DNA from: an uncultured Bacteroidota bacterium
GTDB taxonomy: Bacteria > Bacteroidota > Bacteroidia > UKL13-3
DNA length: 45,399 nt
Direction: 5' to 3'
Assembly: GCA_903883965.1 (NCBI GenBank)
Contig: CAISCU010000017.1
Location: forward strand, 1 to 45,399
The notes below the pieces were generated by a model. That model was not told the DNA's origin. It made no database searches and saw nothing but the letters and a program-made list of their open reading frames with translations. Shown here piece by piece: positions 1 through 45,399 of the stretch. Every line of letters begins with the position of its first letter. The first letter of the stretch is position 1. Made by a program: the position numbers and the translations under genes.

Positions 1-30
1 ATCTCGGCTTTGCCGCGCGCCTCTGTTGTT

Positions 31-2676
31 TTATTCCTTAATGAGTTTCAAATTAAACACACTGTTTTGAGCTTTCACCTGCATCAAATAAAATCCGTTT
101 TGATAACCTGAAAAATCAGTTTGTTCGAGTGTTGCCTGGTTAAATTTGCCTAGCATTTTGCCGTTTAAATCATACAGGTAAAATTGGGCCTCTGCAGATG
201 CTGAAAATACCCTCAGCGAACAGCTAAAAGGGTTAGGGCCAATAACAGGTTGTTTGAATGTTGTTGCAGTTTCATTGTCTAGGCTAACTGGAGCTGCATT
301 CAATATGATTTTCCAGCTGGCATCGTCACAAGTTACTGAACTCAATGAAAGCGTAAAGTCTGAAAAATTTCGCAACAAACTATCTCTAATGATCACAATA
401 CTATCTAGTTTGTTTGCCGACTGGTATAATTTGATTGAATGACTTGTATTTACATTTTTCAACAAACACTGATAAAAACACCTAGGAATGTTTAAGTCGT
501 CATAAGTTAGAACCAGGGTGTCTTGCTTACCAAATGCAATTTCTTTGGTGGCCATGCCAAGTTGTTTGGATAGGTTTACATTGAACGGCAGTTCGTGAGT
601 AACCATACCTCCATTGTTTCTGGCATATAGGTCTAAAAAATAATTGGTATTTTGAGTAGGGTAAACCACAATAACAGGGCTCTGTTTAAATTCAAGAGAA
701 TCGTCTACAGGTGAAGCATACCATACATAGGCAGAATCGCTTGCCAATGGGTTTACTGCAATGGTATTGGCTTTTCCAATACAACCACTAGGTTGGTATG
801 AGTAAATAAATACAGTACTGGTATCGGCATTTCCTCCTGCATTTTTTGCAATCAAAACAATGCTGTCTTCACCTATCCAAAATTTTTGTGTAGGTATGAT
901 CTTCAATTGGTTACCAAAAACCAAAGTGGCATTGTTGTACAATGCATTTCTGTATATTTTCCAATTGATAAGTCCAGGAGAGAAATTCATGTCGCGTACT
1001 TCTTTTCGGAGGTCTTTAATGGCATAAATTTCATTTGCATTGCGGGTAATATTTTTAAGCAAAATGCTTGGTTTTGCATCTGCTCTGATTTCCATTCCGC
1101 TAATATAAATATTGCTTTTTGAGCTGTTATTGCAATTGAAATACAAGGATAAATAAGAGACATTGTCTGGCACATAAAACCGAAAGCTGTGTTTGACATA
1201 ATCAATAGAATTGGCATTTACAGACAGAACAACACTGTAATCAGCTTCGGGTAAAGAAAGGTAAATGCCCACATTGTCCCAATCATTTGCAGCACCTTTG
1301 CTATAAATGCTGAATGTGTTCCATCCTTTTGCCAATCCTCCGAGTTGTTTTACAATCATCATTTGAGCCGACTGCGTACATTTGAAAGCATCTGGAAAAG
1401 TAGAGTCTACTCCTGCATCAGGTTCGTGTGTAGCAGCCCTCATGATAATGCCATCAGGCGCGCCATCTGCATTTAAATCGAGATTGGTTTTGGGAAAAAT
1501 ATTTTCACTCAGATTGATGTTTGATTGATACAATTCTTCGTACACCTCATGATAAGTTCTTACTGGAATTTGATTGGCCTCACACCAGGTAAGTAATTCA
1601 TCGATGCGTTTACATATGGTATCAATAGGAGCCACATTGCCCCATGTGTTTAAATGGTTAATACTAATGGTATGTATGTGGTTTGCCCTGTTGTCACTAA
1701 TGATTTTTTTAATCTCGTTGGTTGTTTTGTATTCTTCAGTAAAATCTCCTCCAGGTATTGCAAAATGGTTGAAGCCATTTCTATTAGACTGCAAGTAAGT
1801 ATTAAAAATTTGCGGATAAGTACTGCCACAATCGTAGTGAAATTCTTTTCCATAAATTCTTGAAATGACATCAGCACTGATGTATGGGGTTGACCCACCT
1901 GGATGAATAAATACCTTGGGTTGTGGGAGCTGGTATTTAGCAAATATTTTTAAACTCAATTCTGCCATTAAACGAATGGCATCATCGTGCACACCAATGT
2001 CATATGGAGATACCTTTTTATAGGCTGCAGAGCTGATACTGTTTAATGTAATGTCTTCGCTCCAAAACGATTTAAAATAAAGGGTGTCGGGGTCTAATGG
2101 ATTTCTATTGTTGATATAATTTACTTCAACTACTTCATTTAAACTGGGTATGAAAACATGGGTAAAATAATTGCTCCACAATTTACTTTGTTCCCACTCA
2201 CCGGCTTGTTCAGAAATTAAATATTGTGGCGTTACTCTTACATTTCCTTCGTCTCCAACTCCTTTGTTGTTTTTAAGGTAGTATTTAAACTGTACTTTTT
2301 TGTTACTCAAGTTAATGGCATGAACACCTGCTTTTCCTTGGTAATAACTGACATCTGTACCATTAGAAAATCCAATATGTTGCGTTACGTCGTTTGGGCT
2401 TTGATCGGCCAATTCGTGCCCTTCTTCAGCCATTTTTTTTAAGGTTGGGAAATAATCTGCATCGCCTCTTAATTCGCCCAATTGACTGTTTAACGCATAC
2501 ACCATTTTTTTACCATGTTTGTTAAACACAGCTCTGAGTTTTTCTAATTTAGCAGGGCTTTGGTAATCGTCGAACCTAAAAGTTACGCCGGCATTTCTAG
2601 AACTCAATTGGGCATTACTTTGAGGTACATAAAAAGCATAAATGAAAAGCGTTAGAAAGCAAACATGTTTTAGCAT
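31..2676 (-). CDS. T9SS-exported protein with polysaccharide-deacetylase-like domain
   Basis: Predicted 881-residue secreted protein. A signal peptide covers residues 1-22. Residues about 30-385 resemble a NodB-type polysaccharide deacetylase: FDDY at 35-38 (metal/catalytic Asp pair), GHELADQS at 86-93 followed by H100 where the family usually has H-S/T-x-x-H, HPGG at 258-261, and HTISINH at 335-341. About 125 residues are inserted between H100 and the second half. A calcium-loop-like DLNADGAPD (400-408) leads into a beta-rich region, and residues 808-881 form a T9SS type A sorting domain (GPNPF, YDLNGK, GFYLMQV, ending KLIKE). That implies secretion through the outer membrane and surface anchoring or release. 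The fold is a family inference; the altered metal site leaves activity uncertain. It is transcribed divergently from the CorA gene. Confidence 0.75.
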   Translation of the reverse strand: MLKHVCFLTLFIYAFYVPQSNAQLSSRNAGVTFRFDDYQSPAKLEKLRAVFNKHGKKMVYALNSQLGELRGDADYFPTLKKMAEEGHELADQSPNDVTQHIGFSNGTDVSYYQGKAGVHAINLSNKKVQFKYYLKNNKGVGDEGNVRVTPQYLISEQAGEWEQSKLWSNYFTHVFIPSLNEVVEVNYINNRNPLDPDTLYFKSFWSEDITLNSISSAAYKKVSPYDIGVHDDAIRLMAELSLKIFAKYQLPQPKVFIHPGGSTPYISADVISRIYGKEFHYDCGSTYPQIFNTYLQSNRNGFNHFAIPGGDFTEEYKTTNEIKKIISDNRANHIHTISINHLNTWGNVAPIDTICKRIDELLTWCEANQIPVRTYHEVYEELYQSNINLSENIFPKTNLDLNADGAPDGIIMRAATHEPDAGVDSTFPDAFKCTQSAQMMIVKQLGGLAKGWNTFSIYSKGAANDWDNVGIYLSLPEADYSVVLSVNANSIDYVKHSFRFYVPDNVSYLSLYFNCNNSSKSNIYISGMEIRADAKPSILLKNITRNANEIYAIKDLRKEVRDMNFSPGLINWKIYRNALYNNATLVFGNQLKIIPTQKFWIGEDSIVLIAKNAGGNADTSTVFIYSYQPSGCIGKANTIAVNPLASDSAYVWYASPVDDSLEFKQSPVIVVYPTQNTNYFLDLYARNNGGMVTHELPFNVNLSKQLGMATKEIAFGKQDTLVLTYDDLNIPRCFYQCLLKNVNTSHSIKLYQSANKLDSIVIIRDSLLRNFSDFTLSLSSVTCDDASWKIILNAAPVSLDNETATTFKQPVIGPNPFSCSLRVFSASAEAQFYLYDLNGKMLGKFNQATLEQTDFSGYQNGFYLMQVKAQNSVFNLKLIKE

Positions 2677-2701
2677 AGCCTGTTCAATTTTTGAATAAGA
2701 G

Positions 2702-2709
2702 CAAAAATA
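2702..2709 (-). promoter_or_regulatory. Candidate -7 box for the deacetylase-like gene
   Basis: On the minus strand this reads TATTTTTG, a full match to the Bacteroidota -7 consensus TAnnTTTG, 25 nt before the start codon. No TTTG lies 19 nt further upstream, so support is one box only. Confidence 0.35.
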
Positions 2710-2819
2710 TCAAGCTTAGGCCTTTTTTGGTTTGACTCACAACAGATTACACTAGGTATTTATGCACATTGGCAAGGGTATTGTATCATAATTCGAAATT
2801 CGTATTTGCTAAAATTGCT

Positions 2820-2827
2820 TATCTTTT
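2820..2827 (+). promoter_or_regulatory. Candidate -7 box for corA
   Basis: TATCTTTT matches seven of eight positions of TAnnTTTG and ends 20 nt before the corA ATG, a spacing similar to other boxes in the window. No convincing -33 box is visible. Confidence 0.3.
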
Positions 2828-2847
2828 CAGTAAAGAACTCCTAAAAA

Positions 2848-3744
2848 ATGAATGTACAACAATTGAATGGTTTCAAATTCAACTGGGTAGATGTGAGCAT
2901 GCCTTCAGATGCTGATTTGCGTGAACTGGCAATCCAATACAATTTGCCTTTAACAGCAGTAAGTGATTGTCTGCAATCAGATCATTTGCCCAAACTTGAA
3001 CAGATAGACCAATATACTTTTGCTATTTTTAGGATGTTTGATGTGCATGCCGAACCAAATGCTGGAAGTTTTCAGCAATTGACTCGCAAATTGGCGGTGT
3101 TTTATACCAATGATTTGTTGTTAACCATTCACCGAAGCCCAACTGAAATCATAGAAAAAGTTGCTCTGAAATATGCTAACAACTCTTTGGCATTGCGTCC
3201 GTTCGAGCTGGTATGCAAATTGTACAAAAATGTTTTGGAAACATTTCAATCACCCTTGCACCTCATAGACCGAGATATAGATGTGTATGAAGAACGCATT
3301 TTTTTAAAGAAAAGAATTCCTGATTTATTAAAAAAACTCTATGCCATTAAACGAAAAACCTATTTGATCAAACGCTTGAATTTAATCAATAAAATGGTCA
3401 TAGAATTGATGCCAATGAATGAGGAGAAATCTCCATTCTATGGCGATTTACACGATTATTTCATTGGGCTAGAAACCTTAACGGATGAAATTTATGACAG
3501 CAGTCAATCATTGTTGCATGTATACCTCAGCATCTCATCTCAGAAAACAAATGAAGTCATGCGCATACTTACTGCGTTTTCGGCATTTTTTTTACCACTC
3601 ACATTTATTGTAGGTGTTTATGGAATGAATTTTGAATTCATGCCAGAACTGAAATTAAATTACGGCTATCCAATGGTTTTAATTTGTATGGCCGCAATCA
3701 GCTTCACTATATGGATCTGGTTTAAACGTAAAGGTTGGCTATAG
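2848..3744 (+). CDS. corA: CorA family magnesium/divalent cation channel
   Basis: A 298-residue member of the CorA pentameric Mg2+ channel family in the inner membrane. The C-terminal end has the diagnostic pattern: transmembrane helix 1, then YGMN (GMN selectivity signature at residues 259-261), then MPEL in the periplasmic loop, a second transmembrane helix, and a short basic tail (FKRKGW). The N-terminal two thirds is the soluble alpha/beta and long-helix funnel domain. The length is slightly below the roughly 316 residues of enterobacterial CorA. Its last six bases, CTATAG, are shared with the convergent dehydrogenase gene and no terminator separates them. Substrate could also be Co2+ or Ni2+ in this family. 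A second Mg2+ transporter, MgtE, is encoded at 27983. Confidence 0.9.
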   Translation: MNVQQLNGFKFNWVDVSMPSDADLRELAIQYNLPLTAVSDCLQSDHLPKLEQIDQYTFAIFRMFDVHAEPNAGSFQQLTRKLAVFYTNDLLLTIHRSPTEIIEKVALKYANNSLALRPFELVCKLYKNVLETFQSPLHLIDRDIDVYEERIFLKKRIPDLLKKLYAIKRKTYLIKRLNLINKMVIELMPMNEEKSPFYGDLHDYFIGLETLTDEIYDSSQSLLHVYLSISSQKTNEVMRILTAFSAFFLPLTFIVGVYGMNFEFMPELKLNYGYPMVLICMAAISFTIWIWFKRKGWL

Positions 3745-4812
3745 TTGACTAGGCATTGTTAAGCCAGTTTCATTTACCAATTCAAGCATACTATCAATTA
3801 CAAGTGTATGCACTGGGATGCCATTTTTCATGCGTTCAATGGCCTCTAAGGCTTCGAGTTCTCCAGGAATTAATACGGGTTTGTTTTCATTGATTGGCGT
3901 AGTTTGCTTGAACCGATCAATCCAATTGTCCATATGTTGCTTGAAATCGGCAGCAGGTCTGAAAGCATCTATGCGCATAGCGCCAACAAAATGGCCAATT
4001 CCATTTCCGGGTAAATTTTCCAATGGGTTTAGAAATGCAACAAATGGAGGAACCCAAGGTCCGTAATTGGCTCCAGACAAAACACCTGCTAAAATATCAA
4101 CCATCGAAGCAAGCCCATAGCCCTTGTGTCCACCTAGTGGAAGCAGTGCGCCTCCTGCTTTTAATTCATGGGCATTGTTACTGGCCATTCCTTCTGAACT
4201 TTGTACCCAATTGGGCGGCAAATCTTTCCCCATTCTTTGGGCTATTTCAAGCTTGCCATTGGCTGCAGCGCTTGTAGCCATATCTAAAACAAATGCTTGG
4301 TTATGGTTACTTGGAAAGCAAACACAAATGGGATTGGTGCCCAGCATACGTTCTTTACCATTGGTTGGTGTAACCAATGGGCTGGCATTGGTCAATGCAA
4401 AACCAATCATGTCTTGTTCCAATGCCAATATTGCGTGGGCTGCCGCTATTCCAAAATGATTGCTGTTTTGGATGGCAACCCAGCCAGTTCCTACTTGCTT
4501 GGCTTTTTCTATTGCAAGCAACATGCCAGCATGTGCACTGTTGAGTCCCAATCCTAGATCCGCATCAATTGTAGCTGTTGAAGGGGTTTGGTGCAGAATT
4601 TGAAAGTTGGGTTTAAAATTGGCTCTTCCTGCTTTTTGTAAACGAATATAGCCACTCAATCGGGCAATTCCATGAGAATCAATTCCTCTTAAATCGGCAA
4701 GAATTAAGTTTTTGGCTGCAATTTCTGCAGCTTCATCTGACATACCAAAATGAACAAATACGCCTTTTGTAAAAGCAAGCAAATCAGCATAAGAAAAAAC
4801 AGCAGTGTTCAT
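3739..4812 (-). CDS. Ldh/MDH2 family NAD(P)-dependent oxidoreductase
   Basis: A 357-residue member of the malate/L-lactate dehydrogenase type 2 family (relatives: ComC, AllD, YlbC), cytoplasmic NAD(P)-dependent oxidoreductases acting on 2-hydroxy/2-keto acids. Family motifs are present: GIDSHGIARL near residue 47, NSNHFGIAAAH near 120 with the catalytic-type His, DMATSAAANGK near 180, and GGHKGYGLASMVDIL near 230. Substrate cannot be assigned; malate, lactate, sulfolactate and ureidoglycolate are all known in the family. It is the last gene of a three-gene operon: its ATG lies 3 nt after the stop of the LutA-like gene, so translational coupling is likely. It ends convergently on corA with a 6-bp overlap. 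Confidence 0.85.
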   Translation of the reverse strand: MNTAVFSYADLLAFTKGVFVHFGMSDEAAEIAAKNLILADLRGIDSHGIARLSGYIRLQKAGRANFKPNFQILHQTPSTATIDADLGLGLNSAHAGMLLAIEKAKQVGTGWVAIQNSNHFGIAAAHAILALEQDMIGFALTNASPLVTPTNGKERMLGTNPICVCFPSNHNQAFVLDMATSAAANGKLEIAQRMGKDLPPNWVQSSEGMASNNAHELKAGGALLPLGGHKGYGLASMVDILAGVLSGANYGPWVPPFVAFLNPLENLPGNGIGHFVGAMRIDAFRPAADFKQHMDNWIDRFKQTTPINENKPVLIPGELEALEAIERMKNGIPVHTLVIDSMLELVNETGLTMPSQL

Positions 4813-4815
4813 GGC

Positions 4816-5547
4816 TTATATTCCACTGGCTAAAACTTCTGAAATATGAAGCATTTCGAGTTGTTGAATGCCCTGCTTTTTCAATACACTGTCTAATTGA
4901 ATTAAACAGGTGTAATCGGTTGAAATCACATACCGCGCGCCAGTTGTTAAAATTTGATCAATCAATTCTTTGGCCATACTTACCGAAAGGGTTTCTGATT
5001 TGACTGAAAAAGTTCCACCAAAGCCACAACACAGCCCTTGTTTTGGTAATTCTATGAGTTCTAATCCTTCAACTAATTTTAATAAGTTTCTTGGCTGTTT
5101 GGAGATGCCACATTGGCCAGTTACCTGACATGCATCAATCAGTACTGCTTTGCCATGGAGTTGTGAGCCTATGTAGCCCATTTTTAATACATCAGTTAAA
5201 AATTCACTGAATTCAAATGTGCGCTTTTGAAGGTTTCTAAATTTATTGTGGTAGCTTGAATTCTGAAACAACAAGTCATAAGAATTTCGAATCATAGATG
5301 TACATGCTGCTGCGCCAGTAACCAAAGTTTTGTCATTAGAAACTTCATTGATGAATTTTTCTGCAACTTGTCTGGCATCATCCCAATGACCTGCATGAAA
5401 TGCCGGCAAACCGCAACAAGTTTGCTCCGGATTATAAATAACTGTACACCCCGCTTTTTCAAGCACTTTAACCATGTCTAAGCCAATTTCTGGTTTAAAT
5501 TGATCTACAAAACATGGGATTGAAATTTCAACTTTTATGGCTGCCAT
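4816..5547 (-). CDS. LutA/GlcF-like (Fe-S)-binding CCG-domain protein
   Basis: A 243-residue protein made of two cysteine-rich CCG domains. The first has IPCF near residue 11 and QTCCGLPAFHAGH near 42-54. The second has DACQVTGQCGI in its middle and LCCGFGGTFSVK near 175-186. This is the LutA/YkgE layout (about 240 residues); LutA is one of three proteins of the LutABC lactate oxidation complex, and CCG domains bind non-canonical Fe-S clusters in related heterodisulfide reductase subunits. No lutB or lutC partner is present in the window. It sits 2 nt downstream of the MFS gene and 3 nt upstream of the Ldh-family gene, so a shared role in 2-hydroxyacid metabolism is a reasonable inference, not a demonstrated one. 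Confidence 0.85.
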   Translation of the reverse strand: MAAIKVEISIPCFVDQFKPEIGLDMVKVLEKAGCTVIYNPEQTCCGLPAFHAGHWDDARQVAEKFINEVSNDKTLVTGAAACTSMIRNSYDLLFQNSSYHNKFRNLQKRTFEFSEFLTDVLKMGYIGSQLHGKAVLIDACQVTGQCGISKQPRNLLKLVEGLELIELPKQGLCCGFGGTFSVKSETLSVSMAKELIDQILTTGARYVISTDYTCLIQLDSVLKKQGIQQLEMLHISEVLASGI

Positions 5548-5549
5548 TG

Positions 5550-6953
5550 TTATGCTGTTTTACCTATAAAATTTCTAATTCTCGATACAAAAAATAAACC
5601 TACAATAAAAAATACCATTAACACCAATACTGAGCTTCTCATATTGCCAGTTAGGTTATTTATAAATGCAAACACAAATGTTCCTAGCACGGTTGCCAAT
5701 TTTTCGCAAACATCATAAAAGCTAAAATAGGATGCATGCTCGGTGGTATGCTCAGGAATTATTTTTGCAAAGGTAGACCTGAACATTGATTGAATTCCTC
5801 CCATTACAATGCCAACAACTCCGGCTAATGCGTAAAATTGAATGGAGGTTTGAACGCAATAGGCGCCTATGGTAATTCCTACCCAAATGAATAACATAGT
5901 CATTAGGCTGTAAATATTTCCAATTTTTGCGGAGAGCAATGCAAATGCTTTGGCTCCAACTATGGCAATTAATTGAATGATTAAAATGGTTAGGATCAAT
6001 TCTGAGGTGCCCATTTTAAGTTCCAATGAGCCAAATAAACTGGCTACATACATTACTGTTTGAATACCCATACTTGCAAAGAAATAACCAATTAAAAAAT
6101 AACCGATTCGGCCCGATTTTGATAGTTTGATTTCTTTGAAAACTTTTTTCAATTCATGAAAGCCTTTGTTCAAGTTGTTCTGCCTATTTGAATTGTCTTT
6201 TTTTGGATATTCCTTTAAATTTTTAAAAGTTATTTGTGCAAATCCGGCCCACCAAATACCCACACTAACAAAACTCAACTTAATGGCGAGTAAGGCATAT
6301 TCATCTTTGGCTTTTTGATATGCTTCTTCGGCAGAAAATCCAGCATTCATTAGCGCTTCGGCTTTGCTAGCTAATGGGAATACCCATCCTGGATTCATAA
6401 TCAATACAAGATTCAATATCAACAGGAGAACAGACCCAATATAACCCATTGAAAAGCCCCTTGCACTCAACTGGTCAAACTGGTCTTCAGATGCAATCTC
6501 AGGTAAAAATGCATTGTAAAACACAATGCTTCCTCCAAAACCAACTAAACTAACAATGAATAAAACCAATCCTAAGTAAAAATGGTCTGGGGTAAAAAAG
6601 TACATCAAGAGACAACTTAATGAGCCTAGGTAGCAGAAAAACTTCATGAAAGAAAGTTTGTTCTGTTTGGCATCTGCAATACCAGATAAAATAGGAGATA
6701 AGACGGTGATGATTAAGAACCCAATTGACAACGCATAGGTATACAATGCTGAATTCACTATTTTAAGTGGTCCAATATTTAGGTAGTAATTGCCATCTAT
6801 GAAATTGCCTTGAGCAATAGATGCGGCTTTACTTACAGTTTCAAAGTATGGCGGAAATATTGCAGTTGCAATTGTTAAAGAAAACACAGAATTGGCCCAA
6901 TCATACATGGTCCATGCCTTTGTTACTTTAGGGTCGTTTAATGTTCTTTCCAT
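5550..6953 (-). CDS. MFS transporter, UMF1 (Atg22-like) family
   Basis: A 467-residue polytopic membrane protein with about 12 hydrophobic segments. The opening KAWTMYDWANSVFSLTI is characteristic of the UMF1/Atg22-like branch of the major facilitator superfamily (the MYDWANS motif). A central cytoplasmic loop near residues 255-290 is Lys/Asn-rich and separates the two six-helix halves. Atg22 in yeast exports amino acids from the vacuole; substrates of the bacterial proteins are largely unknown. It is first in the operon with the LutA-like and Ldh-family genes, so an organic acid or amino acid substrate is plausible but inferred. A poor -7 box (TTATTTTG) lies only 6 nt upstream. Confidence 0.85.
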   Translation of the reverse strand: MERTLNDPKVTKAWTMYDWANSVFSLTIATAIFPPYFETVSKAASIAQGNFIDGNYYLNIGPLKIVNSALYTYALSIGFLIITVLSPILSGIADAKQNKLSFMKFFCYLGSLSCLLMYFFTPDHFYLGLVLFIVSLVGFGGSIVFYNAFLPEIASEDQFDQLSARGFSMGYIGSVLLLILNLVLIMNPGWVFPLASKAEALMNAGFSAEEAYQKAKDEYALLAIKLSFVSVGIWWAGFAQITFKNLKEYPKKDNSNRQNNLNKGFHELKKVFKEIKLSKSGRIGYFLIGYFFASMGIQTVMYVASLFGSLELKMGTSELILTILIIQLIAIVGAKAFALLSAKIGNIYSLMTMLFIWVGITIGAYCVQTSIQFYALAGVVGIVMGGIQSMFRSTFAKIIPEHTTEHASYFSFYDVCEKLATVLGTFVFAFINNLTGNMRSSVLVLMVFFIVGLFFVSRIRNFIGKTA

Positions 6954-7007
6954 TCATTGCAAAATAACCAATTCAACTCATTTTTTATTCATTTTTACAA
7001 GTTGAGC

Positions 7008-8252
7008 TTATGCCGCAACCTGATTCTTAAAACGAATAATTTTCATTTTGGCTTCGGCTTGTTGAAGGCTTATATGCAATTTTTTATCGGTGCTGTTTGA
7101 ATCGGGTAATTCATACATGTAGTCTAGCATCAAAGATTCACAGATACTTCTTAAGCCTCTGGCTCCTAATTTCAGCTCAAATGCTGTTTCTACAATTAAA
7201 TCAACAACAGCATCGTCAATTTTTAAATCAATACCTTCAAGGGCAAACAAATATTCGTATTGTTTGATCAAGGCATTCTTAGGTTGAATTAAAATATTTT
7301 TGAGTGCTGTTTTGTCTAATGGATTCAAATGACAAAGTACAGGCAAGCGTCCTATGATTTCAGGAATCAAACCATAGGTTTTTATATCAGCTTGGGTAAT
7401 ATAATTCAATATGTTGGGGTCATTAGCTGTTTCTAGTTGGTCTGCAGCTTTAAACCCGATAGACTGTGTTTGTAACCTCCTCGATATTATTTTATCAATT
7501 CCATCAAAAGCACCACCGCAAATAAACAAGATATGCTGGGTGTTAATTTGTATCATTTTTTGATCGGGGTGTTTTCTGCCACCTTGTGGGGGTACATTGG
7601 CAGTTGTGCCTTCTAAAATTTTTAACAAGGCTTGTTGAACTCCTTCTCCACTAACATCTCTGGTAATACTTGGGTTATCGCTTTTTCTACTAATTTTATC
7701 AATTTCATCAATGTAAATAATGCCTCTTTCAGCAGCATTGACATCATAATTGGCTGCTTGCAACAAACGAGTTAGAACGGTTTCAACATCTTCGCCTACA
7801 TAGCCTGCTTCAGTTAATACAGTAGCATCTGCAATGCAAAAAGGAACGTCTAAAATTTTAGCAAGTGTTTTGGCCAGAAGCGTCTTACCAGTTCCAGTTT
7901 CACCAACCAATAAAATATTTGATTTTTCTATTTCAACTTCTTTGCCATTCGATTGTGCATTGATGCGTTTAAAATGGTTGTAAACGGCAACAGAAATTAC
8001 TTTTTTGGCTTCTTCCTGACCAATTACATATTCGTTTAAATGTGCTGTTATTTCTGATGGTTTAAGCAATTTAACCGGCTTTGAATTGGCTGTTGCATTT
8101 GCTCCTGCATGTGTTGCGTCTTCACTGATTATTTTATGGGCTTGTGAGATGCAATTTTCACAAATCATACCTTCCATACCTGCAATCAGGTAGTTCACTT
8201 CTTTTCTTGTTCTGCCGCAAAATGAACAGTTGTCTTCTTTTTTCTTTGCCAT
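7008..8252 (-). CDS. clpX: ATP-dependent Clp protease ATP-binding subunit ClpX
   Basis: AAA+ unfoldase that feeds substrates into ClpP. From the start chosen here the protein is 414 residues. It has an N-terminal C4 zinc finger (C9, C12, C31, C34), Walker A GETGTGKT (117-124), pore loop GYVG (150-153), Walker B IIYIDEID (178-185), RKH loop GGRKHP (224-229) and the ClpP-docking IGF loop (265-267). An upstream in-frame ATG at 8276 would add eight residues (MTQLSLYI). I prefer 8252 because [13 protein letters not shown] is the usual ClpX beginning and a full -7 box TATCTTTG ends just 6 nt before it, inside the longer reading. It lies downstream of clpP, separated by a terminator. Confidence 0.97.
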
Positions 8253-8258
8253 TATATA

Positions 8259-8266
8259 CAAAGATA
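8259..8266 (-). promoter_or_regulatory. Candidate -7 box of clpX (near-leaderless)
   Basis: On the minus strand this reads TATCTTTG, an exact TAnnTTTG match, ending 6 nt before the clpX ATG at 8252. If the box occupies -11 to -4, transcription would begin about 3 nt before the ATG. The -33 position carries TTTT instead of TTTG. Confidence 0.5.
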
Positions 8267-8279
8267 GTTGAGTCAACTA
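8265..8279. promoter_or_regulatory. Perfect 15-bp palindrome in the clpX promoter, possible operator
   Basis: TAGTTGA-G-TCAACTA is a perfect 7-1-7 inverted repeat. It overlaps the last two bases of the predicted clpX -7 box and fills much of the spacer toward -33, where a repressor would block RNA polymerase. No binding protein can be named. Confidence 0.4.
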
Positions 8280-8283
8280 CAAT

Positions 8284-8314
8284 TAAAAAAAAAGCTGCCC
8301 TATTGGGCAGCTTT
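8284..8314 (-). terminator. Rho-independent terminator between clpP and clpX
   Basis: A 10-bp perfect stem (AAAGCTGCCC / GGGCAGCTTT, 8291-8300 and 8305-8314) with a 4-nt loop is followed on the minus strand by a T run. It lies directly after clpP and before the clpX promoter, so clpX should be mostly independent of clpP transcription. Confidence 0.9.
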
Positions 8315-8322
8315 CCTAAATT

Positions 8323-9009
8323 TTATTTTGTTTCAGGTTTGTTTTTCAACAACACATCGTCAATCATTCCGTATGCTTTGGCTTCTGCAGCAATCATCCA
8401 GTAATCTCTGTCACTGTCTGCTTCAACTTTGTCGAAAGGCTGTCCACTGTGTACTGAAAGAATTTCATACAATTCCTTCTTTAGTTTTTGAATTTCACGT
8501 GCTGTAATTTCAATATCTGAAGCTTGTCCTTGAGCTCCACCAAGAGGTTGGTGAATCATAACTCTGGCATGCGGCAATGCAGAACGTTTTCCTTTTTCTC
8601 CTGCGCACAACAAAACCGCAGCCATTGATGCTGCTAATCCTGTACATATAGTTGCTACATGTGGGTTTACCCATTGCATGGTGTCATAAATGCCCAATCC
8701 TGCATAAACAGAGCCTCCTGGGCTGTTGATGTACATTTGAATGTCTCTTCTGGCATCCATAGAATCTAGAAACAACAATTGTGCTTGAATAATATTGGCC
8801 ACATAGTCATCTATAGGCATGCCCATGAAAATAATTCTGTCTGCCATTAATCGAGAGAAAACGTCAATTTCTCTGAAGTTCATCGGCCTTTCTTCAATCA
8901 CAGTTCTTGTCATGTTTTCCATTGAACTTTCAATGTAGGCATCAACTTTTATGCTGCTAAATCCTTTGTGCTTAATCGCGTAATTGCGAAATTCATTTCC
9001 TATATTCAT
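8323..9009 (-). CDS. clpP: ATP-dependent Clp protease proteolytic subunit ClpP
   Basis: A 228-residue serine peptidase that forms the tetradecameric proteolytic chamber used by ClpX. The catalytic triad is visible: S128 in GLAASMA, H153 in MIHQPLGG and D202 in [16 protein letters not shown] (95-104) is the substrate-binding strand. The N-terminal extension of about 30 residues before the conserved start of the fold is somewhat longer than in E. coli and may be a propeptide. It lies between tig upstream and clpX downstream, the classical arrangement, but each gene here is closed by its own hairpin terminator. A weak -7-like box (TACTTTTA, minus strand) lies at 9035-9042. Confidence 0.97.
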
Positions 9010-9107
9010 GTTAATTCTGTTTTTTCTTTGTGCTTAAAAGTACTCATTTGCTTTAAATAAATTGGTGCAAATGCGTTAATTTTTTTTCGATTGGAAAATG
9101 AGGTCCT

Positions 9108-9135
9108 AAAAAAAAGCCCAACAAGTTGGGCTTTT
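9108..9135 (-). terminator. Rho-independent terminator after tig
   Basis: An 11-bp perfect stem (AAAAGCCCAAC / GTTGGGCTTTT, 9112-9122 and 9125-9135) with a 2-nt loop. On the minus strand it is followed by eight T. It starts 4 nt beyond the tig stop codon. Confidence 0.93.
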
Positions 9136-9139
9136 AAAA

Positions 9140-10564
9140 TTAGTTGTTTTCAAATTCAGCTTCTTCGTGGTCTTCACTATGATCATGGTCATGGTGATGT
9201 TTGTGGTTATGTGCTGTAATGATTTGATTGAACTCTTCTACACTCACTTCTTTTACATCTTTGGTGATGGTGTTTAACAAGAATTCATTTACTTTCTTTC
9301 TTGCAGCAACATTGATCATTCTGCTTCTGAACTCTTCTTTTTGAAGTTGTGGTTCAATAATGCTATTTAAAATATCATCGCTTAAGTTGCCCATATTGTA
9401 TCCACCAAACATTTGCATGGTGTATGATTTTGCTGCAGCTTTGATATCGTTTTCGTCTATTTTGATGTTGTTTGAAACCAATATTTTTTCTTCCAATAAA
9501 TGGTTTCTCAAGTAGTTGGCTTCTGGTAGGAAGGCTGTATCTACATTAGAAGCGTTGAATTTTTCAGGATGTCTGTCCAATAACCATCTTTTTAAGAATG
9601 CTTCAGGTAATTGAATATTGTGTTTGGTAACCAAACTGTCAAACAATTCGTGCTCCAACAAATGATCGGCTTGTTGGGTAAAGTAGGCTGCAATCTCTTC
9701 TTTAATTTTAGCTTGTAATTCTTCTATGCTCTTAACAGTGTCTTTCCCGTATACTTTGTCAAAGAATTCTTGGTTCATTTCAGCCGCAGTGGTCCTTTTG
9801 ATTTGATTCAAAGTAAGACTGAAAGTTTGGTTCAAATCAGCAATGCCTGGTTTAGGAATGTTCAATGCATGACTCATTTCTTGTTCATCGTTGTTAAACA
9901 AGGTAAATACATTCACTTGAATACTGCCTTCTTTCTTTAATTTTAAGATTTCAGCTTTCAAGTCAGCATCTTTAATGGTGTTCAATGCCAATGGAACAGA
10001 TGGAGCTGATGCACCATTTTCCAATATTTCAGATTGTTCGTTTAATTCAGTTAATGTAACGTAAACCAAGTCGTTTTCTTCCATTTGGTCTACATCGGTT
10101 AAAACGCCCATTTGTTTTTTGAGTCTGTCAATTTCATCATTTACCATGGTTTCGGTAACTTGTACTGAAATGTATGGGTATTTGTCAGAGCTGCTGATAT
10201 TTAAATCAAATTCAGGAGCCAAGCCAATATCAAATGAGAAAGTATAAGAACTGGTTTTAGTCAATTCATCTATTTTGGTGTCTTCAGTCATTACTGGCTG
10301 ACCCAAAATATGTAATTTGTGTTCGTCTATGTAATCAAACAATGCTTTGCTGGCAAAACCATTTACTTCTTCTAAAAGTAAACTTTGGCCTACCATTTTC
10401 TCAACCACGCCTTTAGGTGCTTGTCCAGCTCTGAAACCGGGTATGTTAGCTTTTTTGCCGTAGTCTTTTAGCTTTTTTTCGTAAGAAGGTAAGAAGTCGT
10501 TAGGCTCAATTGAAACTGAAATGGTACCATTCAGTTCATCTTTTTTGTCAAATGTTAAATTCAT
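9140..10564 (-). CDS. tig: Trigger factor, ribosome-associated chaperone
   Basis: A 474-residue trigger factor that binds nascent chains at the ribosome exit tunnel. The ribosome-binding signature is present as GFRAGQAP (43-50), where most homologues have a Lys at the Gln position. The middle domain, where the FKBP-type PPIase should be, lacks recognisable catalytic motifs and looks degenerate. The C-terminal chaperone domain is normal in length. The last 23 residues (452-474) form a His/Asp/Glu-rich tail with eight His, absent from typical trigger factors. The open frame extends 19 codons upstream, but that extension is the translated tRNA-Leu, so the start is 10564. It lies 18 nt downstream of tRNA-Leu and probably uses the same promoter. 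Confidence 0.95.
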   Translation of the reverse strand: MNLTFDKKDELNGTISVSIEPNDFLPSYEKKLKDYGKKANIPGFRAGQAPKGVVEKMVGQSLLLEEVNGFASKALFDYIDEHKLHILGQPVMTEDTKIDELTKTSSYTFSFDIGLAPEFDLNISSSDKYPYISVQVTETMVNDEIDRLKKQMGVLTDVDQMEENDLVYVTLTELNEQSEILENGASAPSVPLALNTIKDADLKAEILKLKKEGSIQVNVFTLFNNDEQEMSHALNIPKPGIADLNQTFSLTLNQIKRTTAAEMNQEFFDKVYGKDTVKSIEELQAKIKEEIAAYFTQQADHLLEHELFDSLVTKHNIQLPEAFLKRWLLDRHPEKFNASNVDTAFLPEANYLRNHLLEEKILVSNNIKIDENDIKAAAKSYTMQMFGGYNMGNLSDDILNSIIEPQLQKEEFRSRMINVAARKKVNEFLLNTITKDVKEVSVEEFNQIITAHNHKHHHDHDHSEDHEEAEFENN

Positions 10565-10582
10565 GCTGATTAAAAAAAATCG

Positions 10583-10664
10583 TGCGGATGGAGGGACTCG
10601 AACCCCCACGCCTTTCGGCACCAGATCCTAAGTCTGGCACGGCTACCAATTACGCCACATCCGC
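10583..10664 (-). tRNA. tRNA-Leu (anticodon UAG)
   Basis: An 82-nt tRNA. The 7-bp acceptor is perfect (GCGGATG/CATCCGC), with discriminator A and no encoded CCA. The anticodon stem is CCAGA/TCTGG around loop CTTAGGA, giving anticodon TAG (at 10628-10630 on the plus strand), which reads CUA. There is a long variable arm (GCC...GGC) as expected for tRNA-Leu, and the T loop is TTCGAGT. Its own promoter lies at 10706-10736. The tig ATG follows 18 nt after the 3' end. Confidence 0.97.
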
Positions 10665-10689
10665 AGTTGTTGTTAAAGAACTATTTTAT

Positions 10690-10702
10690 TCCGTAAAACG
10701 GA
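10690..10702. other. Short inverted repeat between promoter and tRNA-Leu
   Basis: TCCGT-AAA-ACGGA is a perfect 5-bp inverted repeat just downstream of the predicted -7 box and inside the tRNA 5' leader. It could be a small hairpin in the precursor; function unknown. Confidence 0.3.
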
Positions 10703-10705
10703 CTG

Positions 10706-10736
10706 CAAATGTATGCTTATTTGAACGAATTCCAAA
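10706..10736 (-). promoter_or_regulatory. Promoter of tRNA-Leu and tig
   Basis: On the minus strand TTTG (10733-10736), exactly 19 nt, then TACATTTG (10706-10713): a complete match to the Bacteroidota consensus TTTG-N19-TAnnTTTG. It is the best promoter in the window and lies 41 nt before the tRNA 5' end. Confidence 0.82.
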
Positions 10737-10826
10737 TTCTTATGCATAAATCCCTTAGAACTTATTTTTTAACACAACAAAATAAAAAAAAATCAAGCCA
10801 TATCTCGGCATCATCCCTGCTTTTAG

Positions 10827-10834
10827 TAGCTTTG
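10827..10834 (+). promoter_or_regulatory. -7 box of the rel/spoT gene
   Basis: TAGCTTTG is an exact TAnnTTTG match ending 23 nt before the ATG. No good TTTG lies at -33. The predicted start site falls at about 10838, at the foot of a 7-bp inverted repeat (10837-10843 and 10853-10859) that covers the start codon. Confidence 0.5.
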
Positions 10835-10857
10835 TAATGCATTAAAATTGCAAATGC

Positions 10858-13068
10858 ATGGAACTAAGCCAAATAGATATAGAATCAGAAAATAAATTAA
10901 TTGTAAAGCAATATAGGGCCTTGCTCAGAAGTATCAAGCGTACACTTACTTCACAAGATCGAAAAAAAATCAGAGAAGCTTTTGACCTGTCTTTGAATGC
11001 GCATAAAAACATGCGAAGAAAAAGTGGGGAGCCCTATATTTTACATCCATTGGCGGTTGCACAAATTTGTACCGAAGAAATTGGATTAGGAGTTACTTCC
11101 GTTATTAGTGCTTTATTACACGATACCGTAGAAGATACAGACATAACTTTAGAGCTGATTAAACTCAAATTTGGCGAAAAAGTCATGCGTATTATTGACG
11201 GACTTACCAAAATATCAGGGGTTTTTGACCAGCCTGATAGAAGCGCCCAAGCCGAAAATTTCAAAAAAATGCTACTGACCCTGGGCGATGATGTGCGTGT
11301 GATCCTCATTAAATTGGCAGACCGCTTGCACAATATGAGAACCCTCGATTCCATGTCAGGTAAATCTCAATTGAAAATAGCATCTGAAACCGCATACGTT
11401 TATGGGCCATTGGCACACCGTTTAGGGTTGTACGCCATTAAAACAGAGCTAGAAGATTTGTCTACCAAATACCTCGAATCTGACAGGTACAATTTTGTAA
11501 AAAAGAAACTCAACGAAACCAAAAGCCAACGCAATAAGTACATCAAGCAATTTATTGAGCCATTGGTAGAAGATATTGACCATGCTGGATTAAGCTATGA
11601 GATTAAAGGAAGGCCTAAAAGCATTCATTCTATCCTCACTAAAATGAATAAACAAAACATTCCTTTTGAAGAGGTATACGATTTGTTTGCCATTCGAATC
11701 ATTGTTGATTCCCCTTTTGAATTGGAAAAAAGTGATTGTTGGAAAGTTTACTCTGTAGTAACAGATCATTACATGCCAAATCCTGATAGGCTAAGAGATT
11801 GGGTAAGTACGCCAAAGGCCAATGGTTATGAAAGTTTGCATACAACTGTTATGGGGCCAAAGGGAAGGTGGGTTGAGGTGCAAATCCGAAGCAAAAGAAT
11901 GGACGAAATTGCCGAAAAAGGTTTTGCGGCCCATTGGAAATACAAAGACAATGCACAGGCTGCAGACAATGGCTTGGAAAATTGGTTGTTGAAAGTTCGC
12001 GAAATTTTAGAAAATCCAGATGCCAATGCATTGGAGTTTTTAGACGATTTTAAACTGGCATTGTATACAGATGAAATTTTTGTTTTTACTCCCAAAGGCG
12101 ATTTAAAAAAATTACCAATGGATGCCACCATCCTTGATTTTGCATTCGAAATTCACAGTGATTTGGGCCTGAGATGCATTGGTGCCAAGCTCAATAACAA
12201 ATTGGTTCCAATTAACCACAAATTGAGTAATGGCGATCAAGTAGAAATTTTAACAAGTGCTAAACAAAATCCAAACGAAGATTGGATGCAGTTTTTGGTT
12301 ACAGCAAAAGCCAAAGCCAAAGTGCGCGATTATTTTAAACAATTGAGACTGAGTTCTGCTTCTATGGGCAAAGAAATGCTTGAACGCAAGTTCAAAAATG
12401 CCAAATTGCCATTTACTTCAGAGGCTTTACAAGCTTTAACGAGGTATTTTAAATTGAAAGCTGTTACAGATTTGTATTATTTAATAGCCACAGATAAAAT
12501 TGACCGCACCAAAATTGACATTGCAGAAATTTTATTGATGGAAGCGGCAAAATCAACTGAAGTGCCGGTTCAGCTCAAACATAAGAATACCAAAACACTT
12601 GCCAATGATGCGGTGGTATTGGGAGAGAATGAACAAGATTTGCCGTATGCATTTTCAGTTTGTTGCAACCCCATTCCAGGAGATGAAATATTTGGTTTTG
12701 TAACAGTAGGAGAGGGCGTTAAAATTCACAGAACCAATTGTTCTAATGCCTTGAGCTTAATGAGCAATTATGGGTACCGTATAATCAAGGCAAAATGGGC
12801 CGATGATTCCTTCAACAAAGGCAAAGCATTCTTAACCTCAATCAAAGTTTCGGGTATAGATAGTGTAGGTATTGTGAGTATCATTACAGACATCATTTCA
12901 AAGCAGTTAAAAATAAATATGCGCTCTATTTCAATCAGTTCTAATGAGGGTATGTTTGAAGGCTCTGTATTTTTGGAAGTACACGATACCCAGCAATTGG
13001 AAAATATCATGACAGCCATAAAGGCCGCAAGTCCCTTGATCAGTGTAAGTAGGGTAGATTTAAATTAA
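10858..13068 (+). CDS. rsh: Bifunctional (p)ppGpp synthetase/hydrolase, RelA/SpoT homologue
   Basis: A 736-residue cytoplasmic stringent response enzyme that makes and degrades (p)ppGpp. The HD hydrolase domain (about 45-200) has intact metal ligands: H63, H88-D89 in LLHDTVEDT, and D155 in LADRLHN, so hydrolase activity is expected. The synthetase domain (about 235-370) has GRPKSI, YDLFAIRI, NGYESLHT and EVQIRS. TGS follows at about 400-460 (EIFVFTPKG), then a helical/zinc-finger-type region with CCNPIPGD near 606, and a C-terminal ACT domain (about 665-736). It is transcribed divergently from tRNA-Leu. The start codon lies within a potential hairpin at the 5' end of the mRNA. Confidence 0.95.
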   Translation: MELSQIDIESENKLIVKQYRALLRSIKRTLTSQDRKKIREAFDLSLNAHKNMRRKSGEPYILHPLAVAQICTEEIGLGVTSVISALLHDTVEDTDITLELIKLKFGEKVMRIIDGLTKISGVFDQPDRSAQAENFKKMLLTLGDDVRVILIKLADRLHNMRTLDSMSGKSQLKIASETAYVYGPLAHRLGLYAIKTELEDLSTKYLESDRYNFVKKKLNETKSQRNKYIKQFIEPLVEDIDHAGLSYEIKGRPKSIHSILTKMNKQNIPFEEVYDLFAIRIIVDSPFELEKSDCWKVYSVVTDHYMPNPDRLRDWVSTPKANGYESLHTTVMGPKGRWVEVQIRSKRMDEIAEKGFAAHWKYKDNAQAADNGLENWLLKVREILENPDANALEFLDDFKLALYTDEIFVFTPKGDLKKLPMDATILDFAFEIHSDLGLRCIGAKLNNKLVPINHKLSNGDQVEILTSAKQNPNEDWMQFLVTAKAKAKVRDYFKQLRLSSASMGKEMLERKFKNAKLPFTSEALQALTRYFKLKAVTDLYYLIATDKIDRTKIDIAEILLMEAAKSTEVPVQLKHKNTKTLANDAVVLGENEQDLPYAFSVCCNPIPGDEIFGFVTVGEGVKIHRTNCSNALSLMSNYGYRIIKAKWADDSFNKGKAFLTSIKVSGIDSVGIVSIITDIISKQLKINMRSISISSNEGMFEGSVFLEVHDTQQLENIMTAIKAASPLISVSRVDLN

Positions 13069-13134
13069 ATTGGATTCAGAATCAGCAGGTTGATTAAAAT
13101 TTGATTTTCATTTTTTCATTCATTCTGCATGACC

Positions 13135-13142
13135 TATCTTCG
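13135..13142 (+). promoter_or_regulatory. Candidate -7 box for the Fur-family gene and purA
   Basis: TATCTTCG matches seven of eight positions of TAnnTTTG. Transcription from it would start near 13146, which favours the ATG at 13160 over the upstream GTG at 13142. Confidence 0.35.
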
Positions 13143-13159
13143 TGCCTTTCATACAATTC

Positions 13160-13654
13160 ATGCAAACATTGCCCGGACCATCAGATGCCATAAAAGAGGA
13201 AGTACGACAAAAATTTGTGGAATTTCTTGAGCTTCATCAGCAACGTAAAACCCCTGAAAGGTTTGCCATACTCGATGAAATTTATTCTAACAAAGAACAT
13301 TTTGATGTGGAGACTTTGTTTGAGCACATGAAAAATAGAAATTATAGGGTTAGCAGAGCAACAGTTTACAACACCCTCGATTTGTTATTGGATTGTGGCT
13401 TAGTAATCAAACATCAATTTGGTAGAAATATATCTAGGTATGAAAAAGCCTATGGTTTTAGGCAGCACGATCATTTAATATGCAATGCATGCAATGAGGT
13501 CAGGGAATTCTGTGATCCAAGAATTCAACAAATAAAAGACACCATTGGTGACTTGATGAATTTCGAAATCACGAACCATTCATTGTACTTATTTGGAAAT
13601 CCACAATTAAACAGCGAAGGCGAGTGTATAGCTTGCCAAAAAAATATAAAATAA
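13160..13654 (+). CDS. Fur family transcriptional regulator
   Basis: A 164-residue metal- or peroxide-sensing repressor. The N-terminal winged helix contains the recognition-helix segment VSRATVYNTLDLLLDCGLV. The dimerisation half has the metal-site pattern QHDHLIC and two CxxC pairs (CNAC and CIAC) that form the structural zinc site of many Fur/PerR/Zur proteins. Sequence alone does not tell Fur, PerR and Zur apart. The open frame can start at GTG 13142, adding six residues; I chose ATG 13160 because a -7-like box overlaps the GTG. purA starts one base after its stop codon, so the two genes are almost certainly co-transcribed. Confidence 0.88.
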   Translation: MQTLPGPSDAIKEEVRQKFVEFLELHQQRKTPERFAILDEIYSNKEHFDVETLFEHMKNRNYRVSRATVYNTLDLLLDCGLVIKHQFGRNISRYEKAYGFRQHDHLICNACNEVREFCDPRIQQIKDTIGDLMNFEITNHSLYLFGNPQLNSEGECIACQKNIK

Positions 13655-13655
13655 T

Positions 13656-14918
13656 ATGGTAGATGTAGTTTTGGGGCTTCAGTGGGGAGACGAAGGAAAA
13701 GGTAAAATTGTAGATGTATTGACACCGCAATACGATGTAGTTGCTAGGTTTCAGGGTGGTCCAAATGCAGGGCATTCATTGGAGTTTGGGGGTAATAAAT
13801 ATGTTTTAAATACCATTCCATCAGGAATTTTTCATGAGCATTGTATCAATATTATAGGCAATGGTGTGGTGGTAGATCCTGTGCAATTGAAAAAAGAAAT
13901 TGAAAAAGCACAAACCACGGGTATAGACATTCATAAGAACTTATATATTTCAGAAAAAGCCCATTTAATTTTGCCTACACATAGGTTGGTAGACGCGGCA
14001 TCTGAAGCTAAAAAAGGTGAACACAAAGTTGGTTCAACACTCAGAGGAATCAGCCCTACATATCAAGATAAAATTGGAAGAAGTGGTTTAAGAGTAGGCG
14101 ATATTTTAAGTCCAATTTTTAAAGAGAAGTACACCAATGCAACAGCCATTCATTGCACTTTACTTGATTCATTAAATTTTGAATACAATTTAAGCGAACA
14201 TGAACCTGCATTTTTTGAAGCAGTTGAATTCCTAAAAACTTTTAAAATCATCAACAGTGAATATTACATCAATGAGTTAATTGCTCAAGGTAAAAAAATA
14301 TTGGCTGAGGGTGCTCAAGGAACCTTATTAGACATTGATTTTGGGTCATATCCATTTGTAACTTCTTCGAATACCATAACTGGCGGTGCTTGTGTTGGAT
14401 TAGGAATTGCACCTCAACACATTCAAAAAGTATATGGTATTTTTAAAGCCTATTGTACCAGAGTTGGTAATGGTCCGTTTCCTACAGAACAAGAAAATGA
14501 AACCGGTGAAAAGTTGAGGAAACTAGGTCATGAATTTGGCGCAACTACAGGTAGGCCAAGAAGAACTGGTTGGTTAGATTTGCCTAGTTTAAAATATGCA
14601 ATCATGTTAAATGGGGTAACCGATTTAATCTGCACCAAATCAGACGTGTTGAGCGGATTTGAAGAGGTGTTGGTTTGTGATGCCTATCAGTTAAACGGTA
14701 CTACCATACAGCAAATTCCTTTTGGAATTCAAGATTATACCATTGATCCAGTTTACAGTAAATTTGAAGGCTGGCAAGGAGATTTGAGCAAGATGAGAAC
14801 GTACACTGAATTGCCTGAAACTTTTAAAAAATATATGAATTATGTTGAAGCTCAGATTGGTGTTCCTGTGAATGTGATCTCAGTTGGTCCAGACAGAGAA
14901 GAAACCATTCTGAAGTAA
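13656..14918 (+). CDS. purA: Adenylosuccinate synthetase
   Basis: A 420-residue enzyme joining IMP and aspartate with GTP to give adenylosuccinate, the first committed step to AMP. The GTP-binding opening LQWGDEGKGK (8-17) is diagnostic. Further matches are GGPNAGHS near 39, IGNGVVVDP near 68, GAQGTLLDID near 220, TRVGNGPFPTE near 267 and TTGRPRRTGW near 293. It lies one base downstream of the Fur-family gene. Its TAA stop is followed immediately by the TTA (TAA on the other strand) of convergent pdxJ, with no spacer and no terminator. Confidence 0.97.
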   Translation: MVDVVLGLQWGDEGKGKIVDVLTPQYDVVARFQGGPNAGHSLEFGGNKYVLNTIPSGIFHEHCINIIGNGVVVDPVQLKKEIEKAQTTGIDIHKNLYISEKAHLILPTHRLVDAASEAKKGEHKVGSTLRGISPTYQDKIGRSGLRVGDILSPIFKEKYTNATAIHCTLLDSLNFEYNLSEHEPAFFEAVEFLKTFKIINSEYYINELIAQGKKILAEGAQGTLLDIDFGSYPFVTSSNTITGGACVGLGIAPQHIQKVYGIFKAYCTRVGNGPFPTEQENETGEKLRKLGHEFGATTGRPRRTGWLDLPSLKYAIMLNGVTDLICTKSDVLSGFEEVLVCDAYQLNGTTIQQIPFGIQDYTIDPVYSKFEGWQGDLSKMRTYTELPETFKKYMNYVEAQIGVPVNVISVGPDREETILK

Positions 14919-15644
14919 TTACAACAAAGCTCTTTTGTATTGTTGAATGGTGTTTTCCCATCCAAACAGGAGAGCGTCGCATACAAGCGCATGTCCTATA
15001 GAAACTTCCATCAATTGGGGAATTTCGCCTTTTAAATAGCTCAAGTTTTCTAAGTTCAAATCATGCCCAGCATTGATTCCTATACCTATTTCGGTGGCAA
15101 ATTGTGCCGCTTTGATATAAGGTGCTATTGCATTTGCTCTATGGGCGTTGAATCCACTCGCATAGGCTTCTGTATAGAGTTCAATCCTATCGGCTCCAGC
15201 TTTTTTGGCGCCTTCTATGTGCTTGATTTCGGGGTCCACAAAAACAGAAGTACGAATGCCCTTTGACTGAAACAGTTGAATGGTATCTCCTAAAAAATGC
15301 TGGTGTTGTATGGTATCCCAACCATGGTCGCTGGTTAATTGATTTTGATTGTCGGGTACAAGAGTTACCTGATGTGGTTGATTGGCCAATACCAATTCAA
15401 TAAACTTAGCTTCCATAGGATTGCCTTCTATATTGAATTCTGTTTGCATCGCAGCCTTTAACAATGGAATGTCAGCATACCTGATATGCCTTTCATCGGG
15501 TCTTGGGTGAACAGTAATACCCTCTGCTCCAAATTTTTCAGCCAGTACAGCCATTTCAATTACATTTGGATTGTTTCCTATTCTAGAATTTCTAATCAAG
15601 GCTATTTTATTGATATTGACACTCAGTTTAGTCATGGCATTCAT
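14919..15644 (-). CDS. pdxJ: Pyridoxine 5'-phosphate synthase
   Basis: A 241-residue TIM-barrel enzyme condensing 1-deoxy-xylulose 5-phosphate with 3-amino-2-oxopropyl phosphate to form pyridoxine 5'-phosphate. Motifs: LSVNINKIALIRN at the start, GITVHPRPDERHI near 43-55, and GINAGHDLNLENL near 193. The partner enzyme PdxA is encoded at 24561. Translation may start at 15644 (MNAMTKL) or three codons later at 15635 (MTKL); the second matches most homologues. It lies 30 nt downstream of the ahcY terminator and meets purA tail to tail with zero spacing. Confidence 0.95.
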   Translation of the reverse strand: MNAMTKLSVNINKIALIRNSRIGNNPNVIEMAVLAEKFGAEGITVHPRPDERHIRYADIPLLKAAMQTEFNIEGNPMEAKFIELVLANQPHQVTLVPDNQNQLTSDHGWDTIQHQHFLGDTIQLFQSKGIRTSVFVDPEIKHIEGAKKAGADRIELYTEAYASGFNAHRANAIAPYIKAAQFATEIGIGINAGHDLNLENLSYLKGEIPQLMEVSIGHALVCDALLFGWENTIQQYKRALL

Positions 15645-15675
15645 TGATAAAAAGTTAAGTGAAAGCTTTGTCCAT

Positions 15676-15706
15676 AAAAAAAGCCACCCTGTATGGGTGG
15701 CTTTTT
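15676..15706 (-). terminator. Rho-independent terminator after ahcY
   Basis: A 12-bp perfect stem (AAAAAGCCACCC / GGGTGGCTTTTT, 15678-15689 and 15695-15706) with a 5-nt loop, and T runs on both strands. It begins 14 nt beyond the ahcY stop and precedes pdxJ on the same strand. Confidence 0.93.
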
Positions 15707-15719
15707 AGGGTTTTTAAAA

Positions 15720-17033
15720 TTAGTATCTGTACATTTCTGATTTGAATGGACCTTCTGTTTTTACACCAATGTACTCGGCTTGTTCAGGATCCAATTTGGT
15801 TAATTTTGCACCAATATGGTCTAAGTGTAAAGCAGCCACCTTTTCATCTAAATGTTTAGGCAATACATACACTTTGTTTTCGTAGCTACTGCTATTGGTC
15901 CATAATTCTATTTGAGCCAATGTTTGGTTTGAGAATGAATTACTCATTACAAAACTTGGATGACCCATAGCACAACCTAAGTTCACCAAACGTCCTTCTG
16001 CTAAAACAATGATTTCATTGCCATTTACATTGAACACATCTACTTGAGGTTTGATGGTGTATTTGCTGCTGCCATGATTAGCGTTTAACCAAGCCATGTC
16101 TATTTCATTGTCAAAGTGACCAATGTTACAAACGATAGATTTGTCACGCATTGCTTTGAAATGACGGTCAGTGATGATTTTTACATTACCGGTTGCCGTA
16201 ACAAAAATATTTGCACGTGAACAAGCTTCTTCCATGGTTACAACTTCAAATCCATCCATTGCAGCTTGTAAAGCACAAATTGGGTCAATTTCAGTAACCA
16301 AAACTCTTGCTCCAGCACCTCTCAATGATTCTGCTGATCCTTTACCAACATCACCATAACCTGCAACCACTGCTACTTTACCAGCTAGCATAATGTCAGT
16401 TGCACGACGAATGGCATCAACTAAAGATTCTTTACAACCATATTTGTTATCAAATTTTGATTTGGTAACAGAGTCGTTTACGTTGATTGCAGGAATTGGC
16501 AAGGTACCTTTTCTCATGCGCTCGTACAAGCGGTGAACACCTGTTGTAGTTTCTTCAGATAAACCTTTGATATTGCTTACCAATTCAGGGTATCTATCTA
16601 AAACCATATTGGTTAAATCTCCACCATCATCTAAGATCATGTTCAATCCTTGTCCGCCATCAAATGCAAACAAAGTTTGTTCAATGCACCAATCAAATTC
16701 TTCTTCATTCTGACCTTTCCAAGCATAAACTGGAATACCAGCAGCAGCAATAGCAGCAGCAGCATGGTCTTGAGTAGAAAATATATTGCATGAACTCCAA
16801 GTTACTTCAGCACCTAAGTGTTTCAAAGTTTCAATTAAAACTGCAGTTTGAATGGTCATGTGTAAACAACCAGCAATTCTTGCACCTTTTAAGGGTTGTT
16901 TTGGTCCATATTCTTTACGAATTGACATTAAGCCTGGCATTTCTGCTTCAGCTAATTTGATTTCTTTACGGCCCCACTCGGCAAGCGAGATATCTTTTAC
17001 TTTGTAAGGAAGTTGTGATTTTGCTTCTGACAT
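15720..17033 (-). CDS. ahcY: Adenosylhomocysteinase (S-adenosylhomocysteine hydrolase)
   Basis: A 437-residue NAD-dependent enzyme that splits S-adenosylhomocysteine into homocysteine and adenosine, relieving product inhibition of methyltransferases. The family motifs are strong: [13 protein letters not shown] (56-68), [16 protein letters not shown] (81-96), the NAD-binding [11 protein letters not shown] (224-234), and [12 protein letters not shown] near 306. The C-terminal KSEMYRY is the usual end, whose Lys and Tyr contact NAD of the neighbouring subunit. It is monocistronic: a terminator follows, and a -7 box (TAATTTTG, minus strand) lies 23 nt upstream. No SAH or SAM riboswitch fits in the short leader. 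Confidence 0.98.
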
Positions 17034-17056
17034 TTCTCTTTAAATTAAATTGGCTT

Positions 17057-17064
17057 CAAAATTA
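17057..17064 (-). promoter_or_regulatory. -7 box of ahcY
   Basis: On the minus strand TAATTTTG, an exact TAnnTTTG match 23 nt before the ahcY ATG. The -33 position (17084-17087) carries TTTT rather than TTTG. Confidence 0.45.
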
Positions 17065-17202
17065 GGTGTAATAGTCTGATTTTAAAAATAAAATTGGTTG
17101 CAAATCAGGTTTTAATTGTAAAATTTATGCTGACATTCTTTCATGCTTTGTTTTTTGGCTCAATGCTTGTTCTTTAGCAAACAAATTTAAACCAGACACA
17201 CT

Positions 17203-17622
17203 ATGGCATATCCAGAAATGTTAGTTGCTCCAATGAGACAACAATTAGAAAATGTTGGATTCAAATCTTTGATGACACCATCAGAGGTAGAACAAGCCCT
17301 TTCAAATAAAGAAGGAACTCAATTATTGGTTTTCAATTCGGTTTGTGGATGTGCAGCAGGAACTGCCAGACCAGGAGTCATTGAAGCCGTTGAAAAATCA
17401 GCCCAAAAACCTGCTCAATTGTTAACTGTATTTGCTGGACAAGAAACTGAAGCAGTTGCCAAAGCCCGAGAATTTACTTTGCCTTACCCACCTTCTTCGC
17501 CAGCTATTGCATTGTTTAAAAATGGCGAATTGGTGCATTTTGTAGAAAGACACATGATTGAAGGACGCAGTGCACAAATGATTTCAGCTCATTTACAAGC
17601 TGCATTTGACTCTTACTGCTAA
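17203..17622 (+). CDS. Bacilliredoxin, BrxA/BrxB (YphP/YqiW) family
   Basis: A 139-residue thioredoxin-fold protein with the CGC active site at residues 48-50 in NSVCGCAAGTARPG, the hallmark of the BrxA/BrxB family. In Bacillus these proteins remove bacillithiol from S-bacillithiolated proteins after oxidative stress. Length and the conserved opening (AYPEMLVAPMRQQL) fit the family. The gene stands alone on the plus strand between the divergent ahcY and the convergent copper monooxygenase gene (22-nt gap, no terminator). Bacillithiol is known in some Bacteroidota, so the function fits, but no bsh gene lies in the window. Confidence 0.92.
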   Translation: MAYPEMLVAPMRQQLENVGFKSLMTPSEVEQALSNKEGTQLLVFNSVCGCAAGTARPGVIEAVEKSAQKPAQLLTVFAGQETEAVAKAREFTLPYPPSSPAIALFKNGELVHFVERHMIEGRSAQMISAHLQAAFDSYC

Positions 17623-17644
17623 AAATTACTGAGATTTTGAAGGC

Positions 17645-18976
17645 TTACTCATTGGGTAAGTCTTCATCTCCTTTTTTGTATGGAATATAGGTGAGTATGA
17701 GTTGGAGCATCTCATCAGTAGTTTTCATACTTCCGTTCCTGTCCCTAATTAATTGAGGCGGAGAGAACGGATTATTTGGGTTTTGTGAAGTATTGTCATA
17801 AACAGCTTCTACATAAATTTGGCTTCCTCTTGGCAATTTTAATAAATGAGGAGGTCTATAAAAATATTGCCATCTAAAATCCCATTGATTGATTGCAATC
17901 AAGCGTACAGTATCTCCACTTGGTTTAATGGCATATGACTTGAATTTTTTGCCAATCAAATGCATGTGAGGAACCATATTCAAGATAGAAATATCTTCAG
18001 GTACAGTAAATTCAATTTTAAATGTTTTGATCTGATTAGCCGGAATACTCAAATCGGGTACAACCGGGCTCAATCCGAGTGTGCCAATCTGAAATTCTTT
18101 CACTGGTCTAACAGGTGCTTTGTCTGTTAAATAAATTTTAAAATAAGATGAATCAATAACAGGTATTGGACTTGGACCAAAATGAATGTCATTGATATAT
18201 AAAACGGCTTGTTTAGTAAGCGAGAATCCCCCAATACCTTCAGGGTATTTAGAAAATTGCGCACCCGGTAAATAATTGCAAACAGAAGGGGTCATTGCAG
18301 GGTATGAACCATCAGTATAGCACAGGTTTAAATCTTTGTGTATGCGCTGACTTTCTTGTTGGTTTTGATCGACCCAATAAGGCGCTGAATGGGGGAATGC
18401 AGTTTGTGTTTCTGAATAATTAATTAAATGTGCATTCATGTGGTGCACCAATTTCAATTGATGCGGCACAAACTCAATTGCCTCTATGTATGTATTGGCT
18501 GGAACTTGAATGGGGTATTTGGCTACAAAAAAGTGGTCTTTGTTATCGCCTTTAATTAAAAATGGTTGAGGCAGTTTTACAACTATAAAATTTGAGTTCT
18601 TAATTTGTTGGTTTGGGGGTAATTCCAATTGCAGGCTACTGTCTCCAGCTGGCATTCCGCTTGTCACCCATTTTTGAATTTGATTAATTTCTTTATCAGA
18701 CAACGCCAATTCACCAGTAAAATGAGCATATTCTGGATCAGCAGGCCAAGGTGGCATTATTTTTTGTTGAACCACATGGGCAATCAATTGACCTTTAGAA
18801 GCAATTTCTTGGTAATTGGTTAATGGAAATGGACCTCCTCCATTTTGTTGGTGACATTTGATACATTTCTGCTGAACAATAGGAGCAATGTCTTCAGAGA
18901 AATTGGGTGTTGTATTCATTTGACATGCCGATAAGAGTAAACAACAAATCAGCAATAAGTTTATTCTATGAAACAT
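17645..18976 (-). CDS. Lipoprotein fusing c-type haem domain and copper type II monooxygenase domain
   Basis: A 443-residue lipoprotein (lipobox LSAC, Cys18). Residues 25-115 form a small c-type cytochrome domain with C38-I-K-C41-H42 and a possible axial Met74 in KIMPPW. Residues about 130-435 resemble the catalytic core of peptidylglycine alpha-hydroxylating monooxygenase (copper type II, ascorbate-dependent). All the copper ligand types of that core can be matched: HH at 178-179 and H265 in IHFG for the CuH site; H337 and H339 in PHMHLIG, and M423 in TTDEM, for the CuM site. It therefore looks catalytically competent. Location: periplasm or outer membrane face. The substrate is unknown. Its start overlaps the redoxin gene by 16 bp, so the two are translationally coupled. 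Confidence 0.85.
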   Translation of the reverse strand: MFHRINLLLICCLLLSACQMNTTPNFSEDIAPIVQQKCIKCHQQNGGGPFPLTNYQEIASKGQLIAHVVQQKIMPPWPADPEYAHFTGELALSDKEINQIQKWVTSGMPAGDSSLQLELPPNQQIKNSNFIVVKLPQPFLIKGDNKDHFFVAKYPIQVPANTYIEAIEFVPHQLKLVHHMNAHLINYSETQTAFPHSAPYWVDQNQQESQRIHKDLNLCYTDGSYPAMTPSVCNYLPGAQFSKYPEGIGGFSLTKQAVLYINDIHFGPSPIPVIDSSYFKIYLTDKAPVRPVKEFQIGTLGLSPVVPDLSIPANQIKTFKIEFTVPEDISILNMVPHMHLIGKKFKSYAIKPSGDTVRLIAINQWDFRWQYFYRPPHLLKLPRGSQIYVEAVYDNTSQNPNNPFSPPQLIRDRNGSMKTTDEMLQLILTYIPYKKGDEDLPNE

Positions 18977-19521
18977 CCAATGGCGGTTTTAGAGGTGTAT
19001 GGCATGTTTTGATTTAGCATCAATTTTTTCAATTGCATCTCCAAATCATGAATGCTCGTAAGGGGTCTGGTTTTTCCAGGGGCATAGGCCCAGTTGTCTA
19101 TTCTACCACTGTAAATAAGCTTATAATTGCTATTCAAGACAAAGACTTCGGGGGTAATTCTTGCTTTTAATAATTGAACCAATTGCAGTTGTTTGTCAGT
19201 GAGGTAAGTCATGTTCAATTGGTAAGTTTTTATAAAGTTCTTTACAGCTTTTGAGCCAGTTTTACCGGTTGATATGGCATACCATTGCACCTCTTTGCCA
19301 AATTTTTTCTGAAGTTGTTTGAAAACAAGGGTGTATTGCTGACACAGTGGACAATCGGGTGAATAAAACCACAATACCGTAGCTTTGAACTTGTAAGCAT
19401 CTTGAATGTATTGGCTTTGGTTGTTTAAATTGTACAAGGGGGTAGATTCAATTTGCTTTTGTGCCATTGCAACCTTGGCAAATCCTATTAACAGCATACA
19501 TAAAAGATAGTAGAAGCGCAT
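18961..19521 (-). CDS. Secreted thioredoxin-like redoxin (CPLC active site)
   Basis: A 186-residue protein with a signal peptide (residues 1-20, ending VAMAQ) and a TlpA/redoxin-type thioredoxin fold. The active site is CPLC in YSPDCPLCQQ near residue 57, after strand ATVLWFY. Further fold markers are VQWYAIST and the TPEVFVLN cis-Pro loop near 123. Expected role: periplasmic thiol-disulphide or peroxide chemistry. The end (AIGCFIE) carries an additional Cys. The gene overlaps the copper/haem monooxygenase gene by 16 bp and starts 1 nt after the 81-residue membrane protein gene, so all three form one unit. It may keep copper-site cysteines reduced or supply electrons; this is inferred. Confidence 0.85.
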   Translation of the reverse strand: MRFYYLLCMLLIGFAKVAMAQKQIESTPLYNLNNQSQYIQDAYKFKATVLWFYSPDCPLCQQYTLVFKQLQKKFGKEVQWYAISTGKTGSKAVKNFIKTYQLNMTYLTDKQLQLVQLLKARITPEVFVLNSNYKLIYSGRIDNWAYAPGKTRPLTSIHDLEMQLKKLMLNQNMPYTSKTAIGCFIE

Positions 19522-19522
19522 A

Positions 19523-19768
19523 TTAGCTGTTTTTTAGTTGGTATTCAAAACCAGGTTTGCGGTATATTACTTTGTCTTTTTGTTCGTGCAAGGGCGCTGT
19601 TTCAACAGCAATAGGCAATGGTTTGTCTTTGATGAAATAAAGTATCACATTTGAAATGATGGGCAAAAACAGGCCCATCATAAACCAGAACCAAAAAGAA
19701 TGCCCCTTTGATCTGGCATAATAACCTGATATAGGTGGATGTAATAACAATAAAGGGAGTAGTTCCAT
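19523..19768 (-). CDS. Small membrane protein of unknown function
   Basis: An 81-residue protein. Two hydrophobic stretches (residues about 3-15 and 25-46, the second with FWFWFMMGLFLP) flank a positively charged turn YYARSKGHS, so one to two transmembrane segments are expected with a hydrophilic C-terminal tail of about 30 residues in the cytoplasm or periplasm. The ARSKG-x-x-F-WFWF pattern is common in small bacterial inner membrane proteins of unknown role. It is first in the unit with the redoxin (1-nt gap) and the haem/copper monooxygenase. It starts 12 nt after the T run of the accC terminator and no clear promoter is visible, so it could rely on readthrough. Confidence 0.65.
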   Translation of the reverse strand: MELLPLLLLHPPISGYYARSKGHSFWFWFMMGLFLPIISNVILYFIKDKPLPIAVETAPLHEQKDKVIYRKPGFEYQLKNS

Positions 19769-19779
19769 CTTTGGGTAAT

Positions 19780-19803
19780 AAAAAAAAGCCCCTTGCGGGG
19801 CTT
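19780..19803 (-). terminator. Rho-independent terminator after accC
   Basis: A 7-bp perfect stem (AAGCCCC / GGGGCTT, 19786-19792 and 19797-19803) with loop TTGC, followed on the minus strand by eight T. It starts 7 nt beyond the accC stop and closes the yceD-accC block. Confidence 0.88.
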
Positions 19804-19810
19804 ATGTAAA

Positions 19811-21157
19811 TTATTTATTGATGTCGAAGGTATTCATAAAGGCGGTTGTGAAATTGCCTTTTTTGAAGTCTTCATTTTGCATTAATTTAATTTGTAATGG
19901 AATGGTTGTTTTGAGTCCAGGTCCTTCAATGATAAATTCGCTCAAGGCTCTTTCCATTTTAATGATTGCTTCCTCTCTGGTTTGAGCACTTACAATCATT
20001 TTAGCAATCATAGAGTCGTAATTTGAGGGAATGGTATAGCCCGCATAAATATGAGTATCAACTCTAACACCATGCCCACCAGGTTTGTGTAAATATTCTA
20101 TTTTACCTGGAGTTGGTCTGAAATTATTATATGGATCTTCGGCATTGATACGAACCTCAATGGCATGTTTAATAGGGTAATAGTTTCTACCACTAATTGG
20201 CACACCAGCTGCAATTAATATTTGCTCTTTTACTAAGTCAAAATTAATGACTTCCTCAGTAACTGGATGTTCTACCTGAATACGGGTATTCATTTCCATG
20301 AAATAGAAGTTTTTGTGTTTGTCTACCAAAAATTCAATGGTCCCCAAACCTTCATATTTAATGGCAGATGCTCCAGCAATTGCAGCTGCACCCATTTTTT
20401 CTCTCAATTCCTCGTCAATAAATGGAGATGGACTTTCTTCCACCAATTTTTGATGTCTTCTTTGAATAGAGCAATCTCTTTCACTCAAATGACAAACATT
20501 GCCGTACTGGTCACCTGCCAATTGAATTTCAATATGTCTTGGTTCTTCTACATACTTTTCCATGTAGATGCCATCGTTTCCAAAAGCAGCAGCTGCTTCT
20601 TGACGGGCACTGTCCCAATGTTTCTCAAATTCTTCGTCATTCCAAATGATGCGCATTCCTCTACCACCACCTCCGGCTGTTGCCTTGATGATAACTGGGT
20701 AGCCAATACCTTTAGCCAATTTGCGGCCTTCATCAGGGCCAGACAACAATCCTTCAGAACCAGGAATGACAGGAACACCTGCTTTTTTCATGGTATCTTT
20801 TGCACTGGCTTTATCGCCCATTGAATTGATCATTTCTGGAGATGCTCCAATAAATTTAATTCCATGGTCTCTACAAACTTGCGAGAACTTTGCGTTTTCA
20901 GAAAGAAAGCCATAGCCAGGATGAATGGCATCTGCATTGGTAATTTCTGCAGCTGCAATGATATTGGCAATATTTAAATAAGATTGTGGAGATGGAGCAG
21001 GACCTATACATACGGCCTCATCTGCAAAGCGAACATGTAAGCTATCTCGGTCGGCAGTAGAGTATACTGCCACCGTTTTAATGCCCATTTCTTTTGCAGT
21101 TCGAATGATCCTCAGTGCAATTTCGCCCCGATTTGCAATCAGTATTTTTTTAAACAT
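19811..21157 (-). CDS. accC: Biotin carboxylase subunit of acetyl-CoA carboxylase
   Basis: A 448-residue ATP-grasp enzyme that carboxylates biotin on AccB, the first half-reaction of malonyl-CoA synthesis. It begins [18 protein letters not shown], the standard start of the family; an open frame runs 11 codons further upstream (to 21190) but those residues match nothing and I exclude them. Other motifs: [11 protein letters not shown] near 81, the ATP-grasp glycine loop [12 protein letters not shown] near 159, [16 protein letters not shown] near 283, and RINAEDP near 337. It lies 52 nt downstream of accB. The transferase subunits AccA and AccD are not in the window. Confidence 0.97.
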
Positions 21158-21209
21158 GTTGTTTTTTGTTTGAATGGAGTTGAATTCCAATTTTTAAGTG
21201 GAGGTCCAA

Positions 21210-21704
21210 TTATTTAATTGGCTCAACTAAAAACAATGGTTGGTCATACTCAACAGGTGAAGCATTTTCAACCAATATTTTTACAATTCTACCAGATACT
21301 TCCGATTCAATTTCGTTGAATAGTTTCATGGCTTCTACAATACACAAAACTTGACCAACTTTGATTTCATCACCAATTTGAACAAAATTTGGTTTGTCTG
21401 GAGAGGGAGATTTGTAATAAGTTCCAATCATTGGCGATTTGATGGTAATGAAATTGCCATTGACACTTTCAGTTTTGGCTGCAGGAGCTTCTAACTTTTC
21501 AGTGTTAACTGGAGCTGAAATAGAAGCCGGTCTGGCTTGTTCAGTCATGGCAACAGAAGTTACCATTGGTGCCTGTTGAACATAGGTTACTTTATCGTCA
21601 GTCTTTTTGATAGAGATTTTAAAATCTCCACGTTCAACTTCTACTTCGGTTACACCTGCATCAGAAACTAATTTAATTAGTTCCTTGATTTCTTTTAATT
21701 CCAT
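21210..21704 (-). CDS. accB: Biotin carboxyl carrier protein of acetyl-CoA carboxylase
   Basis: A 164-residue carrier. The C-terminal biotinyl domain (about 85-164) has VEAMKLFNEIE with the biotin acceptor Lys at about residue 127, followed by the usual ENASPVEYDQPLF end. The N-terminal helix region (ELIKLVSDAGVTEVEVERG) is typical of AccB. A Pro/Ala/Thr-rich linker joins the two (about 45-80). The protein is biotinylated by BirA and shuttles carboxyl groups from AccC to AccAD. It lies downstream of fabH; a full -7 box (TAATTTTG) 20 nt upstream suggests an additional promoter for accBC. Confidence 0.97.
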   Translation of the reverse strand: MELKEIKELIKLVSDAGVTEVEVERGDFKISIKKTDDKVTYVQQAPMVTSVAMTEQARPASISAPVNTEKLEAPAAKTESVNGNFITIKSPMIGTYYKSPSPDKPNFVQIGDEIKVGQVLCIVEAMKLFNEIESEVSGRIVKILVENASPVEYDQPLFLVEPIK

Positions 21705-21724
21705 AAATGAATGATTAAGAAAGT

Positions 21725-21732
21725 CAAAATTA
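21725..21732 (-). promoter_or_regulatory. Candidate internal promoter (-7 box) for accBC
   Basis: On the minus strand TAATTTTG, an exact TAnnTTTG match 20 nt before the accB ATG, in the 65-nt gap after fabH. No -33 TTTG is visible at the usual spacing. Confidence 0.4.
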
Positions 21733-21769
21733 TAAAAAAAATGTTTGAATTGTTTTTTGTAAGAATATT

Positions 21770-22768
21770 TTAATTCCCGTCATAGGCCCATTTGATATAA
21801 ATGGCTCCCCATGTGAATCCACCTCCAAATGCAGCCAATACCAAATTGTCGCCTTTTTTTAGTTTAGATTCCCATTCCCATAAGCAAAGTGGCAAAGTGC
21901 CGTTTGTGGTATTGCCAAAATGATCAATGTTAATCATTACTTTTTCTTTGCCTAATCCCATACGCTCAGCTGTTGCGTCTATAATTCTCAAATTGGCTTG
22001 GTGTGGAACTAACCAGGCAATGTCATCGGCACTCAGGTGGTTTCTTTCCATAATTTGTGCAGAAACATCAGCCATTCCGGTTACAGCAAATTTGAAAACA
22101 GTTTTGCCATCTTGAAAAACAAAATGTTCTTTGGCATCTATGGTTTCATGAGTAGGTGGTTTTAAAGATCCACCCGCTTTTTGGTGAAGAAAATGACGGC
22201 CATGACCATCAATTTTTAATACTGAATCTATTATGCCGTATCCATCTTCATTTGGCTCAAGTAAAACAGCTCCGCATCCGTCTCCAAATATGATACAGGT
22301 GTTGCGGTCAGTATAATCAATGATTGAAGACATTTTATCTCCACCCACAACCAATACTTTTTTGTATTTACCACTTTCAATGAAACGAGCACCTGTTTCT
22401 AATGAAAACAAGAATCCTGAACAAGCAGCTGCCAAGTCATAACCAAAAGCATTTTTTGCTCCGATTTTATCTGCTAGCAAACAGGCAGATGAAGGGAATA
22501 TGAGATCACTGGTTACAGTTGCAAAAATGATCAGGTCGATTTCTTCTGCAGAGATACCTCTCTTTTTGAGTAAACCATTCACAGCTTCTACAGCCATGTC
22601 TGAAGTGGCCAGACCAGGTTCTTTGAGAATCCTTCTTTCTTTAATTCCGGTTCTGCTAAGGATCCATTCGTCGTTGGTGTCCACCATTTTTTCCAAGTCT
22701 TTATTAGACAAGACTGTTGGTGGAACATAGCCATTTACGGCAGTTATTGCAGCAGTGATTTTACTCAT
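21770..22768 (-). CDS. fabH: Beta-ketoacyl-ACP synthase III
   Basis: A 332-residue condensing enzyme that joins acetyl-CoA (or branched acyl-CoA) with malonyl-ACP to start fatty acid synthesis. The catalytic triad is visible: C116 in AAACSGF, H256 in VPHQANLRI and N286 in HFGNTTNG. The opening (TNDEWILSRTGIKERRI, 31-47) is typical. It starts 3 nt after plsX, so it is translationally linked to it. Many Bacteroidota make iso-branched fatty acids, so a preference for branched primers is possible, but the sequence does not show it. Confidence 0.97.
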   Translation of the reverse strand: MSKITAAITAVNGYVPPTVLSNKDLEKMVDTNDEWILSRTGIKERRILKEPGLATSDMAVEAVNGLLKKRGISAEEIDLIIFATVTSDLIFPSSACLLADKIGAKNAFGYDLAAACSGFLFSLETGARFIESGKYKKVLVVGGDKMSSIIDYTDRNTCIIFGDGCGAVLLEPNEDGYGIIDSVLKIDGHGRHFLHQKAGGSLKPPTHETIDAKEHFVFQDGKTVFKFAVTGMADVSAQIMERNHLSADDIAWLVPHQANLRIIDATAERMGLGKEKVMINIDHFGNTTNGTLPLCLWEWESKLKKGDNLVLAAFGGGFTWGAIYIKWAYDGN

Positions 22769-22771
22769 TTT

Positions 22772-23728
22772 TTAAACTGGGAGAACAACACTTTTAAAGG
22801 ATGTTTTAATAATATTAACCAAGTCGGAATTTTGAACTTCTTTGGCTGAAAGTATCATGTTTTTAAATGCTTTTGCATTTGAAATTCCATGTCCTATAAT
22901 CACAGGGGCGTTCACTCCTAAAATTGGAGTTCCACCATAGTTTTCATAGTTAAATCTTTCTATAAAATCGTCTTCTACGCCACGTTTTTTCATGACATAG
23001 TAAACAGATTCTAATGTTTTTAGTACCACATTTCCGGTAAAACCATCACATACAATTACATCGGCTTTATCTGATAAGAAATCACGGCCTTCCACATTGC
23101 CAATAAAATTAAAGGCAGTTGTTTCAGCCATCATTTGATGTGCAGCAATGGTAACTAAATTCCCTTTTTCTTTCTCTTCTCCAATGCTGAGTAAGCCTAC
23201 TCTTGGGTTTTCAACCCCATATACATGCTTCATCATTAAAGAACCAAGAATGCCAAATTGGAAAAGTACATCCGGTTTGCAATCAGCATTAGCACCTACA
23301 TCCAATACAACACCAAATTTTCCGTTCAATTTTGGAACAATAGATGTAATGCTCGGCCTGATTACCCTTTCAATTGGTTTAACTGAAAACATGGATCCAA
23401 CTAACATTGCTCCAGTATTTCCAGCACTTACAAATGCATCTATTTGTTTCTGAGCCAACATACCGAAACCAACAGAAATGCTCGAATCTTTCTTTTGAGA
23501 AATAGCTTTGGTTGGATGTTCCCCCATGCTAATTACTTCAGAAGTGTGAACAAAGTCAAAATCAGCTATATCAGCACCATTCTCTTGAATGAGTGAGATT
23601 GCTTGATCTTTGTCTCCAAATAGAACGATACGGGCAGTTCCTGCCAATTCTTTGTTAGCCAGTATTGCACCTGCAATTGCTTCTTTTGGGGCATAATCTC
23701 CCCCCATGATGTCAAAACCAATTTTCAT
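22772..23728 (-). CDS. plsX: Phosphate acyltransferase PlsX
   Basis: A 318-residue enzyme that converts acyl-ACP to acyl-phosphate, used by PlsY to acylate glycerol 3-phosphate in phospholipid synthesis. The start KIGFDIMGGDYAPKE is diagnostic. Other matches: ISQKKDSSISVG near 75, VSAGNTGAMLVGS near 100, LDVGANADCKP near 143, CDGFTGNVVLKT near 225, and the LGV-AP--IGHG region near 273. It lies between rpmF and fabH in the order yceD-rpmF-plsX-fabH, which is also the order in many proteobacteria. Confidence 0.97.
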   Translation of the reverse strand: MKIGFDIMGGDYAPKEAIAGAILANKELAGTARIVLFGDKDQAISLIQENGADIADFDFVHTSEVISMGEHPTKAISQKKDSSISVGFGMLAQKQIDAFVSAGNTGAMLVGSMFSVKPIERVIRPSITSIVPKLNGKFGVVLDVGANADCKPDVLFQFGILGSLMMKHVYGVENPRVGLLSIGEEKEKGNLVTIAAHQMMAETTAFNFIGNVEGRDFLSDKADVIVCDGFTGNVVLKTLESVYYVMKKRGVEDDFIERFNYENYGGTPILGVNAPVIIGHGISNAKAFKNMILSAKEVQNSDLVNIIKTSFKSVVLPV

Positions 23729-23755
23729 ATGTGTGCACTTAGTGCTTAAGTAAGC

Positions 23756-23941
23756 TTAAATATCTTTTTTCATTTCAGGGAAAGCTAATTTCCCTTTGTA
23801 GTAACCATTAGCAGTTACTCTGTGGCGCAAATGAGTTTCACCTGATGCAGCTTCAACAGTTAAAGTTGGAGTAGCACCTTTGTAGTGTGTTCTACGTTTG
23901 TCACGGCGTGAGTTCGAGATTTTTCGTTTTGGATTAGGCAT
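23756..23941 (-). CDS. rpmF: Ribosomal protein bL32
   Basis: A 61-residue basic ribosomal protein of the large subunit. The start [21 protein letters not shown] is the standard bL32 opening, and the end keeps GYYKGKLAF. It has no Cys at all, so it is the zinc-independent form (many bacteria carry a four-Cys zinc ribbon version). It lies 24 nt downstream of yceD and 27 nt upstream of plsX. Confidence 0.97.
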
Positions 23942-23965
23942 AGTCTATTTCTCCTTGTTAATTGA

Positions 23966-24472
23966 TTATAATATATCTTTTAGTTTGTCCCATCGAGGGT
24001 CAACATTTTCTTCGTTTTCACTGTACTTATTCAATACAGCTTTGTCACATGGTTTTGGTTCGGGTAAACCATCGCAGTCTCTTTTGGTTGGTAATGATAG
24101 CAATACGCTTTCGTAAAGGTATTGTTTCAAATCATATCCAATTTCATTTCGATTGAGATAGATCATATCCGGGTTGTCAAAATTATTGGCTTCACTCATT
24201 TTAATGAGAAAGCTGAAATTTTGGTGTATTGGCATTTCTATTGAAACCAAACAGTTGTCGCAACTTACTGATGCTGAACCGATTAGCTCAAATTCGAACC
24301 CGTACATGTTTTCAGATTTGTCTATTTCAACTGCCGCCTTAACCGAAATAGCTTTGACAGGTGAAAATTCAAATGCTTCCATGAACGAGTGGTCCAATAT
24401 AAATTCATCTCTGTTCAACCCATGTTGAAGTTTATTGAATTCAATTGTATATGCCTTAGACTCCAAACCCAT
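23966..24472 (-). CDS. YceD/DUF177 family protein
   Basis: A 168-residue protein of the YceD (DUF177) family. Members are linked to 23S rRNA accumulation or processing and are nearly always encoded directly upstream of rpmF, as here. The central SCDNCLVSIEMP near 90 is the family's CxxC site; a second Cys pair (RDC and PCD) lies near 138-147, and the end NVDPRWDKLKDIL is typical of Bacteroidota members. It heads the block yceD-rpmF-plsX-fabH-accB-accC. A -7 box (TATTTTTG) lies 12 nt upstream of the ATG. Confidence 0.88.
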   Translation of the reverse strand: MGLESKAYTIEFNKLQHGLNRDEFILDHSFMEAFEFSPVKAISVKAAVEIDKSENMYGFEFELIGSASVSCDNCLVSIEMPIHQNFSFLIKMSEANNFDNPDMIYLNRNEIGYDLKQYLYESVLLSLPTKRDCDGLPEPKPCDKAVLNKYSENEENVDPRWDKLKDIL

Positions 24473-24484
24473 TTTTTTAGCCTA

Positions 24485-24492
24485 CAAAAATA
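24485..24492 (-). promoter_or_regulatory. -7 box of the yceD-rpmF-plsX-fabH-accBC block
   Basis: On the minus strand TATTTTTG, an exact TAnnTTTG match ending 12 nt before the yceD ATG, giving a leader of about 9 nt. No TTTG lies 19 nt upstream. Confidence 0.45.
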
Positions 24493-24560
24493 CGGAAATG
24501 TTACAAAAAAGTAGAACTTTTTGCTTTTTATTGATTGTCAGATTGTTATATATATTTTTA

Positions 24561-25628
24561 TTAAAAATCAATCCGGAATCGTTCTCTTTTAAAGGGAGTC
24601 ATTGGCAAAGGTTCATGAGTTATTTCCTGGTGTATGTTTCGTTTTCTTAATATGTCTAAAGCAGCATAGATGGCATTTCTCAATGAGGCCGGGTTTGCTT
24701 CATTTTTGCCTGCTATTGCAAAAGCAGTTCCATGGTCAGGTGAAGTTCTTACCACAGGAAGCCCGGCTGTAATATTTACACCATCCATAAAAGCCGAAGC
24801 CTTAAATGGAATCAAGCCTTGGTCGTGGTACATGGCCAAAACGCCATCGTATTGCTGATGCATACCCGATCCAAAAAATCCATCTGCAGGATAAGGGCCA
24901 AACAAAATACCGATGTTTTCTTGCTGAGCAGCTTCAACAGCTGGTATGATGATTTCAATTTCTTCTTTTCCTAACAACCCACCATCTCCGGCATGAGGGT
25001 TCAGCCCCAATACCGCAATTCTGGGTTTGCTGATTCCAAAATCACTCCTAAGGCTATTGGCAAACAGCCTAATTTTACCAAGAATGGCTTCTTTAGAAAG
25101 TTGTTTGCTAATTTCACTTACCGGAATATGACCCGTAACCAAAGCCACCTTGAGCTCTTGGCTAGCAAGTATCATCAATGGTTTGGCGCCACATTCTTCG
25201 GCAATGTATTCTGTATGTCCTGCAAATTTTCTATTTGGAATGACAATGCTGTTTTTATTGACAGGTCCTGTCACCAAAGCATGAATTTTACCTTCAACCA
25301 AATCTTTAGTAGCAGATTCCAAGGATTTAAAAGCATACTTACCTCCTGTTTCATTTGCTTCTCCAGGTTTGATGTCTATTTCTTCATCCCAAACAATTTT
25401 GAGGTTGTTTTTTTTAGGATGCAATTGGTCTAAAGTTTGAATTTGATGAAAATGAATTTCACCCAAGTTCAAGTGTTTTTTCCAAAATGCGATTGTTTTG
25501 GGAGAACCGTAAACCAATGGAGTGCAATAATTCAGAATCCTTGCATCTAGAAGGGTTTTTAAGATTACTTCAACCGAAATACTGTTGATGTCTCCAATGC
25601 TGATTCCTATGATGGGTAATTTACTCAT
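24561..25628 (-). CDS. pdxA: 4-hydroxythreonine-4-phosphate dehydrogenase
   Basis: A 355-residue NAD(P)-dependent dehydrogenase whose product spontaneously decarboxylates to the amine substrate of PdxJ in pyridoxal phosphate synthesis. The three metal-binding His motifs are present: GHTEYIAEECGA near 138, NPHAGDGGLLGKEE near 213, and MYHDQGLIPFKA near 268. GISIGDINSIS at the N-terminus and VRTSPDHGTAFAIAGK near 293 are also family markers. Its ATG overlaps the pepA stop codon by one base (TAATG), so the two are translationally coupled. The length is somewhat longer than the about 330 residues of E. coli PdxA. Confidence 0.95.
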   Translation of the reverse strand: MSKLPIIGISIGDINSISVEVILKTLLDARILNYCTPLVYGSPKTIAFWKKHLNLGEIHFHQIQTLDQLHPKKNNLKIVWDEEIDIKPGEANETGGKYAFKSLESATKDLVEGKIHALVTGPVNKNSIVIPNRKFAGHTEYIAEECGAKPLMILASQELKVALVTGHIPVSEISKQLSKEAILGKIRLFANSLRSDFGISKPRIAVLGLNPHAGDGGLLGKEEIEIIIPAVEAAQQENIGILFGPYPADGFFGSGMHQQYDGVLAMYHDQGLIPFKASAFMDGVNITAGLPVVRTSPDHGTAFAIAGKNEANPASLRNAIYAALDILRKRNIHQEITHEPLPMTPFKRERFRIDF

Positions 25629-27064
25629 TATTTTTTAGGGCTAACATAGTTTTGGATGAAATCGAAAATAAATCGCACGCCTACACCTGTTCCATTTTTT
25701 CCTCTGTATTGATCTGTTGAGGCTAAAAATGCAGGTCCTGCAATATCAAAGTGCATCCAATCGTAATCAGTGAAGTGGGCTAAGAATTTTCCGGCAGTAA
25801 TGGCGCCGCCTACAGGTCCTCCAATGTTTTTTAAGTCGGCAATGTCACTTTTAATGAGTTTTCCATAGTCATCCCAGAATGGAAATTCCACCAATCTTTC
25901 GTGTACTTGGTTGCCACTTGCTTTGAGTTTATCTTTTGTTTTTTCAGGGGCATTACCCATACAAACAATTCCATATTGCCCAATGGCAGCAGCAGCAGCG
26001 CCAGTTAATGTAGCAAAGTCCAAAACCAATTCAGGCTTGTATTTTTTAGCATATGCCAAAGCATCGGCTAAAATCATTCGGCCTTCTGCATCGGTATTTA
26101 ATACTTCAACGGTTTGGCCATCGTACATATGAATGACATCTCCTGGGGTATATGCATTTTCTCCTGGTCTATTATCTGTTGCTGGTATTAGGGCAATGAC
26201 ATGTACATTTAATTTTGATTTGGCAATTGCATACATGGCCGATCCAACAGCAGCAGCTCCAGCCATATCGCATTTCATGGTATCCATACCACTGGTTGGT
26301 TTTAAACTCAAACCTCCGGTATCATATACCACTCCTTTTCCTACTAAAACTATTGGATGTTTGTTTATTGGTTTTGCAGGTTTGTATTCGGCAATGGTAA
26401 AAGTTGGAGGTGTTTTACTGCCTTTGTTAACAGCAAGTAAGCCTCCCATTTTCAATGTTTGAATTTGAGATTTATTTAAAACAGACACTTTAAAACCAGC
26501 CTTCTTACCCATTTTAGAAATTTCTTCTGCCAGTTTGGTTGCCGATAAATATGATTGAGGTTCATTTACCAAATCTCGGGCCATAAAGACAGCTTCACTT
26601 ACATTGTTTAGGTTGGCAATAGACTGTAGCATGTTTTGTTGAGATTGAATACTCAATTGTTTCAGGGTATTGGGCTTATTGTCTTTGGTTTTGTATTTGA
26701 GGAATTGGTAATTGCTCAATAAAAAACCTTCTGAAAATGCCATGGCATCATCAGTATTAAACCCTGAAATTTGAAATTGGGTTTGTTTGTCGTTGTTAAG
26801 CAGACCATTTAATTTGTTTCCCAAACAACGCAGTTCTTCTAGACGTTCATTTGTATTGTTTTTGAGACCGTCTTTGTGTTGAAAATAAGATTTATCCGAC
26901 AAAATGGTAATTCCTACAAAATAAGTTTTGTCTGCAAATTTTGATTGGATTAATTTGATGGCCTCAGGGCTCAATCCAATTTTCTTGAAATCTGTTTTGT
27001 TATCAACCAGGTATAGACTATGGCATTTTTTTGCCAAAGATTTAATAGATTTTACTTCAATCAT
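25628..27064 (-). CDS. pepA: Leucyl aminopeptidase, M17 family
   Basis: A 478-residue cytosolic zinc/manganese aminopeptidase that removes N-terminal residues from peptides. The catalytic C-terminal half has the full M17 set: VGKGVVYDTGGLSLKP near 241 (Lys and Asp ligands), MKCDMAGAAAVG near 264, and NTDAEGRMILADAL near 325 (Asp and Glu ligands plus Arg). The N-terminal half is the variable domain. It is first in an operon with pdxA. An exact -7 box lies 4 nt before the ATG, suggesting a leaderless or one-base leader mRNA. The nearest later Met is far inside the protein, so the start is secure. Confidence 0.95.
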   Translation of the reverse strand: MIEVKSIKSLAKKCHSLYLVDNKTDFKKIGLSPEAIKLIQSKFADKTYFVGITILSDKSYFQHKDGLKNNTNERLEELRCLGNKLNGLLNNDKQTQFQISGFNTDDAMAFSEGFLLSNYQFLKYKTKDNKPNTLKQLSIQSQQNMLQSIANLNNVSEAVFMARDLVNEPQSYLSATKLAEEISKMGKKAGFKVSVLNKSQIQTLKMGGLLAVNKGSKTPPTFTIAEYKPAKPINKHPIVLVGKGVVYDTGGLSLKPTSGMDTMKCDMAGAAAVGSAMYAIAKSKLNVHVIALIPATDNRPGENAYTPGDVIHMYDGQTVEVLNTDAEGRMILADALAYAKKYKPELVLDFATLTGAAAAAIGQYGIVCMGNAPEKTKDKLKASGNQVHERLVEFPFWDDYGKLIKSDIADLKNIGGPVGGAITAGKFLAHFTDYDWMHFDIAGPAFLASTDQYRGKNGTGVGVRFIFDFIQNYVSPKK

Positions 27065-27068
27065 AAGG

Positions 27069-27099
27069 CAAATTTAGTTTTTTAAATGGGCTAATCAAC
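27069..27099 (-). promoter_or_regulatory. Promoter of pepA-pdxA
   Basis: On the minus strand GTTG (27096-27099), 19 nt, then TAAATTTG (27069-27076). The -7 box is exact and the -33 box matches three of four bases. The box ends 4 nt before the pepA ATG. Confidence 0.6.
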
Positions 27100-27206
27100 T
27101 AAGAATGCGAATCTCTTTATAGGTACAATAGTTGAATTTATAGGATAGGCTTAGTTTAAAAATAAAAAACCTTTCATGTTCCAACAAAATATGAGAATTT
27201 GCAAAC

Positions 27207-27992
27207 ATGTCTGAAAAAGTAAAAGCGAAGAAACATTTAGGCCAACATTTTTTAACGGATGAAGTGATTGCTGATGAAATTGTAAATGCTTTGCAAAGTC
27301 AAGTAAATACAATTGATGTGCTAGAAGTAGGTCCTGGAATGGGCGTACTCACTCAAAGGTTATTGAAATTTCCACATTTGCAGGTTTGGGCTTCAGAAAT
27401 TGACAAAGAGTCTGTTGCCTATTTAGCTAAAAATTTTCCTGCATTAGAAAACCGGTTATTGAGTGAAGACTTTTTAGAAATGGATTTTAAATCTTGGTTT
27501 CATTCAGAATTAGCAATTATTGGCAATTTCCCTTACAATATTTCGTCTCAAATTGTATTTAAAATTTTAGACAATATGGAGCAAATCCCAATCATGGTAG
27601 GGATGTTCCAAAAAGAAGTAGCAGAACGCATTTGTGCCAAACCTGGGGGTAAAGAATATGGTATTATCAGTGTGTTGACCCAGGCATTTTACAATACAGA
27701 ATATTTATTTACGGTTCCCCCACATGTTTTTGATCCTCCACCAAAAGTAGAATCAGGAGTAATGCGGATGGTTAGGAAAACAACGCAATTGCCTGTTCCA
27801 ATTGGTAAATTAAAAAAGGTAGTTAAAACAGCATTCAATCAGCGCAGAAAGAAACTAAGGAATGCGGTTTCTGTTTTTGGTTTATCGGATGCACATTTGG
27901 GAGAATATGCTGCCAAACGAGCAGAAGAGCTCAGTTTGGAAGATTTTATTCAATTGGTAAATTTGATAGAATTGAACGGAAAATGGAATTGA
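27207..27992 (+). CDS. rsmA: 16S rRNA (adenine1518/1519-N6)-dimethyltransferase
   Basis: A 261-residue SAM-dependent methyltransferase that dimethylates two adjacent adenosines in the 3'-terminal hairpin of 16S rRNA (KsgA). Motifs: KKHLGQHFLTD near 8-18, the SAM-binding VLEVGPGMGVLTQ near 38-50, and the catalytic IGNFPYNISSQ near 108, where NFPY replaces the more common NLPY. The C-terminal NQRRKKLRNA near 212 is the rRNA-binding segment. The mgtE start codon lies inside its final codons (10-bp overlap). Confidence 0.96.
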   Translation: MSEKVKAKKHLGQHFLTDEVIADEIVNALQSQVNTIDVLEVGPGMGVLTQRLLKFPHLQVWASEIDKESVAYLAKNFPALENRLLSEDFLEMDFKSWFHSELAIIGNFPYNISSQIVFKILDNMEQIPIMVGMFQKEVAERICAKPGGKEYGIISVLTQAFYNTEYLFTVPPHVFDPPPKVESGVMRMVRKTTQLPVPIGKLKKVVKTAFNQRRKKLRNAVSVFGLSDAHLGEYAAKRAEELSLEDFIQLVNLIELNGKWN

Positions 27993-29341
27993 ATTTAATT
28001 GATAAAAATTACATCAAACTCATTAAAGAGTTTCTTGGGAATGGTTCTTTGAACGAGTTAAACAATTTATTGGTACAGTTACACCCTGAAGATTTGGTTG
28101 TACTAATCAATCAATTGTCTTTAGATGAGCGCATCACAATTCTTTCTCAGATTGAAAGAGAAATACTCGTAAAAGTATTGGTTAACCTCGATGAACCAAC
28201 CCGAGATTTATTTTTTGAATCGTATAGTCCTGCAGAAATTGCCAACGAATTCATTGAACTGATGGACTCAGATGACGCGGCGTTTATTTTGGCACAATTG
28301 CCAGAACAAATTAAAGACGAAGTGCTCAGTAATCTCCAGGACATTGCTTATGCCAGTCAGTTATTGGCTTTGCTCAACTACAAAGAAAATACAGCAGGTA
28401 GTTTGATGGCTGTTGAGTTGGTAAAAACGGCTTTGAATGCAAGCGTTCAATCTTGTATTGAAGAAATTAGAACCCAAGCAGAAAATGTCAACTCCATTTA
28501 TGTAGTTTATGTAGTTGATGAATTTGAGCGTTTGGTTGGATTGATGACATTGAAAAATTTAATCCTAGCCAGCCCAGATGCTTTGATTGCAGATGTCTGT
28601 AACAAGCAGGTAGTTTCAGTGTCTACCTCTGCATCAATTGAAGAGATTTCAAACATTACCCGTAAGTATGATTTGGTTGTATTGCCTGTTGTTGACGCCA
28701 TTGGCCGTTTAGTAGGCAGAATTACCGTTGATGACGTTGTTGAAATCATGCATGATGAAGCGGATGAAGATTACCAATTGATGTCGGGTATTACCGAAGA
28801 TGTTGTTTCAACCGATAAAGTTTGGATTCTATCTAGGGCTCGGCTGCCTTGGTTAATTATTGGATTGTTTGGAGGGATAGCCAGTTCCAGATTTTTGGAA
28901 TTGTACGAAGACCAAATTCGCATACATCCTGAAATGGCTTTTTTTATGCCTTTAATTGCTGCAATGGGTGGCAATGCTGGGGTGCAATCATCGGCCATTG
29001 TGGTTCAAGGATTGGTAAATGATACCCTAGGTACTAAAAATATCATGCAGAAAATTTTAAAAGAATCAAGGGTGGCATTGTTAAATGGAATCATTTGTTC
29101 AGTTATTATTTTGTTGTATGGATTCTTTTTTGCGCCAAATTCTAATATGTCGGCAGTGGTTTCAATTGCACTCATAACTGTGATAGTTTTTGCATCTATT
29201 TTTGGGACAATGGTGCCAATGCTGCTGCACAAACTTAAAATCGACCCTGCTATTGCTACTGGTCCTTTTATTACAACAACCAATGATTTATTGGGGATTG
29301 CAATTTACTTTTCATTGGGCCATGTGTTCTACCATCCTTAA
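27983..29341 (+). CDS. mgtE: Magnesium transporter MgtE
   Basis: A 452-residue Mg2+ channel in the inner membrane. Order of domains: N-terminal superhelical domain with repeated ELxxLHPEDLxxLI-type helices (about 15-130), a tandem CBS pair (about 135-255, ending IMHDEADEDYQ), a plug helix, and a five-helix transmembrane domain (about 285-452). The pore region has AAMGGNAGVQSSA near 332-344, and the last helix GPFITTTNDLLGI supplies the conserved Asp that contacts Mg2+. Gating is by Mg2+ bound between the N and CBS domains. It overlaps rsmA by 10 bp, so translation is coupled to it. Confidence 0.95.
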   Translation: MELNLIDKNYIKLIKEFLGNGSLNELNNLLVQLHPEDLVVLINQLSLDERITILSQIEREILVKVLVNLDEPTRDLFFESYSPAEIANEFIELMDSDDAAFILAQLPEQIKDEVLSNLQDIAYASQLLALLNYKENTAGSLMAVELVKTALNASVQSCIEEIRTQAENVNSIYVVYVVDEFERLVGLMTLKNLILASPDALIADVCNKQVVSVSTSASIEEISNITRKYDLVVLPVVDAIGRLVGRITVDDVVEIMHDEADEDYQLMSGITEDVVSTDKVWILSRARLPWLIIGLFGGIASSRFLELYEDQIRIHPEMAFFMPLIAAMGGNAGVQSSAIVVQGLVNDTLGTKNIMQKILKESRVALLNGIICSVIILLYGFFFAPNSNMSAVVSIALITVIVFASIFGTMVPMLLHKLKIDPAIATGPFITTTNDLLGIAIYFSLGHVFYHP

Positions 29342-29380
29342 TGATGCAACTTTAACCCTTACTTTCAACACTTGGTTTAA

Positions 29381-30331
29381 ATGAGCAAGCAAACAAAAGT
29401 TTATATCATAGACGATGTGTCTCCGATTTTAACGGATGGTCTTGCCTTGCATGGATTTGAGGTGATTTATGAGCCAGAATCAACCAGAAAAACAATTTTA
29501 TCTAGGTTAGTAGAATTGAACCCAGAAATATTGGTATTGAGGTCTAAAATTTCCATCGATCAAATGGTTTTTGAAGCAGCCAAAGGCCTCAAATTAATTG
29601 CCAGAGCTGGCGCAGGTATGGACAATATAGATGAAAAACTTGCCCAAGCTTTTTCAGTTGAATGTATCAATGCAGGAGAGGCCAACTCAGATGCGGTTGG
29701 AGATCATACCTTGGGCTTATTGTTAAATGGAATGCGAAATATTTCGAAGTCTTTCAATGAAGTGAAAAGTGGCTTGTGGTTGCGTGAGGCCAATAGGGGA
29801 ACAGAACTCTCTAAAAAAACTGTTGGAGTAATTGGTTTCGGAAATACAGGAAAGGCTGTTGCAAAAAGACTGCTTGGGTTTGGATGCAAAGTACTGGTGT
29901 ATGACAAGTATCTTACAAACTATGGGGACGAACAACTGATAGCTTCAAATATGCAAGACATTTTTGAGGAGGCAGATGTGTTGTCTTTACACATTCCCTT
30001 GAACAAAGAAACACATGGAATGGTAAATGACGAATTCTTGTTGCAATTCAAAAAGCCCATATTTCTTTTAAATTTGAGTAGGGGAGCCATTGTAAAAACA
30101 GCCGACCTAATCAAGGGTTTACAAATGGGTAAAATTAGCAAATGCGCCTTGGATGTATTGGAAAACGAAGATTTGAATAGGTTGAGTCCTGAACAAAAAA
30201 AAGAATTTGACTTTTTGGTAAAATCGGACGCTGTTACACTCACTCCACATATTGGGGGCTGGACTATAGAGAGTTACGATAAAATATCGGCAGTATTGTT
30301 GAAAAAAATTAAAGAAATCAATGAAAAATAA
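29381..30331 (+). CDS. serA: D-3-phosphoglycerate dehydrogenase-like 2-hydroxyacid dehydrogenase
   Basis: A 316-residue NAD-dependent D-2-hydroxyacid dehydrogenase. The Rossmann signature is VIGFGNTGKAVAKRL near 149. Catalytic residues are present: Arg in NLSRGAIV near 233, Glu in ALDVLENED near 258, and His in LTPHIGGWT near 289. RAGAGMDNID near 76 is common to SerA-type members. It lacks the C-terminal ACT regulatory domain of long SerA proteins, so serine feedback through ACT is not expected. Assignment to phosphoglycerate rather than another hydroxyacid is by resemblance to Bacteroidota short SerA proteins. It starts 39 nt after mgtE and could be in the same transcript. Confidence 0.78.
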   Translation: MSKQTKVYIIDDVSPILTDGLALHGFEVIYEPESTRKTILSRLVELNPEILVLRSKISIDQMVFEAAKGLKLIARAGAGMDNIDEKLAQAFSVECINAGEANSDAVGDHTLGLLLNGMRNISKSFNEVKSGLWLREANRGTELSKKTVGVIGFGNTGKAVAKRLLGFGCKVLVYDKYLTNYGDEQLIASNMQDIFEEADVLSLHIPLNKETHGMVNDEFLLQFKKPIFLLNLSRGAIVKTADLIKGLQMGKISKCALDVLENEDLNRLSPEQKKEFDFLVKSDAVTLTPHIGGWTIESYDKISAVLLKKIKEINEK

Positions 30332-30435
30332 GCCGGTTAAATACAGCCATTTAGGTGACGAATTTGTTAAATTCCTTTTAACTGATTTATTTTACACCTC
30401 TTATTTTAGAATAGCTATTTGTAAATTATAAGTAA

Positions 30436-33400
30436 ATGAAGAAAATATACTCACTACTCGTATTTGTATTTGTGATTCAGTTTGGGCTCTTTGCTCAGTC
30501 TGGTATGGGAACAATCAGGGGAAAAGTAATTGATGGCAAAACAAAAAAGCCTTTGGATTATGTCAGCATTACCATTAAACTGAATGGCGTAGCTAAAGCC
30601 ACAGCCCTCTCTGATGATGAAGGAGGTTTTATTATTAAGGCTTTACAGCCTGGAGAATACGAATTGTATGCCACTTATGTTGGTTATCCAAACACTACTT
30701 TAAAGGGTATTTATGTAGGAGCAGAAGAAGATAAATTCATTGATTTTTCTATGTCTGCAGACAATGAACTCAAAGAAGTTGTAGTTACTGTAAAGAAAGA
30801 ATTGATTGACCGTGGCGGTGTAAAAGGAGGTAAATTAACTTCACAAGAGATCATGAAATCGCCGGTAAGGAACGTGAACTCTATTGCCAATACGGTGCTT
30901 GGTGTAGAATCTAGAAATGGATCTACCCCAAACTTTAGAGGTGCAAGGGCTGAAGGTACAGCATATTACATTGATGGGGTGAGAGTAAATGCAGGTGCCA
31001 ATAGCATTCCGCAAAATGCCATCGACCAAATTCAAGTAATTACAGGTGGAACCCCAGCGCAATATGGAGACTTTGTTGGTGGTGCAATCAGTATTACAAC
31101 CAAAGCTCCAACCAAAAATTTCAATAGAGGTATAGAAATCATAACAGCTTCTCCATTCAACAGCTATTTAGACAATTCTCATTATAACCAAGTTCAAACC
31201 TTAATTTCTGGTCCTATCAAATCAATCAACAAAGGTCGTGGTTCTGAAGAAAGGGTATTGTTAGGATTTTTATTCTCTGGTTCATTTACCTACAGCAAAG
31301 ATGGTTCTTTACCAGCGGTAGATTTGTATCAAGTGAAGGCCTCAAAATTAAAAGAATTACAAAATACACCTTTGGTGCCAAGTGCGTCTGGAACATTGTT
31401 CAATGCCGCAGAATATTTAAGAGCATCAGACTTGGAAAAAGTTGGTTACAGACAAAATGCAGCAGGTTATTCAGTTAATATCAGTGGTAATTTCAACTAC
31501 CAACCTACAAGAAACGTAAATGTAAGATTGGGTTATTTTGGAAACTTCTCACAAGGAAGAAACTGGAGTTCATTCAGCTCTTTGATGAACAATGATAACA
31601 ACTCTTTGTCAAAATCGAATGTGTTTAGAACGTATGTTCAGCTAACCCAAAATTTTGGTAAAGATTCTGAGAAAAACAAAGATGATGCCGCTAAGAATGG
31701 AGGTATCAGCAATGCTTTCTATTCTGTTAGATTGTCATATGAACGCATTGCCTCTGAAAGCATGGACGCAGAATTTCAGAACAATTATTTTGATTACGGC
31801 TACCTAGGTAAATTTACTACTTATCAAGCGCCTACTTTTTCGAGAGTTGCCAAAGGTTTTGGAGCACCTGCAGATAGTTTCTTAATGGACAATGGTAAAT
31901 ACATTCAGTTAACCAATTATTACAGACAATCGGGTTCCGTTGATACCGCTTACACTTTTGAGCAAGCAGATATCAATACCGTTCGTGGAAATTATACCAA
32001 AGCTTTATACAATTTCTTAGGTGCTGGTAACATCACCAATTTAGGAACTGTGAGACAATTTGGAGGATTAATCAATGGTGACAATCCAAATGGCATTTAC
32101 TCAAATATGTGGAGCAATGTTGGAACCAATGGCAATGGCTATTCTAAGGGATTGTCAGAAATTTATACCCTTTACATCATGAGTGAATTTAGCATTGCAC
32201 CAAAAAGCAATCCTAAAGCCAAACATGAAATTCAATTGGGTATTACAGGAGAGCAACAATTCAGACGTTCATACAGTTTAAGTACCAATGGTCTTTGGTC
32301 TTTGATGCGCTTAAATGCAAACAGACAATTCCTAGGATTAAATACATCTAGTGACAGTGCCATCTTAAAATTTGACCAAAATGGCGTGTTTCAAGATACA
32401 GTTTGGTTTAACAAGCGCATTGTTGCCGATCAACAAACCAATTTTGATAAAAATTTAAGAGACGCATTAATTAGACAAGGTGCAGTTGATGCCAATGGCA
32501 ATCCTATCAATCAGTACAGTTTCATTGATGTGAATTCATACAAACCAAGTACTTATTCTTTAGACATGTTCAATGCAGATGAATTGTTGAACAATGGTAA
32601 TTCTATTGTGAGCTATTCTGGTTACGACCATTTGGGTAACAGCATTGGTTACAAGAAACCATCTTTAGATGATTTCTTAAACAATCCTACTTCAAGGTTA
32701 TTACCAGCCTACCAACCAACATATTTGGCAGCTTGGGTTCAAGACAAATTTGTATTCAAAGATTTAATTGTTCGTATAGGGTTAAGAATGGAAAGATTTG
32801 ATGCCAACCAGCCTGTGTTGAAAGATCCATATAGCATGGCTCCTATTTATACAGTTGGAGAGGTTAAAGGAAGCAGCGAAAGCAGATTCAGTAACTTGAA
32901 AAATCAAATTCCTACAACCATTGGCGATGACTATGCCATTTACGTAAACAATGAAAAATTTGGTGATGGTGGACAAAGTGCAAGTTTAAATGTAGCTGGT
33001 TTTAGAAGTGGCAATAATTGGTACGATAAAAATGGCAATCCAGTTACCGACCCTCAACAGATAGCCAGAGATGCTGGTACAACTAGAAACACTCCTTTAC
33101 TCATCGACCCATCAAATCCAAATAAACCAACCGCTGCTTCATTTAAAGATTATGAGCCAGATTTGAAATTATTACCAAGGGTTTGGTTCTCATTCCCAAT
33201 TTCAACAACCAGTCAGTTTTTTGGAACCTACGATATATTGACACAAAGACCTTCTGCAAATGTTGGACAAATTGACGATTACTATTTCTTACAAAACAGA
33301 TTGAGTGATGGTGCAATTGCCAACCCGAATTTGAAAATGACACAAGTAACCGATTACGAAATTGGCTTCCGTCAACAAATTGGACAAGATGCTGCATTGG

Positions 33401-34233
33401 GTATCATTGCCTCATACCGTGAATACAGAAACATGGTTCAGTTGTATAGATACATTCAAGCATGGCCTAACGACTACAATACGTTTGGAAACTTAGACTT
33501 TGCAACAGTTAAAAGTATTGGTTTGGAATACAATATTCGTGAATTAGGTAATGTATCATTGGGTGCAAATTACCAATTGCAATTTGCCGATGGTACTGGA
33601 TCAAATGCAACCTCTAGTGGTGCATTGGTTCAAGTAGGATTGCCAACTTTGAGAACAATTTTCCCGCTTGATTTTGATACCAGACATACAGTAAAATTAA
33701 GTTTTGATTACCATTACAAGTCAGGTAAAGAATATGATGGTCCAGTGGTAGCAGGCAAAAAGATTTTAGAAAATGCAGGATTGAACTTCATTTTTACTGC
33801 TTATTCTGGAAGGCCTTATACCCAAAACATGTTACCTACTCCTGACGGAGTTCAGTCAGGTGTTGTAGTAAGAAGTCCATTAAAAGGAACAATCAATGGT
33901 GCCAATTTGCCACCACAATTCAATGTAGACTTAAACATTGATAAGAATTTCGAATTCAAACAAAAGAAAATTGACGGTAGCACAACTTTCTATAGGTTGA
34001 GAGTGTTCTTATGGGTTCAAAACTTATTGAATACAGCTAACGTTACTTCAGTGTTCAGATATACTGGAAACGCATACAATGATGGATTCTTAGCTTCTCC
34101 GCAGGCGCAAGAACAAATTAGAACCGCAACCGATCAACAATCTTATGTTGACTTGTACAATGCAAGAATGTTAAATCCTGATAGATTTAGTTTACCTCGT
34201 TTAACTCGTATTGGTGTTGCCCTTTATTTTTAA
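30436..34233 (+). CDS. TonB-dependent outer membrane receptor
   Basis: A 1265-residue outer membrane protein. The signal peptide covers residues 1-20 (ending LFAQ). Residues about 26-110 form a carboxypeptidase-regulatory-like beta sandwich (GTIRGKVIDGKTKKPLDYVSI), followed by a TonB-box-like ELKEVVVTV, then the plug domain (about 125-220, with YYIDGVRVNAG and GGTPAQYGDFVGGAISI). The remainder is the 22-stranded barrel, ending in Phe (IGVALYF) as expected for insertion by the BAM complex. No SusD gene follows; instead the next gene encodes a large T9SS cargo (12-nt gap) and then a PorV-like barrel. The ligand is unknown. Confidence 0.9.
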   Translation: MKKIYSLLVFVFVIQFGLFAQSGMGTIRGKVIDGKTKKPLDYVSITIKLNGVAKATALSDDEGGFIIKALQPGEYELYATYVGYPNTTLKGIYVGAEEDKFIDFSMSADNELKEVVVTVKKELIDRGGVKGGKLTSQEIMKSPVRNVNSIANTVLGVESRNGSTPNFRGARAEGTAYYIDGVRVNAGANSIPQNAIDQIQVITGGTPAQYGDFVGGAISITTKAPTKNFNRGIEIITASPFNSYLDNSHYNQVQTLISGPIKSINKGRGSEERVLLGFLFSGSFTYSKDGSLPAVDLYQVKASKLKELQNTPLVPSASGTLFNAAEYLRASDLEKVGYRQNAAGYSVNISGNFNYQPTRNVNVRLGYFGNFSQGRNWSSFSSLMNNDNNSLSKSNVFRTYVQLTQNFGKDSEKNKDDAAKNGGISNAFYSVRLSYERIASESMDAEFQNNYFDYGYLGKFTTYQAPTFSRVAKGFGAPADSFLMDNGKYIQLTNYYRQSGSVDTAYTFEQADINTVRGNYTKALYNFLGAGNITNLGTVRQFGGLINGDNPNGIYSNMWSNVGTNGNGYSKGLSEIYTLYIMSEFSIAPKSNPKAKHEIQLGITGEQQFRRSYSLSTNGLWSLMRLNANRQFLGLNTSSDSAILKFDQNGVFQDTVWFNKRIVADQQTNFDKNLRDALIRQGAVDANGNPINQYSFIDVNSYKPSTYSLDMFNADELLNNGNSIVSYSGYDHLGNSIGYKKPSLDDFLNNPTSRLLPAYQPTYLAAWVQDKFVFKDLIVRIGLRMERFDANQPVLKDPYSMAPIYTVGEVKGSSESRFSNLKNQIPTTIGDDYAIYVNNEKFGDGGQSASLNVAGFRSGNNWYDKNGNPVTDPQQIARDAGTTRNTPLLIDPSNPNKPTAASFKDYEPDLKLLPRVWFSFPISTTSQFFGTYDILTQRPSANVGQIDDYYFLQNRLSDGAIANPNLKMTQVTDYEIGFRQQIGQDAALGIIASYREYRNMVQLYRYIQAWPNDYNTFGNLDFATVKSIGLEYNIRELGNVSLGANYQLQFADGTGSNATSSGALVQVGLPTLRTIFPLDFDTRHTVKLSFDYHYKSGKEYDGPVVAGKKILENAGLNFIFTAYSGRPYTQNMLPTPDGVQSGVVVRSPLKGTINGANLPPQFNVDLNIDKNFEFKQKKIDGSTTFYRLRVFLWVQNLLNTANVTSVFRYTGNAYNDGFLASPQAQEQIRTATDQQSYVDLYNARMLNPDRFSLPRLTRIGVALYF

Positions 34234-34245
34234 TATAAAAGTATC

Positions 34246-37200
34246 ATGATAAATATGAATAAATTAACTTCCAATCTTTTATTGAAACCTGCATTTGTTT
34301 TGTCTTTGTTAGCATTGACAACAAATGGTTTTGCAAAAGAAGTAATTGGACTAGGGAAACGTGGTGCCGATCAGCTGTTTAAAAAAGCAAGTGGTTGCGA
34401 ACCCGCCTCTCAGCAAAAAGATTTAGACATCAACAATGTTAGAACAACCATTTTAAATGGTGGTGACATGTGGTGGAATTTAAGCAATGCAAGGTATGAA
34501 GTTCCTAAAGTTGGAACTGGACAAGTTTCTAAGCATTCATTGTTTGCTGGAGCATTGTGGATTGGGGGCATTACTCAAGGCAATTTGAGAATTGCGGCAC
34601 AAACATACCGTCAAAGTGGTAATGATTATTACCCAGGTCCATTACAAGTAGATGGAGCAGCAAAAGGTTCAGTGAGCAAGGAGACTTGTAAAGCTTATGA
34701 CCAAATTTGGAAAATAAGCCTCCAAGAAATAGACCAGTTTAGAAACAATCCTGATAATTGGAGCAATGCGCCTGATGTGATTACAACTTGGCCGGGTAAT
34801 GGAAAAGCTGGAGAAGCCAGAACACTAGCTCCGTTTGTTGATTACAACAACGATGGTATTTATGATCCAGTTTCTGGAGATTATCCTTCGTTTGATTACA
34901 ACAATCCTCAAAATATTCCTGATATGATGTTGTATATGATTTACAACGATAAAGGAAACATCCACTCTGAAACAGAAGGTATGGCTATTGGGTTGGAATT
35001 GCACACTCAATGTTTTGGTTATTCAACCAATGATGAAGTAAATAACATGACTTTCTATAGAACTACCATTTATAACAGAGGTACAGAAACAGTAGATAGT
35101 TGTATTTTTGGTCAATGGGTTGATGCCGACCTTGGTAACTATTCAGATGACTATGTAGAATGTGATGTGAAAAGAAATTTAGGTTTGTGTTACAATGGTG
35201 ATGACAACGATGAGGGTATTTTAGGATACGGCTTGAACCCACCAAGTGTTGGTGTGAATTTCTTTGAAGGACCTAGAAGACCTGATGGATCAGAAATTGG
35301 TTTGACCAAGTTTGTTTATTACAACAATGACTTTTCGGTAACGGGTAATCCTAGAAGACCTGAACATTATTGGAATTACCTCAATGGTAGATGGACAGAT
35401 GGTTTGAGTATTACCTATGGTGGAAATGGAAGAGGTGGAACAGATACTGCTTCATTTATGTTCCCTGGATCATCAGATCCTGCAAACAGAGAAGCATGGA
35501 CAGAAAAAATAGCAAATAACCAACCTGGAGACAGAAGGTTTATGCAAACTGCAGGCCCATTCAGTTTATTGCCTGGTGCAAGAAACGAAGTTACGATTGC
35601 CGTTGTATGGGCAAGAGCAACAACTGGAGGTTCTACAGGTTCATTTAACTTGTTAAAAGAAGCATCGGATAAAGCGTATGTGCTTTATAACAATAATTTT
35701 AAATTTATTGATGGCCCATCTATACCTACAATGGAAATTACAGAATTGGACAGGAAATTAATCATCAATATAACTAATTATCAAAAAACCGAAGCCTATG
35801 TAGATTCAAGTGCTGGTTTGTGTGATGACAAAACTTTATACAAATTCCAAGGTTATCAGATTTTCCAAACCAAAACAAGTTCACCTCCAGGAGATATATA
35901 CAACAGTGATGAAGCCCGTTTGGTTGCACAATGTGATATAGCCGACGGCGTAAACATGATTGTTAATATTGTAAACGACCCTGATTTGGGTAGTACCAAA
36001 AAAATCATGGTCGCTGGAGCTGATAAAGGTGTTCAACACAGTTTTGAAATTTCAAAAGATCTATTCTCAACAGCTTCTGATCAAACATTGATTAATTTCC
36101 AAAATTACCATTACTATTTAATTGCTTATTCAAGTGCGGTAAATTGTTCAAAAGAACAAACACAGTATTTAGCCGGTCGTAAAAGATTTGATGGGTCAGC
36201 CAATACTACTTACATGGCTGTTCCTCATAAAGCTGCTCCGCATGCAAATGGTACCACATTAAACTCAACTTACGGAGATGGTCCTGAAATTCAAAAAATA
36301 GAAGGTATTGGAAATTCAGGTTTGGAAATTCAATTGACTGAAGAAACCATTCACAAAGCATTGTTGGCTCCATATTATGTTGAAGTGCCAAAATATAAAA
36401 TTGGGTTTGGACCTGTAATGGTGAAGGTGATCAATCCATTTAAAATTCCACATGCAAATTTTGAATTGCGTTTTATTGACAGTTCAAATTCGGATAAAGC
36501 AGCACAATTAAATGGAGATACAGCTTATTGGACCTTGAAAAATGTAAGTACTGGTGAAGTTGTTAGAGCTGAACGTTCTTTAGGTGCTCCAAATGAGCAA
36601 ATATTTGCAAATTGGGGATTGAGCGTTACAACCCAACAAGCTACATCCCTTGGCAATCCAGATGATGCAAATGATATCAGTAATGGATTTGTAAGTGGAT
36701 CAATAGAATTTGAAAATCCAAATTATGTTTGGTTATCTGGAGTGCCTGATGAAGCAGCTCCAATTTCTCAATTCAACTGGATTAGAGCAGGTAAAAATGG
36801 AGATCCTGAATATGGTAATTTCTTCGAACACGATTTTGCGGCTGGTTCAAAAGCACCTAAAAGCCCAGTTGATCCTAGAAAAGCATTTAGTAAAGTAATT
36901 GGTGGAACTTGGGCGCCATATGCATTGGCAGCAAGAGCCGTTGCTTCAGACACCAAACAATCTACATATGGTCCTGCATGGGCAGTAGCTTCAGATGGTA
37001 AAGGTTCCGCTGGTAATGGCGGATACACTACCGATAACCAACTGTCAGAATTGCAAGGTGTTGATTTGGTTCTTACTAATGACAAATCATTGTGGACACG
37101 TTGTGTAGTTGTTGAAGCTGGTGAAAATTACAACTTAACAATAGGTGGTGCTGTTAAATTAAACAGAAGAAAATCACCATCAGTTGATAAAAATGGCAAG

Positions 37201-38106
37201 CCAGACGGAACTGGTAATGGAATGGGATGGTTCCCTGGATATGCTGTAAATGTAGAAACAGGAGAGCGTTTAAACATTTTATTTGCTGAAGATTCTTCAT
37301 TGCCAACAGAAAATGGAAATGACATGATTTGGAATCCAACAGGTAATTATATTTCTAATAATGCTGGTGGAATGGAATTTTTATTTGGAGGTAAACACCA
37401 TGTTTATATCATGGGTACAAAAGCTTTCAGGTCAACACCAACAAGTCCTATAAGCTACAGAGGTCCAAGATACGATGAGGGTAAAAGCTATGACAGTTTG
37501 TTTACTTTAATTGAAAATGGTACAAATCAAACACTATTAAAAAGATACCTTTATTCACAAGCAATGTGGGTGTCAATGCCTATCACACAGCCTAAATATC
37601 CAATGTTTAGTGCTGAACAAGGTTTGATTCCTACTAAAACAACTGTGAAATTAAGAGTAAAAAGACCTTATGCTTCTTACACCAACACTTCTAGTGTTTT
37701 AGAAAACAATGGTTTGCCTTTGTACAGATTCTCTACTGAAAACATTGCACCTACGACAGCCACACCAGAGGCTAGAAAAACAGCTTTGGATTTGGTTTCA
37801 GTTTCACCAAACCCATACTACGCTTATGCTGGATATGAAGATCCAAACAACCAATTGGATGCAAGAGTTAGGTTAACCAACTTGCCTAAATTTTGCGTAG
37901 TTTCTATTTATACTCAGAGTGGATTTTTGGTTAGAAGAATTAGAAAAGACGATGACTCTAAAACATACATTGATTGGAATTTAAAAAATGACGCCAATGT
38001 GCCTATCTCGAGCGGTATCTATCTAATACATGTTTATGACGGAAGTTCTGAAAAAGTAATCAAATGGTTCGGAATCATGCGTAAAACTGATTTTGATACT
38101 TTTTAA
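34246..38106 (+). CDS. Large T9SS-exported surface protein, conserved, function unknown
   Basis: A 1286-residue secreted protein. The signal peptide ends near residue 30 (NGFA-KEV); there is no lipobox. FVDYNNDGIYDP (197-208) is a calcium-loop-like motif, followed by a conserved-looking segment with YNDKGNIHSETEG, TNDEVNNMTFYR and GQWVDADLGNYSDDYVECD. Residues 1185-1286 form a T9SS type A-like sorting region: SVSPNPYYAY, a FlgD-Ig-like beta sandwich (VSIYTQSGFLVRRI, SGIYLIHVY), with an unusual extended end KWFGIMRKTDFDTF. It sits between a TonB receptor and a PorV-like protein, suggesting a surface partner of the receptor. Two start codons are possible (34246 or 34255). Function cannot be assigned. 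Confidence 0.8.
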   Translation: MINMNKLTSNLLLKPAFVLSLLALTTNGFAKEVIGLGKRGADQLFKKASGCEPASQQKDLDINNVRTTILNGGDMWWNLSNARYEVPKVGTGQVSKHSLFAGALWIGGITQGNLRIAAQTYRQSGNDYYPGPLQVDGAAKGSVSKETCKAYDQIWKISLQEIDQFRNNPDNWSNAPDVITTWPGNGKAGEARTLAPFVDYNNDGIYDPVSGDYPSFDYNNPQNIPDMMLYMIYNDKGNIHSETEGMAIGLELHTQCFGYSTNDEVNNMTFYRTTIYNRGTETVDSCIFGQWVDADLGNYSDDYVECDVKRNLGLCYNGDDNDEGILGYGLNPPSVGVNFFEGPRRPDGSEIGLTKFVYYNNDFSVTGNPRRPEHYWNYLNGRWTDGLSITYGGNGRGGTDTASFMFPGSSDPANREAWTEKIANNQPGDRRFMQTAGPFSLLPGARNEVTIAVVWARATTGGSTGSFNLLKEASDKAYVLYNNNFKFIDGPSIPTMEITELDRKLIINITNYQKTEAYVDSSAGLCDDKTLYKFQGYQIFQTKTSSPPGDIYNSDEARLVAQCDIADGVNMIVNIVNDPDLGSTKKIMVAGADKGVQHSFEISKDLFSTASDQTLINFQNYHYYLIAYSSAVNCSKEQTQYLAGRKRFDGSANTTYMAVPHKAAPHANGTTLNSTYGDGPEIQKIEGIGNSGLEIQLTEETIHKALLAPYYVEVPKYKIGFGPVMVKVINPFKIPHANFELRFIDSSNSDKAAQLNGDTAYWTLKNVSTGEVVRAERSLGAPNEQIFANWGLSVTTQQATSLGNPDDANDISNGFVSGSIEFENPNYVWLSGVPDEAAPISQFNWIRAGKNGDPEYGNFFEHDFAAGSKAPKSPVDPRKAFSKVIGGTWAPYALAARAVASDTKQSTYGPAWAVASDGKGSAGNGGYTTDNQLSELQGVDLVLTNDKSLWTRCVVVEAGENYNLTIGGAVKLNRRKSPSVDKNGKPDGTGNGMGWFPGYAVNVETGERLNILFAEDSSLPTENGNDMIWNPTGNYISNNAGGMEFLFGGKHHVYIMGTKAFRSTPTSPISYRGPRYDEGKSYDSLFTLIENGTNQTLLKRYLYSQAMWVSMPITQPKYPMFSAEQGLIPTKTTVKLRVKRPYASYTNTSSVLENNGLPLYRFSTENIAPTTATPEARKTALDLVSVSPNPYYAYAGYEDPNNQLDARVRLTNLPKFCVVSIYTQSGFLVRRIRKDDDSKTYIDWNLKNDANVPISSGIYLIHVYDGSSEKVIKWFGIMRKTDFDTF

Positions 38107-38145
38107 TTGCTTGAGTTATTTACCTTATTGAAAAAGAAAATTGAC

Positions 38146-39258
38146 ATGAATAATAAAATTAAAATAGGTTTGGTTATGACGTTGCTTTCTGGTTTTACTG
38201 CATTTGCAGGTAATCCAGATAGGGCAGGTGGTGCAGGTGCAACTCAATTAGTTGTCAATCCGTTTGCGCGTTCATCAGGCTTGGGAGGCATTGGAACAGC
38301 CAATGTAAGAGGTGTAGAATCTTTTTACTTAAATATTGGTGGTTTGGCTTATACTACTGGAACTGAAGTTGCATTTAGTAGAATGAATTATTTTGCTGGT
38401 ACAGGAATTAGTATCAATAATTTAGGAATTGCTCAAGCATTGGGAGAAGAAGGAAGTGGTGGTGTGATGGGGCTGGGTATTACCTCTTGGGATTTTGGAG
38501 ATATTCCAATAACATCTTTTGACAATCCAGATGGTACTTTGCCAAGTTACAAGCCACAATTGTTAAACTTGAATGCTTCTTATTCAAAACAGTTTTCAAA
38601 CAGTATTACCGGTGGTGCTTTGTTAAGAATTGTTTCTGAAGGTACAGCAGATGTAAGAGCGGCTGGTGTTGCCATGGATTTTGGCGTGCAATACCAAACT
38701 TCTTTCAATTCTAAGATGAAGAAAATTAAAAAGGAAGATTTTAGATTGGGTATTTCAGTAAGAAATATTGGTCCAGATTTAACTTATACGGGCGCTGGTT
38801 TGTCTTTCAGGGCTATCAATACCTCTACCGGTGCTGACCGTAGAGCTTTATTTGATGCTGATTATTTTAATTTGCCAGCATTGGTAAACATAGGTTTGGC
38901 TTATGACATGAGATTAGACCAAAACGATAACACCTATTATCACAGATTAACCGCTAACGGAAACTTTCAATACAATGCATTTCAATCAAATGTATTGGGC
39001 TTAGGAGCGGAATATGCTTACAAAGAAATGTTCATGTTAAGAGGTGCATACTTAATTCAGGAAGCAAACTCTTTTAAGCACAATCCGAGTAATCCAAGTA
39101 ACATGGCATCTGATTATGGTTTTTGGGGAGGATTAACCTTGCAAATGCCAATTTCTAAAAATGGAACTGCATTTGCATTAGATTATTCTTATGCTCCTAC
39201 TCGAATTTTCAACGGTATGCACACTGTTGGCATTCGTTTGACGCTTTCAGGTAAATAA
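38146..39258 (+). CDS. PorV/PorQ family outer membrane beta-barrel protein
   Basis: A 370-residue predicted outer membrane barrel. The signal peptide (MNNKIKIGLVMTLLSGFTAFA, 1-21) fixes the start at ATG 38146; the frame is open back to a TTG at 38107 but that would bury the signal peptide. The mature N-terminus has the PorV/PorQ/UPF0164-like pattern: GGAGATQLVVNPFARSSGLGGIGTA followed by LNIGGLAY. Amphipathic strands run to the end (VGIRLTLSGK). PorV is the T9SS shuttle that receives cargo by its C-terminal signal. This paralogue directly follows a T9SS cargo gene (39-nt gap), so a dedicated role for that cargo is a fair inference. Confidence 0.8.
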   Translation: MNNKIKIGLVMTLLSGFTAFAGNPDRAGGAGATQLVVNPFARSSGLGGIGTANVRGVESFYLNIGGLAYTTGTEVAFSRMNYFAGTGISINNLGIAQALGEEGSGGVMGLGITSWDFGDIPITSFDNPDGTLPSYKPQLLNLNASYSKQFSNSITGGALLRIVSEGTADVRAAGVAMDFGVQYQTSFNSKMKKIKKEDFRLGISVRNIGPDLTYTGAGLSFRAINTSTGADRRALFDADYFNLPALVNIGLAYDMRLDQNDNTYYHRLTANGNFQYNAFQSNVLGLGAEYAYKEMFMLRGAYLIQEANSFKHNPSNPSNMASDYGFWGGLTLQMPISKNGTAFALDYSYAPTRIFNGMHTVGIRLTLSGK

Positions 39259-39284
39259 AAAAAACAGTATAATTGTATATGAAT

Positions 39285-39322
39285 AAAAGGAAACGTTCCG
39301 ACTTGTCGGAACGTTTCCTTTT
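39285..39322 (+). terminator. Long perfect hairpin terminator after the receptor/T9SS/PorV trio
   Basis: An 18-bp perfect stem (39285-39302 and 39305-39322, arms AAAAGGAAACGTTCCGAC and its reverse complement) with a TT loop. The T run closes the stem, and the mirror A run would serve the other strand. It begins 27 nt after the PorV-like stop and ends 27 nt before greA. Confidence 0.85.
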
Positions 39323-39349
39323 CTATTTAATCAGTAATTAAAACGCATT

Positions 39350-39823
39350 ATGGCAGAGATAAATTATGTTACTAAAGAGGGTTTAGAGAAGCTTCACAAA
39401 GAACTACATGATTTGAAATATGTTCAAAGACCATTTATTACAAAACAGATTGCAGAAGCTAGAGACAAAGGTGATTTGAGTGAAAATGCAGAATACCATG
39501 CCGCAAAAGAAGACCAAGGTTTAATGGAAACTAAAATTGCCATGTTAGAAGATTTAATCACTAAAACCAGAATCATAGATGAAAGTAAATTAGATACCAG
39601 CAAGGTAATGATGCTCTCAAAAGTGAAGGTGATCAACAAGCAAACTAATAAAGAAATTGTGTACACATTGGTAAATGAAAAAGAAGCGGATTTAAAATCC
39701 GGAAAAATTTCTTTTAAATCACCAATTGGAATAGGATTAATGGGAAGGAAAGTAGGAGAGGTTTGCGATGTGCAAGTTCCTGCAGGCTTAATTCAATTAG
39801 AAATAGTTGATATATCATTGTAA
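39350..39823 (+). CDS. greA: Transcription elongation factor GreA
   Basis: A 157-residue factor that enters the RNA polymerase secondary channel and stimulates cleavage of backtracked RNA. The N-terminal coiled coil carries the tip motif GDLSENAEYHAAKEDQ (about 41-56) with the acidic DxSE residues, and the start MAEINYVTKEGLEKL is typical. The C-terminal FKBP-like domain follows from about residue 85. Its stop overlaps the next ATG by one base (TAATG), coupling it to the HIT protein gene. Confidence 0.97.
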   Translation: MAEINYVTKEGLEKLHKELHDLKYVQRPFITKQIAEARDKGDLSENAEYHAAKEDQGLMETKIAMLEDLITKTRIIDESKLDTSKVMMLSKVKVINKQTNKEIVYTLVNEKEADLKSGKISFKSPIGIGLMGRKVGEVCDVQVPAGLIQLEIVDISL

Positions 39824-40215
39824 TGGCTAGTATCTTTTCTAAAATCATAGCGGGAGAAATACCAGCTTATAAAATTGCCGAAGACGATCATTATTATGCG
39901 TTTCTTGACATACAGCCATTGAGTTTAGGTCATACGTTGGTAGTTCCAAAGCAAGAAGTTGATTATATTTTTGATTTAGAAGAGTCAACTTATATTGGTC
40001 TTCAGCTATTTGCTAAAAGTGTGGCAGAGCGCTTAAAAAAGGCCTTTCCCGGCAAAAGAATAGGTGTTGCTGTGATAGGACTAGAAGTGCCTCATGCCCA
40101 TATCCACTTAATTCCATTTTCTAAAGTGGAAGAAATGAATTTTTCGAATAAGAAATTGAACCTATCTAAGGAAGAATTTGTTGCAATAGCAGAAAAAATA
40201 AAATCTGCAAACTGA
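39823..40215 (+). CDS. HIT family nucleotide hydrolase/transferase
   Basis: A 130-residue histidine triad protein. The triad HAHIHLIPF has H91, H93 and H95, and the N-terminal SIFSKIIAGEIPAYKIAED is the usual HINT opening. Such proteins hydrolyse nucleoside phosphoramidates or dinucleotides; the physiological substrate is often unknown. It is translationally coupled to greA and ends 9 nt from the convergent ruvC stop codon, with no terminator between them. Confidence 0.94.
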   Translation: MASIFSKIIAGEIPAYKIAEDDHYYAFLDIQPLSLGHTLVVPKQEVDYIFDLEESTYIGLQLFAKSVAERLKKAFPGKRIGVAVIGLEVPHAHIHLIPFSKVEEMNFSNKKLNLSKEEFVAIAEKIKSAN

Positions 40216-40224
40216 TTCAGATGG

Positions 40225-40809
40225 CTAAGATTTTTTAATAATTTTATTTGGATTGTTACTCACAAAACTAGCCCAACTTTGGGCTTTCTTTTTGGGAGTT
40301 GTTTTCTTTGCTACAGACTTCAATTCAGGTTTGTCAGTTTGAATAAAATGACAAAATGCAGCAGCTAAACCATCAGTTGCATCTAAAAACTGTGGGCCTT
40401 CTTTGAATTTGAATAAATGTTGAAGCATGGTTGCAACTTGCTCTTTGCTTGCATTGCCATTTCCAGTAATTGATTGTTTTATCTTTTTTGGTGAATATTC
40501 TGTAACAGCCAATTCCCTGTTCATGGCAGCAGCAATGGCCACACCCTGAGCCCTACCTAACTTGAGCATTGATTGTACATTTTTTCCAAAAAAAGGAGCT
40601 TCAATGGCCAATTCATCAGGTTTGAATTCATCTATTAAGCCGGTAGTACGTTCAAATATCTTTTTTAATTTGAGTGCATAGTCATCATATTTATCCAATT
40701 TGAGTACACCCATGCCTAATAACGAAGCATCTTTGCCTTTACAAAGAATAATCCCATATCCCATCACTTGTGTGCCAGGGTCAATTCCCAAAATAATTCT
40801 TTCTTTCAT
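40225..40809 (-). CDS. ruvC: Crossover junction endodeoxyribonuclease RuvC
   Basis: A 194-residue Holliday junction resolvase. The four catalytic acidic residues are visible: D10 in LGIDPGTQVMGYG, E70 in AIEAPFFGKN, and D143 and D146 in FLDATDGLAAAFCH. The core is complete by about residue 155; a Lys-rich tail of about 35 residues (KKTTPKKKAQSW and IIKKS) follows and could add DNA contacts. The promoter-like TAAGTTTG (minus strand, 40858-40865) lies 48 nt upstream, back to back with the promoter of the flippase-like gene. Confidence 0.96.
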   Translation of the reverse strand: MKERIILGIDPGTQVMGYGIILCKGKDASLLGMGVLKLDKYDDYALKLKKIFERTTGLIDEFKPDELAIEAPFFGKNVQSMLKLGRAQGVAIAAAMNRELAVTEYSPKKIKQSITGNGNASKEQVATMLQHLFKFKEGPQFLDATDGLAAAFCHFIQTDKPELKSVAKKTTPKKKAQSWASFVSNNPNKIIKKS

Positions 40810-40817
40810 TGTTAGGC

Positions 40818-40825
40818 TATATTTG
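40818..40825 (+). promoter_or_regulatory. -7 box for the flippase-like gene cluster
   Basis: TATATTTG is an exact TAnnTTTG match, 53 nt before the ATG at 40879. No TTTG lies 19 nt upstream. Confidence 0.4.
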
Positions 40826-40857
40826 GTTTAGGGCCAATCTGTTTGTTTCTTTGTTTT

Positions 40858-40865
40858 CAAACTTA
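40858..40865 (-). promoter_or_regulatory. -7 box of ruvC
   Basis: On the minus strand TAAGTTTG, an exact TAnnTTTG match 48 nt before the ruvC ATG. ATTG lies 20 nt upstream of it (40886-40889), a partial -33 box. Confidence 0.45.
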
Positions 40866-40878
40866 GTATTATTCCAAT

Positions 40879-41817
40879 ATGAACTCAATAAATAATTTTA
40901 AGCAGCGCTTTACTGTATTAAAATGGATGATTTCTGTTGGGGTAATCTGTTATGTAATGTATGAATTTTATACCAAATTCAATTGGGGAGTTAGTTCATT
41001 AGATTTACAACGATTGCCAATAAACCAAGTTGGCAGTATAGGCCTCAATGTTTTATTATTGGGAGTTTTGAATATATTAGTTGAATCTATGAAGTGGCGC
41101 TATTTAATGAAGCCATTTGAACAGATCAATTGGAGAATTGCCGTTTCATCAGTATTTACAGGGCTGTCATTGGCTGTTGTTACTCCAAATAGAATTGGTG
41201 ATTTGGCGGGCAAAGCATACCAACTCAAGACTACGTCAAAAATAAAAGGTGTCTGTATTGCGCTTTTGGGGCATGCCGCACAATTTGTTATCATATTTAT
41301 GATAGGGGCATTTGCAATGAGTAGTTTTTTTTCAATTCAACAGTTTCACTTTAAAATAGGATTGATTGTGTTATCAATTGTTGTTTTGGTTCTTTATATG
41401 AAAATTGACAAATTCATTGCTTGGTTGGCCCAGATCAGGTTCTTAACAAAAACTATAATGGCATTTGAAGGATTAGCTGTTTTCGGTTTCAAACAAAAAA
41501 TGTATTTGCTTTTTTTATCGCTACTTAAATACCAAGTATTTGTAGCTCAGTTTTACCTTTTATTGATTTTATTTGGTGTTGAAATTCCACTAGAACATGC
41601 ATTGAATGCGCTCTTTTGTACCTATTTTGTGCAATTATTTGTGCCTTCTTTTTTATTACTTGAACTTGGGGTTAGAGGAGCTGCCGCAGTATACTTCATT
41701 GGGCATTATTCAACAATGGTAGCTGGCATACTTATGGCGTCTTATACCTTGTGGGTTCTAAATATTGGGTTACCTGCACTCATTGGTTTGTACTTTTTTA
41801 ATAAGAAAACAGATTGA
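40879..41817 (+). CDS. Lysylphosphatidylglycerol synthase/flippase-like membrane protein
   Basis: A 312-residue integral membrane protein with about 8 hydrophobic segments, resembling the lysylphosphatidylglycerol synthase transmembrane (AglD/UPF0104-like) family. Family-like features: VESMKWRYLMKP near 75, TPNRIGDLAGKAY near 110 (the usual PxRxGE-type loop), and LLELGVRGAAAVYF near 260. Members are thought to flip or handle lipid-linked substrates; many are found beside glycosyltransferases, as here. It overlaps the glycosyltransferase 2 gene by 4 bp (TTGA), so they are coupled. Substrate unknown. Confidence 0.8.
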   Translation: MNSINNFKQRFTVLKWMISVGVICYVMYEFYTKFNWGVSSLDLQRLPINQVGSIGLNVLLLGVLNILVESMKWRYLMKPFEQINWRIAVSSVFTGLSLAVVTPNRIGDLAGKAYQLKTTSKIKGVCIALLGHAAQFVIIFMIGAFAMSSFFSIQQFHFKIGLIVLSIVVLVLYMKIDKFIAWLAQIRFLTKTIMAFEGLAVFGFKQKMYLLFLSLLKYQVFVAQFYLLLILFGVEIPLEHALNALFCTYFVQLFVPSFLLLELGVRGAAAVYFIGHYSTMVAGILMASYTLWVLNIGLPALIGLYFFNKKTD

Positions 41818-42950
41818 ATTATTTTGAACTAATACAAGTTGCATTCTTTATAGCCTACGTTATACTCATTCTATATTTTTTCTGGGGTTGGCATTTAATT
41901 CCTTCAGAAAAAGAAGAAAACGAACAAAAGAATCAAATTCCTTTTTCTATTCTCATCTCTGCTAGAAATGAAGCAGATTGTATCTTGGAAAACTTGAATA
42001 ATTTGAGGCAACAAACGTATTCAATTAACTTGTTTGAGGTTATAGTTATCAACGATTATTCAACAGATGGCACTTTAGAGATAGTGGTAGACTTTAAAAA
42101 AAGGTATCCTGAGTTTCCTATTCAGGTTGTAGATTTAAAAAACCATCCAAGTATTTCCAATAAAAAGCAGGCAATTACTTTGGGTGTTGAAATGGCAACT
42201 CATGATTGGATATTATTAACCGATGCAGATTGTACCAGGCAAGCTAATTGGATGCAGGCATTGAATCAGTTTTTAATTAAAAATCCGCATTTGAATTTTG
42301 TATATGCACCGGTATGTTTATTAGCTACTAATTGGTTTGAAAAATTACAAGCCTTGGAGTTTACTGGTTTGTTAGGAATAGGGGCAGGAAGCATTCAGTT
42401 GTCTACCCCAAATATGTGTAGTGCAGCAAACTTAGCATTTCATAAAGCTGCTTTTACTGCAGTAAATGGATACGAAGGGAACCAACATATTGCCTCTGGA
42501 GATGATGAGTTTCTCATGCATAAAATTCACCATAAAATGCCTGGTACATTGGCTTTTTTAAAAGACTTTAGGGCAATTGTATATACGCGTTCAGCAAGCA
42601 ATGTCAAGCAATTTGTGGAACAAAGAAAAAGATGGGTTTCAAAGAGTACCAAATATGAAAACAAATCAATAACAGGTATTTTAATTGGGGCATATTTGTT
42701 GAATCTGTTTATTGCGTTTGATTTATTGATGCTTGTTTGGGATTTCAATACTTTTAAATTAGGAGTTGAACTATTAGTTGTAAAAACACTCATAGAAGGC
42801 CTCTTTATCTATTCGGTATTAAAGTTTTTTAAAACAGAGTTGTACATTTGGTTGTTACCAATTGCGGCACCCTTACATGTATTGTATGTGATTGTAATTG
42901 GATTTCTGGCAAATAGCAAAACGTATCATTGGAAAGGGAGAATTCATTAA
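41814..42950 (+). CDS. Glycosyltransferase family 2 protein, membrane-bound
   Basis: A 378-residue membrane glycosyltransferase. A transmembrane helix spans residues 8-26, the GT-A catalytic domain about 42-280 (ILISARNEADCI, the metal-binding DADC at 137-140, SGDDEFL near 228, QRKRW at 270-274), and two to three transmembrane helices lie at the C-terminus (about 287-370). The QxxRW motif suggests a processive or polyprenyl/lipid acceptor type of enzyme. The start is TTG at 41814, chosen because it gives the 4-bp overlap with the upstream gene and the right N-terminal helix. Donor and acceptor sugars are unknown. Confidence 0.87.
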   Translation: MNYFELIQVAFFIAYVILILYFFWGWHLIPSEKEENEQKNQIPFSILISARNEADCILENLNNLRQQTYSINLFEVIVINDYSTDGTLEIVVDFKKRYPEFPIQVVDLKNHPSISNKKQAITLGVEMATHDWILLTDADCTRQANWMQALNQFLIKNPHLNFVYAPVCLLATNWFEKLQALEFTGLLGIGAGSIQLSTPNMCSAANLAFHKAAFTAVNGYEGNQHIASGDDEFLMHKIHHKMPGTLAFLKDFRAIVYTRSASNVKQFVEQRKRWVSKSTKYENKSITGILIGAYLLNLFIAFDLLMLVWDFNTFKLGVELLVVKTLIEGLFIYSVLKFFKTELYIWLLPIAAPLHVLYVIVIGFLANSKTYHWKGRIH

Positions 42951-42956
42951 CAGCAT

Positions 42957-43223
42957 ATGGAAATTAGTCAACTAGAATGGGATGTATTGAACAGTGTTTA
43001 TTTTGTAGAAACATTCGATAAAATATTAGAGGAGGTAGATGCCCCAACACCTGTTGTAGCTGATGTGATCAAGACTTTGATTCATAAGAAAATGATTGTT
43101 TCTATGCAATGGGATGAGCAAAAGCAAGATTATATCAGAAGTTTCATGTATGATTCTGATAACATGCAATCCTATGCTTATTTAATTACCAAAGAAGGGT
43201 TGTTGGCTCACAACACATTGTAA
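42957..43223 (+). CDS. Small winged-helix-like protein of unknown function
   Basis: An 88-residue acidic protein I cannot name. Its pattern of two helices (LEWDVLNSVYF, FDKILEEV), a helix TPVVADVIKTLIHKKMI, then a strand pair (VSMQW and YAYLITKEGLLAHN) is that of a winged-helix domain, but no family motif confirms it. It starts 6 nt after the glycosyltransferase stop and ends 1 nt before recO, so it belongs to the same transcript. It is real by context (tight spacing, no overlapping alternative frame) rather than by homology. Confidence 0.7.
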   Translation: MEISQLEWDVLNSVYFVETFDKILEEVDAPTPVVADVIKTLIHKKMIVSMQWDEQKQDYIRSFMYDSDNMQSYAYLITKEGLLAHNTL

Positions 43224-43224
43224 G

Positions 43225-43950
43225 ATGATAGATAAGGTAAGAGGCATCGTCATTGGAGCTATTCCTTATTCAGAATATTCGGTAATATTAAAAGTATATA
43301 CCGACCACTATGGGTTACTCGCATTTATGGTGAATGGCGTAAGGTCAAGAAAAGGAGCCATTAAACCTTCTCAGATTCAGTTGTTGAATTTGCTCGAGCT
43401 AGATATCAGTTTTCAGCAGAGTAAGTCGTTTCAAAGAATCAAAGAACTAAAAGTCAATCCAGTTTTGAATCAAATTCATTTTGATATTAGAAAAGGGGCA
43501 GTGGCCATGTTTATTGCAGAATTGGTTCAAAAATGTATCAAAGCCGAAAATCAAAAAGACCAACAATTGTTTGATTTTTTATTTCATGTGATTCAATTTG
43601 TAGACCTGCAACAACACGGAATTGCCAATTTGCCTGTTTATTTTTTGGTGCATCTGAGTAGGTATTTAGGTTTTGCACCAGCCAATAATTACAGTCAAAC
43701 AAACTGTATTTTTAGCTTAAGAGAAGGCATTTTTGTGTCTACTGATTTAATCAGTTCAGATTGCTTAGAAACTGATTCGAGCCATTTTTTAAACAGTTTG
43801 ATGCAACTCAAATTAATTGATCTTCCATCTTTACAAATTCCTAAATTGCAAAGACAGCGTTTATTAGAAATGTTGCTGAGGTATTATGGCGTTCACCTTA
43901 CCCAATTTGGTGAAATGAACTCGCATAAAATTCTTGCGACAATATTCTAA
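43225..43950 (+). CDS. recO: DNA repair protein RecO
   Basis: A 241-residue recombination mediator that works with RecR (and RecF) to load RecA on SSB-coated DNA. The N-terminal OB fold has the typical start KVRGIVIGAIPYSEYSVILKVYTDHYGLLAFMVNGVR, split here between residues 4 and 40. The C-terminal half is helical and includes the RLLEMLLRYYGVHL segment near 212, common in Bacteroidota RecO. The zinc-finger Cys set seen in some RecO proteins is absent. It starts 1 nt after the small winged-helix-like gene. Confidence 0.93.
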   Translation: MIDKVRGIVIGAIPYSEYSVILKVYTDHYGLLAFMVNGVRSRKGAIKPSQIQLLNLLELDISFQQSKSFQRIKELKVNPVLNQIHFDIRKGAVAMFIAELVQKCIKAENQKDQQLFDFLFHVIQFVDLQQHGIANLPVYFLVHLSRYLGFAPANNYSQTNCIFSLREGIFVSTDLISSDCLETDSSHFLNSLMQLKLIDLPSLQIPKLQRQRLLEMLLRYYGVHLTQFGEMNSHKILATIF

Positions 43951-44008
43951 TTACAGTTGTTTGTTTTATTTAAATTCAATTACAACATAATTCTTAAAAT
44001 GAATTGAA

Positions 44009-45283
44009 ATGATGACTATTTTATTTTTAACAATAGGTTTAGGACTTGGGTATTTGATTGCATTTTTATTGAACAAGCAACAACTTACTCGCCAAGAAAC
44101 TCAATTACAAATGAATGAGAATGCTTTACAAACAAATGGGCATGAGTTAGAGAGGTTGAGACAACAAGAACTTGATAAAACAACCCTTATTGCAAAGTTA
44201 GAAGCAGAGAAAGTAAGTTTGTTATTTCAATTGTCTGAACAAAAAGAAGCCTTGAGTTTATTGAATCAAAAAATGCATCTTGAATTTGAAAATTTGGCAA
44301 ATAAAATTCTAGATGAAAAAGCTAAAAAGTTCACCGATCAAAACCAACAGAATCTGACACAAATTTTGAGTCCTTTAAAAGAAAGAATCAAAGATTTTGA
44401 AGACAAGGTTCAAAGGCATTATGATGAAGAAAATCGTGAAAAAGCATCTTTGAAACAGCAAATAACCATGCTACATGACTTGAATCAAAAAATGAGCACA
44501 GATGCTCAAAATTTAACCAAAGCCTTAAAAGGAGACGCCAAAACACAAGGCAATTGGGGAGAGTTTATTCTTGAAAGTATTTTAGAAAAATCGGGTTTGC
44601 ACAAAGACAGAGAATTTACAGTACAAACTTCAATAATAGATGATGAAGGCAAACGCTATCAGCCCGATGTATTGGTTCATTTGCCTGAATCAAAAGTATT
44701 AATCATTGATTCAAAAGTGAGTTTAGTGGCATATGAAAAATTGATTGCTACTGATGACGATGTAGTTCAGCAAATTGCAATCAAGGAACACCTGCAGTCT
44801 ATTCGCAATCATTTAAAAGGATTAAGTGATAAAAAATACCAACAGTTAAAGTTTGGTAAAAACTTAGATTTTGTACTGATGTTTGTACCCATAGAACCTG
44901 CTTTTGCATTGGCTGTTCAGAACGATGCACAATTGTTCAATGATGCTTTTGAAAAGAATATCATTATAGTTAGTCCAACTACGTTATTAGCAACATTAAG
45001 AACAGTTGCAAATATTTGGAAACAAGAAAAACAATCAAGAAATGCCATAGAAATAGCATCAAAGGCTGGCGATTTATACGATAAATTTCATGGGTTTGTT
45101 GATGAAATGATTGACTTAGGTAAGCGCATGGATGCCAGTAAGTCAACCTATGAAAATGCCATGAAACGTCTTTCTTCTGGAAGGGGTAATGTAATTAGGC
45201 AAGTAGAAGAATTGAAAAAAATGGGAGCCAATGCCAGTAAACAATTACCTCCAGGATTATTAGACAGAGCTATGGAAGAATAA
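44009..45283 (+). CDS. rmuC: DNA recombination protein RmuC
   Basis: A 424-residue RmuC-family protein. A transmembrane helix lies at residues 3-20, then a long coiled coil of Gln/Glu/Leu-rich heptads (about 25-150), then the nuclease-like PD-(D/E)xK domain (about 165-340) with GNWGEFILESILEKSGL, YQPDVLVHLPES and IIDSKVSLVAYEKL. The end (RLSSGRGNVIRQVEELKKMGA) is typical. RmuC limits chromosomal inversions between short repeats in E. coli and is linked to anti-phage activity in some species. The start could be 44009 or the adjacent ATG at 44012. A 58-nt gap separates it from recO; no terminator lies between. Confidence 0.94.
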   Translation: MMTILFLTIGLGLGYLIAFLLNKQQLTRQETQLQMNENALQTNGHELERLRQQELDKTTLIAKLEAEKVSLLFQLSEQKEALSLLNQKMHLEFENLANKILDEKAKKFTDQNQQNLTQILSPLKERIKDFEDKVQRHYDEENREKASLKQQITMLHDLNQKMSTDAQNLTKALKGDAKTQGNWGEFILESILEKSGLHKDREFTVQTSIIDDEGKRYQPDVLVHLPESKVLIIDSKVSLVAYEKLIATDDDVVQQIAIKEHLQSIRNHLKGLSDKKYQQLKFGKNLDFVLMFVPIEPAFALAVQNDAQLFNDAFEKNIIIVSPTTLLATLRTVANIWKQEKQSRNAIEIASKAGDLYDKFHGFVDEMIDLGKRMDASKSTYENAMKRLSSGRGNVIRQVEELKKMGANASKQLPPGLLDRAMEE

Positions 45284-45399
45284 ATAATGGTGACCTTTGA
45301 GCCTGTAAACTTTTTTGTGTAAACGGTAGATGTTAGATTAGGCATCTGTTTTCAAATGTAATTAAAAATTGATTTGCAATTAACCCCCAGTTTCTAATC

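Follow-up and report, generated by a model that had tools for sequence, protein, structure and literature searches.

Peptidylglycine alpha-hydroxylating monooxygenase (PHM) and dopamine beta-hydroxylase (DBH) are familiar above all as eukaryotic ascorbate enzymes, and animals make noradrenaline and amidated peptide hormones with the same two-copper core. A stretch of DNA from an uncultured Bacteroidota bacterium (contig CAISCU010000017.1 of assembly GCA_903883965.1; the whole 45,399-nucleotide stretch is called the window below) encodes a lipoprotein that appears to join such a core to a c-type haem domain, and its gene overlaps that of a redoxin. The question raised by this locus is what the lipoprotein does and by what route electrons would reach it. 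The answer that we favor, with somewhat better than even confidence, is an envelope-anchored, periplasmic dicopper hydroxylase of the PHM/DBH fold that is fed through its own haem and has the redoxin as an accessory thiol partner.

Organization of the Gene Run

In the window, accC is followed by three minus-strand genes encoding an 81-aa putative membrane protein (19523..19768), an exported thioredoxin-like redoxin of 186 aa (18961..19521), and the haem c/copper type II monooxygenase-like lipoprotein of 443 aa (17645..18976), the last defined by its ORF, a structural model, orthologues, and paralogues. An intrinsic-terminator-like hairpin (19786..19803, minus strand, z -3.3) lies between accC and the run. 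The redoxin and monooxygenase genes share 16 bp (18961..18976), with the monooxygenase ATG lying within the Gly182-Cys183 codons of the redoxin (GGATGT). The lipoprotein begins with a signal peptide (18923..18976, minus strand) whose lipobox, LSAC, contains C18, a residue kept in 30 of 30 orthologues. Viral contig and plasmid searches gave no match. Re-checking of ORFs and sequence confirmed every coordinate, strand, and length in the first-pass annotation as well as the 16-bp overlap, and C38, C41, H42, H178, H179, H265, H337, H339, and M423 were all found at the positions it had given.

Fold and Homology of the Copper Core

The Pfam families for this enzyme class are Cu2_monooxygen and Cu2_monoox_C (PF01082 and PF03712). 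Searched alone, the lipoprotein matched PF03712 weakly (19.4 bits, below the cut-off of 23); no NCBIfam model above cut-off covered it, and phmmer with the single sequence found no chain in the PDB. Its proposed link to PHM and DBH depends instead on the profiles of its relatives and on a predicted model. The AlphaFold model, built from a 38-sequence alignment, had a pLDDT of 87.2 and a pTM of 0.81. Foldseek with this model placed DBH at the top (E 2e-14) and PHM second, and VIA-align gave Z 20.2 to human DBH (4zel) over 280 residues, Z 17-20 to PHM entries, the rat enzyme among them, and 8.5 to the next fold, lysosomal PNGase. The double-jelly-roll fold is common to PNGase F, PHM, and DUF2961 (PMC8812541).

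Profile searches pointed the same way. A profile from the lipoprotein alignment (A1) found PHM at E 1.5e-4, and a profile of its more divergent relatives (A3) found DBH at E=7.6e-13. The A3 columns vHH, HY, HmH, and DEM aligned with the DBH motifs of H262/H263, H333, H412/H414, and M487, which are copper ligands in the published numbering (PMC4846438); the lipoprotein DEM was aligned with EEM in DBH. One relative (L046) scored 34.2 bits against PF03712, above the cut-off. Profile alignments and conservation predict that H178-H179 (18440..18445) and H265 (18182..18184) are the three CuH ligands, equivalent to DBH H262/H263 and H333, and that H337-M-H339 (17960..17968) and M423 of the D-E-M motif (17708..17710) supply the three CuM ligands, equivalent to DBH H412/H414 and M487 (all on the minus strand). 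Model and profiles together place the predicted core, with its two jelly rolls, in the PHM/DBH-type copper type II monooxygenase superfamily. The initial identification as a haem c and copper type II monooxygenase with all six copper ligands was thereby borne out by fold, profiles, and conservation, and the comparison with PHM that had been proposed as a check gave a strong fold match and did not turn up the scattered ligands that would have told against it.

DBH (4zel) shares with the lipoprotein the double-jelly-roll core, the CuH His3 and CuM His2Met sites, and the presence of an N-terminal domain before the core, which in DBH is a DOMON domain. This DOMON domain has a fold like that of the cytochrome domain that binds haem in cellobiose dehydrogenase (PMC4846438). 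Whereas DOMON in DBH is without haem ligands, the window protein has a c-type haem domain with its ligands intact; it also differs in being a lipoprotein and in having a copper domain without invariant cysteines. PHM (1phm/1sdw) agrees with it in core fold and in all six copper ligands, but in the window protein the peptide-anchoring residues are not conserved, a haem is fused, and there is no lyase domain. There is good support for reading the lipoprotein as a member of a known enzyme class that carries a fused haem, and not as a new kind of system.

Conservation of Metal Ligands

The GTDB family was surveyed through 50 homologues. CxxCH and M74 were kept in all 50, and the six copper ligands were all kept in 49. 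Among these 49 (about 29-91% identity; L051 excluded), exactly ten of the 32 His, Met, and Cys residues of the window lipoprotein were invariant, and these ten comprise the six copper ligands and the four haem ligands. A second set of greater divergence (20-52% identity) showed no variation in the same copper-ligand columns either. The chance that all nine residues named before the alignment would fall among ten residues of 32 made invariant at random is 23/C(32,10), or about 4e-7, and chance occurrence of the ligands was rejected; the corresponding figure for all ten is 1.6e-8, but M74 was chosen only after the alignment had been seen. The first-pass annotation had named a lack of ligand conservation in homologues as possible grounds for giving up its reading, and the survey found the ligands conserved. 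The lipoprotein gene also appears to be under purifying selection, with dN/dS of about 0.1 and 0.07 against two near relatives.

The single exception, L051, carries H179A, H265E, H337N, and M423E together, with an intact haem motif. Joint loss of four of the six copper ligands is as expected if the copper sites act as a unit. L051 (4012-5601, plus strand; G009:C55) is a paralogue with a type IX sorting tail and represents a natural copper-site-free version of the protein.

The Haem Domain

The c-type haem domain (residues ~25-110; 18647..18904, minus strand) is all-helical in the AlphaFold model and gave sub-threshold Pfam matches to Cytochrome_CBB3, Haem_bd, and Cytochrom_C. It contains the attachment motif C38-I-K-C-H42 (CIKCH; 18851..18865, minus strand), and M74 of an MPPW motif (18755..18757, minus strand), invariant in the alignment, is the probable distal (sixth) ligand, which would give a His/Met-type c haem. 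Among solved structures, the best profile relative was hydrazine synthase (alpha subunit, haem region; 5c2v), a weak match (E 2.6e-5) to a different enzyme in which the likeness is limited to the haem domain. Genes for cytochrome c assembly proteins and for a haem-copper oxidase are present in the genome, so that maturation of the c haem and a pool of electrons in the periplasm are both plausible. Separate haem-domain-only matches resembling the N-terminal haem domain were seen elsewhere in the same genome (G000:C19:64523-65652).

The Redoxin and Its Cysteines

The redoxin matches Pfam AhpC-TSA/Redoxin (AhpC-TSA 1.8e-12). Its closest solved folds are 3u5r (Sinorhizobium), 2ywi (Geobacillus), and 2cvb/2ywo (Thermus), all at Z 18.6-18.9, while ResA and CcmG folds scored Z 14-16 (ResA 15-16). 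It shares with the 2ywi/2cvb type the thioredoxin-like fold and a C-terminal Gly-Cys-x-Ile, which in 2ywi and 2cvb aligns with C183; unlike 2cvb, 2ywi, and 3u5r, it is exported and is encoded with, or fused to, a haem-copper protein.

C57 and C183 (18973..18975, in a GC[FY]I motif) were invariant in 45 of 45 relatives. C60 was replaced in 11 of the 45, by Ser in five; the other six have CNTCPxV, with an extra Cys three residues before C57. With C60 variable, the conserved pair is C57 with the C-terminal C183. The conserved CxxC of ResA, TlpA, and CcmG was therefore not found across these 45 relatives. The CPLC motif noted at first is present (C57-P-L-C60; 19342..19353, minus strand), but it is not the defining thiol motif of the protein.

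Linkage of Redoxin and Monooxygenase

The redoxin adjoins the copper gene in nearly all orthologues; the departures are L007/L069, with two genes in between, and L010, which ends at a contig edge. In L069 (1610-6260) the intervening genes encode 482 and 320 aa, at a place where near relatives have the overlap. Of 67 redoxin rows, 44 have the monooxygenase ATG at exactly the same offset, a count in which some loci appear twice. One protein (L140; 2759-4555, minus strand; G181:C1), from a genome of the window's class and described as a flavobacterial-class protein, is a single 599-aa chain in which redoxin, haem, and copper parts follow one another as their genes do. Its redoxin part has CPMV and SKGC, keeping only the C57 and C183 equivalents.

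Of 109 family members, 45 have the redoxin adjacent or fused, 51 have none nearby, five have it farther away in the locus, and eight were untestable; on the family tree, about 17 changes are needed to account for this label. Of 22 genomes without an adjacent redoxin, 19 carry some relative at another site, and in seven of these the relative is strong (~100 bits or more). The haem is thus universal and the adjacent redoxin optional (CxxCH in 50/50 homologues versus a redoxin beside or fused in 45/101 testable members), which argues that the redoxin is an accessory partner. Gene order and sequence nevertheless indicate that it is a genuine functional partner of the monooxygenase: the coupling proposed in the first-pass annotation held up in the adjacency, the conserved 16-bp overlap, and the one natural fusion.

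Proposed Function and Alternative Explanations

In DBH and PHM, CuM binds O2 and carries out hydroxylation, while CuH passes electrons on in two one-electron donations (PMC4846438). The preferred reading builds on the computed fold, homology, ligand conservation, universal haem, and redoxin linkage of the lipoprotein. O2 would be bound and activated at CuM, and each turnover would draw two electrons, one at a time, from the fused haem to CuH. This bacterium is an aerobe, and its pool of periplasmic cytochrome c may be the source of these electrons, in place of ascorbate. The retained haem by itself leaves the direction of electron transfer unproven. Most likely the redoxin, through C57 and C183, would protect or re-reduce the mature enzyme (peroxide or thiol/copper maintenance) and would not be an obligatory donor of electrons.

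Two other roles for the redoxin have to be weighed against this one. It could be a maturation factor outside turnover, keeping the CxxCH cysteines reduced for haem attachment (ResA/CcmG-like) or delivering Cu(I) (Sco-like). This is the less likely course, yet one to be taken seriously: the only invariant cysteines of the monooxygenase are the haem-attachment pair, which leaves the copper domain without a conserved disulfide as a target for the redoxin, the ResA and CcmG folds are recognizable at Z 14-16, and the redoxin can lie at another site in the genome or be missing from the neighborhood. It is weakened by the closest solved relatives, which are 2ywi, 2cvb, and 3u5r rather than ResA, and by C60 of CPLC, which 11 of 45 relatives do without. 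The L140 chain, in which the redoxin stays joined to the finished enzyme, also fits poorly. Alternatively, the redoxin thiols could reduce the haem or the copper directly in place of ascorbate. The absence of an adjacent redoxin from about half of the family, with the haem kept in all, makes this improbable, as does the fact that thiols are two-electron donors and the haem and copper sites accept one electron each, even though adjacency, overlap, and fusion are conserved features and the haem domain of L140 sits between redoxin and copper core.

The chemistry is also subject to alternatives. It seems unlikely that the dicopper fold has been turned to peroxygenase or oxidase activity or to copper or redox sensing, given that every copper ligand, the CuM Met among them, is strictly conserved in the 49 homologues other than L051 and in the more divergent set. 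Hydroxylase activity of the family is itself predicted from sequence and model, however; the substrate-anchoring positions of PHM are not conserved, and the natural paralogue L051 keeps its haem without four of the six copper ligands. A true peptidylglycine alpha-hydroxylating enzyme that makes amidated peptides would have the same fold and copper ligands. In PHM, R240, N316, and Y318 anchor the carboxylate of the peptide C-terminus. The equivalents of R240, Y318, and N316 in the 49 homologues are mostly V/N, I/V, and Q/R, respectively, and since they are not kept, peptide amidation is most improbable; a Pfam search saw no lyase (PAL) domain in the lipoprotein either. The peptide substrate of PHM type that had been considered at first is accordingly disfavored. 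We retain the self-fed dicopper hydroxylase with an accessory redoxin as the preferred reading.

Electron transfer between the distant copper sites of PHM and DBH is still debated (PMC4846438). A version from bacteria that carries its own haem donor would offer a spectroscopically visible electron route and a bacterial expression system, together with a whole enzyme family in which to look for natural substrates.

Relatives and Neighboring Genes

In a sample of 296 Bacteroidota genomes, about 20 encode full-length relatives, and a scan of GTDB contigs confirmed at least 584 candidate stretches. A search of the open-access literature, with subscription papers outside its scope, found no paper and no biochemical data on haem-fused bacterial PHM/DBH proteins. 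Similar redoxin-cytochrome-monooxygenase proteins may also exist in Planctomycetota and Myxococcota, a lead beyond Bacteroidota.

A paralogue clade of eleven loci (L032-L042) lies in an operon with a dihaem CCP/MauG-type protein (642 aa), joined in four by a Rieske protein, so that these family members stand beside other electron carriers. A longer paralogue clade carries type IX secretion sorting tails. The gene neighborhoods differ between clades, which suggests different substrates. More tentatively, and with confidence short of even, these proteins may be widespread bacterial self-wired copper hydroxylases that take respiratory-chain electrons through the fused c haem, have a dedicated C57/C183 redoxin, and act on a substrate class new for PHM/DBH.

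The order in the L032-L042 operons is a ~610-aa protein with a T9SS tail, the CCP/MauG dihaem protein, sometimes the Rieske protein, and the haem-copper protein, with a TonB-type receptor in some of the operons. The ~610-aa protein is PhoX-like by eye, and Pfam gives its sorting tail only.

The first-pass annotation had proposed a neighbor survey for co-occurrence of all three genes. The redoxin was kept, whereas the 81-aa membrane protein, which is without a Pfam match, has a relative detected beside the redoxin in only five of 30 orthologous loci (the window's included) and was rejected as a third component. Also rejected as partners were accC, the bacilliredoxin, and SAH hydrolase: beyond near relatives these neighbors are lost, but the pairing with the redoxin continues. 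The bacilliredoxin gene (BrxA/BrxB family; 17203-17622, plus strand) converges on the monooxygenase gene and lies beside it only in near relatives. Farther along the window, 34246-39258 (plus strand) encodes proteins of 1286 and 383 aa with no Pfam match at 1e-5, and upstream of these genes is one for a TonB-plug/carboxypeptidase-regulatory-domain protein (30436-34233).

Short C-terminal monooxygenase remnants (61-64% identity) lie beside an intact gene near L008/L054 (G008:C2:78888-80524), as if a tandem copy had decayed. One orthologue (G003:C495:3961-5222) is split by a TAA and a change of frame, and is either a broken copy or an assembly error. In L124 (4356-6275, plus strand) a single frame fuses a partial BrkB/YihY membrane protein to the haem-copper protein, and BrkB-type genes precede the haem-copper protein in about 11 other loci.
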